Shown here piece after piece: positions 1 through 38,034 of a stretch of 38,034 nucleotides of DNA (the first letter of the stretch is position 1; each line of letters opens with the position of its first letter). The translations under genes and the position numbers were made by a program. The stretch is taken from positions 1 through 38,034 of the IMG/VR virus record IMGVR_UViG_3300044630_003812. One strand, 5' to 3'. The notes under the pieces were generated by a model that was not told the DNA's origin, did no database searches, and was given only the letters and a program-made list of their open reading frames with translations. This stretch comes from a virus.

Positions 1-266
1 AAACTGATATAAGCGATAGCTTCTTCAATCACGATACGTTTTTGCTCAGCTGGTAATTGTTCGAAAATCTTTTCATTCAAAACAATGATTACATCGTCAC
101 CAGTTCTGTATTTAAGAAGTTCATTGGCTTTGTTAATCTTACAGATTTCTTTTTCTTTGTTATTGGTTAAAACTGTGATGTTCACAAATTGAGATAACCC
201 AGCAGCTTCAATCACTTCATTGAACATTGATTGAGTGTCCTCAAATGGTTCTTCGTATTTTGCCAT
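1..266 (-). CDS. Hypothetical phage protein, C-terminus cut by window edge
   Basis: The reading frame opens at an ATG at 266 and stays open to the window edge, giving about 88 residues that begin MAKYEEPFEDTQSMFNEVIE. The visible part is mixed alpha/beta, with a hydrophobic strand (DDVIIVLNE) and an acidic helix (RIVIEEAIAYIS). I do not recognise the family. It has a strong host-type promoter at 300-330 and a leader ending AAACCAAATTTTATG, nearly the same as the end of the leader of the vWA gene at 4099-5559. The frame and promoter make it a confident gene; its function is unknown. Confidence 0.8.
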   Translation of the reverse strand, partial: MAKYEEPFEDTQSMFNEVIEAAGLSQFVNITVLTNNKEKEICKINKANELLKYRTGDDVIIVLNEKIFEQLPAEQKRIVIEEAIAYIS

Positions 267-299
267 AAAATTTGGTTTTTATTTTTGTTATTATTTATG

Positions 300-330
300 C
301 AAATATACTACTTACTTTTCTATCTTGCAA
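300..330 (-). promoter_or_regulatory. Host-type promoter (TTG-N20-TATATTTG)
   Basis: On the minus strand, CTTG is followed by 20 bases and then TATATTTG with a G just before the box. This matches the Bacteroidetes -33/-7 consensus fully. It lies 33 bases upstream of the ATG at 266. Confidence 0.85.
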
Positions 331-344
331 GTTTAAACTTAAAA

Positions 345-1346
345 TTATTTTAAATCTTTTATCCTCACCAATAATTCCTTCTCAGAATCACTTATAGATT
401 TAGGCATGTCAATTGTCAAATTAACCATCAAATCACCTCTGTTTTCAGCCTCATATGGTTTTAAACCTTTGTTTTGAACTTTTAAACTTGTACCCACATC
501 ACTAAAAGGTGGTATATTTACTCTAATTCTACCACCATCAATTGTATCAATCTCAACCTTATCACCCAAAACCAATTGAGGATAGGTTAATTTAAGATTC
601 ATTTTTAAATCATCATTAACACGAGTAAAAACTTTATGTTGCAATTCCATTACAGTTATATGGAGGTCACCAGTTTGACCACTTCTTATCGCATGCCCCT
701 TGCCTTGCATGACAAATGTTACACCATTAAATACACCATGTGGTACATCAATTTCTATAGTTTCTTCTATTTCAGTAACACCGCTACCAGAACACACACC
801 GCACTTAACATCATATGACGTACCAATTCCATCACACACATTACATTCAAATGATTGTTGTATATATCCTATTGGAGTATTAAGAATTTTAGTTATAATA
901 CCAGAACCACCACATGTTTTGCAATCTTGTGTGCCAGTACCACCATGACCATTACACCCACCACAACTCTGGGTTCTTTTATACTTATAACGTTTTTTAA
1001 TACCATTATATATTTCTTCAAGAGTCAATTTTAACACAAGGGTCATGTTTTCACCAACCCTAACTTGTTTGTTACGATTTTTAAAGAAATCATAAATGTT
1101 ATCAGTTGGTGGGTTAAAACCACCATTTGATGCATGACCAAAACGGTCATATTTGGCTTTTTTATCGTTATTGGACAAATGTTCATAAGCTTCAGATATC
1201 TCTTTAAACTTTTCCTCGGCTTCTTTGTTATCTTGATTTTTGTCTGGGTGCCAATTTTTTGCTAACGTGCGATAGGCCTTTTTGATTTCATCAGATGACG
1301 CATCTTTTTTAACACCTAATATTTCATAATAGTCTTTTTTCGACAT
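345..1346 (-). CDS. dnaJ: DnaJ (Hsp40) co-chaperone, type I
   Basis: This is a complete class I DnaJ. It has a J domain (residues 5-70, HPD at 33-35), a short Gly/Phe linker, a cysteine-rich zinc domain (about 128-190) with four CxxCxGxG repeats, and a C-terminal substrate-binding region. The family stimulates DnaK ATPase and passes it unfolded clients; in a phage this probably aids folding or assembly of virion or replication proteins with the host DnaK. It has about 333 residues against about 376 in E. coli. An in-frame ATG lies upstream at 1358, but the promoter -7 box ends at 1366 and would leave almost no leader. The start at 1346 gives [10 protein letters not shown], the usual DnaJ N-terminus, and is preferred. 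It is a single-gene unit with its own promoter. Confidence 0.93.
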
Positions 1347-1365
1347 GGTATCATTCACTTTTACA

Positions 1366-1396
1366 CAAAAGTACGTAAATTTATTGAGATTACCAA
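1366..1396 (-). promoter_or_regulatory. Host-type promoter for dnaJ (TTTG-N20-TACTTTTG)
   Basis: On the minus strand, TTTG at -33 is followed by 20 bases and TACTTTTG, with the invariant G before the box. It sits 19 bases upstream of the preferred ATG (1346) and only 7 from the upstream ATG (1358), which decides the start choice. Confidence 0.82.
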
Positions 1397-1403
1397 ATTA
1401 TTT

Positions 1404-2060
1404 ATGGAATTTAGAGTGATTTTATTGAGTAATGGTGAGTATAAAAAAACTTTGCATAGATGTAAGACAAGAGAAACCGCTTTTATTAATTTTCATAAGA
1501 TAAAAGAAAACAACAACGTCTTATACCCCAAAAAATTTATCAACACCAAAGGGATAAAACCCGTAAAGTATGAGATATGTGTCACCAAACCTACAGAGGA
1601 TAACGACACTTTCAGAATACTAAGGGATGACTATGGAAAATTATATACAGAAAATACTCTAGGTGATTGGACGATACTGCATTCTGATGACTATCTAATA
1701 GAAGAGACGTTTTGGATATATGGGTTGAACTCAAAAGCAAAACGACCTACTATTACAGAGGTCGTTAAACGTTTGATGGTTGGGGCTCATAGCAATAAGA
1801 TGGTAAAACAAATAATTATTGTTTATAATAAAGTTTTAATTTACAATGAGAACCAATTTGATATGGTTATATGTAAAAATCTAGAAGATGCCCAAAGACT
1901 TCACCATACGCTTGCTAAGATAGCTAAAAAACAAAAAATAAAGAGTCTTATGTTTATGGGTACAGCTTCCAAAGCAACCAGAGGTCTTTTGTATGATTTG
2001 ATTCATGAACACACTGGCTGGCCTTATAAAAAAATTAGAAGACAAAATACTAGGCCTTAG
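1404..2060 (+). CDS. Hypothetical protein (218 aa), plus-strand orphan
   Basis: This 218-residue protein is one of only three convincing plus-strand genes here. It is basic, without signal peptide or membrane segment. The middle reads ITEVVKRLMVGAHSNKMVKQ and the C-terminus is strongly basic (GWPYKKIRRQNTRP), which would suit nucleic acid binding, but no known motif is visible. It diverges from dnaJ and converges on the 2057-2737 gene, sharing a TTAG in which both stop codons overlap. No clear plus-strand promoter was found. Coding is supported by length and by the tight fit between neighbours; I do not recognise the family. Confidence 0.75.
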   Translation: MEFRVILLSNGEYKKTLHRCKTRETAFINFHKIKENNNVLYPKKFINTKGIKPVKYEICVTKPTEDNDTFRILRDDYGKLYTENTLGDWTILHSDDYLIEETFWIYGLNSKAKRPTITEVVKRLMVGAHSNKMVKQIIIVYNKVLIYNENQFDMVICKNLEDAQRLHHTLAKIAKKQKIKSLMFMGTASKATRGLLYDLIHEHTGWPYKKIRRQNTRP

Positions 2061-2737
2061 AATTCAAGTATTACTTTGCCTAGTTTTATAACCAAATTAA
2101 TTTTAACCATATCATCATTTTGATATGATAGTTCACCAAAATCTATAGATTTAAACTTACAATCAGACAAATCCCATCTTTCAACAACTACACCAGTCGG
2201 GTCAAGCATTTCTAATTTTAAATCAAATTTATCTTTGATAATTTGTTTTTTTTCATACAAACTTTTATGAATCAAACCCATAAAAGATTGTGATGTTGAT
2301 GGACCAATTGGGTCCCTCATTGATATCAACATATCAGCCCAAATTATTTTTTTAAAAAGTTCAAACCCTAATATTTTTTTGGATTTTATTGTCATATTAG
2401 GTCTTGATGTTTCAACAACAACCCATTGCGGTATGTTAAAATGTTCTGGAAAAGTTATTAAAAATCTATTCATTCTTTTTGGTTCATATCTTGCAATTTC
2501 TGGAATGGTTCTTTTAATTTGCCAATTATTTTCAAAATCTTCTGAAGTCATATTTGTAAGTGCCCATTCAGTAAAAAGTACTTTACAAATTTCTTCATCT
2601 ATTGAATAAACAGCAATCAAGTGTTCAACTATGACTGAACCAAAAACATTTTTTTCTAAAATTATATCAAAAAATTTTCCCAGTTCTATTCTGTAATACC
2701 TGTTTAAAAAATTAAATATATTTTCTCTATTATTCAT
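2057..2737 (-). CDS. Tail-tube-fold (T4 gp19-like) virion protein
   Basis: The protein has 226 residues. From about residue 87 on it resembles the T4 gp19 tail-tube family in Bacteroidetes myophages: an early NRFLITFPEHFNIPQWVV segment, and near the end LDPTGVVVERWDLSDC followed by a short strand pair with a DD turn. That family forms stacked hexameric rings around the DNA channel. An extra N-terminal region of about 85 residues suggests a baseplate-side or specialised paralogue rather than the main tube subunit. It is last in an operon that probably starts at 3840 and overlaps the upstream gene by one base. The family call rests on pattern recognition only. Confidence 0.55.
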   Translation of the reverse strand: MNNRENIFNFLNRYYRIELGKFFDIILEKNVFGSVIVEHLIAVYSIDEEICKVLFTEWALTNMTSEDFENNWQIKRTIPEIARYEPKRMNRFLITFPEHFNIPQWVVVETSRPNMTIKSKKILGFELFKKIIWADMLISMRDPIGPSTSQSFMGLIHKSLYEKKQIIKDKFDLKLEMLDPTGVVVERWDLSDCKFKSIDFGELSYQNDDMVKINLVIKLGKVILEF

Positions 2738-2925
2738 TACTTAAAAAGACTTTCAAGTCTTCCAACCAGCACAGCTATTCTATCGTTATTTTCTTTTATT
2801 TTTTTTTCCACTTCTATCGGAACGTTTGTGATATATTCTGATTTTAATTTAGAATTTTCTCTTTGCAATCTATCGCTTTCACGAATACAATTATCATATA
2901 AAATAGCTTTTTCTTCTTGTGTCAT
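2737..2925 (-). CDS. Small coiled-coil protein
   Basis: This 62-residue, strongly charged protein has heptad-like spacing (CIRESDRLQRENSKLKSEY, then IEVEKKIKENNDRIAVLVGRL), so it is probably a short helical hairpin or coiled coil. There is no membrane segment. Its stop overlaps the start of the gp19-like gene by one base, so the two are probably translationally coupled, which suggests a tail or baseplate assembly accessory. Function unknown. Confidence 0.7.
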   Translation of the reverse strand: MTQEEKAILYDNCIRESDRLQRENSKLKSEYITNVPIEVEKKIKENNDRIAVLVGRLESLFK

Positions 2926-2931
2926 ATTTTT

Positions 2932-3234
2932 TTATTTTAACCCTATTAAGGATTTTATGAGTTTAAACAATCGTTTAAAAAAATTATCAGATTGTTTTTT
3001 ATTTTTTTTTGTTAATGATGTTACAGGTATCACATATTTACGTTTTATTTGATTATCATCAATTCTAAAATAAAGCATAGCTTGGTCCATCATTCTATCT
3101 AAATCATCGTCATCATCATGATTATAAGGTGATGGTATAAAAAAATCAGACTGAATGGTTGTTGCAGTGTGAGCTGTAAGGTTAATTTCACCAGTTTTGG
3201 AATTAATTTTCGGTTTTTTACGTGCCGCTGCCAT
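2932..3234 (-). CDS. Hypothetical protein, acidic middle and basic tail
   Basis: The start at 3234 gives MAAARKKPKINSKTGEINL (100 residues) and lies two bases after the stop of the upstream gene. An in-frame ATG at 3252 would overlap that gene and looks less natural. The protein has a basic N-terminus, a run of five Asp near residue 42, and a basic amphipathic C-terminus (FFKRLFKLIKSLIGLK). No known family. It is co-transcribed with the tail-tube-fold gene, so a virion or assembly role is plausible but unproven. Confidence 0.65.
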   Translation of the reverse strand: MAAARKKPKINSKTGEINLTAHTATTIQSDFFIPSPYNHDDDDDLDRMMDQAMLYFRIDDNQIKRKYVIPVTSLTKKNKKQSDNFFKRLFKLIKSLIGLK

Positions 3235-3236
3235 TG

Positions 3237-3584
3237 TTAATCGCATTTGCATTTACCATCTTGATTTTTACCACAATCACATGGTTTTTCATCAAGAATT
3301 ATTTCTTCATCTGGTACATTGATATCAATACCAATTGAGAAACTAGCTTTTATATCTTCAACCATTTTATTTATTTCTTCCATATCAACATCTTTAACCA
3401 TAACTGGATTGATACATTCAACTCTTTCCTCACCTTTGGTTGGAATAAAGAAAGCAAGTGCATTGGCCTTTCTTTTTGCCAAGGCATCATTAACCGAATC
3501 AGCAAAAGGTTTTATAATTTTTGGGTTTGACATCAATTCTGAATCAAGATAAAATACGATGATAAGTGGGTATTGTTTTTCCAT
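3237..3584 (-). CDS. Hypothetical protein with C-terminal cysteine cluster
   Basis: The protein has 115 residues. A hydrophobic strand near the N-terminus (PLIIVFYLD) starts what looks like a small alpha/beta domain, with a helix over residues 25-42. It ends in a cysteine-rich tail (CDCGKNQDGKCKC) that could hold a metal. A similar tail (CDCGTQDACDKC) ends the unrelated protein at 7678-8421. It is the second gene of the operon that starts at 3840. I do not recognise the family. Confidence 0.7.
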   Translation of the reverse strand: MEKQYPLIIVFYLDSELMSNPKIIKPFADSVNDALAKRKANALAFFIPTKGEERVECINPVMVKDVDMEEINKMVEDIKASFSIGIDINVPDEEIILDEKPCDCGKNQDGKCKCD

Positions 3585-3588
3585 TTTT

Positions 3589-3840
3589 TTAGTGGGTTAA
3601 TTCTTCAAGACTTAATTCTTCAATTATGTCTTCTTTATTTATTGTGTTATTATTATCCATGAAATACTTAGCGATTAACTCATTCACTCTTAAATTTTTA
3701 GCCTCATTACCAATTTCAGTATAGGCATATAATTTTTGTCCGTTAACTAACGCTACATAAATTAAATACTCAGAAATACTTTTATTCTTAAAAGTTTTGC
3801 TGGTATAACGGTCTATTTCTTTTATTAAAATTTTCATCAT
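3589..3840 (-). CDS. Small hypothetical protein, first gene of operon
   Basis: With the start at 3840 (MMKILIKEIDRYTSKTF) the product has 83 residues. The frame runs further upstream to an ATG at 3897, but that stretch covers the -7 box (TAAATTTG at 3844-3851) and the downstream terminator of the neighbouring unit, so the shorter form is preferred. It is a small mixed alpha/beta protein with an acidic C-terminus (EDIIEELSLEELTH) and no recognised domain. The box ends only three bases before the ATG, so the message may be leaderless. Confidence 0.65.
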   Translation of the reverse strand: MMKILIKEIDRYTSKTFKNKSISEYLIYVALVNGQKLYAYTEIGNEAKNLRVNELIAKYFMDNNNTINKEDIIEELSLEELTH

Positions 3841-3843
3841 AAC

Positions 3844-3874
3844 CAAATTTACCCAAAATTTTTGAAAGTGTAAA
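3844..3874 (-). promoter_or_regulatory. Candidate host-type promoter with weak -33
   Basis: The minus strand has CTTT, 20 bases, then TAAATTTG. The -7 box fits the consensus but the -33 has T in place of the final G. The ATG at 3840 follows after three bases. Confidence 0.45.
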
Positions 3875-3883
3875 GGGTAAAAA

Positions 3884-3911
3884 TAAAAAAACCCCATAAA
3901 TGGAGCTTTTT
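3884..3911 (-). terminator. Rho-independent terminator of the 3.9-4.06 kb RNA unit
   Basis: On the minus strand CUCCA pairs with UGGGG (one U-G pair) around a four-base loop, flanked upstream by AAAAAG and followed by seven T. It would end transcription of the non-coding stretch or small ORF just upstream. Confidence 0.6.
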
Positions 3912-3999
3912 ATTTTGTGTTTATCCAAGATGTTGGGGTATTTACTTCTAACCCTGTAATGAAGTTTTGCCGATTTAGATTAATAGGAATCAGCTCCAT
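3910..3999 (-). CDS. Possible 29-residue small ORF
   Basis: ATG at 3999 opens a 29-codon frame (starts MELIPINLNRQNF, ends TSWINTK) that stops just before the terminator at 3884-3911. Its composition is protein-like and the placement before the terminator is neat. However, its last codons form the 3' arm of the long stem described for the structured RNA, and no promoter or homologue is evident. Either the peptide or the RNA, or both, may be real. Confidence 0.3.
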   Translation of the reverse strand: MELIPINLNRQNFITGLEVNTPTSWINTK

Positions 4000-4068
4000 A
4001 GTTAATTTGATTTGTATTTGTTTTTAGATTGCAGAATACATCTTTTAACGATAAACACAAAAAAGATA

Positions 4069-4085
4069 AAGACGCTAAGCATCTT
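4069..4085 (-). terminator. Terminator of the vWA gene
   Basis: On the minus strand AAGATGC and GCGTCTT form a seven-pair stem (one G-U) with a three-base loop, followed by TATCTTTTTT. It lies about 14 bases after the stop codon of the vWA gene. Confidence 0.7.
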
Positions 4086-4098
4086 CACCCTTTTAAAT

Positions 4099-5559
4099 TT
4101 AGACTGTTACTACTGAGTAACGTGGTGACCCAATAACTTCCATCATCATAGAGAATGGAGTCATTTCCTTACCAGCCAAAAGACTAGTAAGCAACGATGG
4201 GCTAAACCCACTAACGAGGCAAGTACCATTCTTGTCAAATTGTACTGGTTTGTTACTGTCACTTCTTGATTGGATGTTCCAGTATACAATCTTAGGTACT
4301 ACGTACCCAGCTTCTGTATACATATTCTCAATCATTTCTTGAGCAGTGTCATCCCAAGATGGTCTTCTAGAACCCCAACCACTACCACGAACAGCTTCAT
4401 TGAATTCCATGTCTGAAAGTATCAACATCATTGTTGGCATTTCTGAAGGTTCAACATTCGCACCTACCGCTTTTTCAAGCAATACTTGGAAAGCACCTTG
4501 CAAGTTGGTTGAACCACCCCATTTAGCACTAGCCATTTGATTGTAACGTTCGTTAAGGTTACCCTTGACAACTTCCAAACTTGGTGAGTCATGGAATGTT
4601 ATAAACGCATCTTTGAATGGTCCAACGTTTCTTTCTGAAATATACAATCCCAAAGAGATTGCAACATCCATACAAGTTACGTTAGCGTTACTGCCAGCTG
4701 GACAGTCCATTGAACTTGATACGTCAACCAAAGGAAGAACTCTTTCTTCGTTGCCATCCATATAGTTTGGCAAGGCATCCCATTGTGCGTTGGCACCACG
4801 AGTATTTCCTTGTTTTAAGTTTTTAATGATATCGTATGGGTATACAGCACCAGCATTAATCTTGGTTTCACCTTTTTCAAGGCTAGTCAAGTATGCACCG
4901 AAACGGTCATTGTCATGTTTGCTGAACGCTTTCATCAAGTCGCTCATAGCCTTGGAAGGCAACTTAGAGTATTCGATGATTGACCACTCATTAGCACACA
5001 TCAATTGCTCAACGGTGTTAGAGTTTTCAACCAACATCTTACGGTATTCCTTTGGAGACATACCTAAAAAGTTTCTGAGTGCGTGAGCTTGTCTTTTAGC
5101 TTCACGGTTTTTTACATTTGGACGTGGCATCCACTTAGCACAAAGGCCATTCTTATCAGCTAATCCCTTGGCGATAACTTCCAACGCATCGTTCTCCAAT
5201 GGAGTTCCGATAAACACCAAAAGGTCATCCCATCTACCGAATTCACTCACAAGGTGAATGTTCTTACGCATAACCTCTGTGCGGTTGTTTGCAAGGTAGG
5301 TCACGATATCCTTGAATATTTGTCTTTCACCAGCACCACCACGCACGTCACGTGCCCAAAACAATAAACGCATAGCTGTCAATTGGTTTTCACCAAAAGC
5401 CTTTGTAAATGCATTTATAAGACGAGTTTTATCTTGTCCTCTCATAGCCCCTATTTGGAAGAACAAATCTACACAGTTGTTAAGCGATGTTGAGTTGGTC
5501 GACATACCGTTTTCGGTACGTGAATTTTTTGTTTGCATTGCAGCCAATAAAGTACTCAT
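4099..5559 (-). CDS. DUF2828-type protein: helical N-domain plus vWA (Ro60-like architecture)
   Basis: The 486-residue protein has an alpha-helical N-terminal half with conserved-looking RDVRGGAGERQIF (70-82) and GRWDDLL (108-114), and a C-terminal von Willebrand A domain. The metal-binding MIDAS is complete: D279-S281-S283, T351 (WGGSTN) and D383 (LSDMEF). This matches DUF2828, known from phages and eukaryotes. The layout of helical repeats followed by vWA is also that of the RNA-binding Ro60/Rsr proteins, which bind Y RNA and misfolded RNA. I infer, but cannot show, an RNA-related role. It is a single-gene unit with a strong promoter (5600-5630), a 40-base leader and its own terminator. A stem-closed non-coding stretch lies directly downstream. 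Confidence 0.8.
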   Translation of the reverse strand: MSTLLAAMQTKNSRTENGMSTNSTSLNNCVDLFFQIGAMRGQDKTRLINAFTKAFGENQLTAMRLLFWARDVRGGAGERQIFKDIVTYLANNRTEVMRKNIHLVSEFGRWDDLLVFIGTPLENDALEVIAKGLADKNGLCAKWMPRPNVKNREAKRQAHALRNFLGMSPKEYRKMLVENSNTVEQLMCANEWSIIEYSKLPSKAMSDLMKAFSKHDNDRFGAYLTSLEKGETKINAGAVYPYDIIKNLKQGNTRGANAQWDALPNYMDGNEERVLPLVDVSSSMDCPAGSNANVTCMDVAISLGLYISERNVGPFKDAFITFHDSPSLEVVKGNLNERYNQMASAKWGGSTNLQGAFQVLLEKAVGANVEPSEMPTMMLILSDMEFNEAVRGSGWGSRRPSWDDTAQEMIENMYTEAGYVVPKIVYWNIQSRSDSNKPVQFDKNGTCLVSGFSPSLLTSLLAGKEMTPFSMMMEVIGSPRYSVVTV

Positions 5560-5599
5560 AAAATTTGGTTTAAAGATTGGTTGATTGTGTTAAGTGATG

Positions 5600-5630
5600 C
5601 AAAGATACGAATTTTTATATCACTTGTCAA
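5600..5630 (-). promoter_or_regulatory. Host-type promoter for the vWA gene (TTG-N20-TATCTTTG)
   Basis: CTTG, 20 bases, G-TATCTTTG on the minus strand; the -33 lies within the last codons of the RNase HII gene. The box is 40 bases from the ATG at 5559. Confidence 0.85.
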
Positions 5631-6246
5631 GTTTTTTTACAAAATTCTTTACATATTGGTCTCTATGGTATTTATTTTTTCCATATTTTTTTAAAGCAAT
5701 GATATGGTCTGGTGTTAAATAACCTTTATTATTACACCAATTGTATTCTGGGTGAAGCAAATGTAACTTGCACATGTATTCGTCACGTCTTACCTTGGCT
5801 ATGATAGCAGCGGCGGCAATGCATGTATAAGTGTCATCACCCTTTGGAACTAGTGTAAGATTTGAATTGTCGGCATTGGTACCTGTGTAGTCTTCCCAAA
5901 CAGTACCATCAACTAGTAGATATTCTGGTTTAATACTAAGTTCATCAATACACTTGTGCATGGTTTTGAACGTAGCTTTGTTGATGCCAAAGTCATTGAT
6001 ATCTTTGATAGAACCAGTATGACATGATATTGAAATTGCGTTGACTATTATGAGCTCATACGCTTCTTTTCTTTGTTTTTCGGATAGTTTTTTGGAGTCA
6101 CGAATAAGTGGTGATTTAAAACCCCTAGGCATTATAACCGCTGCTGTAACCACAGGTCCAGCACCACAACCTCTTCCAACTTCATCTAAACCAGCAACAT
6201 AATCATGTTCTGGCCAATCTTCCAATAATTTACGTTCTTTCACCAT
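5620..6246 (-). CDS. rnhB: Ribonuclease HII
   Basis: This 208-residue protein carries all the RNase HII signatures: GLDEVGRG with D21 and E22, RDSKKLSEKQR (50-59), the LLVDG strand with D113, and AAAAIIAKVRRDEYM with D155. These give the four metal-binding acids that cut RNA in RNA-DNA hybrids and at single ribonucleotides. The length is normal (E. coli 198). In phage replication it would remove primers or ribonucleotides. The -7 box ends four bases before the only plausible ATG, so the message is probably leaderless. It is a single gene, and the vWA promoter overlaps its 3' end. Confidence 0.95.
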   Translation of the reverse strand: MVKERKLLEDWPEHDYVAGLDEVGRGCGAGPVVTAAVIMPRGFKSPLIRDSKKLSEKQRKEAYELIIVNAISISCHTGSIKDINDFGINKATFKTMHKCIDELSIKPEYLLVDGTVWEDYTGTNADNSNLTLVPKGDDTYTCIAAAAIIAKVRRDEYMCKLHLLHPEYNWCNNKGYLTPDHIIALKKYGKNKYHRDQYVKNFVKKLDK

Positions 6247-6250
6247 AAGG

Positions 6251-6281
6251 CAAAATTACTAAATCTTTTTGAATTTTACAA
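6251..6281 (-). promoter_or_regulatory. Host-type promoter for rnhB (TTG-N20-TAATTTTG), leaderless
   Basis: CTTG, 20 bases, G-TAATTTTG, then CCTT and the ATG at 6246. The next internal Met is about 38 codons downstream, past the catalytic DEVGRG, so the start is fixed. Confidence 0.82.
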
Positions 6282-6480
6282 GTATACCACCTAACATAAC
6301 TTCAAACTCATCAGTGGGTTCAAATTTGGTAGAGAATGGATTAGCCTTGAGAAATAAAGCTTCGTTTATAGCATTATGTTCTTTTTCTGGTAATTCATAA
6401 AAAAGAACCAACCCATTTTTTTTTATCTTCTCATTTTCCACAATTAGTGAAACAGTTTCTATTAATTGTTCATAATCCAT
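6259..6480 (-). CDS. Small hypothetical protein
   Basis: A 73-residue protein with an N-terminal helix, a strand (GLVLFYELPE) and a C-terminal strand pair (FEVMLGGILVKFKKI), probably a small alpha/beta fold. It starts one base after the stop of the 6482-6721 gene and ends the Nudix operon. Part of its 3' end holds the rnhB -33 element. Family not recognised. Confidence 0.7.
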   Translation of the reverse strand: MDYEQLIETVSLIVENEKIKKNGLVLFYELPEKEHNAINEALFLKANPFSTKFEPTDEFEVMLGGILVKFKKI

Positions 6481-6481
6481 A

Positions 6482-6721
6482 TTAAAACTTTGTAAATATT
6501 TTTTTAAGCCAAATCATAAATTTTTCATATCTGTTTTTTTTTATAATTGTAACACGACCACCCGTTTGTTTTATCTCAGAACCCAACCCAGATTTGATAT
6601 CTTTTACTAATTGAACTTTGCTGACAGCTGTGGTAATAGTTTCTTTTATCATCGCTTCTTTTTCAAGCTTTATTTCTAAACCAATCTCCACACCTGATAA
6701 TTGTTTTACATCTCTTTCCAT
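6482..6721 (-). CDS. Small hypothetical protein with basic amphipathic tail
   Basis: This 79-residue protein overlaps the end of the Nudix gene by 16 bases in another frame. It has a charged helical N-terminus and a basic aromatic C-terminus (RYEKFMIWLKKIFTKF) that could lie on a membrane. No known domain. The overlap implies translational coupling with the Nudix gene. Confidence 0.65.
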   Translation of the reverse strand: MERDVKQLSGVEIGLEIKLEKEAMIKETITTAVSKVQLVKDIKSGLGSEIKQTGGRVTIIKKNRYEKFMIWLKKIFTKF

Positions 6722-7254
6722 ATATTTTTTATTTTTTCACTCATCCCTTCAAATAAAGGTGTGGGTATTTCATTTTTAGCAAACCACCCCCATTTAAGGT
6801 TTTCATTATTCAATGTAGGTTTAAATTCTTCAGAAGTCAAGCCTACATAATAATGAAAAACCATGTTCTTTTTATCTATATTTTCAACACCAATTTTTTT
6901 TAAATTGATGATATCTGAAGATATTGATAACTCTTCTTTTATTTCACGTTTTAGCGTTTCAAGTGGATTTTCATCTTTTTCCATTCCACCAGCCACACAA
7001 GACCACGTAGGTGTTTTGTCATTTCTAAGCAACAACAAAATCTTTTGAGTTTTGATACACATAATTAAAGCACCAGCAGATTCAAGTTTTTCTTTTTCTT
7101 CTTTTATATTATCTGGTGTGTTATCAGTACCACACTTATGACAAAAATACATATCTGGGCCACTTTCAGACCTTTTCCATTTCCAACCACATTTTTTACA
7201 TGTTATGGTTTTATCAATGGCTTCTTTTAAAAGTTGTTTAATAAATGATTTCAT
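6706..7254 (-). CDS. Zinc-ribbon Nudix hydrolase with capsid-targeting-like N-terminus
   Basis: The protein (182 aa) has three parts. Residues 1-15 (MKSFIKQLLKEAIDK) form a short basic helix ending in LKE, like the capsid-targeting peptides of phage internal proteins. Residues 19-41 are a zinc ribbon (CKKC and CHKC). Residues about 55-180 are a Nudix domain with an almost perfect box, G-x5-E-x7-REIKEE, only the late Gly being Ser. Nudix enzymes hydrolyse nucleoside diphosphates linked to another moiety; the substrate cannot be told from sequence. It leads an operon with two small genes. Its promoter is interlocked with a divergent promoter for the plus-strand membrane gene. Confidence 0.88.
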   Translation of the reverse strand: MKSFIKQLLKEAIDKTITCKKCGWKWKRSESGPDMYFCHKCGTDNTPDNIKEEKEKLESAGALIMCIKTQKILLLLRNDKTPTWSCVAGGMEKDENPLETLKREIKEELSISSDIINLKKIGVENIDKKNMVFHYYVGLTSEEFKPTLNNENLKWGWFAKNEIPTPLFEGMSEKIKNIWKEM

Positions 7255-7265
7255 CTTTATAAATA

Positions 7266-7296
7266 TTTACTATTAATGCAAATATACTTATATTTG
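7266..7296 (+). promoter_or_regulatory. Divergent host-type promoter (TTTA-N19-TATATTTG)
   Basis: The -7 box TATATTTG (7289-7296) is perfect and ends six bases before the ATG at 7303. The -33 is TTTA instead of TTTG. TATAAATA at 7258-7265 is a further candidate for this strand. Confidence 0.55.
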
Positions 7297-7309
7297 TTGA
7301 TTATGACAA
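7279..7309 (-). promoter_or_regulatory. Host-type promoter for the Nudix operon (TTG-N20-TATATTTG)
   Basis: TTG at 7309-7307, 20 bases, G-TATATTTG at 7286-7279 on the minus strand. It is 24 bases from the ATG at 7254. The divergent plus-strand -7 box lies inside its spacer. Confidence 0.82.
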
Positions 7310-7650
7310 CATTATTATTTATTTTAATTTGCTATGGAGCGTGTAACAATATGATTTACGGCTCTATTTTTGAAGGTTGGAGAAACTTTCTATCTAAATT
7401 TGGAAAGGGCGGTTATAGCCTTTACAAACTATTTAACTGTTTCATGTGTTTAGGTACATGGATGGGTTTTGCAATCACAGTAATCATGCGTTTTTTTGAT
7501 TACACTAAATTTACCCCTATGGGTTCATTAGGTGTTGAAAACATATATCTGATTATTTTTTTTAATGGTTTGATTGCCAGTGCTGGGGTTTGGTTAATCC
7601 ACACATTACAAGAAGCTTTAGAACGAGCTTTTACCAGTAACCAAGAATAA
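7303..7650 (+). CDS. Small integral membrane protein (DUF1360-like)
   Basis: Starting at 7303 (MTTLLFILICYGAC) the protein has 115 residues. The frame also has an ATG at 7276, but a perfect -7 box (7289-7296) lies between the two, so the inner start is chosen. It has three hydrophobic segments (about 2-20, 48-66, 80-100) and a FNCFMCLGTWMGF motif, the CxxC-G-W pattern of small phage/bacterial DUF1360-like membrane proteins. It is probably an inner-membrane protein; function unknown. It ends at a strong bidirectional terminator shared with the convergent 7678-8421 gene. Confidence 0.75.
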   Translation: MTTLLFILICYGACNNMIYGSIFEGWRNFLSKFGKGGYSLYKLFNCFMCLGTWMGFAITVIMRFFDYTKFTPMGSLGVENIYLIIFFNGLIASAGVWLIHTLQEALERAFTSNQE

Positions 7651-7676
7651 AAAAAGCCCCTATTAGGGGCTTTTTT
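7648..7676. terminator. Bidirectional terminator between convergent genes
   Basis: A-run, GCCCCT, loop ATT, AGGGGC, T-run: a perfect hairpin usable on both strands. It ends the plus-strand membrane gene and the minus-strand operon that starts at 9055. Confidence 0.92.
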
Positions 7677-7677
7677 A

Positions 7678-8421
7678 TTAGAGGTCTTTTTTGTCAATGC
7701 ATTTGTCACAGGCATCTTGTGTTCCGCAATCACAATCGGAATCATAATCACTATCAGCAATAGCCATTTCAATTTTTCTTTTGGGTGGAAGTTCTACCTT
7801 TTTGACCATATTGTTTACTGGTTTGGTTTTTTTATTGGCGAGAATTTGTCTGTTTTTTTCAGCTCTAGTTTCTTCTTCCAACATTTCTTTTTCTTCTTCA
7901 GTTAATTCAATTTGATTTCCATTTTCATCAAGATATCCAGCACCTTTGATTGGTTGTTCTATAGTATCTTCTTCCGAAGTGGTTTCAACATCTATAGGTG
8001 TGTTTACTGGTGTTAACCCCAATTCATCATCAATATCAAAATCATTTAGATTAGGTATCAAATCTTCATCACCAAAAACAAATTTAAGTCTTGAAAGACT
8101 TGTCAATGAATTTCTTTTAAAAATTTCTTTAAGTTCATTAACTTTTTCACGTAAGAGTTCATGTTTTTTTTCTCTTTCTTGGTTAAGTTTGATAACTCGC
8201 TCAACATATCCTAATAATTCATCAAGACCAACACCCTTGGCATCACTTAAAATCATATGATAGTTCATACTTTCATCACCTTTAATCCTTTTGATGTTGG
8301 GTTCGTCTGGTACTGACCAACCTTCTTTAAAAACAACATCTACAAGAGGTGTTCCTTCCATATAACGGATACCAATAACGTATGGTTGAAGAGAATCTAG
8401 TGTTTTTTGTATTTTTGACAT
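7678..8421 (-). CDS. Hypothetical acidic coiled-coil protein with Cys tail
   Basis: The protein has 247 residues. The N-terminal 75 look folded (QPYVIGIRYMEGTPLVDVVF), followed by a charged coiled coil (about 75-105), an acidic linker, and a C-terminal cluster CDCGTQDACDKC that could bind metal. The residue order suggests a scaffold or structural accessory, but I do not recognise the family. It is last in the four-gene operon with the Hc1-like protein and ends at the bidirectional terminator. Confidence 0.75.
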   Translation of the reverse strand: MSKIQKTLDSLQPYVIGIRYMEGTPLVDVVFKEGWSVPDEPNIKRIKGDESMNYHMILSDAKGVGLDELLGYVERVIKLNQEREKKHELLREKVNELKEIFKRNSLTSLSRLKFVFGDEDLIPNLNDFDIDDELGLTPVNTPIDVETTSEEDTIEQPIKGAGYLDENGNQIELTEEEKEMLEEETRAEKNRQILANKKTKPVNNMVKKVELPPKRKIEMAIADSDYDSDCDCGTQDACDKCIDKKDL

Positions 8422-8427
8422 ATGTTT

Positions 8428-8640
8428 TTAAATTTTTATACCCGTAAAGATTACCGATAAAATATATGCTATTGACACACCTAAATAAAATAGAGATGTA
8501 CTTGAAAGCCTGTACTTAATCGGTTGTTCTTCGGTTGATGTTAGAAATGCTTGGGCGAAATAGTATGTGTGTCTTACAGTCGTTAAACACGACAAAAAGA
8601 ACACGAGAATAAGTACTTTGTTTACCATTTCAATTAACAT
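8428..8640 (-). CDS. Small two-pass membrane protein
   Basis: A 70-residue protein with two hydrophobic segments (about residues 7-20 and 50-68) joined by a polar stretch, the size and layout of a small inner-membrane protein. Holins can look like this, but it sits in the Hc1 operon rather than beside the endolysin, so no lysis role is claimed. It starts two bases after the stop of the Hc1-like gene and ends six bases before the next start. Confidence 0.7.
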   Translation of the reverse strand: MLIEMVNKVLILVFFLSCLTTVRHTYYFAQAFLTSTEEQPIKYRLSSTSLFYLGVSIAYILSVIFTGIKI

Positions 8641-8642
8641 AA

Positions 8643-8828
8643 TTAGTCTTTTTTAGTTTCTTTGTTTTTTTCTGAAACGTCTAATCTTAAACTTTGTGCG
8701 ATTGCCTTGACATCTTGAAGACCTTTTCTAAGTCTTACACCAGCAGCTTTGTTATCTTTTTCATAGAATTTAGTCGCATCTTCTTCAAGACTGGCAACCA
8801 AGTTTTTTAATTCATTAAAATTTTCCAT
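8643..8828 (-). CDS. Histone H1-like (Hc1 family) DNA-binding protein
   Basis: The 61-residue protein closely follows the small Hc1-like proteins of Bacteroidetes. It has an N-terminal helix (FNELKNLVASLEEDATKFYE), KDNKAAGVRLRKGLQDVK, then a second helix and a lysine-rich tail (KNKETKKD). Family members are abundant, basic and bind DNA without strong specificity; Chlamydia Hc1 compacts the chromosome. On a phage it may help pack or organise viral DNA or disturb the host nucleoid. It is a good marker of a Bacteroidetes host. It sits inside an operon with three unknown genes. Confidence 0.82.
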   Translation of the reverse strand: MENFNELKNLVASLEEDATKFYEKDNKAAGVRLRKGLQDVKAIAQSLRLDVSEKNKETKKD

Positions 8829-8839
8829 TTTTAAGTGTT

Positions 8840-9055
8840 TTAATTATCATTATTGTTATTTATTGTTAGCATACCACTAAATTTAGCAATGCTAATTTCA
8901 GTCAAAGAAATTTGATTTAAAAGAGATTTTATTTTATCCACTTTAACCTCAATCTCATTGTCTGAATTAATTACCCTTTCTAACTCTTCTTCATTTTTCA
9001 TTTTTTCTGAAGTCAAATCGGATAAGATTATTTTAAATAGTCTATCTGAATTCAT
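8840..9055 (-). CDS. Small helical hypothetical protein
   Basis: A 71-residue, largely helical, charged protein ending in an Asn/Asp run (NNNNDN). No recognised motif. It is first in the operon 9055-7678. A plausible promoter (9060-9089) ends four bases before its ATG, suggesting a leaderless message. Confidence 0.65.
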   Translation of the reverse strand: MNSDRLFKIILSDLTSEKMKNEEELERVINSDNEIEVKVDKIKSLLNQISLTEISIAKFSGMLTINNNNDN

Positions 9056-9059
9056 TTAC

Positions 9060-9089
9060 TAAAACTAATACATTTTATTTTAAAATCAA
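9060..9089 (-). promoter_or_regulatory. Weak host-type promoter (TTG-N19-TAGTTTTA)
   Basis: TTG, 19 bases, TAGTTTTA (last base A instead of G), then GTAA and the ATG at 9055. Spacing is right but the box is imperfect. Confidence 0.45.
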
Positions 9090-9105
9090 TAGTAAAACCC
9101 TTTTT

Positions 9106-9570
9106 TTATACAATTTTCAATGATTTATCAAAAATCTTATATATTTCAATGAAAGTATCCATATCTGAATTAGTTTTTAATTTATCATAATCAAAAATTT
9201 CACACCATAATTTTAGACTAATTTTATCAGTATAATCTATTAGTTTTTTTTCAGATGAATAAAAAACTTCAAGCATATATTCCAAAAAATACATATATAA
9301 TTTATTGCCCTCAAAACAAACCCCCTCTTCAAAAAAATTATCTCTATTTTTATCCCAACACCATTTAAAATGGTTGATTTGTTCTTCAATACTAGTTACT
9401 TCATCACCCATATACGTATCAAATGCCAATCTTAATAAAGATTGCACAAAATCGCTATAAAGTTCGCATTTTTCGAACTTTATATTATTAGCATCATGGA
9501 TAACCATAATGCTTTCTTTACTCATGGGGTTATTGATGTAGGCCAAAAAATTACGATGTTTGTTGTTCAT
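9106..9570 (-). CDS. Hypothetical protein, last gene of lysis/two-component operon
   Basis: Starting at 9570 (MNNKHRNFLAYINNP) the protein has 154 residues; an alternative in-frame ATG at 9606 adds a tyrosine-rich extension that looks non-coding. It is rich in aromatic and acidic residues, mainly helical, with no signal peptide or membrane segment and no recognised motif. It follows the endolysin gene in the same direction, so it is probably co-transcribed with it. Confidence 0.65.
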   Translation of the reverse strand: MNNKHRNFLAYINNPMSKESIMVIHDANNIKFEKCELYSDFVQSLLRLAFDTYMGDEVTSIEEQINHFKWCWDKNRDNFFEEGVCFEGNKLYMYFLEYMLEVFYSSEKKLIDYTDKISLKLWCEIFDYDKLKTNSDMDTFIEIYKIFDKSLKIV

Positions 9571-9616
9571 ATATTTGTAACGATAAATATAAAAAACAAA
9601 AGACAAAAATAAACAC

Positions 9617-10231
9617 TTAGTGTTTCAACCAGCCGTAATATCTATTTGTTAGTGAAGTTCTTTCTTCTAAACCGTTCTTACCACCATTGATTGCTTTTGT
9701 CATCGCCAAAATTGTGTCAGCATTAACACCCTTATCAGCGATTTTCCAAAGATTGTTTTTCTCAAAGAAAAACATAGCAGAATCAAATGCGTATTCACCA
9801 GAAACCAAATCTGGGTTGGTAAGGATTTCTGGTTTTTTAAGATATTCAGAGAAAGCTTTATAGTTATCCTTACCCGTCAATTGCAATGCACCTCTTCCAC
9901 GAAATTTGAACCCTTCTTGTGAAGTTTCATCACCGTTGCCCATTCTGCTTCCGTATACTCTAGATGCAATTTTAACTGGTTGTCTAGCATATGATTCTGA
10001 TAAGTTACCAGGAAAATATTTACCAAAGATTGAAACCAAACCACTAGCACTGTAATTAAGGTTTTCGGTAAAGATGGTAAATCCACCTGTTTCATGTGAT
10101 GTTTGTCCAAAAAAGTGTGCTGCTCTTTCTGGTGTCATTTTGTAATAAGCAGCAGCTGCTTTTAATGTTGCTGGGCCGAATGCTCCGTCTGGAGTCGCAC
10201 CAATTTTTGCTTGAAGTTCTTTTAAAGCCAT
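9617..10231 (-). CDS. GH19 endolysin (chitinase-like lysozyme)
   Basis: A 204-residue glycoside hydrolase family 19 endolysin. Residues 1-30 (LKELQAKIGATPDGAFGPAT) are a short peptidoglycan-binding repeat. The catalytic domain starts near residue 35; HFFGQTSHETGGF holds the acid E47 and FTEN holds E56, followed by ESYARQP, IASRVYGSRMGNGDE and FKFRGRGALQLTG. The enzyme cuts peptidoglycan glycan strands at lysis. There is no signal peptide, so release would need a holin. It lies directly downstream of a two-pass membrane protein, a receiver protein and a histidine kinase, which ties lysis to that signalling cassette. Confidence 0.93.
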   Translation of the reverse strand: MALKELQAKIGATPDGAFGPATLKAAAAYYKMTPERAAHFFGQTSHETGGFTIFTENLNYSASGLVSIFGKYFPGNLSESYARQPVKIASRVYGSRMGNGDETSQEGFKFRGRGALQLTGKDNYKAFSEYLKKPEILTNPDLVSGEYAFDSAMFFFEKNNLWKIADKGVNADTILAMTKAINGGKNGLEERTSLTNRYYGWLKH

Positions 10232-10245
10232 GGTTTTGTTTTTTT

Positions 10246-10929
10246 TTATTTTTGTTCTTTATTTTCGGATGCATATTTAACACCCATTATTGTACCTACT
10301 ATACTAAAAGCGTTGGTTAACAAAATACCAAACATATTGCTCCATGTTGAGCCAATTATTTGTGTTTCTTTTCCACTAAAGATTGCTATTACGTATAAAA
10401 AAGTAGTTGTTATACCGACTCCAATGATAACAAACAAAGCACTTTTAACAATCGTGTTGATGAGTTCATATTGAGTTTTCTTCTGTAAAATATCCAAGTC
10501 GTTTTCAACATTTTTCTTAGCATTTTCAGCATCCAATCTAGCCAACTCGGATTTTTTCATCTCTTCAACAAGTTCTAGACTCATTCTTTGATTATCTTCC
10601 TTCCAAGCTATAAGTTCTCTGTTCTGTAGTTCTATTTGTTCTTTTGAATCTTCAACACTTTTGATAGTGTTTTGTAATTCACCCATCATGCGTTTATTAT
10701 CATCATTCAGTGTCAACAAATCTTTGTTTTGTATTTGAATCTGTTTGGTGATTTCTAAACGTTTTTTTCTCCCTTCTTTGTCTTTACCGATACACTCATC
10801 AACATATTTTTTAAATTCTTCATCATTAGAAACATCTAAAAAACGAGTGATGTTACCTTCCAAACCAATGTTTTTTTGTTGGTAAAGGTCTATCAAAAAC
10901 TTTTTTGTCTTATCGTCTAAGATAATCAT
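10246..10929 (-). CDS. Coiled-coil, two-pass membrane protein (possible holin or signalling partner)
   Basis: The 227-residue protein has a small N-terminal helical domain, a long coiled coil (about 50-150) with repeated QNK/QNREL-type heptads, and two transmembrane segments near the C-terminus (about 158-182 and 196-216). The order suggests a cytoplasmic coiled coil hung from the inner membrane. Its start overlaps the stop of the receiver gene by one base (TAATG), so the two are coupled, and the endolysin gene follows after 14 bases. It could be a holin or a membrane effector read out by the receiver protein; neither is shown by sequence. Confidence 0.75.
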   Translation of the reverse strand: MIILDDKTKKFLIDLYQQKNIGLEGNITRFLDVSNDEEFKKYVDECIGKDKEGRKKRLEITKQIQIQNKDLLTLNDDNKRMMGELQNTIKSVEDSKEQIELQNRELIAWKEDNQRMSLELVEEMKKSELARLDAENAKKNVENDLDILQKKTQYELINTIVKSALFVIIGVGITTTFLYVIAIFSGKETQIIGSTWSNMFGILLTNAFSIVGTIMGVKYASENKEQK

Positions 10930-11363
10930 TACTTATAAATTTTAAACGGTAATGTTCTATTTTTATAACCTTCATAGTCTTTTCTGAATTCTTCTAATCT
11001 AGGTTCAATTTCATCAGATTTGATAATCCAAAATTGTGCACCAGATTGTAAAGCTTTTGTTTGTTCTGTTGGTTCATCAGATGAAGAGATTATACCAACA
11101 ACAACATTGTTTCCGTATTCAAAATTTATTTTACGAATAAGTTCAATACCATCAAAGGAAGAACCTATTATATTTAAGTCCACAAACACACATTCTGGTT
11201 TGTCGGTACTTTTTTCAGTAAACCATTTTTTAAATAGTTTTTCAGCCTCATCAGCACTGTTAAGGGAAGTTAATGAAAGACTTATGTCCAATAATGAACA
11301 AGCGTCTTCAAAAACCAAGTGGAACAAATCTTCATCGTCCACCAATAAAATTGAGTCAATCAT
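10929..11363 (-). CDS. Single-domain response regulator
   Basis: A 144-residue CheY-like receiver with no output domain. The acidic pocket is D9-D10-E11, the phospho-acceptor D62 (VFVDLNI), the switch Ser about 93-95 (IISSSD) and the conserved Lys K115 (FWIIKSD). All key residues are present, so it should accept phosphate, most simply from the histidine kinase encoded ten bases upstream. With no DNA-binding domain it would act by protein contact; the coupled membrane protein downstream is an obvious candidate. Chromosomal capture from a Bacteroidetes is likely. Confidence 0.93.
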   Translation of the reverse strand: MIDSILLVDDEDLFHLVFEDACSLLDISLSLTSLNSADEAEKLFKKWFTEKSTDKPECVFVDLNIIGSSFDGIELIRKINFEYGNNVVVGIISSSDEPTEQTKALQSGAQFWIIKSDEIEPRLEEFRKDYEGYKNRTLPFKIYK

Positions 11364-11373
11364 TTTTTAATTT

Positions 11374-12855
11374 TTATTTTATTTTTATTTTCATTTTAGT
11401 ACCAATGTCATTTTTTTCACATGATATATTGAACCCATGTTCTTTTAAAATTGCAACGCATATGTTCAACCCTAAACCAGTACCAGATTCTTTTTGACCT
11501 TCTTTTCTAGTATAAGGTTGTGATAAATAATCGAAGTCTTTTTGTGTTATACCTCTACCATTATCTTGTATAATCATATTATCATCTTCAAAATATAATT
11601 TAACAAATTTGGTATCCGAATCATTATATTTTAAACCATTACGTATTAAATTATCCACCGCTGTGCAGAATAGCGATTCGTTGACTGAAACACTAGGTAA
11701 TTCATCTATTACTACTTGACTTAAGTAAGAAGTTGATTCTAAATAAGATTTTAAAATTTTAGCTAAATCACAATCTGTTTTTGTTAAAATTGCGTTGGGT
11801 TTTACTAGATTTGTAAATTCATAAACACCCTTGTAAACTTTTTGAGTATGTTTTAAACCCTCTTTAATCATTTTTAAAGGTGCTTCAATTTTAAGTGCTT
11901 CAATATCTTCTTTTTTAAGTCTTCTTTCCAAAGAACTTACACCTCTTGGCATGTAGGTGTTGATACCAGAATGCATATCGTGACGAAGAATTTTAGCAGC
12001 ATGTTCTAGATATGTATTTTTCTTTTCAATTTCTTTTTGCTGGTTGAAACTTTCAGTGATATCAGTGGCAATTTTCATTACCCTATAAGGCTTACCATTA
12101 AAATCAATAATAGGGTTATAGGTCGCTTGAAGATATATAACAGAACCATCTTTCTTTTTTCTTGTTATTTCCCCACTAAAAAAAACACCATTTATTAAAT
12201 TTTTCCAAAAATCTGCATATTCGGTAGATTTGGTGACATCATCTTTCATAAATATACTATGATGTTTACCCACTAATTCATCTTGTGAGTTGTAACCCAT
12301 AGTTTTTAAGAATAAATCATTTGCAAAATAAATGTTGCCATCTAAATCAAATTCAATAACCGCATTAGAACGATTAATAGCATTCATTCTATTTGAAATC
12401 TCTACTTCTTTTCGTTTTAATTCAGTTACATCTTGTCGAATTGACATAAAACCAATAAGTTTACTATTTTCATCAAATTCCCCTTTGATATAAGTGTCTA
12501 CATGATATAATGAACCATCCTTGGCTTTGTTGGTGCAGATAAAATTCCAAATTTTTTTCTCTTTTATGACTGTTTTGTACATTTCATTCCATAGTTCTTT
12601 TGGATGGATTCCAGAATTAACTATATTGTGGTCTTTACCTAAAACTTCTTTTAAAGTATAACCAGACACTTGTTCAAACTTTTCGTTAACATAAGTGATT
12701 TTACCATTTTTGTCAGCTTTAGAAACAATTACTGAATTATCAATAAACTTCTCTAAATCTCTTAAGTTTTTTAACTCTATAGAGTTTTTGCTAGAGTCTT
12801 TCAAAAACCCAAATAAAAAAATTATTTTGTTGAAAAATTTTGGTATGACATTCAT
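11374..12855 (-). CDS. PAS-PAS sensor histidine kinase
   Basis: The 493-residue kinase has PAS domain 1 (about 35-145), PAS 2 (about 155-270), a coiled linker, a histidine-containing helix pair with H292 (KILRHDMHSG) and an ATPase domain (about 390-493). The ATPase shows an N box (DNLIRNGLKYND), G1 (DNGRGI) and G2 (GTGLGLNI). No transmembrane segment is evident, so it senses an internal cue, perhaps redox, a ligand or energy state through PAS. It starts the operon kinase-receiver-membrane protein-endolysin. The upstream GATATTTATAT matches the late-type motif. All catalytic elements are intact. Confidence 0.94.
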   Translation of the reverse strand: MNVIPKFFNKIIFLFGFLKDSSKNSIELKNLRDLEKFIDNSVIVSKADKNGKITYVNEKFEQVSGYTLKEVLGKDHNIVNSGIHPKELWNEMYKTVIKEKKIWNFICTNKAKDGSLYHVDTYIKGEFDENSKLIGFMSIRQDVTELKRKEVEISNRMNAINRSNAVIEFDLDGNIYFANDLFLKTMGYNSQDELVGKHHSIFMKDDVTKSTEYADFWKNLINGVFFSGEITRKKKDGSVIYLQATYNPIIDFNGKPYRVMKIATDITESFNQQKEIEKKNTYLEHAAKILRHDMHSGINTYMPRGVSSLERRLKKEDIEALKIEAPLKMIKEGLKHTQKVYKGVYEFTNLVKPNAILTKTDCDLAKILKSYLESTSYLSQVVIDELPSVSVNESLFCTAVDNLIRNGLKYNDSDTKFVKLYFEDDNMIIQDNGRGITQKDFDYLSQPYTRKEGQKESGTGLGLNICVAILKEHGFNISCEKNDIGTKMKIKIK

Positions 12856-12891
12856 ATTAACTATTTACTTTTTTGTTTAATAACACTCAAA

Positions 12892-12902
12892 ATATAAATA
12901 TC
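12892..12902 (-). promoter_or_regulatory. Late-type motif GATATTTATAT upstream of the kinase operon
   Basis: Matches the GATATTTATAA motif in 10 of 11 bases and lies 36 bases before the ATG at 12855, similar to the distal copy before 33133 (35 bases). Confidence 0.5.
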
Positions 12903-12912
12903 AACCAAAAAC

Positions 12913-12942
12913 AAAAAAGCCCTCACAAAGTGAAGGCTTTTT
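12913..12942. terminator. Bidirectional-looking terminator after the acidic protein gene
   Basis: A-run, GCCCTCAC, loop AAA, GTGAAGGC, T-run: an eight-pair stem with one mismatch or wobble. On the minus strand it ends the 12964-14943 unit before the kinase operon begins. Confidence 0.88.
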
Positions 12943-12963
12943 ATTAATTTATTTTTATCTAGG

Positions 12964-14943
12964 TTATTTTTCCATACTTTGAGTAGTGTGAAGTGTTTCA
13001 CCTGTTTTTGGGTCGTAATGTGATTCAGCATATTCATCCAAACCAAAATCAGTTTTTTCAAATGAATCATCTTCATAATCAGCAGCAATATTGGCGGCTT
13101 CAATTTTTTTAATAATCAACGCAGCTTTTTCAGAACCCTTTCTAGACGAATCAGATGCAATTGATAAGTATTCATCTGGAACTTGAAATTTATCATTTTT
13201 AACGCTTATCCAATATTGGCCACTAGATGGGCTGAATAATAATTTAGCATCGTTCTTTGATGCTCTCTTTGATGGTTTATTTGGTGGTAATGGGATTTGA
13301 ATATCATCTTCATCATCTTCATCATCAATACCAATTGGAATACCTGTTTTTTTGATGTCAGCAACTGTTGGTTCTTTTTCGTTAGAAGAATCATCATCTT
13401 CTGGTTTATTCCAATTATCTTCTTCTTCTTCTTCTTCTTCTTCTTCACCAGATTCTTCAGAACCTTCTTCGATATCATCATAGGTATCATAATCTTCTCC
13501 TTCCCCATCTTCTTCTTCTTCTTCTTCTTCTTCTTCGTCACTTTGATTCCATGGAGAATTAGGGTCATTTTCAGTTCCTGGAGCATAGTTGCTACCGTCA
13601 CCAATTTCTTTGATAGCCATTTTCTTCATATCTTCTTCAATTTCTTTCATCAATTCTTCGTCAGTCATGTTTTCATTCATTTTAACATGTTTTTTGGCTT
13701 CTGGAGCGTGTGACATTTTGGTATCTTCCCAATGTCCTTGTTTAGGAGCTGAAGTTTCAGTTTCCATCTGTTTTTCACCACCAGATACTTCATCCCAGTT
13801 ACGTTGTTTAGCTTTATCAGTTGCTTTGGCAGAACCATTAGCCATGTGTTTTTTAGATTCTGGTGCTTGTGACACAGCTTTATCTAAATCCCCTTCTTTG
13901 GCTTTTGGTGCACTCATACCTTTATCAGTAGATGTTTTACCTTGAACATGTTTGGTTGCTTCTGGAGCTTTTTTAGACGTTTCTTCCCAGTTAGATTCTT
14001 TAGCGTTTGTTGATTCAATATCTTCTTCACTTAAAAGTTCTTTTGATTTATTCCAGATATCACCAAAAACTTTGTTTTCATTGATTCTAGCGTTACCCTT
14101 AACAAGTCCTAAAGTATCTTGAGATTTATAACCAAATAATTCTTTCATTCTTGTTATGTCTTCATTTACCATCTTCTTGTCAGAAGCAGTAAGTACAACA
14201 GCTTTGCCCTCAGAAAGATTACCTTCCCAACGGATTCTATAAGTTTCGTTACCATCAGTCATTTCAAATGTTTTATTATCTACTCTGTAGCCTTCTGGTA
14301 TTAATTTCAAAGCGTTACCTACGCCTTTGAATTCATTTTTAAATTTTAATCTTTTCATAGATTCTTTTATTTGTGGGTTGTTATTATTTGTTTTGTTATT
14401 TTCTTCGATAGCATACGGTCTATGACCAGTATCTTTTAAATCAGCTTGAATGTCACGACCTCTTAAATTAAGTGTAGGTGTTTCTTCACTTCTCTTATTA
14501 GTTGATGCTTTGATTCTTTTAACCAAGTTTTTACCGAAATCATCTGAAGATGCGCCCCAAGTTGCTTGAGCGTTTCCAATACCACCTTGATTACCCATTT
14601 TTGCACTACCTTCAATAGCTTCAAAGGCTCTTTCTACATAACGAGAATCTGGTTTGCTATCATATTGAAGCATTTCTTGACCATTCATGATTTCCATTTC
14701 ATCATGATAAGTTTTTTCAAATTTATCATCGTAGCTATATTTGTTAGGGGCCATTTTAGACGTATCTTTGTCTTGTTTAAGACTCTTATTATAAGCAATA
14801 GAATCTTTTTCAACAGCCTTGACACCATCTTTATTAACCTTTGCATTGTCTTTTTTTACTTTGTTGGTTACACTGATTCCAGGTGTAACTTCTTCAGATA
14901 AAAATCGTTTGCTTAAGTGGTCTTTTATTATTTTCTTGTCCAT
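12964..14943 (-). CDS. Acidic repeat protein, probable internal virion protein
   Basis: This 659-residue protein starts with a basic segment (MDKKIIKDHLSKRFLSEE) holding an LxE site. The middle has imperfect repeats of the form (N/H)W(E/D)(E/D)xS..APE(A/S)xKH(V/M) in about 310-425, then a very acidic part (about 465-560) with Glu runs encoded by GAA/GAG triplet repeats, and a lysine-balanced C-terminus. Around residues 455-468 it has NYAPGTENDPNSPWNQ, shared almost exactly with the next protein upstream. No enzyme domain is visible. Composition, N-terminus and late-type motif suggest a head-internal or scaffold protein; this is inference. It is a one-gene unit with terminator at 12913-12942. 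Confidence 0.8.
   Translation of the reverse strand: MDKKIIKDHLSKRFLSEEVTPGISVTNKVKKDNAKVNKDGVKAVEKDSIAYNKSLKQDKDTSKMAPNKYSYDDKFEKTYHDEMEIMNGQEMLQYDSKPDSRYVERAFEAIEGSAKMGNQGGIGNAQATWGASSDDFGKNLVKRIKASTNKRSEETPTLNLRGRDIQADLKDTGHRPYAIEENNKTNNNNPQIKESMKRLKFKNEFKGVGNALKLIPEGYRVDNKTFEMTDGNETYRIRWEGNLSEGKAVVLTASDKKMVNEDITRMKELFGYKSQDTLGLVKGNARINENKVFGDIWNKSKELLSEEDIESTNAKESNWEETSKKAPEATKHVQGKTSTDKGMSAPKAKEGDLDKAVSQAPESKKHMANGSAKATDKAKQRNWDEVSGGEKQMETETSAPKQGHWEDTKMSHAPEAKKHVKMNENMTDEELMKEIEEDMKKMAIKEIGDGSNYAPGTENDPNSPWNQSDEEEEEEEEEDGEGEDYDTYDDIEEGSEESGEEEEEEEEEDNWNKPEDDDSSNEKEPTVADIKKTGIPIGIDDEDDEDDIQIPLPPNKPSKRASKNDAKLLFSPSSGQYWISVKNDKFQVPDEYLSIASDSSRKGSEKAALIIKKIEAANIAADYEDDSFEKTDFGLDEYAESHYDPKTGETLHTTQSMEK
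13419..13540. repeat. Two TTC/GAA triplet-repeat tracts coding poly-Glu
   Basis: Two runs of about nine or ten TTC (plus strand) lie at about 13419-13446 and 13508-13537 inside the acidic protein gene, separated by mixed acidic codons. Such runs readily change copy number by slippage; in frame this only alters the Glu count. Confidence 0.85.
13543..13575 (-). repeat. 33-bp direct repeat, copy 1
   Basis: Identical over 33 bases to 17202-17234. It encodes part of the shared GTENDPNSPWNQ segment and has the same orientation and reading frame in both genes. Confidence 0.9.
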
Positions 14944-14957
14944 TTTTATTTATTTAT

Positions 14958-14968
14958 TTATAAATATC
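14958..14968 (-). promoter_or_regulatory. Late-type motif GATATTTATAA
   Basis: Exact copy of the motif, 14 bases before the ATG at 14943. The following bases continue as TAAATAAATA, so TATAAATA, the T4 late promoter core, is also present on the coding strand. Confidence 0.6.
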
Positions 14969-14984
14969 TTAGTTTTGGATAAAG

Positions 14985-17960
14985 TTAAGCTTTCTGACTT
15001 TGAACCACATCTTTATTTTTGGTATTTCTAGCCGCTTCTTCATCAATTTTACTAATTATGAATTGTGCTACTTTAGATATTACTTCTAAATTACTTTGTA
15101 TTTTTTCCTTGTTAGCCTTCCATAAAGCCAAATATGTTGTATGATGCGATACTGGAAGTCCGTAGTGTTTTAATACCACATAAGATACGCTTTCAGCTTG
15201 AAGTTCTTTCAAAGCACTACTACCTCTAACTTCGTCATCTTGATAGAAGATAGATTTGGCTTTAAAGTGCATCAATTCATGAGCAATTTCATGTATCATA
15301 GTTGATAACCTACCAGCACCAGATACGTCCGATGATATGTTGATATGGTCGCCAGCAGCAAAACCTTTCTCACCACCCTTGGCATCTGATTGAGTAACTT
15401 TGATACCCAAATCTGAAGCAACTTCAGAAGCATACATGAATAATTCATCAGCTGTTTCTGATGGTGTGTTGTCACCCCACCATTGTGGTTCATCTGGTAT
15501 ATCACCTCTTTCATCCATTGGTTCGGTATCTGAAATGTCAAAAACGTTAACTGCTCTAAACCCTCTCACATCTTTATCACGATTAAATTCACCCATACCC
15601 AATGAAGGTTCATCATCTGGAACTGATTTGTCTTTGTTTATAATAGGGGCCAAAATAGTAATAGCTTTAGCACCTTTCTTAACTTGTCTGAATTTTTCTT
15701 GCCATTTTTTATATGAACCAACTCGTTTCGCATCTGGTCTTTGAATGAAAATAAGTATTCTATTAAAGAAACTGTAATCGTGGAATTTAGAGAAGAAAGT
15801 TAAATATCTTCTGATTTCAGCTGATAGAGCTGCTTCATCAGTAGCATTGGCCAAATCAGATATATATTGGTCCAATTTAGCTTTCAACAAACTTTTATTA
15901 TCAGCTTCTGAACTGTCAATAGCTTCTTCTACGTCTTCCAGTGTGCTAATAAGGTATTCAGCTTTATTGATTAATGAAAGTGTTTGTTTAGCCACTTCTA
16001 GTTTATCTGTAGGGATGGCCCAATTGGTGCCTGTCCAGATGAAACCGTTTTGTTTTAGTACGTTTTTATTTGAAAAGGTTTCTTGACTAGCAGCTTTGCC
16101 TTCCAAGTCTGAAATAACATTAAGCTTGTTATTTTTTTTATCGTGTTGAAGCTTTAGGGCTTCTTTAATAAAAGATTCTGATAAAGATGGAGCATTGATG
16201 TTGCCTTGGGTTTTCTTTAATTTAACCACATTATCTACGGCACCTTGACTACAACCAACACCAGCTGGTTTGTTGTTTAATTTTGTACAATCATTAAATT
16301 CAACAAAAGCACCGTTAGCATACTGAGTTTTTTTTTCTGCGTTGGTTTTCTTTGAATTCTTAAAACTACCATTACGATTTATTCCTGGTAAAGCATTTGC
16401 ATCATAAGCACCAACACTACCACTACCAGCTGTTGTTTCAGTCAAAGATTCTTTATACCAATTACCAATTAATAATGGGTCTATACCTCTTTTTTGAAGA
16501 TTATTTTTAGATGTGATTAAAAAATCAGATAATTTATTTTCTGGGTATTGGTCTTTTAAATCCAATGATGTATAATGTTTAATTTCATCATTTTCAACAC
16601 CAGTATAATCCCAACCATTGGCTATTTTATTAGAATCCTTAAAAAGTGCAAAATGTGTATAGCCGTCACCCAAACCTTCACCAACAACTGGTACATTCAA
16701 TTTATTGGTATCTACTGGCATTTCTTTTTTTATCATTGGCATACTCAAGGCACCAGTGAATGAACCAGACGATGCCGCACCAGTCATCTCTTCAAGACCA
16801 TTAGGTGATAAAACCTTAACAATTGATTTGCTTTTATCGTATAATGATATAAGTTCATTTTTTAAAGGTTCGTCAATTTTAACCAACTCATCACCAGATT
16901 CAAAAGAATCAACTCCATTTCCTTTAGATAAACTATTCAAATTAGCATTTATATATCTTTCAAGCACATCCCTATCAATTTCAAAATCACCATATTCGTA
17001 TTCTGGATAACCATCTTCATCTTTACCAACATATTTTTTTTCAACTTCAGCATAATCAAAGAATTTATCTTTATCGATAAAGTCATAATTAAACACATAT
17101 AACACCCCATTTTTACTTTTTAAAATAGCTATTTCACTATTATAAGCTATTGCTATTAATTGAATATTTTTAGGTGTAATTGGTTCTTTATATTCAACAT
17201 CTTGATTCCATGGAGAATTAGGGTCATTTTCAGTACCAGCTGGATAATTGCTAGCTTCTGTTTCCATTTGAGGTTCAGAACCCATTAGATTGTGTAATTC
17301 GTTTTCAACAGCTTGGATGGCTTTTTCTGGGCTTCCAGATGTTTTAGAAAGTTCGTATTTACCGTTGTCACCAACAATCAAACCTTTGTTTAATAATGCA
17401 TCGCAAATATCGTCAAATGTCAAATCATGTTCAACCCAAAATGGTGAGAAAATTTCTGATTTACGGTATAAATATTTTATTAATTCTATGGTTTCTTTTT
17501 TGATAGAGTCATCAACTCTAGTTAAACCATCACTCATATCAGTATTTTCCTTGATGAGCCCAGAAGCAAACAATCTATTATATTGCTCTTTGGTAATTTT
17601 AACTATATTTTTTTTTGATTCTTTAAGTGCTTTGGTTAACGATTTCTTTTCAAACACTATTGTAGGGTCAATAGATGCAATTGCATTTTTGATATGTGGG
17701 AATTTGTATTCACTAACAGTACCAACTATTTTTCCTGATGTTTCGTAAAAACTAAGATTTGAGTCTGGGTCTTTTTTTTTGATACTACTAATAACAAAAT
17801 CATGTTTTTTTTCAACGATACCATTATAAATAACAACACGGATTGGATTTGCTCCTAATGAACTACCAACTGATTTTAAACCAGACTCATCATCATTTTC
17901 GTTTATCTTTTTAATATTCAATAATTTAGATTGTCTTTCTGTAATCTTAAGTTTTTTCAT
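14985..17960 (-). CDS. Large virion-type protein with C-terminal ArdC-like antirestriction/metallopeptidase module
   Basis: The 991-residue protein opens with MKKLKITERQSKLLNIKKIN; the motif returns near residue 125-150 (KITKEQYNRLFASGLIKEN), a visible duplication. Residues about 240-256 hold NYPAGTENDPNSPWNQ, shared with the neighbouring acidic protein. A long middle has Gly/Ser-rich linkers (TGAASSGSFTGAL; TAGSGSVGAYD). From about residue 714 the sequence matches ArdC: an N-domain (YSFFNRILIFIQRPDA, KKWQEKFRQVKKGAKAI) and a zinc metallopeptidase with HEIAH at 890-894 and a third-ligand candidate Glu in ELQAES. ArdC binds single-stranded DNA and protects incoming DNA from restriction. The fusion to an N-terminus with (I/L)xE sites suggests it is packed in the head and injected; that is inference. 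Confidence 0.85.
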   Translation of the reverse strand: MKKLKITERQSKLLNIKKINENDDESGLKSVGSSLGANPIRVVIYNGIVEKKHDFVISSIKKKDPDSNLSFYETSGKIVGTVSEYKFPHIKNAIASIDPTIVFEKKSLTKALKESKKNIVKITKEQYNRLFASGLIKENTDMSDGLTRVDDSIKKETIELIKYLYRKSEIFSPFWVEHDLTFDDICDALLNKGLIVGDNGKYELSKTSGSPEKAIQAVENELHNLMGSEPQMETEASNYPAGTENDPNSPWNQDVEYKEPITPKNIQLIAIAYNSEIAILKSKNGVLYVFNYDFIDKDKFFDYAEVEKKYVGKDEDGYPEYEYGDFEIDRDVLERYINANLNSLSKGNGVDSFESGDELVKIDEPLKNELISLYDKSKSIVKVLSPNGLEEMTGAASSGSFTGALSMPMIKKEMPVDTNKLNVPVVGEGLGDGYTHFALFKDSNKIANGWDYTGVENDEIKHYTSLDLKDQYPENKLSDFLITSKNNLQKRGIDPLLIGNWYKESLTETTAGSGSVGAYDANALPGINRNGSFKNSKKTNAEKKTQYANGAFVEFNDCTKLNNKPAGVGCSQGAVDNVVKLKKTQGNINAPSLSESFIKEALKLQHDKKNNKLNVISDLEGKAASQETFSNKNVLKQNGFIWTGTNWAIPTDKLEVAKQTLSLINKAEYLISTLEDVEEAIDSSEADNKSLLKAKLDQYISDLANATDEAALSAEIRRYLTFFSKFHDYSFFNRILIFIQRPDAKRVGSYKKWQEKFRQVKKGAKAITILAPIINKDKSVPDDEPSLGMGEFNRDKDVRGFRAVNVFDISDTEPMDERGDIPDEPQWWGDNTPSETADELFMYASEVASDLGIKVTQSDAKGGEKGFAAGDHINISSDVSGAGRLSTMIHEIAHELMHFKAKSIFYQDDEVRGSSALKELQAESVSYVVLKHYGLPVSHHTTYLALWKANKEKIQSNLEVISKVAQFIISKIDEEAARNTKNKDVVQSQKA
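17202..17234 (-). repeat. 33-bp direct repeat, copy 2
   Basis: Identical to 13543-13575. Flanking bases diverge quickly, so the match is a conserved coding module or a recent conversion tract. Confidence 0.9.
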
Positions 17961-17961
17961 T

Positions 17962-18204
17962 TTAATTGTTTTTATTGGTTAGGCTATTCTTCCAAGTTGC
18001 TCGTTTTATCCAAAGTGTCTTATAAAGCTGAGTCAATACGTTTCCTGTTATTTCAACAACTTTATCCTCTAATTCTTTTTCGTTTTTAATCCTATCTTTT
18101 ACTATTTTCTCAATTTTAGCCTTAAAATCTTTGCTATCCATATAGATTTTAACCTCCTTGGTTACATCAGATTTGGTCATATTCTCTTGAATTTTAGTTT
18201 TCAT
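17962..18204 (-). CDS. Small helical phage protein
   Basis: An 80-residue helical protein. Its main part (MTKSDVTKEVKIYMDSKDF, DRIKNEKELEDKVVEITGN, LYKTLWIKRATWKNSL) has the look of a small protein recurrent in large Bacteroidetes phages, but I know no function. Its stop lies one base before the start of the 991-residue ArdC fusion, so it leads that operon. An in-frame Met at residue 9 is an alternative start. Confidence 0.75.
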   Translation of the reverse strand: MKTKIQENMTKSDVTKEVKIYMDSKDFKAKIEKIVKDRIKNEKELEDKVVEITGNVLTQLYKTLWIKRATWKNSLTNKNN

Positions 18205-18224
18205 ATATAGGTTTAATCTTTTCT

Positions 18225-18235
18225 ATATAAATATG
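18225..18235 (-). promoter_or_regulatory. Late-type motif variant CATATTTATAT
   Basis: Nine of eleven bases match GATATTTATAA; 20 bases before the ATG at 18204. Weaker than the exact copies but in the expected place, just after a terminator. Confidence 0.4.
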
Positions 18236-18251
18236 CTTATTTTATCAAAAA

Positions 18252-18271
18252 AAAACCCCAGCTGGGGTTTT
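18252..18271 (-). terminator. Terminator, perfect 20-base palindrome
   Basis: AAAACCCCAG and its exact complement, followed on the minus strand by nine T. It closes the six-gene operon that starts at 21383. Confidence 0.92.
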
Positions 18272-18296
18272 AATTTTATAATATTTAAAAGATGAC

Positions 18297-18767
18297 TTAT
18301 TTTATTGAAATGCCGACCAAAAGTGTAGCTACTGGAAGTGCTACGTCACCTATAAGTGCTATCATTTTGATAATCTTTTGTTTTCTAAGTTCTTTTTTTT
18401 GTTTTTTTATCACATCACTCAAAATCTCATTCTCACTTTTTAAATTATCTATGATACTGTTTAGGTTATTTACAATTTCTGTTAAATTATTTTTCTCATT
18501 TTGAAGAATTTCAATTTTATCAACAAGTAATGTGATTTTGTTTTTATTAAGGCTATCAACAACCGTATAAACATCAAGTAAACTATCGTTGATTTCTTTT
18601 TCTAATAATGATTTAAGTATTGTTTTAGCATCAGATAAACTCATCTGAATTACGGTATCACCGTATTCATTAATGACTGATTGTACTCTTTGTTCTTTCG
18701 ATATATTTTGTGAGCGAGCTGGCAACGCCATTAGCAGACAAAACATTAACATGATTAGGTATCTCAT
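18297..18767 (-). CDS. Exported coiled-coil protein with C-terminal TM (spanin-like partner)
   Basis: The 156-residue protein starts with a signal peptide (MRYLIMLMFCLLMALPARSQ, cleavage likely after ARS), continues as a long coiled coil (about 60-130) and ends with a hydrophobic segment (MIALIGDVALPVATLLVGI). There is no clear lipobox, so it is not a classical Rz1 lipoprotein. Its first 98 bases overlap the 3' end of the 18670-19053 gene in another frame, the nested layout typical of Rz/Rz1 spanins. With the upstream gene encoding an N-terminal anchor plus coiled coil, the pair could bridge the two membranes at lysis. The function is inferred from layout. Confidence 0.75.
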   Translation of the reverse strand: MRYLIMLMFCLLMALPARSQNISKEQRVQSVINEYGDTVIQMSLSDAKTILKSLLEKEINDSLLDVYTVVDSLNKNKITLLVDKIEILQNEKNNLTEIVNNLNSIIDNLKSENEILSDVIKKQKKELRKQKIIKMIALIGDVALPVATLLVGISIK

Positions 18768-19053
18768 TTTTTCTTTTTTTTAGTAATTGAATTTGTGATT
18801 CTTTTTCCGTTATTTCTTTATTATTTGCTTCGATAAGCAAATTAATTTTAGCTATTTTTTTTTCTAATTTATCATTAAGGATAAATAAACTATCGTTTTT
18901 ACCCAATAACTTATCATTTTTAGCATGAAGTTCTTTAATCTCATCTTTACGGTAATTAATCTTATTTTTTTGCCCTAAAAAAAAGCTAATAATTAACCCT
19001 AACGATAAAATTATAATAAAAACAGTTTTAATATCAAGTTTTTTTAAATCCAT
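18670..19053 (-). CDS. N-anchored coiled-coil protein (i-spanin/Rz-like)
   Basis: The 127-residue protein has one N-terminal transmembrane segment (about 9-26, VFIIILSLGLIISFFLG), then a long lysine/glutamate/asparagine-rich coiled coil (about 35-95) and a polar tail. This is the layout of an Rz-type inner-membrane spanin subunit. The next gene, for an exported coiled-coil protein, begins inside its 3' end. It starts one base overlapping the stop of the 19053-19529 gene. Alternative: a coiled-coil membrane protein with no lysis role. Confidence 0.75.
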   Translation of the reverse strand: MDLKKLDIKTVFIIILSLGLIISFFLGQKNKINYRKDEIKELHAKNDKLLGKNDSLFILNDKLEKKIAKINLLIEANNKEITEKESQIQLLKKRKNEIPNHVNVLSANGVASSLTKYIERTKSTISH

Positions 19054-19529
19054 TAGTCTTGTGTTTGGTTGAATTCTGTGGTTATTTTCTTAGCCCATTC
19101 ATTTTTCCAATTTTTGAAATAACCTTGTAATTTTTTAAGGATTTCATTGTTGTCATCATTTAACCCAATAGTACCCGTATCAATTTTAACTTCATCTTCT
19201 TTTAACTCCATTTTAAATTGAGCACGATTGCTCAATATATTACCTTCAATAATTGCGTTTTTATCAACTGGATATATCTTAAAATTAGTTATTTCGGCAC
19301 TTGGGTCAACTATTTCAGAAAGTTTTTTGTATTCATCGTTAAACACATAATCACCTCTTTTTGGTGTTATGGTATCTTTTTGGTCACCAGCATCTGATGA
19401 AAGGTCTGTTTGAGGAGTGGCTGCTTGATTTTGTTCGTCAGCTTCTGTAATAAGTCTAGACTTATACCCACCTCTGATGATATCCATCATCTTTTTGGTC
19501 ATGTCATGTTCGTTAATATTATCCTTCAT
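19053..19529 (-). CDS. Hypothetical protein with capsid-targeting-like N-terminus
   Basis: A 158-residue protein. The first 32 residues (MKDNINEHDMTKKMMDIIRG, then YKSRLITEAD) contain INE and ITE sites and a basic amphipathic helix, as in head-internal phage proteins. A Gln/Thr/Asp-rich linker (about 33-55) joins this to a small folded domain (about 58-158) with several beta strands. No enzyme motif. It overlaps both neighbours and is part of the operon 21383-18297. Confidence 0.72.
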   Translation of the reverse strand: MKDNINEHDMTKKMMDIIRGGYKSRLITEADEQNQAATPQTDLSSDAGDQKDTITPKRGDYVFNDEYKKLSEIVDPSAEITNFKIYPVDKNAIIEGNILSNRAQFKMELKEDEVKIDTGTIGLNDDNNEILKKLQGYFKNWKNEWAKKITTEFNQTQD

Positions 19530-20136
19530 GGTTTTCTATTTTGTTTTTAAATAATTCACAATTCCAACTTGGGTTTATATCAGTGTAATATTTTTCTATG
19601 TTACTTTTATACATAACTCCCTTATAATCACTTAAATTATCAACCTTGGTGTTATGGTTGATTGCGAATAAGGGTATTTTGAACTCATTACATAATGATT
19701 TTACCAACTTTGTTGTCGATTCAAATTGTTTTTTAGTGTATGGGGCCCAAAAATTATAACCCCTCCATCTTTTTTCAACAACCTTGCTCGGTTCTTTATA
19801 AATATCACCAATCCACGTAATAAATTCGTTATTTTCAGAATTTTTAATTAACCAACCATCATTTTCCAATAAAATAACGATACTTTTTGAGTTTGATTGG
19901 TAATCTTTAAAATAATTAGAATAGAATTTAGGGTCAAAGTGTTTATAAATTAAACCAACAGAACTTATTGTAAACGCTGCTGTTTTTTTATAGTGTCCAT
20001 TATACCTTTTTAACCAACCATTATAGTGACGCATGTCATGATTAAACGTATGACCAATAATTATCTGTTCTTTTTTTGATTCTATTGGTATATAGTTTTG
20101 AATAGGTAACACATGTGTTTTATCATCTATTAACAT
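19519..20136 (-). CDS. Amidase_2-like protein with altered zinc site
   Basis: The 205-residue protein resembles N-acetylmuramoyl-L-alanine amidases of the T7 lysozyme/PGRP fold: IIIGHTFN with H29, TAAFTISSVGLIYKHFDP, SIVILLENDGWL, a helix FESTTKLVKSLCNEFKIPLF and a C-terminal TDINPSWNC with C193. Family enzymes bind zinc by two His and a Cys or Asp. Here H29 and C193 are in place, but the usual second His region reads MYKSN (K177). The enzyme may therefore be inactive, use another ligand (H165-H167 region), or act as a peptidoglycan-binding protein. It is the second gene of an operon headed by a membrane protein. Confidence 0.65.
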   Translation of the reverse strand: MLIDDKTHVLPIQNYIPIESKKEQIIIGHTFNHDMRHYNGWLKRYNGHYKKTAAFTISSVGLIYKHFDPKFYSNYFKDYQSNSKSIVILLENDGWLIKNSENNEFITWIGDIYKEPSKVVEKRWRGYNFWAPYTKKQFESTTKLVKSLCNEFKIPLFAINHNTKVDNLSDYKGVMYKSNIEKYYTDINPSWNCELFKNKIENHEG

Positions 20137-21383
20137 TAATCACGCTTAAAAAATACTTTATTGTTATCACCATTTTTAACTAATTTGTTTGAACCTATTC
20201 TTTCAATAGTGTTGCTAGTTTTAGGTTGAGGTACGTTTACCGAATAACCTCTATCTTTGATTTCTTTAATGTCTTCTAAATGTATTTTACCTGTTGGTAT
20301 TACAGGTGTTCTTTCTTTTACAAGTTCAACTACAGGTTCTATAACTGGCTCAACCACATCCACATTTAATTTATCATCATGTTGTTCATCTGGTCCTAAT
20401 CTAATATCCCATGGTTCAACCACATCATCATTTAATTCATCATCATGTTGTTCATCCTGTAGGATAGGTTCTTCAATGGTTTCATTTGCTTCAATAACAC
20501 TTGTTGACTCTTCTTTATGTTTTTTTTTCAAAATATTGACAGCATCTTCCAACACATATTTGGTTTTGTCTTTAGGTTCCAAAGGATTATCTTCATTCTC
20601 AATCTCAAATATTCTATTGGTCATTAAAACCAAAGCAACCGCTAATGGGTCAAACACAAATATAAGTAATAAAATAAGGATGTTGACAATCTTGGCCATT
20701 GGTGTCCCAGTAAGCTCTGAGATGTATTTCAATGGACCTACTTCACCAGCAACTTCACTATTGGCATTAAGTTCTAAAACACTTGTATTGTATTTGCTTA
20801 TTGAATCGGATAAATAAGCATTTTTTAAACTTAACCCATCAATATCATTTGTCAATTTCTGAATTTCATCATTTGAGATTTTAATATCAACCCTAGCACT
20901 GTTTTTATTGCGATTGTTTTCAGCAGCATCCAAACGAGATTCTTGGTTTCTTCTTAATTCTGATAATTGGTCGATGCGTTTATTCTTTTGGTCAATGATT
21001 TTTTGATTGTCATCAATATTTTTTTGAAACAAATCTTTCTTACCATTCAATACTGATACTTGACCATTTTGTATTTCTAATTTGTTTGCCGTTTTTTGAT
21101 AAGCATTGGAGAGAAAACCGTAAATACCAGCTGATGTAATAAGCATTAAAACAACCACACTAATGGTTAGATAAGTTTTTAACAATTTTGATGTTTTATT
21201 CCAATATCTATGCAAGGCCGTAGTGGTTATTATTTTAGCAACTTCCAAACCCGTGGCCATTATGATTACAGCGGTACTAGCACCAGCAAATAATTGACTC
21301 AAACCCCATACTGAAAAATAACCAGCACACCCAGCTACAACAAGGGCCAAGAACAACATTACATAACCAAATCTTATTTTCAT
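20136..21383 (-). CDS. Multi-pass membrane protein with coiled coil and acidic repeats
   Basis: The 415-residue protein has three N-terminal transmembrane segments (about 6-26, 31-53, 70-91), a long coiled coil (about 100-210), a fourth transmembrane segment (about 233-256) and a long charged cytoplasmic tail. The tail has a tandem repeat, DEQHDDELNDDVVEP then DEQHDDKLNVDVVEP, from a 66-bp DNA duplication. This layout recurs in large T4-like phages, but I know no proven role; the paired coiled coil and membrane anchors could organise virus factories or block superinfection. It is first in the operon, with a perfect late-type motif 15 bases upstream. Confidence 0.8.
   Translation of the reverse strand: MKIRFGYVMLFLALVVAGCAGYFSVWGLSQLFAGASTAVIIMATGLEVAKIITTTALHRYWNKTSKLLKTYLTISVVVLMLITSAGIYGFLSNAYQKTANKLEIQNGQVSVLNGKKDLFQKNIDDNQKIIDQKNKRIDQLSELRRNQESRLDAAENNRNKNSARVDIKISNDEIQKLTNDIDGLSLKNAYLSDSISKYNTSVLELNANSEVAGEVGPLKYISELTGTPMAKIVNILILLLIFVFDPLAVALVLMTNRIFEIENEDNPLEPKDKTKYVLEDAVNILKKKHKEESTSVIEANETIEEPILQDEQHDDELNDDVVEPWDIRLGPDEQHDDKLNVDVVEPVIEPVVELVKERTPVIPTGKIHLEDIKEIKDRGYSVNVPQPKTSNTIERIGSNKLVKNGDNNKVFFKRD
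20350..20461 (-). repeat. Tandem duplication with 66-bp period
   Basis: TCAACCACATC...TCATCATGTTGTTCATC occurs at 20350 and again 66 bases on, with few changes. It encodes the DEQHDD(E/K)LNxDVVEP repeats of the membrane protein tail. Confidence 0.8.
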
Positions 21384-21398
21384 ATCAAAAGTTTTTTC

Positions 21399-21409
21399 TT
21401 ATAAATATC
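21399..21409 (-). promoter_or_regulatory. Late-type motif GATATTTATAA
   Basis: Exact copy, 15 bases before the ATG at 21383, at the head of a six-gene operon of membrane and cell-wall genes. Confidence 0.6.
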
Positions 21410-21413
21410 TTAA

Positions 21414-21432
21414 ATAAAAAAAGGGGATAACC
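21414..21432 (-). terminator. Terminator of the sigma factor gene
   Basis: AAAAAGGGG(G), short loop, CCCCTTTTTTT on the minus strand. It directly follows the sigma gene and lies only a few bases from the late-type motif of the next unit. Confidence 0.85.
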
Positions 21433-21441
21433 CCCTTTTTA

Positions 21442-22266
21442 TTAGTTTATCAAGCAAAATAAATTATGAGCATTATGTCTTAATTTTCTTATCGCTTTTT
21501 CTTTTATTTGTCTAATACGTTCTTTGGTCAAACCGTATTTTTCACCTATAGCTTCCAACGTCATTGATTCAAAATTTGTGTTGATTCCAAAATAACATTC
21601 GATTATAACCCTTTCTCTTTCGTCAAGAACTGATAACGTGTTGTTTAACTCTGTTTTGATTCTTTTATCAACAACCAATCTATCTTCTTCCTCCTCAACA
21701 CTAACCAATTCAATAAGCTCATCACCATCTTCATTTATCGTTTCGTTTAATGAAGAACATTTAGGATAATGAACCAAAACCATCACTTCGTTATTTTTAC
21801 CAAAGATTTCACCATATACTGGTTCTCTCTCATTTTCCATTTCAAACTTGACAATTTCTTTTTTTAAATGTGAAATTTTATTGATGACATTCGCTGGTAA
21901 TCTTACCATTCTAGCGTTATCATTTAAACTTTGTATTATTGATTGTTTTATCCACCATACAGCATAAGAGATAAACCTAAAACCTTTTTTGTGGTCGAAT
22001 CTTGTAGCGGCTTTAACCAAACCGTAGTTACCTTCACTAATTAAATCTGAAAGTGATAACCCTTGACCTTGATAATCTTTTGCGATTGAAACCACAAATT
22101 TTAAATTTGCCTTTACTAATTTATCAACTGCTGATTGGTCACCTTCGTTTATTCTTCTCGCCAATTCAACTTCTTCTTTTGGTGTTAAAATGACTGATTT
22201 TCTTACGTCTTTAAAATACTTTGAAATACTATCATCAGCATCAAAATTTATAAACTTTTTACTCAT
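21442..22266 (-). CDS. rpoD: RpoD-like sigma-70 factor
   Basis: The 274-residue sigma factor is short, like Bacteroidetes RpoD. Region 1.2 (SISKYFKDVRKSVILTPKEE), region 2 (NLKFVVSIAKDYQGQGLSLS, DLISEGNYGLVKAATRFD, FRFISYAVWWIKQSI), a region 3 and a region 4 helix-turn-helix (TLEAIGEKYGLTKERIRQIK) are all present. It would redirect host RNA polymerase. As its DNA-binding regions look like the host factor, it may read TAnnTTTG promoters; whether it serves these or the GATATTTATAA class is open. It is a single gene with its own promoter (box TATATTTA, spacer 19, the least canonical of the set) and terminator. Confidence 0.93.
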   Translation of the reverse strand: MSKKFINFDADDSISKYFKDVRKSVILTPKEEVELARRINEGDQSAVDKLVKANLKFVVSIAKDYQGQGLSLSDLISEGNYGLVKAATRFDHKKGFRFISYAVWWIKQSIIQSLNDNARMVRLPANVINKISHLKKEIVKFEMENEREPVYGEIFGKNNEVMVLVHYPKCSSLNETINEDGDELIELVSVEEEEDRLVVDKRIKTELNNTLSVLDERERVIIECYFGINTNFESMTLEAIGEKYGLTKERIRQIKEKAIRKLRHNAHNLFCLIN

Positions 22267-22310
22267 TAATACTTACACATTTTCATCTTTTTTTGTTATT
22301 TTTGGTTATT

Positions 22311-22340
22311 TAAATATAAGGTTTTTTCTTTAAAAGTCAA
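22311..22340 (-). promoter_or_regulatory. Promoter of the sigma gene (TTG-N19-TATATTTA)
   Basis: CTTG, 19 bases, TATATTTA. The spacer is one base shorter, the last box base is A and the preceding G is missing, unlike the eight canonical sites. It is 44 bases before the ATG at 22266. Confidence 0.7.
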
Positions 22341-22353
22341 GCGTTTAAGGCTA

Positions 22354-22872
22354 TTATTTAACCAATAAAGGAAGTAATTTTTTATCGGATTCTGTTAGGT
22401 TTTCTAACCCAGAATCTATCAACTCATTTAACAATTCTTGTTTCTCAGACTGACTTAATTTTTCAATATTTTTCGGGTCTAATTTATTTTTCTTTTTCAG
22501 TGAATCACGAAGAGGTTTTTTAACTGTTTTAATGTCTTTGGTTTCCGATGATAACGAAATACTTTTTAAAAAATCATCATTCATTTCGTTTGTATTCACA
22601 CTTTTTAAAAAACCAAATAAACCTTCATGTATTTCTTTTTTCGTAATGTTGAAACCAGAATTATCTTTATCCAAATCAAATATTAAAAAATTTCTATTAT
22701 TTTCAGTAAACCATGCGGTTAATTCACTTGGTTCGGCAAAAGATGTAAAAGTTGCTATTAAAACTCCTTTGGCATCCAATATGTTAGGGGTACCTTCACA
22801 TATTTTGGTTATTTCCAATTGAACACCAGAAGTACTTCCCATCACAACAATACAATAATTTCTAAATTTCAT
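22354..22872 (-). CDS. Hypothetical protein upstream of sigma factor
   Basis: The 172-residue protein has a folded N-terminal domain of about 95 residues (RNYCIVVMGSTSGVQLEITK, FLIFDLDKDNSGFNI, IHEGLFGFLK) and a lysine-rich helical C-terminus. I do not recognise the family. It has a canonical promoter 18 bases upstream and lies between the SbcC and sigma genes. A regulator or nucleic-acid role would fit the company it keeps, but nothing in the sequence proves it. Confidence 0.75.
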   Translation of the reverse strand: MKFRNYCIVVMGSTSGVQLEITKICEGTPNILDAKGVLIATFTSFAEPSELTAWFTENNRNFLIFDLDKDNSGFNITKKEIHEGLFGFLKSVNTNEMNDDFLKSISLSSETKDIKTVKKPLRDSLKKKNKLDPKNIEKLSQSEKQELLNELIDSGLENLTESDKKLLPLLVK

Positions 22873-22890
22873 ATATATCTTTATTTAAAA

Positions 22891-22921
22891 CAAAGGTACG
22901 CTTTATTTTTGTCTTTTCCAA
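22891..22921 (-). promoter_or_regulatory. Host-type promoter (TTTG-N20-TACCTTTG)
   Basis: TTTG, 20 bases, G-TACCTTTG on the minus strand, 18 bases from the ATG at 22872. Confidence 0.82.
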
Positions 22922-22922
22922 A

Positions 22923-25283
22923 CTATTTAAAAGATATACTCGAAATATTTTTTTCTTTTATAACCGTAACCATATTATCAGCAAAATCTTTAACAAGGTC
23001 ATTATGTGTAATTAAAAATACTATATCATACATATCCTTTATCTTATCAAACAACGTTTTCAATTTTTCAATATTTTCTACCGCCACTTTACCCAAAACT
23101 TCATCAAAAGTAATGAAATTAGGCATTGGTAAGGTTGACATTTTACCTAAAATAGCTCTTAAAGCTAGACTAGAGGCTGTTTTTTCAAAACCACTAGCCG
23201 ATTTAAGCAATTTGGTGGTATCATCCTTATTTATCAAAAATTGAACATCGTTCTTATCATCTATAAATATCTCGACTTCAAAATCACAAACATCTTCTAG
23301 TAACCTTTGCACTTCAGAATTTATAATCGGCAGAACAGAACGTAGTACCAATTTGCTAACCCCCTTCTTACCTACTAGGTCTATATATATCTTAAAAATA
23401 CGGTCTATATCTTCTTCTTTTTTAATGGTTTCAATAAGCTTGGTCTTGGTAGCTATATTAGTAATATGGTTTTGCATATCAGAAGATACCCTTTCTATCT
23501 TGGTGATAGTATCAACCTTGGTGTGTTCACACACCGCTATATCAGTTTTTACCTTAGATACAACTATATCAACTCTTTTATTGTGTTCTATAGCCTCTAA
23601 ATTAAGATTATACTTCTTTAAATCATTCATTTTAGATGAAACTTGATTTCTAAGAGCACCAATTTCAACTTCTAACCTATCCTTATCCAACTCCAAACGA
23701 TTTTTTATATCAATTTTACTCTTCATTGAATTCAAACCCAATAATTCGTCATTGATTGTAACCAAATCTTCAGTCAAAGTTAATATTTCACCTTGAACCC
23801 TTTTGATTTCATGGTTATGTTTGTTGATATGTTCAGAATTATCAACGTTATCCAGTTTTCTATTACATGATTGACATATACCACCAGCTATAAGGTCAAT
23901 CACTACTTTATTTAAACGATTGACTTCAGCTTCCTTGACGGCTTTTTCAGACGTTTTGACCGATAATTCCTTGGTAAGTTGATGGTGTAGGTCTTCATCA
24001 AACTCAATACCCCACATTTCACTTATTTTGATAGCCATTTCACCCATCTTGGTCTTCAACGCCACACCTTTTATACTCAAAGTATCAATTTCTTCTTGTA
24101 ATTTAGATGGGTTTAATGCAGATATGGTAACATCTATCTTCTCTTTGCTGTTCAATAACCTATCATTCTCATCATTAAGTTCAGCTATACTAGTTTTTGC
24201 ACCCTCAAACTTTATTTTTAATAACTTTTTAAGTTCTTCATTCTCAGTAACTTTTATTTCATGTTCAGCTATATCACTAGTTAGGGTAATTACATCATAG
24301 TCATTGGATTTTTTCTTCCTTGCAAAGTCATTATACATGACCCTGGCAGCCGCTTCTTTAAGTTCTAGTATTTCTAACCCTATAAGACGGGTCAATATCT
24401 TACCAGATTCACTAGTGGTTAACCCAATTAGGTCGTCAAGATTATTTTCGGTGGCCAACACCAACATCTCAAAGTCTTTTTCACTACCTATAGTTTCTTT
24501 TAGCTTTGACGTGGTTCTTTTGGCATCTTCCTCGTTTAATTCTTCTTCATCACCATCTGGTAATAACTTGTAGTAGTTGACTTTATTGGTTACATTCCAA
24601 CCTTCACCTTTTTTGACGGTACGTTTCATCTTGCGCTCAATAATCAATTCTTCACCTTCAATCTCAATCATACCACGAACAACCAATTCGTTCTTACCAC
24701 TAAACGAATTAAATATTTGTTCGTTCTTATCTGTCTTGGTTGTAGTACCATGTAATAAGAACTTTAATGAATCTATACACAATGACGTTTTACCACCAGT
24801 ATTGCTTGGGATTGAGTTTACCACCGTTAAACCTTTAAGTTTGCTAAACGGAACATAATTGTTCTCACCAAATGATAAGAAATTATCAATCATTATCCAT
24901 TTAACAGACCAACTTTTATGTTGTGATTGAGTGAGGTCGATGTTTAATTCACCGTTGACTTTATCATCCAAGGCAACGATTCTATTAAAATCAACAACCT
25001 TGTTATCTCTAGCTATCACTTCCTTCATCAAAGCACGTTGATGATTAACATCCATGATGTTTTCTATGTTTGCACCAGATACCTCAACAGCATCTCCTTT
25101 ATCATTATATTTGATTGGACGATAAACAACTATAACGTTATTTTTGTTTACACCATACTTATTCGCAAAGTGGTTACGAACTTTGTTTTTGGCTTCTTTG
25201 GAATAATTTTCTGGTCGGTCTGACCACTCCACCTTAATTTTTGAATAAGATGATATTTGTATTTTTGTTAGTGTGTCTTGCAT
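22923..25283 (-). CDS. sbcC: SbcC/Rad50-type recombination subunit (T4 gp46-like)
   Basis: The 786-residue SMC-like ATPase has an extra N-terminal region (1-125), then the ATPase start (IMIDNFLSFGENNYVPF) with a Walker A lysine at K165 (SNTGGKTSL), long coiled-coil arms with a zinc hook C470-Q-S-C473, a signature segment (LLKSASGFEKTASSLALRA) and Walker B (FITFDEVLG). With the SbcD-like nuclease it would process DNA ends for recombination-dependent replication and degrade host DNA, as T4 gp46/47 do. The Walker A lacks the usual first Gly. The gene is last in an operon starting at 27473 and starts one base overlapping the coiled-coil gene upstream. Confidence 0.93.
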   Translation of the reverse strand: MQDTLTKIQISSYSKIKVEWSDRPENYSKEAKNKVRNHFANKYGVNKNNVIVVYRPIKYNDKGDAVEVSGANIENIMDVNHQRALMKEVIARDNKVVDFNRIVALDDKVNGELNIDLTQSQHKSWSVKWIMIDNFLSFGENNYVPFSKLKGLTVVNSIPSNTGGKTSLCIDSLKFLLHGTTTKTDKNEQIFNSFSGKNELVVRGMIEIEGEELIIERKMKRTVKKGEGWNVTNKVNYYKLLPDGDEEELNEEDAKRTTSKLKETIGSEKDFEMLVLATENNLDDLIGLTTSESGKILTRLIGLEILELKEAAARVMYNDFARKKKSNDYDVITLTSDIAEHEIKVTENEELKKLLKIKFEGAKTSIAELNDENDRLLNSKEKIDVTISALNPSKLQEEIDTLSIKGVALKTKMGEMAIKISEMWGIEFDEDLHHQLTKELSVKTSEKAVKEAEVNRLNKVVIDLIAGGICQSCNRKLDNVDNSEHINKHNHEIKRVQGEILTLTEDLVTINDELLGLNSMKSKIDIKNRLELDKDRLEVEIGALRNQVSSKMNDLKKYNLNLEAIEHNKRVDIVVSKVKTDIAVCEHTKVDTITKIERVSSDMQNHITNIATKTKLIETIKKEEDIDRIFKIYIDLVGKKGVSKLVLRSVLPIINSEVQRLLEDVCDFEVEIFIDDKNDVQFLINKDDTTKLLKSASGFEKTASSLALRAILGKMSTLPMPNFITFDEVLGKVAVENIEKLKTLFDKIKDMYDIVFLITHNDLVKDFADNMVTVIKEKNISSISFK

Positions 25284-25669
25284 TATCCTTCTCCGTATAT
25301 GTCTTTTTTATTTTTTTGTATTTCAATACCCAGTTCTTTTGTTATTCTTACATTTTCACCTTTCAAATTTTCAAATTCAGTTTGTAAACTTTCGTATTTT
25401 TTTATGAGTTCTGTGTATTTGTCAGATAGCTCTGTATCTACCATATTTACTGGTACTTCAACTATCTTTTCAACTATCTTTTCAACTTCCACTTCTACTA
25501 TTTTCTCAACCTCTTTTTCTATGGTTTTAATCATGGGTGTTGACCCAAACTTCTCGCTTGTAAACCCTTGTTTTAAGAGCTTTAACGTAAACTCATCAAT
25601 ATTGGTTATATTGTTGGCACGACAATAATCCCAAATTTCACCTTTTAAATCATTAGGAATTTCCATCAT
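25283..25669 (-). CDS. Coiled-coil protein with VEKIVE repeats
   Basis: The 128-residue protein has an N-terminal helical domain (IPNDLKGEIWDYCRANNITN, IDEFTLKLLKQGFTSEKFG), a repetitive stretch (EKEVEKIVEVEVEKIVEKIV) and a C-terminal coiled coil. It lies between the SbcD and SbcC genes, overlaps the 25653-25886 gene and shares one base with SbcC, so it is probably produced together with the nuclease complex. It could be a structural adaptor of that complex, but no function is known to me. Confidence 0.75.
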   Translation of the reverse strand: MMEIPNDLKGEIWDYCRANNITNIDEFTLKLLKQGFTSEKFGSTPMIKTIEKEVEKIVEVEVEKIVEKIVEVPVNMVDTELSDKYTELIKKYESLQTEFENLKGENVRITKELGIEIQKNKKDIYGEG

Positions 25670-25886
25670 TCATACTTGTTTTAACATCTTCACGTGTTTG
25701 ATGCAATAATAAAATCTCTTTATCATTTTTATCAACTGTAATCATAAGCACAGGTTTATCAGCACGATAAACAAGACTATTTTCATCATTAGGGTCTAAA
25801 AACCCGTATTCACCATTTACCACAATATAGTCATCAACGTCTTGTGGGAGCTTATTGATGAATTCTTTTAATTCTGCAAGTGTCAT
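25653..25886 (-). CDS. Small hypothetical protein in recombination operon
   Basis: A 77-residue acidic protein beginning MTLAELKEFINKLPQDVDDY, with a strand-rich second half (VVNGEYGFLDP, KPVLMITVDKNDKEILLLHQ). The N-terminal LAELKEFINKLPxD pattern is common in small phage proteins. It overlaps the SbcD gene by four bases (ATGA) and the coiled-coil gene by 17. Function unknown. Confidence 0.78.
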   Translation of the reverse strand: MTLAELKEFINKLPQDVDDYIVVNGEYGFLDPNDENSLVYRADKPVLMITVDKNDKEILLLHQTREDVKTSMNDGNS

Positions 25887-26695
25887 AAATTTGTTATTTT
25901 TTCATTACCAGTCTCTAAGTCTTCTAGTGACTTTATTTTAAATTGATATAACGGGTGTTTATTTTCTACGTCATGTTCTGTAAATGTTTTATCCTCAACA
26001 TCCCACATAAGAAACCCATGTTTGCTTACATTCTCACCGAAATTTTGTTGGATAAGTGAAGAGGGCATAACTATTTGGATGTCATTAAACATTAATTTTT
26101 GACGTTGGTGAATATCTCCACACATAACTAGGTCACACCCATCAAATTGCTCTAATTCAACCCCATGGTCTATAGTATAACCTATATCTGTTTTGGCACC
26201 TATTAGTGGACCGTGGAATAAACCAATATATGTTTTGTCTGAACCAAATTCAACTCTTGCTGATTCAATGTCTGGTCGTTCGTTGTTTTCAAAAATGGAA
26301 TAAACACACCATACAATGTTATCATCCAAATAACATTTGCTTTCTTTGAAGTAGTTGATGTTTTCGTCTGGTAAAAATTGAACCATTGGGGTAATGCTGT
26401 CCATACGGTCTTTATTGTTCTCCAAAAGGTCATGGTTCCCAGCTATTATAACCACTGGAGCTATTTGTTCTAAGCTTCTTAGTAACCAAGTTCCCAAGAT
26501 AAGTTGTTCATTGGATATGATGATTTTTTGGTGAACTAGGTCACCAGCAATTACAACCCTTATTTCATCTCTATCGTAACCTTCTACTAGTACTTTTATA
26601 TCTTTGATTAGAGTCTTGAAAACATCTTTGTATTCATCATGGAGTCTGAATGTTCTGATGTGTATGTCAGCTAAATGTATTATCCTTTTAACCAT
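25883..26695 (-). CDS. sbcD: SbcD/Mre11-type nuclease (T4 gp47-like)
   Basis: The 270-residue calcineurin-like phosphoesterase has all five metal-binding motifs: LADIHI (D10, H12), AGDLVH (D52), GNHD (87-89), FHGP near residue 160 and CGDIHQRQ near 197. It is the nuclease partner of the SbcC-like protein encoded two genes downstream; the complex trims or opens DNA ends. At 270 residues it is shorter than T4 gp47 (about 340), so the C-terminal capping region is reduced. It overlaps the PD-(D/E)XK nuclease gene by eight bases. Confidence 0.93.
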   Translation of the reverse strand: MVKRIIHLADIHIRTFRLHDEYKDVFKTLIKDIKVLVEGYDRDEIRVVIAGDLVHQKIIISNEQLILGTWLLRSLEQIAPVVIIAGNHDLLENNKDRMDSITPMVQFLPDENINYFKESKCYLDDNIVWCVYSIFENNERPDIESARVEFGSDKTYIGLFHGPLIGAKTDIGYTIDHGVELEQFDGCDLVMCGDIHQRQKLMFNDIQIVMPSSLIQQNFGENVSKHGFLMWDVEDKTFTEHDVENKHPLYQFKIKSLEDLETGNEKITNL

Positions 26696-27473
26696 TATCT
26701 TTCATTATATTATAGTGATGTAATTCTATTAATTTCTGAGCTTCGTGCTTGAGGTACATTATTTGTATTTTTTCAAATGATTCTTTTACTTTATCCCAAT
26801 ACAAAACATATATTTGTCTACACTTACGGTTTGGGAATTCCATTTCATATAATCTAGCATACACGCTTAACTGTAAGGTGTATATTGACCATTGGCAAGA
26901 TTGCAAATGGTCAAACGGTTTATAAAGAGTTTCAAAACCATAAGGATTGAAGAAATTGAAAACACGATTGGTTTTGTAATCACCAACGTCAAAGAAAACA
27001 TCGTTGATATCTATGATAAGGTCGGAAGTACCAGCCAACTGATATTGCTCTGAAAAAAGAATACGTTCTGGCCACATTGCCATACCTTCATCAATGTTCA
27101 ACGCATTATAACCATCAATTACTTTTTGTTCAAACGCACCCTCATTTGTTTCTTCTGGGAAATACCATTTATCAGCCAATAAATAACGCTCAACAATATC
27201 ATGAACCCTTGTACCATAAACATTGGCTTCATCATTAAGAAATTGCCAGTAGTCTAGTATTTGTTGTTGAGTCATTCCAATATAACGTTCTTGTTTAACC
27301 TTATCTGGTTGTCTGGTTATAGCCAAAGAAACAGCTTCTGAATCAAAGTGAGGTTCTATTGATGCCAGAGTTGTGGTGACAGATTTGTATATCTTACCTG
27401 TTTCTCTGTGATGATACTTATGTGCGATTGGTTCGAGATAAATAATTGATTCCCATTTTTTTATTCTACTCAT
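26688..27473 (-). CDS. PD-(D/E)XK nuclease (RecB/Cas4-like)
   Basis: The 261-residue protein has a RecB/Cas4-type nuclease core. GTRVHDIVERYL gives H91, the strand LAGTSDLI gives D151, and FFDVGDYKT gives D165 and K167; a QLSVYARLYE helix follows (the Q-x-x-x-Y motif). No four-cysteine iron-sulfur site is seen, so it is not a full Cas4. It heads the operon with SbcD and SbcC and would act as an exonuclease in recombination or host DNA breakdown. It has a canonical promoter, 12 bases from the ATG. Confidence 0.87.
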   Translation of the reverse strand: MSRIKKWESIIYLEPIAHKYHHRETGKIYKSVTTTLASIEPHFDSEAVSLAITRQPDKVKQERYIGMTQQQILDYWQFLNDEANVYGTRVHDIVERYLLADKWYFPEETNEGAFEQKVIDGYNALNIDEGMAMWPERILFSEQYQLAGTSDLIIDINDVFFDVGDYKTNRVFNFFNPYGFETLYKPFDHLQSCQWSIYTLQLSVYARLYEMEFPNRKCRQIYVLYWDKVKESFEKIQIMYLKHEAQKLIELHHYNIMKDNG

Positions 27474-27485
27474 AATTACTTTTTA

Positions 27486-27516
27486 CAAAGATACTACTTT
27501 TTACTTGTTGTTGCAA
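27486..27516 (-). promoter_or_regulatory. Host-type promoter of the recombination operon (TTG-N20-TATCTTTG)
   Basis: CTTG, 20 bases, G-TATCTTTG on the minus strand, 12 bases from the ATG at 27473. It drives the nuclease, SbcD, two small genes and SbcC. Confidence 0.85.
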
Positions 27517-27537
27517 GTATTTATTATAAAAACTAAA

Positions 27538-28032
27538 ATGAAAAAATTCATTAAATCAAAGATACGCGAAGCTATTGTTATTCCGTCATTTAGACTACCT
27601 AAAATTGTTGATTTAAAACCAGAAGAGATAAACGCTATAAAAAATATTGCTTGGAATGATTTGGGTGTTGATGATTTGGGTGGTAGTGGTAAAATTGCCC
27701 ATTTAGCTATTACCTTTCCTTTTAAAACTGAAGCTAGTAAGGGTATTGTTGTTGATATACAATTAATAAGAGACACTGTATATCAAATACACATACACAT
27801 GTCTGAAAATTTACGTGGTTTGGGTCTAGGGTATAAGATATATAAAACCCTTGTTAATGATTTAGGTCATTTATACTCTGGAAAGGGTAGTAGACTGAAC
27901 CCACATGTAACAAAAATATGGGATAAACTAAAAAACGACCCAGATTTTGATTGTATATCTAACCAAAATGGTGATTTATGTATGATTAAAAATAATTCTG
28001 ACCAAGATAGACTAACAAACTTCATGCGTTAG
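27538..28032 (+). CDS. GNAT-like acetyltransferase with capsid-targeting-like N-terminus
   Basis: Starting at 27538 (MKKFIKSKIREAIVIP) the protein has 164 residues; an upstream in-frame ATG (27505) falls in the divergent promoter and is rejected. The first 12 residues form a basic helix ending IRE, much like the Nudix protein N-terminus (MKSFIKQLLKEA). The middle has a GNAT core: strand YQIHIHMSENLRG and the acetyl-CoA loop RGLGLG followed by helix YKIYKTLVNDL. The substrate is unknown. It is a lone plus-strand gene, converging on primase with overlapping stops (TTAG). Confidence 0.7.
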   Translation: MKKFIKSKIREAIVIPSFRLPKIVDLKPEEINAIKNIAWNDLGVDDLGGSGKIAHLAITFPFKTEASKGIVVDIQLIRDTVYQIHIHMSENLRGLGLGYKIYKTLVNDLGHLYSGKGSRLNPHVTKIWDKLKNDPDFDCISNQNGDLCMIKNNSDQDRLTNFMR

Positions 28033-28988
28033 TCTAATTCATCATATTTTAAGAACCTTGCCGACATTAAAAGTTTAACAATTCCTTTGGCACCCAATTT
28101 TTCGTGAATTTTTGATGGGTCATAATCTTCTGGACATTTTACAATCTTGATTCTATTCCTTAAATCACCAAAATTTAATTGTGTGTAAAGATTTTTAGCA
28201 TCTTTGTAAGCATCGTCATCAAGAACAATCACAATATAACCCATCGCATGGTCATGTAACAACTCCAAAAGCTTAGGTGAGATATATTTCCCCAATAATG
28301 GTATTGAATTTGGGGTAACTATATGGTCTGTAGCCCCTTCAACGATATAAATTGTAGCGTCAAGGTTCAATTTCCCTTCATTGAAGATAACCTCTTGTTT
28401 TTCAGCATCTGGGTTTAAATATTTTAACTTGGTTTTATCTTTTGAGAACCACCTACCTATGAAATAATTTAATTTTCCTTCAAAATCATAGGATGGTATT
28501 ATGATTCTATTATAATACTTACCATTGGTGGTGTACCCTATATCAAATTCTTTGATTATTTCATCTGTAATACCACGCTCATATAGGTATTTTTTGGCCA
28601 TATCTGATTTATAATCTTTAGAAGTACATTCGGATAATTTTTTGTACCCCTCTGGTATGGTAACTACAATATCTTTATGTTCTTTATCATGAACATCACC
28701 AGCATCTGGCTTAAGTAGTAAATAATCACGGATATTTTTAGGTGTGGCGTATCGTTTTAATAGCCTCATGACAGAGCCATGCATGTTGTTGACATCTTGA
28801 CAAACCCAACATCTAAATTTCCCTAAATTGTAATTAATTTCTAGATTGCCCTTGCCATCACCATCTGGCATAGATTTATCATCCGAACAAGCTGGACAAT
28901 CAAATTTCGTTTGTCCTGTATCTTCATTATGACCTCGACATTCACCAAGGAAACTTTCTAGAACATCTATTAATAAAAATTGTGACAT
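28029..28988 (-). CDS. dnaG: DNA primase (zinc finger plus Toprim)
   Basis: The 319-residue primase has an N-terminal zinc-binding domain (CPAC at 31-34 and CWVC at 60-63) and a Toprim domain with E217 (IYIVEGATDH) and the acidic DDD near 257-259 (VIVLDDDAY). It makes RNA primers for lagging-strand synthesis. It is about half the size of bacterial DnaG and has no helicase domain, as in T4 gp61-type phage primases. The ATG follows the -7 box after four bases, so the message is probably leaderless. Confidence 0.9.
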   Translation of the reverse strand: MSQFLLIDVLESFLGECRGHNEDTGQTKFDCPACSDDKSMPDGDGKGNLEINYNLGKFRCWVCQDVNNMHGSVMRLLKRYATPKNIRDYLLLKPDAGDVHDKEHKDIVVTIPEGYKKLSECTSKDYKSDMAKKYLYERGITDEIIKEFDIGYTTNGKYYNRIIIPSYDFEGKLNYFIGRWFSKDKTKLKYLNPDAEKQEVIFNEGKLNLDATIYIVEGATDHIVTPNSIPLLGKYISPKLLELLHDHAMGYIVIVLDDDAYKDAKNLYTQLNFGDLRNRIKIVKCPEDYDPSKIHEKLGAKGIVKLLMSARFLKYDELD

Positions 28989-28992
28989 CCAA

Positions 28993-29023
28993 CAAAGGTA
29001 CGAAATATTTTTTAAAAAAACAA
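28993..29023 (-). promoter_or_regulatory. Host-type promoter for primase (TTG-N20-TACCTTTG), leaderless
   Basis: CTTG, 20 bases, G-TACCTTTG, then TTGG and the ATG at 28988. Confidence 0.85.
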
Positions 29024-29078
29024 GAAGCTAGCTAATTTTACATAAAAAACTCTTAAATCGATATTACTAGGTAAATAT

Positions 29079-29735
29079 TTATCTAGGCCAAACCCCAATC
29101 ATATTCATATAACCAACACCACATACGTAGGCATCTGTTGTATCAAACGTTTCTTTCTTAAGTTTGTTGTTTTTGTCGTAGAACCAACTTACTTGTGGTT
29201 CTAGTTCGGCCACTTTTTCCCAAAGCACATATTTTTTGTCAATTTCGAAATCATACCCACCAAATAAAACTGGGGTGTTTTTAGCTATTTGTTTTTCGGC
29301 CAATGGGGTACCATCTTTTTTGAATCTCCTTAACGCCATCAATTCTGGAAAAGCGTATTTACGAGCATCATAAGATGAAATGAATTCTGGTACAACACCT
29401 ATGGTATCAAATACTGATTTGGATATCATGCCGTTAAAACGTAAAAGAGTTGCAATTGTATAAACGTTATTGGATTGAAGAAGTGGTTCTTCAATAATAA
29501 CTTTGGTAATACCAAAATCAGCATACTTGTTCAAAAATTCAGTTTGGAAGATTTCAACTTTCTTGAATAATTCTTCCATCTTGTTTTCTGGTTGTGGTTT
29601 TACCTTCGGACTTACATGGTGAAGCAATTTCAAATCACCTTTTGTTCCTAAATCTTCAAATAAAGCAATACCGATGCAACTGGTTGAAATATCCAAGCTT
29701 AACAAATAGTTTTTATTTTCGTATTCTTTTCCCAT
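29079..29735 (-). CDS. ruvC: RuvC-like Holliday junction resolvase
   Basis: The 218-residue RNase H-fold protein has the RuvC acidic set: D15 in LLSLDISTSCIGIALFE, E82/E83 in KVIIEEP, and D198 and D201 in DTTDAYVCG. It would resolve branched DNA before packaging, the job of T4 gp49. It has an insertion (about 125-185) compared with RuvC of about 170 residues. TACCTTTG at 29771-29778 is a possible -7 box, but no -33 is seen. Confidence 0.83.
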   Translation of the reverse strand: MGKEYENKNYLLSLDISTSCIGIALFEDLGTKGDLKLLHHVSPKVKPQPENKMEELFKKVEIFQTEFLNKYADFGITKVIIEEPLLQSNNVYTIATLLRFNGMISKSVFDTIGVVPEFISSYDARKYAFPELMALRRFKKDGTPLAEKQIAKNTPVLFGGYDFEIDKKYVLWEKVAELEPQVSWFYDKNNKLKKETFDTTDAYVCGVGYMNMIGVWPR

Positions 29736-29782
29736 AAATGTTTTTTATTATCAATTTAAGGGTGGTTTACCAAAGGTAAAGC

Positions 29783-30982
29783 TTATAACGTAATTTTTAC
29801 GTTAAAGGCCTTAAACTCATTAACATTCTTGGTAACGTGACGGTCTGTTTTGGCCATTGCAATCAAATTACCTAAATTATCGTATAACCCAAGTTCACTA
29901 ATTCTAGGAATGTCTGAAGTTGTAAATGTTGGGTTGGTAGAACCGCCAAATTCACCTCTACCAGCAATACATGTTATGTTTTGAAATACGGAAGTTGATA
30001 CACTATCAAATGTCGCTACCGCTGCTGCTGCTGTAGTTGAATCGTAATTAGCAACTATTTGTGGGTGTGTAATAACAATAAACCCTTTGTCTAGATATGC
30101 AATACCAACTACCGTATCAGCTGATTGACCTAAGTTTGAATCAGTCAATAGATTATAAAATTCTTTAGCGTTGTTGGTAAATGGTTTAACTGTATTGTAT
30201 CCAGTGGCCCATGATAATGAACCAGAACCACCGTTGGGTGTCTTGATATTATCAGAAAACAATAAAACTATGTTGGTATCTATATTAGCTGTAACGACTG
30301 ATGTTTCTATTATATTGGCATCTTCTACGCTTGTTGACAAACCTTTATCTTGGAACGTACTATAAATAGTATAAGTTCCAGCTGAAGTTGGTAGAGATAA
30401 TTTAACTGTTTTTCCATCTAAACACTCACCATAACTTGTATTCTTGATACCAAAAACAATTATCTTGGTTTGGGCTAATCCGCTTAATGCTGTATCTGAA
30501 TAACCACCATTTGTATAAGTCACACCAGTATAAACATTGTCATCACTAGAATTTAATGGCAAACCAAATGAATAAAATAAATTAACAAGACTATCAGAAT
30601 TGTAATTGTTTCTATCAATAACAACTTGTGATAAATTGGTTCCGCTTACGCTTGTAACACCATTAGATGATTGTTGAACTGAAACAAGTGTTGATTGATT
30701 TTCAACTGGTTTTGTTAAAGAACCATTATTTACAATCAATCTACTTTTGATATTAGCATTTAATGTAGTGCTATTACTTACAGATGCATTTGACCCAATT
30801 TCACCAGCTTCTGCTGGAATTTGACCTGTTGTTAAGGTTAACGGTACGTTATAGTTGGCATCTGAATCACCCAATGAAAATGATGAAATCAATGCGTTAT
30901 TTGTAGACACTAGTCTTTGTCTGCCAATAGGTGTTAACTTGGCTGTAAGTGTTATTGTATTTGCTGTTGTATTAAATCCCAT
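29783..30982 (-). CDS. Tail/baseplate structural protein, paralogue of the next
   Basis: The 399-residue protein starts with ITLTAKLTPIGRQRLV and a FSLGDSDANY motif, and ends with DIPRISELGLYDNLGNLIAM. The 711-residue neighbour has the same two blocks (KLTEKGREQLA, GIGDSEINY; DIKITDVGIYDSAQNLVCI). This bracket of a GDS motif and a G(L/I)YD motif is typical of tail-collar fibre N-domains (DUF3751-like), here with a different Thr/Ser/Asn-rich insert. It is probably a tail fibre base or baseplate protein. It is the last gene of the unit starting at 33133. Confidence 0.7.
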   Translation of the reverse strand: MGFNTTANTITLTAKLTPIGRQRLVSTNNALISSFSLGDSDANYNVPLTLTTGQIPAEAGEIGSNASVSNSTTLNANIKSRLIVNNGSLTKPVENQSTLVSVQQSSNGVTSVSGTNLSQVVIDRNNYNSDSLVNLFYSFGLPLNSSDDNVYTGVTYTNGGYSDTALSGLAQTKIIVFGIKNTSYGECLDGKTVKLSLPTSAGTYTIYSTFQDKGLSTSVEDANIIETSVVTANIDTNIVLLFSDNIKTPNGGSGSLSWATGYNTVKPFTNNAKEFYNLLTDSNLGQSADTVVGIAYLDKGFIVITHPQIVANYDSTTAAAAVATFDSVSTSVFQNITCIAGRGEFGGSTNPTFTTSDIPRISELGLYDNLGNLIAMAKTDRHVTKNVNEFKAFNVKITL

Positions 30983-30997
30983 TTTTATTAATATTTT

Positions 30998-33133
30998 TTA
31001 GAAGTCCATAGACAATTCCAACATTATTGTGTTTCCAGCTGTCAATGGAACTGGTTTGCTAAGTTTACCAATACAAACCAAATTTTGAGCCGAATCATAA
31101 ATACCAACATCAGTTATTTTAATATCTGGTGGATTGGTAGTTGGGTCTTGGCTTCTAGTCGGATTGGTTGTAGCGTTGAATTGACTAGAGTTAACTCTGA
31201 TATCAAATATTGTCTTATAAATTGTTGCACCAATGTATGTTTCTATATTGCCATAGAAAAATCTTTCATCACCAAATTGCAGATAAGTTGGTTGATTGTT
31301 TGGTGCCATATTAAGCAACGAAACCAAATTAAAGTTTGTTGAAGCCGAATATTTAAGACTATCCAATAAAAAACCTGTTACCAAAGGTGATTGATTTTCT
31401 AATAATTTAGGGTCAATTGTTTGACCAGAAGTTGTTATTATAGCATTGCTTGTGTAATCAAAAACTTTCCAAGAAGAAGAATCTGGTCTTGTTGTTGTAT
31501 CTGAAACTATTTGATATAACAATTTGAATTTGTTAGAGTAAAAACCATAACCATCATAACTAGCACTTTCAAATTTACGCATGTATGGTAATAAATCAGT
31601 TTCATTCATTCTAAATACAACGTCTTTAGCAGCTGAAGTATTATTTGTAATTTTTATGTAATTTTGACAAGGCAAACTGCTAGTTAAACCAGTAGTCGCT
31701 GTATTTTCTAAACTATACGTCAAATAAATTGTTTCATTGGGTTGTAACACACCAGTAGATGTACCACCAGAAGGTGATTGTATGTTTGCGGCCAAAGCTG
31801 GAAGTGTCCAATTTCTATTTGATTTATAAGACATAGCGGCTACAATCTCATCATCATGAAATACGATTGTTTTTAATTGTGGGAATACTTTACCAACAAC
31901 CATAGTTGTTGTGTTTGCAGTTGAAATTAAATCTGGGTCTTCAACCAAATCAATGTATTCTATTTGGCTAGTTCCAAGTAATTGTGTTGCACCAGAAGCA
32001 ATAAACGTCATACCCATTGTTGTACCACTATTGGTTGCATAACCACTTCTATGATACATCAAATTAGGCATGTTTACTTTAACCATTTTGCTGTTGGTTG
32101 CGTCAACATATAAAAATTCACCATAAAGATTTGAAATAGTATTATTTGTATAATGAATTATTGAAATAGATTTAGATACATCATCTGGGTAACTGATACC
32201 AGGACCGTTACAGTTAAAATTTGTAGATGTTCCTGTGCTTTCACACAAATATTCAAAATAAGGGTTTTTAGAACCCAAATATGGGTAAGAACCGAATTTG
32301 GTATAATCTTCATAGGCTGTATTTGCACTCATACCAGCCATATTTTCACACCAAACATTATTCATGTTCCAAACTGGTACATCATGACATGTAACGTTTA
32401 CATTTGAATTGAATGAAAGCGTTCCAGAATCCCAATATGCTGTTGTATTTCCAGTTGCAATTGTATCATAAACTTCACCGCTTTTATAAAAAATAATTTG
32501 AGATGAAGCTGTTTGGGCTGAATAGTTAGGTAGTGTTCTGTCAACAGTTACCAAAGTACCTACAATGCTTTGAACTTTAAACCATAAGTTAGGAATGGGT
32601 TTTGTAGTATCGGTTGATGTTAAGGTTCCAACTTTATCATTGGTTAATTTTATCATCATATAATCACCTACCGCAATAGAAGTAGCACCCGTTAAATTAA
32701 AACTTGTACTACCAGTAAATTTAGTGTCTGACACCAATTCTTGATATGGTGTCAAGGTTGAATTTATTGTTGTTGTAAACCCAGTTGCACTTTGGTCAAA
32801 AAAACCTCTTTCGGCTGCTTCGTTATTAACAATGGCCTTTACAACATTCATATTACCAGCATTTACTGTTTGATATTGAGAAGTTGCATTGCTTGGCGTA
32901 ATAAAATACTTGATGTTAGGTTGTCTGTCAAATGGTCTCATCACTTTGCTCGTAGCTGATAACGTTACATCTGTTGGATTTGCATCCACGATTGCTTCCC
33001 TACCATAATTGATTTCAGAGTCACCTATACCCCAATATGAGAAGTTAAGCTGACCCAATGCAAGTTGTTCTCGACCTTTTTCTGTCAATTTTATGCTGAC
33101 AAATGGATTTGTGTTGTTAATTATGTAACTCAT
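30998..33133 (-). CDS. Large tail/baseplate structural protein
   Basis: The 711-residue protein has the same N- and C-terminal blocks as the 399-residue neighbour (KLTEKGREQLA, GIGDSEINY; VGIYDSAQNL), with about 550 residues of Thr/Ser/Asn/Tyr-rich beta-type sequence between. It is probably a fibre or baseplate component that meets the cell surface; I cannot say which. It begins a two-gene unit with two copies of the late-type motif upstream (3 and 35 bases from the ATG). Confidence 0.72.
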   Translation of the reverse strand: MSYIINNTNPFVSIKLTEKGREQLALGQLNFSYWGIGDSEINYGREAIVDANPTDVTLSATSKVMRPFDRQPNIKYFITPSNATSQYQTVNAGNMNVVKAIVNNEAAERGFFDQSATGFTTTINSTLTPYQELVSDTKFTGSTSFNLTGATSIAVGDYMMIKLTNDKVGTLTSTDTTKPIPNLWFKVQSIVGTLVTVDRTLPNYSAQTASSQIIFYKSGEVYDTIATGNTTAYWDSGTLSFNSNVNVTCHDVPVWNMNNVWCENMAGMSANTAYEDYTKFGSYPYLGSKNPYFEYLCESTGTSTNFNCNGPGISYPDDVSKSISIIHYTNNTISNLYGEFLYVDATNSKMVKVNMPNLMYHRSGYATNSGTTMGMTFIASGATQLLGTSQIEYIDLVEDPDLISTANTTTMVVGKVFPQLKTIVFHDDEIVAAMSYKSNRNWTLPALAANIQSPSGGTSTGVLQPNETIYLTYSLENTATTGLTSSLPCQNYIKITNNTSAAKDVVFRMNETDLLPYMRKFESASYDGYGFYSNKFKLLYQIVSDTTTRPDSSSWKVFDYTSNAIITTSGQTIDPKLLENQSPLVTGFLLDSLKYSASTNFNLVSLLNMAPNNQPTYLQFGDERFFYGNIETYIGATIYKTIFDIRVNSSQFNATTNPTRSQDPTTNPPDIKITDVGIYDSAQNLVCIGKLSKPVPLTAGNTIMLELSMDF

Positions 33134-33136
33134 ATG

Positions 33137-33147
33137 TTATAAATATA
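33137..33147 (-). promoter_or_regulatory. Late-type motif, proximal copy (TATATTTATAA)
   Basis: Ten of eleven bases match, but it ends three bases before the ATG at 33133, which would be leaderless if this copy is used as a promoter. Confidence 0.35.
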
Positions 33148-33168
33148 TTGTTTTTACCTTTATTTTAG

Positions 33169-33179
33169 TTATAAATATC
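33169..33179 (-). promoter_or_regulatory. Late-type motif GATATTTATAA, distal copy
   Basis: Exact copy, 35 bases before the ATG at 33133, in the 61-base gap after the 33195-34616 gene. Confidence 0.6.
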
Positions 33180-33194
33180 CAATTGTCAATAATT

Positions 33195-34616
33195 CTAGTA
33201 GGAATTTATTGCATTTGTTTGGATTATTATTGGTATTATGTCACTATACGCTGTAGATGTTATCACATCACCACAAATTGTTACATAATTTTTTTGATTT
33301 TTTATTCTGTAATATAAATAAGTACCCACTGAACCAGAAGCAACAAATGTGTCATAATAATCTGTTTTACCAACCACATAATCTTGTGAACTAGAGCTAT
33401 ATAATGTTGAAAAACTGGAACCACTGCTTATTTCTAACGTATACGTACCATTTATAAGTTGTGGTGCTTTTACTGACCATGAAACCACTGGATTGTTGGT
33501 CAAAAGACCATTGATTACTGAAACAGATGGAAAATATACCAGTGTTATTATATCACCAACCACCAAATTTCCTTGTAATATAATTCTTTTATCGTTTGAT
33601 ATTGACTGATAATAGTCAACACCATTGGCTAGTGTTACCCCGTTTATCATTACAAGAATTGAACCACCAGTTTCTGGTGAAACGCTTGCATAAATTTCAT
33701 ATTTTCCTTGTGTTGTGTTATAATAAGCTTGATTTGTACCTTGGTTATCAGTCGCACCACTTGAAATTGTAGAAGTTATGTTAATATTATCACTTGTTAA
33801 TGTATTTCCACCACTTGTTGTATAAATTATTGTAACAATATCACCTTTTACGGTTGAATCAACCATTGTAATAACACTTCCACTTATTGTGTAATCATAA
33901 TTAAGAGCCAAAACCAACCCATTCAATGTCAAAACAAAATCACCTACTATACCAAAATTAATAATAAAGTTTTTTTGTCCTTCAGTTGGTATAATAACTT
34001 GTTGAAATAATTTACTAGCTAAAGGTGTATTGCTACCACTATTTAATAATTTAGGTGTATCGGCCTCGGTCATAGCTATAAAATAAAAATCTAAATCATT
34101 ATCATATAAACCATATTCTTTTCCACTTCTATAAGTAATGGTATTCACCGTTTTACCTAGTAAATTTAAAAAATTTGTACAGGCACTAAATTGATAGTAA
34201 CCTTTAATCAAATATTCACCATCCAACCCTAATTTACTAATAGCTACATTTTCTGACACCACACTAGTACCACTGAAACCAGAATAATTAAAGATACTAG
34301 ATTGATATACTGGTGGCAACGCAAAACTACTAGCATTTGAGTTGTATTTATAAATTTCATAATTAAAAGTAGCACTATTTGCTGTAAACGAATTGGTGTT
34401 GCCAGTAAAATAAAATGATAAAGGAATTGTGGTTGCTGTAGAAACAACATACGTAGTACCAGTTGTACCAGTGCAATCTATTTTAGACGCACCACTCATT
34501 GTGAATAAAGGCGCACCAAAAATACAAACATCAGAACTCATGTTGACATTTAGAATGTCTTTGTTTCTAACAGCACTATTGTCATTTTGTATGTATATTG
34601 GTTCTTGGTACCTCAT
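33195..34616 (-). CDS. Tail fibre-type protein with repeated beta domains
   Basis: The 473-residue protein is beta-rich with much Thr/Ser/Asn. It has at least two copies of a fibre domain of the pattern LxxNGxxLxxGxDYxxxG...I.L....xGDxIxxxY: one with LTLNGLVLALNYDYTISG and VKGDIVTIIYT, the next with VMINGVTLANGVDYYQSIS and VVGDIITLVYF. The C-terminus is again strand-rich with two Cys. Such repeats form the shaft of phage tail fibres. It shares one base with the stop of the 34616-34858 gene and belongs to the unit starting at 35646. Confidence 0.72.
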   Translation of the reverse strand: MRYQEPIYIQNDNSAVRNKDILNVNMSSDVCIFGAPLFTMSGASKIDCTGTTGTTYVVSTATTIPLSFYFTGNTNSFTANSATFNYEIYKYNSNASSFALPPVYQSSIFNYSGFSGTSVVSENVAISKLGLDGEYLIKGYYQFSACTNFLNLLGKTVNTITYRSGKEYGLYDNDLDFYFIAMTEADTPKLLNSGSNTPLASKLFQQVIIPTEGQKNFIINFGIVGDFVLTLNGLVLALNYDYTISGSVITMVDSTVKGDIVTIIYTTSGGNTLTSDNINITSTISSGATDNQGTNQAYYNTTQGKYEIYASVSPETGGSILVMINGVTLANGVDYYQSISNDKRIILQGNLVVGDIITLVYFPSVSVINGLLTNNPVVSWSVKAPQLINGTYTLEISSGSSFSTLYSSSSQDYVVGKTDYYDTFVASGSVGTYLYYRIKNQKNYVTICGDVITSTAYSDIIPIIIQTNAINSY

Positions 34617-34858
34617 TAGTAATCTATATTTAACGTTTTAAGTTGTAAATTATATTTGTTTTTTAATCCATATGGGTATGGTTGTGTTAATTCAGACGTA
34701 TGTTCTGTTTTAGAAAAATTTTGTAAATACGCAACAAAACCACCCATATTGATATAATCTTCTTCTTGTAATTCACCAATGACAGATTTAACCAAAATAA
34801 CATCGTTTGCTATGTCGTTGGTTAAGTCTGATTCTATTTTTTTAATTAATTGTGGCAT
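34616..34858 (-). CDS. Small virion-cluster protein
   Basis: An 80-residue protein with an N-terminal helix (MPQLIKKIESDLTNDIANDV) and a polar C-terminus rich in Asn and Tyr. It fits between two fibre genes, five bases after one and overlapping the next by one base. The placement suggests a small baseplate or fibre adaptor. No motif recognised. Confidence 0.7.
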   Translation of the reverse strand: MPQLIKKIESDLTNDIANDVILVKSVIGELQEEDYINMGGFVAYLQNFSKTEHTSELTQPYPYGLKNKYNLQLKTLNIDY

Positions 34859-34863
34859 ATTTA

Positions 34864-35646
34864 TTATGATTTTCTGAATAACGCCCCACCAGTTGTTGTG
34901 ACTGTGTAAACCCCACCACTTGGTAATGTTGCATCAGCAGAAGCAGCAACATGACTAACATAATCTCTTACAGTTGTTAATACAAGGGTTGGTACATAAA
35001 CAGTATTAAGTTCAGTACCAGTTATGTTATTACCCAAAACAATAGTTGTTGTGCCAGATGCTGTTGAGCCAATACCATGAACAAAACTATAAGCACCAGA
35101 AGCTGTTGAACCAGAACCAGAAGCTATTGAACCAAGACCAGAAGCTATTGTACGGTTACCTTGGGCATGGCTAGCATTACTACTAGCAATTGTTAAAAAA
35201 CCTTCAGCATGGCTTGCTGTACCACCAGCTGTTGTTTGGTTACCTTCAGCGTGGCTTGAAGTTCCAGAAGCGGTTGTAGCATAACCTTCAGCATGACTTG
35301 CAAAACCAGAAGCTGTAGTAAAATAACCTTCAGCGTGGCTTGAAGTTCCAGAAGCGGTTGTTTTAGAACCTTCAGCATGACTTGCAAAACCAGAAGCGGT
35401 TGTTCCAGACCCCTCAGCAATTGAGTAATCACCTGTTGCGTTCAATCCAGTTCCATTATTGGCCTTTATTGAATTGGTACCTGTTGAGCCAGATGTAAAA
35501 TAAGTTGGTACTAAGTCAATAACTTTTTGTAGTGTCATTTTATATGAACTACCAGCTGCATTTTGTGATGTATCTGTAGGTCTCACAACGTGAATCAAAT
35601 CTGTAGTGGTTGCTGCTGAATATTCTATTCTATCTGTTAATTTCAT
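34864..35646 (-). CDS. Tail fibre with YadA-head-like (SHAEG) repeats
   Basis: The 260-residue protein has an N-terminal attachment domain (about 1-55) and then about nine 14-residue repeats (72-205) of the type SHAEGxxTTASGxA, the left-handed beta-roll of YadA/trimeric autotransporter heads. After the repeats comes a strand-rich end (NTVYVPTLVLTT) and a short C-domain. It should form a trimeric fibre touching the host surface. The repeats are also alike in DNA (84-bp units), so their number can change by recombination. A perfect late-type motif lies 13 bases before the ATG. Confidence 0.85.
   Translation of the reverse strand: MKLTDRIEYSAATTTDLIHVVRPTDTSQNAAGSSYKMTLQKVIDLVPTYFTSGSTGTNSIKANNGTGLNATGDYSIAEGSGTTASGFASHAEGSKTTASGTSSHAEGYFTTASGFASHAEGYATTASGTSSHAEGNQTTAGGTASHAEGFLTIASSNASHAQGNRTIASGLGSIASGSGSTASGAYSFVHGIGSTASGTTTIVLGNNITGTELNTVYVPTLVLTTVRDYVSHVAASADATLPSGGVYTVTTTGGALFRKS
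35032..35433 (-). repeat. 42/84-bp tandem repeats coding SHAEG units
   Basis: The SHAEG repeats are 42 bp each. Two kinds alternate so that an 84-bp unit (CCTTCAGCGTGGCTTGAAGT... at 35243 and again at 35327) is nearly identical. The outer units are more diverged. Confidence 0.88.
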
Positions 35647-35659
35647 GTTTTTTGTTTAT

Positions 35660-35670
35660 TTATAAATATC
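35660..35670 (-). promoter_or_regulatory. Late-type motif GATATTTATAA
   Basis: Exact copy, 13 bases before the ATG at 35646, at the head of the fibre unit. TATAAATA on the coding strand is also present. Confidence 0.6.
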
Positions 35671-35713
35671 TATTATGGCGTTAAATTATCCATTTATTAT
35701 AGTATTGTTTTTA

Positions 35714-38034
35714 TTATTGTTGTGGTATGTTAAATTCTGTTGTTATTGAACAACAATTGGCATCAATAACTGTTACTGAATAATCACCTACGCTTACAAA
35801 TGATGTTGTTTGAGATGTATCACCGTTGCTCCATTCAAAAATAACTGGTGTTGCAGCACCAATTAAATTGGCCGTTGCTATTAAACCTTCTAAAGAAACT
35901 GATACCTGTAATGTACACTCACTAATAGCTGGACCATCTAAATTACTACAAACAGTTGACCCCATGATGCTAACAGTACCAATGAATTCAGAACCAGAAT
36001 TCATTTGAGCAATCCAAACTTTATCACATACGATAGGTGGTGAACTTGTTACACATGTTTTTCCTGTTGTTGGTAAGGTCAATGTAGTCATTGATACATC
36101 AACTGTTTCAAATTCACCTATATTTGTATTGATAGGGTTCAAGACATTATCACCGTAAAAAGGGTTACTACATAATAATGTTGAATAAGACTTGTATTTG
36201 AATTTTTGTTGGTCAAATATTGTATTTGAATAAACCTTAACACTACCCCAAAGTGTTGTTGAAGGTATTACTTGTTCAATAATATCAACCCAATAATCAC
36301 CAACCAAATTAGCAAATTGGTCTATAGTTAAATAATCAAAAGCTGAACTCTTGGTACCACAAAAATCTAAACTACTCAAATATCTATCATACAAAGCTCT
36401 AAGCGTTGGATAACCAGAGATTGTTTGTCTATTTTTGACATCAATCAACTCTGAAGTAAGATAATATTCAAAATCCTCAACAACTGTAACCGCTGATAAA
36501 GGTTGGGTTAATAATGAGTTAAAATCCAGACGATTGTCACCACAACAATCATTTGTGTATGCTGACCCAGAGTATGTACCATCCATGAAAATATAAGGAT
36601 TACCATCCATGAATTCAAAACATTCATTATCTTGAAAAGACTTATATTGACAATCACCACATGGGTCACAATTTGTAACACCAGTCAATAAACATGGGTT
36701 ATCAACCACATAACACCACACATCTGTTTCAATTGCAGATGCCAAACTAATATCTAAATCAATTTCTTTAGAGTTAAGAACCAAACGTTCATCTTCTACA
36801 TTATAATTTGTTTGACGGATAGCATTTGAACCATTGTTATTGGTTATTTTAAAATCTCTGTTTGTAAGAACATCTTTTTTTATCCATGATTTTTTATTAT
36901 CACGAAGTTTTTCGATTTCAAACCCTGGTGAACTTGTTACAAATATATTTGTTTCTTTTACTGATGTACATGATTTGTTAAACACTATATTATCAAGCAA
37001 TATACAAATGTTTGAACATGTATGGTTAATCTTTAAACTAACTTTTATTTTTTTATTAGCTATAAGGTCAATGATATTTGGGTCGGTTATTGACGTGTTA
37101 AATTTTAACCAATTAGAGGCAAATATATTATTGGATAAACTATTTGAAAAAGTCGTGCTAAAGCTAGTACAATCATCTGTAGTTGCACTTAAACCAGACT
37201 CTTCATACAATGATTGAACTAGACCATCTAATATGTTTGAACAATCAGTGTTGTTGATAGTTGGCAAACCAGTCAAATTCAAATTTAATGGTATACATGG
37301 GTCACCACCACATACATAAAAACCACTATTTGGGTTATTTGTCAAGTATGTATATAAATTACCGCTACCTATTGCTGGGTGAAAGTCATTATTTTCATAA
37401 ACTGTTTCCAAGGTATTTGCACTAGTAACTATGTCCAATGTCATAGAAACATCCAATGACTCAAAAAAATCAATTGGTTTTGAACAAGTGATTGTTTGTG
37501 TTGTCGCACTAGTATTTAAATTGGTTAGTAAAAGATTTAAAGATTGTAAAATTGATTCACATTCTTGTTGAAGGGTGGTTTGTTCTGACAAAGACATTGT
37601 AAGTTCATCAATATTATCAATTTGTGGTTGATTTAGTTGATTTTGGTAATAACTTATTTTATTAGCTATTGTTTCACATTCAACAATTTGTTGTTCAATT
37701 TGTATTTGTAACGCTGTTATTTGACTTTGTATGTTTGGGTCGGTTATTGATTGATAAGATACCGAATCACCCAACAACATATTTGATAAGGTTTCACATT
37801 TTACTTTGAATAAATAATCAAAATCAATATCTAAAACACATGTTTCACCAGAAAAACTAGGAACTTCAAATATATTTCCATCGTTACCTTTAGGGTTTAG
37901 AATTACCTTGAAGACATTCTCAATATCACACTTCTGTTTTTCAGACCACAGACATTCTTGTGTGTTTACGTCAAAAATATACCTAGGATTTAAAGCTAAA
38001 CAACAGTATTTGGTGGCAACAAGGGGTATAAACC
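35714..38034 (-). CDS. Large tail/baseplate protein with coiled coil and SprB/PKD-like C-domain, N-terminus cut by window edge
   Basis: The frame stays open to the right edge, so the true start is outside the window; an internal ATG at 37780 is not the start, since 84 further codons upstream (ending FKVKCETLSN) read as protein. The visible 772 residues are Cys-rich, with a coiled coil (IQSQITALQIQIEQQIVECE and on) near 37.5-37.7 kb and many strand-type segments. The last 70 residues (VIFEWSNGDTSQTTSF, VGDYSVTVIDANCCS) match the SprB/PKD repeat of Bacteroidetes surface adhesins. It is probably a tail or baseplate protein. The C-domain suggests binding to, or mimicry of, the host surface. Confidence 0.8.
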   Translation of the reverse strand, partial: FIPLVATKYCCLALNPRYIFDVNTQECLWSEKQKCDIENVFKVILNPKGNDGNIFEVPSFSGETCVLDIDFDYLFKVKCETLSNMLLGDSVSYQSITDPNIQSQITALQIQIEQQIVECETIANKISYYQNQLNQPQIDNIDELTMSLSEQTTLQQECESILQSLNLLLTNLNTSATTQTITCSKPIDFFESLDVSMTLDIVTSANTLETVYENNDFHPAIGSGNLYTYLTNNPNSGFYVCGGDPCIPLNLNLTGLPTINNTDCSNILDGLVQSLYEESGLSATTDDCTSFSTTFSNSLSNNIFASNWLKFNTSITDPNIIDLIANKKIKVSLKINHTCSNICILLDNIVFNKSCTSVKETNIFVTSSPGFEIEKLRDNKKSWIKKDVLTNRDFKITNNNGSNAIRQTNYNVEDERLVLNSKEIDLDISLASAIETDVWCYVVDNPCLLTGVTNCDPCGDCQYKSFQDNECFEFMDGNPYIFMDGTYSGSAYTNDCCGDNRLDFNSLLTQPLSAVTVVEDFEYYLTSELIDVKNRQTISGYPTLRALYDRYLSSLDFCGTKSSAFDYLTIDQFANLVGDYWVDIIEQVIPSTTLWGSVKVYSNTIFDQQKFKYKSYSTLLCSNPFYGDNVLNPINTNIGEFETVDVSMTTLTLPTTGKTCVTSSPPIVCDKVWIAQMNSGSEFIGTVSIMGSTVCSNLDGPAISECTLQVSVSLEGLIATANLIGAATPVIFEWSNGDTSQTTSFVSVGDYSVTVIDANCCSITTEFNIPQQ

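What the first reader, a model, noticed from the sequence alone, without database searches (positions are those of the whole stretch)
3884..5559. Ro60-like vWA protein with an adjacent stem-closed RNA candidate
The gene at 4099-5559 has a helical N-domain and a complete MIDAS vWA domain, the architecture of Ro60/Rsr. Directly downstream and codirectional lies a stretch closed by a 13-bp perfect stem (4050-4062 with 3913-3925), an asymmetric internal loop and a further 7-bp stem (4038-4044 with 3927-3933), then a terminator. Bacterial Y RNAs are encoded beside the Ro gene and have an end-closing stem with an internal loop. A phage Ro/Y-type ribonucleoprotein would be new to me. Stems and motifs are seen; the Y-RNA role is inference.
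Basis: partly seen in the sequence, partly recalled or inferred. Interest (0 to 1): 0.82.

Follow-up and report, generated by a model that had tools for sequence, protein, structure and literature searches.

The report
Phage Ro-like protein with partner RNAs
A phage gene for a Ro60-like ring protein is followed by a conserved, pseudoknotted small RNA, and the same stem-plus-ACAGCAA RNA signature lies near this gene in most of the very different phages and bacteria examined and closely resembles the "Class I" RNAs of social amoebae, suggesting one widespread but overlooked protein-RNA particle.

Summary
The gene at 4099-5559(-) is PHROG 850 / DUF2828+DUF7788; it fails Pfam TROVE, but its AlphaFold model matches only Ro/TROVE structures at E<=1e-3. 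Downstream lies a real noncoding RNA (about 4062-3913). Relatives keep P1, P2 and two pseudoknots with compensatory changes (96% of cells paired versus 41-48% when slid), while the 29-aa ORF is not conserved. This module lies beside the Ro-like gene in 34 of 54 diverse loci (opposite strand 1, shuffled about 1), including phages of eight host genera and bacterial contigs. Protein-blind RNA searches of IMG/VR landed on the gene 11/11 and 43/46 times; the other three are small fragments. In three phages the loop is a circularly permuted tRNA-like domain, the architecture I recall for YrlA Y RNAs. Rfam's best match for short modules is Dictyostelium Class I RNA, claimed to be unique to dictyostelids. 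Ro/Y RNPs in phages are known in outline, so I call this a new variant of a known kind. Protein-RNA binding and function are inferred, not shown.

The parts
4099..5559 (-). Ro-like vWA protein gene, 486 aa (PHROG 850; Pfam DUF2828 + DUF7788)
   Evidence: Ro60 fold by AlphaFold2/Foldseek
5583..5632 (-). Bacteroidota-type promoter-like sequence upstream of the gene (TTG ... TATCTTTG; read by eye)
   Evidence: sequence; consensus from memory, not tested
4060..4094 (-). 16-bp hairpin followed by T-run between the stop codon and the RNA (terminator or processing hairpin); similar hairpins in several relatives, absent in others
3913..4062 (-). Structured RNA (proposed Ro-like-protein-binding RNA)
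4050..4062 (-). P1 5' arm (13 bp, variable sequence kept paired in relatives)
3913..3925 (-). P1 3' arm
4038..4044 (-). P2 5' arm AAGATGT (module stem)
4029..4037 (-). Spacer A plus conserved motif TTCTGCAA (general form NNC(A/T)GCAA)
3927..3933 (-). P2 3' arm ACATCTT, followed by the conserved G (3926)
3985..3998 (-). Pseudoknot A hairpin (stem GGA 3997-3995 / TCC 3988-3986); loop GCTGA 3994-3990
3969..3973 (-). Pseudoknot A second-stem partner TCGGC (pairs with 3994-3990; all five pairs covary)
3936..3964 (-). Pseudoknot B: CTTC 3964-3961 with GAAG 3948-3945 and GGGT 3954-3951 with ACCC 3939-3936
3882..3911 (-). Intrinsic terminator hairpin with T-run ending the RNA
   Evidence: same place in relatives

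Best explanation
The locus encodes a phage ribonucleoprotein. A Ro60-fold ring protein (DUF2828/DUF7788, PHROG 850) is made together with a roughly 150-nt noncoding RNA. The RNA is joined end to end by P1 and P2, carries the conserved NNC(A/T)GCAA motif just inside P2, and holds a double pseudoknot as its variable part. Proposed mechanism (inferred): the stem plus motif is the docking site for the Ro-like protein, which keeps the RNA stable. The part enclosed by the module is an exchangeable effector domain that recruits or mimics something else: a permuted tRNA-like domain in some phages, two pseudoknots here, several hundred nucleotides in others. By analogy with Ro/Y RNPs the particle would gate or redirect RNA decay, quality control or repair during infection. 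Shown: Ro-like fold, conserved covarying RNA, module-gene association, tandem and tRNA-array copies. Inferred: protein binding, trans action, RNA-metabolic role.
For: Fold: Foldseek E 4e-9 to a TROVE domain (9kop), 2.5e-7 to Thermus phage phiLo Ro60 (9l5y), 8e-7 to Rsr and Ro. RNA structure: P1 flanks pair with their own partners, not with those of other loci (0 of 100,000 permutations reach the observed value, 23 loci); 13 of 24 tested pairs have double changes, covariation score 0.433 versus 0.19 shuffled and <=0.10 slid; MAFFT+RNAalifold with fixed flanks recovers P2, pseudoknot A stem 1 and pseudoknot B stem 2 on its own. Association: motif density 3.24/kb in the 500 bp downstream on the gene's strand versus about 0.2/kb elsewhere; 34 of 54 representative loci have the strict module within 1 kb on the same strand, 1 of 54 opposite, shuffled mean 1.1; relaxed-motif modules in Listeria and Mycobacterium phages; protein-blind RNA searches hit the gene 11/11 and 43/46 times. 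Trans-acting RNA: several different modules in tandem and inside tRNA arrays. Effector swapping: loops of three phage modules are called tRNA after rotation, 0 of 10 shuffles each. Published: a Listeria phage with an Rsr-like gene of this position makes abundant unannotated RNAs near it, and the protein is found in purified virions (PMC12282133).
Against: No binding, pull-down or transcript data for this RNA. The RNA starts close behind a protein gene and could be part of its mRNA. Pfam TROVE and all Rfam Y RNA models fail. Model confidence is moderate (pLDDT 76, pTM 0.60). Some DUF2828 loci had no module in the stretches scanned (L084, L085, L102, L107, L109, L110). The A3 alignment was hand-assembled from segments partly chosen for pairing.
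Confidence: 0.75

Rival explanations
1. Cis-regulatory element: the stem-ACAGCAA modules are part of the Ro-like gene's own mRNA and let the protein autoregulate its message; there is no separate effector RNA.
For: In many relatives the module starts about 20 nt behind the stop codon or directly upstream of the start codon.
Against: Modules also occur as separate units inside tRNA arrays far from the gene: L187, where the vWA gene lies elsewhere on the contig; several in Cronobacter S13, and KVP40. They occur both upstream and downstream, in tandem with different loops; a permuted tRNA domain is not needed for autoregulation.
Confidence: 0.15
2. Ordinary 3' UTR: terminator and mRNA-stability hairpins with no protein partner.
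For: Terminator-like hairpins flank the RNA on both sides.
Against: Conserved single-stranded motif, two covarying pseudoknots and near-exclusive association with one protein family are not expected of terminators.
Confidence: 0.05
3. Canonical bacterial Y RNA / Rsr pair of the TROVE type.
For: Ro fold; permuted tRNA-like loops in relatives.
Against: No Pfam TROVE match in the window. Six Chloroflexota TROVE loci show no adjacent, same-orientation ACAGCAA module that I accept, and no Rfam Y RNA family matched. It is a sister kind rather than the same kind.
Confidence: 0.1

Closest known systems
Ro60/Rsr (TROVE) and bacterial Y RNAs (YrlA type; Chen et al. 2014 RNA 20:1715, not readable here)
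   Same: Ring-like helical domain plus vWA-MIDAS fold; RNA gene beside the protein gene; ends joined by a stem with internal loop; tRNA-like module opened at the anticodon side in several relatives (YrlA architecture from memory); sits near or in tRNA arrays.
   Different: Protein belongs to DUF2828/DUF7788, not Pfam TROVE; RNAs are defined by a 7-bp stem plus NNCAGCAA; the window RNA carries two pseudoknots, not a tRNA mimic; no Rfam Y RNA match.
Class I RNAs of Dictyostelium (RF01414; PMC7919456)
   Same: Short end-joining stem, 5' AAG start, conserved ...ACAGCAA motif beside the 5' arm, 3' CUGU end, variable remainder. RF01414 is the best of 4227 families for Listeria-phage (23.1 bits) and Chloroflexi (25.9 bits) modules and also hits Felixounavirus modules (21.1 and 17.8 bits).
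   Different: Below Rfam's gathering score (41.5); window RNA itself not matched; the known amoeba binding protein is the RRM protein Rnp1A; the paper reports no Class I RNA outside Dictyostelia.
Listeria phage CKA15 'Rsr-like' CKA15_055 and its abundant unannotated RNAs (PMC12282133)
   Same: By description (HHpred hit to Rsr, position beside the tRNA genes) the counterpart of the LP-125 DUF2828 gene; RNAs encoded upstream on the same strand and proposed to be Y RNAs; protein found in purified virions.
   Different: No motif, structure or conservation was given there; the one region located in the text (26,236-26,727) seems to lie upstream of the three modules I find in LP-125 (my estimate).
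Mycobacteriophage 'Ro-like RNA binding protein' genes (e.g. Aegeus gp60)
   Same: Same kind of protein by tblastn over 100% of the query; two NNCAGC(A/G)A modules directly downstream.
   Different: Annotated at protein level only in the record seen here; which RNAs Chen et al. assigned to mycobacteriophages could not be checked.

Membership tests
Ro60/Rsr (TROVE) | Helical-repeat ring plus vWA domain fold | tested here: met
   Only PDB hits at E<=1e-3 are 9kop, 9l5y, 2nvo, 1yvr
Ro60/Rsr (TROVE) | MIDAS residues DxSxS...T...D | tested here: met
   D279, S281, S283, T351, D383 invariant in 62 sequences
Ro60/Rsr (TROVE) | Pfam TROVE PF05731 match | tested here: not met
   profile A1 versus PDB TROVE proteins only E 0.7
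Ro60/Rsr (TROVE) | Binds a Y RNA or misfolded RNA | not testable with these tools
   needs biochemistry
Bacterial Y RNA (YrlA) | Encoded beside the Ro gene, ends joined by a stem with internal loop | tested here: met
Bacterial Y RNA (YrlA) | tRNA-like module | tested here: not met
   Window RNA has two pseudoknots; met only in relatives L082, L086, L091
Bacterial Y RNA (YrlA) | Match to an Rfam Y RNA family | tested here: not met
Dictyostelium Class I RNA (RF01414) | T, C, C, A, A at motif positions 3, 6, 9, 10, 11 | tested here: inconclusive
   Window GTATTCTGCAA keeps C6, C9, A10, A11 but not T3; Chloroflexi L104/L105 carry CCTTACAGCAA exactly; positions from PMC7919456
Dictyostelium Class I RNA (RF01414) | 5' AAG, 3' CUGU, length 42-65 nt | tested here: not met
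   Window P2 module starts AAG but ends CUUG and spans over 110 nt; met by two Listeria modules (about 60 nt, ending CUGU) and nearly by Staphylococcus and Felixounavirus ones
Dictyostelium Class I RNA (RF01414) | Rfam gathering score 41.5 bits | tested here: not met
   Best 25.9 bits in relatives, none in the window
PHROG 850 'RNA-binding protein' | Full-length profile match | tested here: met
   E 1.7e-148 over residues 1-482

The most novel reading that the evidence does not exclude
The stem-NNCAGCAA RNAs of phages and bacteria and the Class I RNAs of social amoebae are one ancient class of small noncoding RNA whose shared module is the docking site for a Ro60-fold DUF2828-type protein. The variable part is a swappable effector (tRNA mimic, double pseudoknot, large multi-domain RNA). 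Dictyostelid Class I RNAs would then be a eukaryotic outpost of a phage/bacterial RNP rather than an invention of multicellular amoebae.
Probability: 0.4. Interest if true: 0.92.

Novelty: new variant of a known kind. Interest (0 to 1): 0.84.

Why it matters
It gives the DUF2828/PHROG 850 proteins, present in 682 phage records and mostly labelled hypothetical or simply RNA-binding, a candidate RNA partner and a testable binding motif. It turns scattered remarks about Ro-like proteins in phages into a family with a recognisable RNA signature, a negative control (classical TROVE loci lack it) and swappable effector domains, including circularly permuted tRNAs. If the resemblance to Dictyostelium Class I RNAs is real, it reopens the claim that those RNAs are unique to social amoebae and suggests a protein partner for them.

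Tried and rejected
Coding explanation for 3910-3999: rejected. Rfam on the window region at E<=10: only sub-threshold low-complexity matches, e.g. STnc430 33.7 bits against gathering 47. phmmer and profile search against PDB: no useful sequence-level TROVE hit. blastn of the region against phage genomes: none. ARAGORN on unrotated or doubled modules: no tRNA, so the permutation had to be tested explicitly; L080's loop failed even when rotated. tmRNA considered because of the pseudoknots and GCAA: ARAGORN found none. Strict TNCWGCAA scans missed Listeria and Mycobacterium phages, which use AACAGCAA or TACAGCGA. Erwinia L085/L196 and Aeromonas L084 gave no convincing module. Papers on the motif in phages: none in the held library; Chen 2014 and Sim 2020 not held. 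Two genome-search runs failed on handle format.

Full report
OBSERVATION. The minus strand of the window reads: Ro-like gene (5559 to 4099), a 16-bp hairpin with a T-run (4094-4060), then TTTTGTGTTTATC (4062-4050), AAGATGT (4044-4038)... ACATCTT (3933-3927), G, GATAAACACAAAA (3925-3913) and a terminator. Folding z-scores are -4.7 for the whole intergenic stretch (0 of 200 shuffles as good) and -3.0 for 3913-4062 (1 of 200).

PROTEIN. The 486-aa product matches PHROG 850 ('RNA-binding protein', E 1.7e-148, full length) and Pfam DUF7788 and DUF2828, but not TROVE. A model from 62 relatives (pLDDT 75.9, pTM 0.60) was compared with the PDB: only four structures score E<=1e-3, and all four are Ro/TROVE proteins (9kop, 9l5y from Thermus phage phiLo, 2nvo Rsr, 1yvr Ro). 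It is therefore Ro-like by fold but not detectably TROVE by sequence (profile E 0.7). 682 phage records carry it, some annotated 'Ro-like RNA binding protein'.

RNA CONSERVATION IN CLOSE RELATIVES. 24 loci (window and 23 others, 61-94% protein identity) were compared by eye and by script. P1 has different sequence in each group yet stays paired: scores of true flanks exceed those of exchanged flanks (0 of 100,000 permutations), although five to eight of the more distant members have little or no P1. P2, the motif and two H-type pseudoknots are shared. In pseudoknot A the loop of a GGA/TCC hairpin pairs downstream; variants include GCCGC/GCGGC, GTCCA/TGGAC, TCCCA/TGGGA, TCTCT/AGAGA and TGTTT/AAACA. 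In pseudoknot B CTTC pairs with GAAG and GGGY with RCCC, with GAGT/ACTC in three loci. On a hand-assembled composite of 19 sequences 96.3% of cells pair (slid versions 41-48%), 13 of 24 pairs have double changes, covariation is 0.433 against 0.191+-0.015 shuffled. Because those segments were partly chosen for pairing, an independent MAFFT alignment with fixed flanks was folded: RNAalifold recovered P2, pseudoknot A stem 1 and pseudoknot B stem 2, with 6 of 15 pairs compensatory. The 29-aa ORF is not conserved.

A GENERAL MODULE. Downstream regions of more distant relatives look entirely different (several hundred nucleotides, often multi-domain), yet most carry a short stem followed at once by (N)NNC(A/T)GCAA, the 3' arm usually followed by G or GU. 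The octamer TNCWGCAA occurs at 3.24/kb in the 500 bp downstream of the gene on its strand and about 0.2/kb elsewhere and on the other strand (0.42/kb inside the gene). The module lies beside the gene in phages of Cronobacter, Escherichia, Campylobacter, Fusobacterium, Klebsiella, Enterococcus, Bacillus and Staphylococcus and, with NACAGC(A/G)A, Listeria and Mycobacterium. KVP40 carries it in its tRNA region. It is also beside the gene on contigs binned to Chloroflexi, Endomicrobium, Eubacteriales, Alphaproteobacteria and Thermoactinomyces; some of these may be phage or prophage. Among 54 representative loci, 34 have the strict module within 1 kb on the same strand, 1 on the opposite strand, shuffled sequences 1.1 on average, at most 3; a good part of the 20 'misses' are positive by alignment or by the relaxed motif.

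BLIND TEST FROM THE RNA SIDE. Searching IMG/VR for pseudoknot B alone gave 11 stretches, all 139-204 bp downstream of the gene. Searching for GGTTCCTTACAGCAA-N30-59-GGAACC gave 46; 39 lie next to the gene on the same strand, and four more have it on the same contig; the last three are small fragments. One (L187) sits in a tRNA array far from its gene, which argues for a separate, trans-acting RNA. S13 and KVP40 also have modules away from the gene; the four checked pair over 8-10 bp, with G at the 3' end.

EFFECTOR PARTS. In S13, LMP33 and FBKp34 the loop reads T-arm, acceptor 3' strand, linker, acceptor 5' strand, D-arm: a tRNA opened at the anticodon and closed at the acceptor. After rotation and addition of a dummy anticodon loop ARAGORN calls it a tRNA, never in shuffled controls (0 of 10 each). 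From memory this is the architecture of the YrlA bacterial Y RNAs; the primary paper was not available to me.

CLASS I RNA. An Rfam scan of Felixounavirus modules unexpectedly listed RF01414, Dictyostelium Class I RNA (21.1 and 17.8 bits). I then expected it to be the top family for the Listeria and Chloroflexi modules. It was: 23.1 and 19.1 bits, E 0.039 and 0.4; 25.9 and 21.3 bits, E 0.012 and 0.17. These are below the gathering score of 41.5, so membership is not claimed. The published description (end-joining stem, AAG start, CUGU end, 11-nt motif with fixed T3 C6 C9 A10 A11, 42-65 nt; PMC7919456) fits the short modules. That paper reports no Class I RNA outside dictyostelids and names an RRM protein, Rnp1A, as a direct binder.

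NEGATIVE CONTROL. Classical TROVE genes in six Chloroflexota genomes showed no accepted module beside them in the same orientation (a few chance-like hits such as TGCCGCAA in L135 lack the AGG...CCTG ends), so the signature follows DUF2828-type Ro-like genes.

MECHANISM. Best reading: stem plus motif docks the RNA on the Ro-like ring; the rest of the RNA tethers or mimics a partner. Binding, trans action and an RNA-decay, quality-control or repair role are inferences from Ro/Y biology. Support from elsewhere: abundant unannotated RNAs and a virion-associated Rsr-like protein in Listeria phage CKA15 (PMC12282133), and RtcB-like and RNA ligase genes near the LP-125 locus. The CKA15 region given in the text (26,236-26,727) is, by my estimate, upstream of the three modules, so I do not claim that the modules are those transcripts.

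NOVELTY. Ro/Y in phages is reported in outline (Chen 2014 as cited by PMC12282133; PMC7824862), hence 'new variant'. The module, its breadth, its specificity for DUF2828-type Ro proteins, the pseudoknotted effector and the Class I resemblance appear not to be described in the literature I could search.

Noticed in passing
L034, L035, L039, L045, L051, L053, L055, L069 downstream of the Ro-like gene (e.g. L034 6426-6800): A very structured noncoding stretch of roughly 350 nt in Bacteroidota-type phages, with nested ACAGCAA modules and strongly conserved blocks (CCACCCCAATAGGTG, GTAGACTCTCGCGAAAGC, GAAGAAAATCACGAACAACGATCCCG); no Rfam match at gathering for the loci scanned.
   Followed up: partly
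L082 5654-5790, L086 5969-6094, L091 5188-5312: Circularly permuted tRNA-like domains inside RNA modules; the S13 one has a class-II-like variable arm and keeps ACCA-like letters at the internal acceptor end.
   Followed up: partly
L089 3004-4075: About 1 kb mostly noncoding in Listeria phage LP-125 with two strong promoter-like sites (3008, 3425), probably the counterpart of the most transcribed unannotated region of CKA15; no ACAGCAA module in it.
   Followed up: no
G206 (phage of L187) 43941-45296: The Ro-like gene has one in-frame TAA while the module sits in a dense tRNA array elsewhere on the contig.
   Followed up: no
window 21442-22266 (-): The phage encodes its own sigma-70-type factor (regions 1.2, 2 and 4).
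   Followed up: no
window 14985-17960 (-): 991-aa protein with an ArdC-type anti-restriction domain in its C-terminal part.
   Followed up: no
L104 and L105: DUF2828 Ro-like genes on Chloroflexi contigs sit inside arrays of over 20 tRNA genes; a TROVE gene locus (L133) also sits in a tRNA array.
   Followed up: partly
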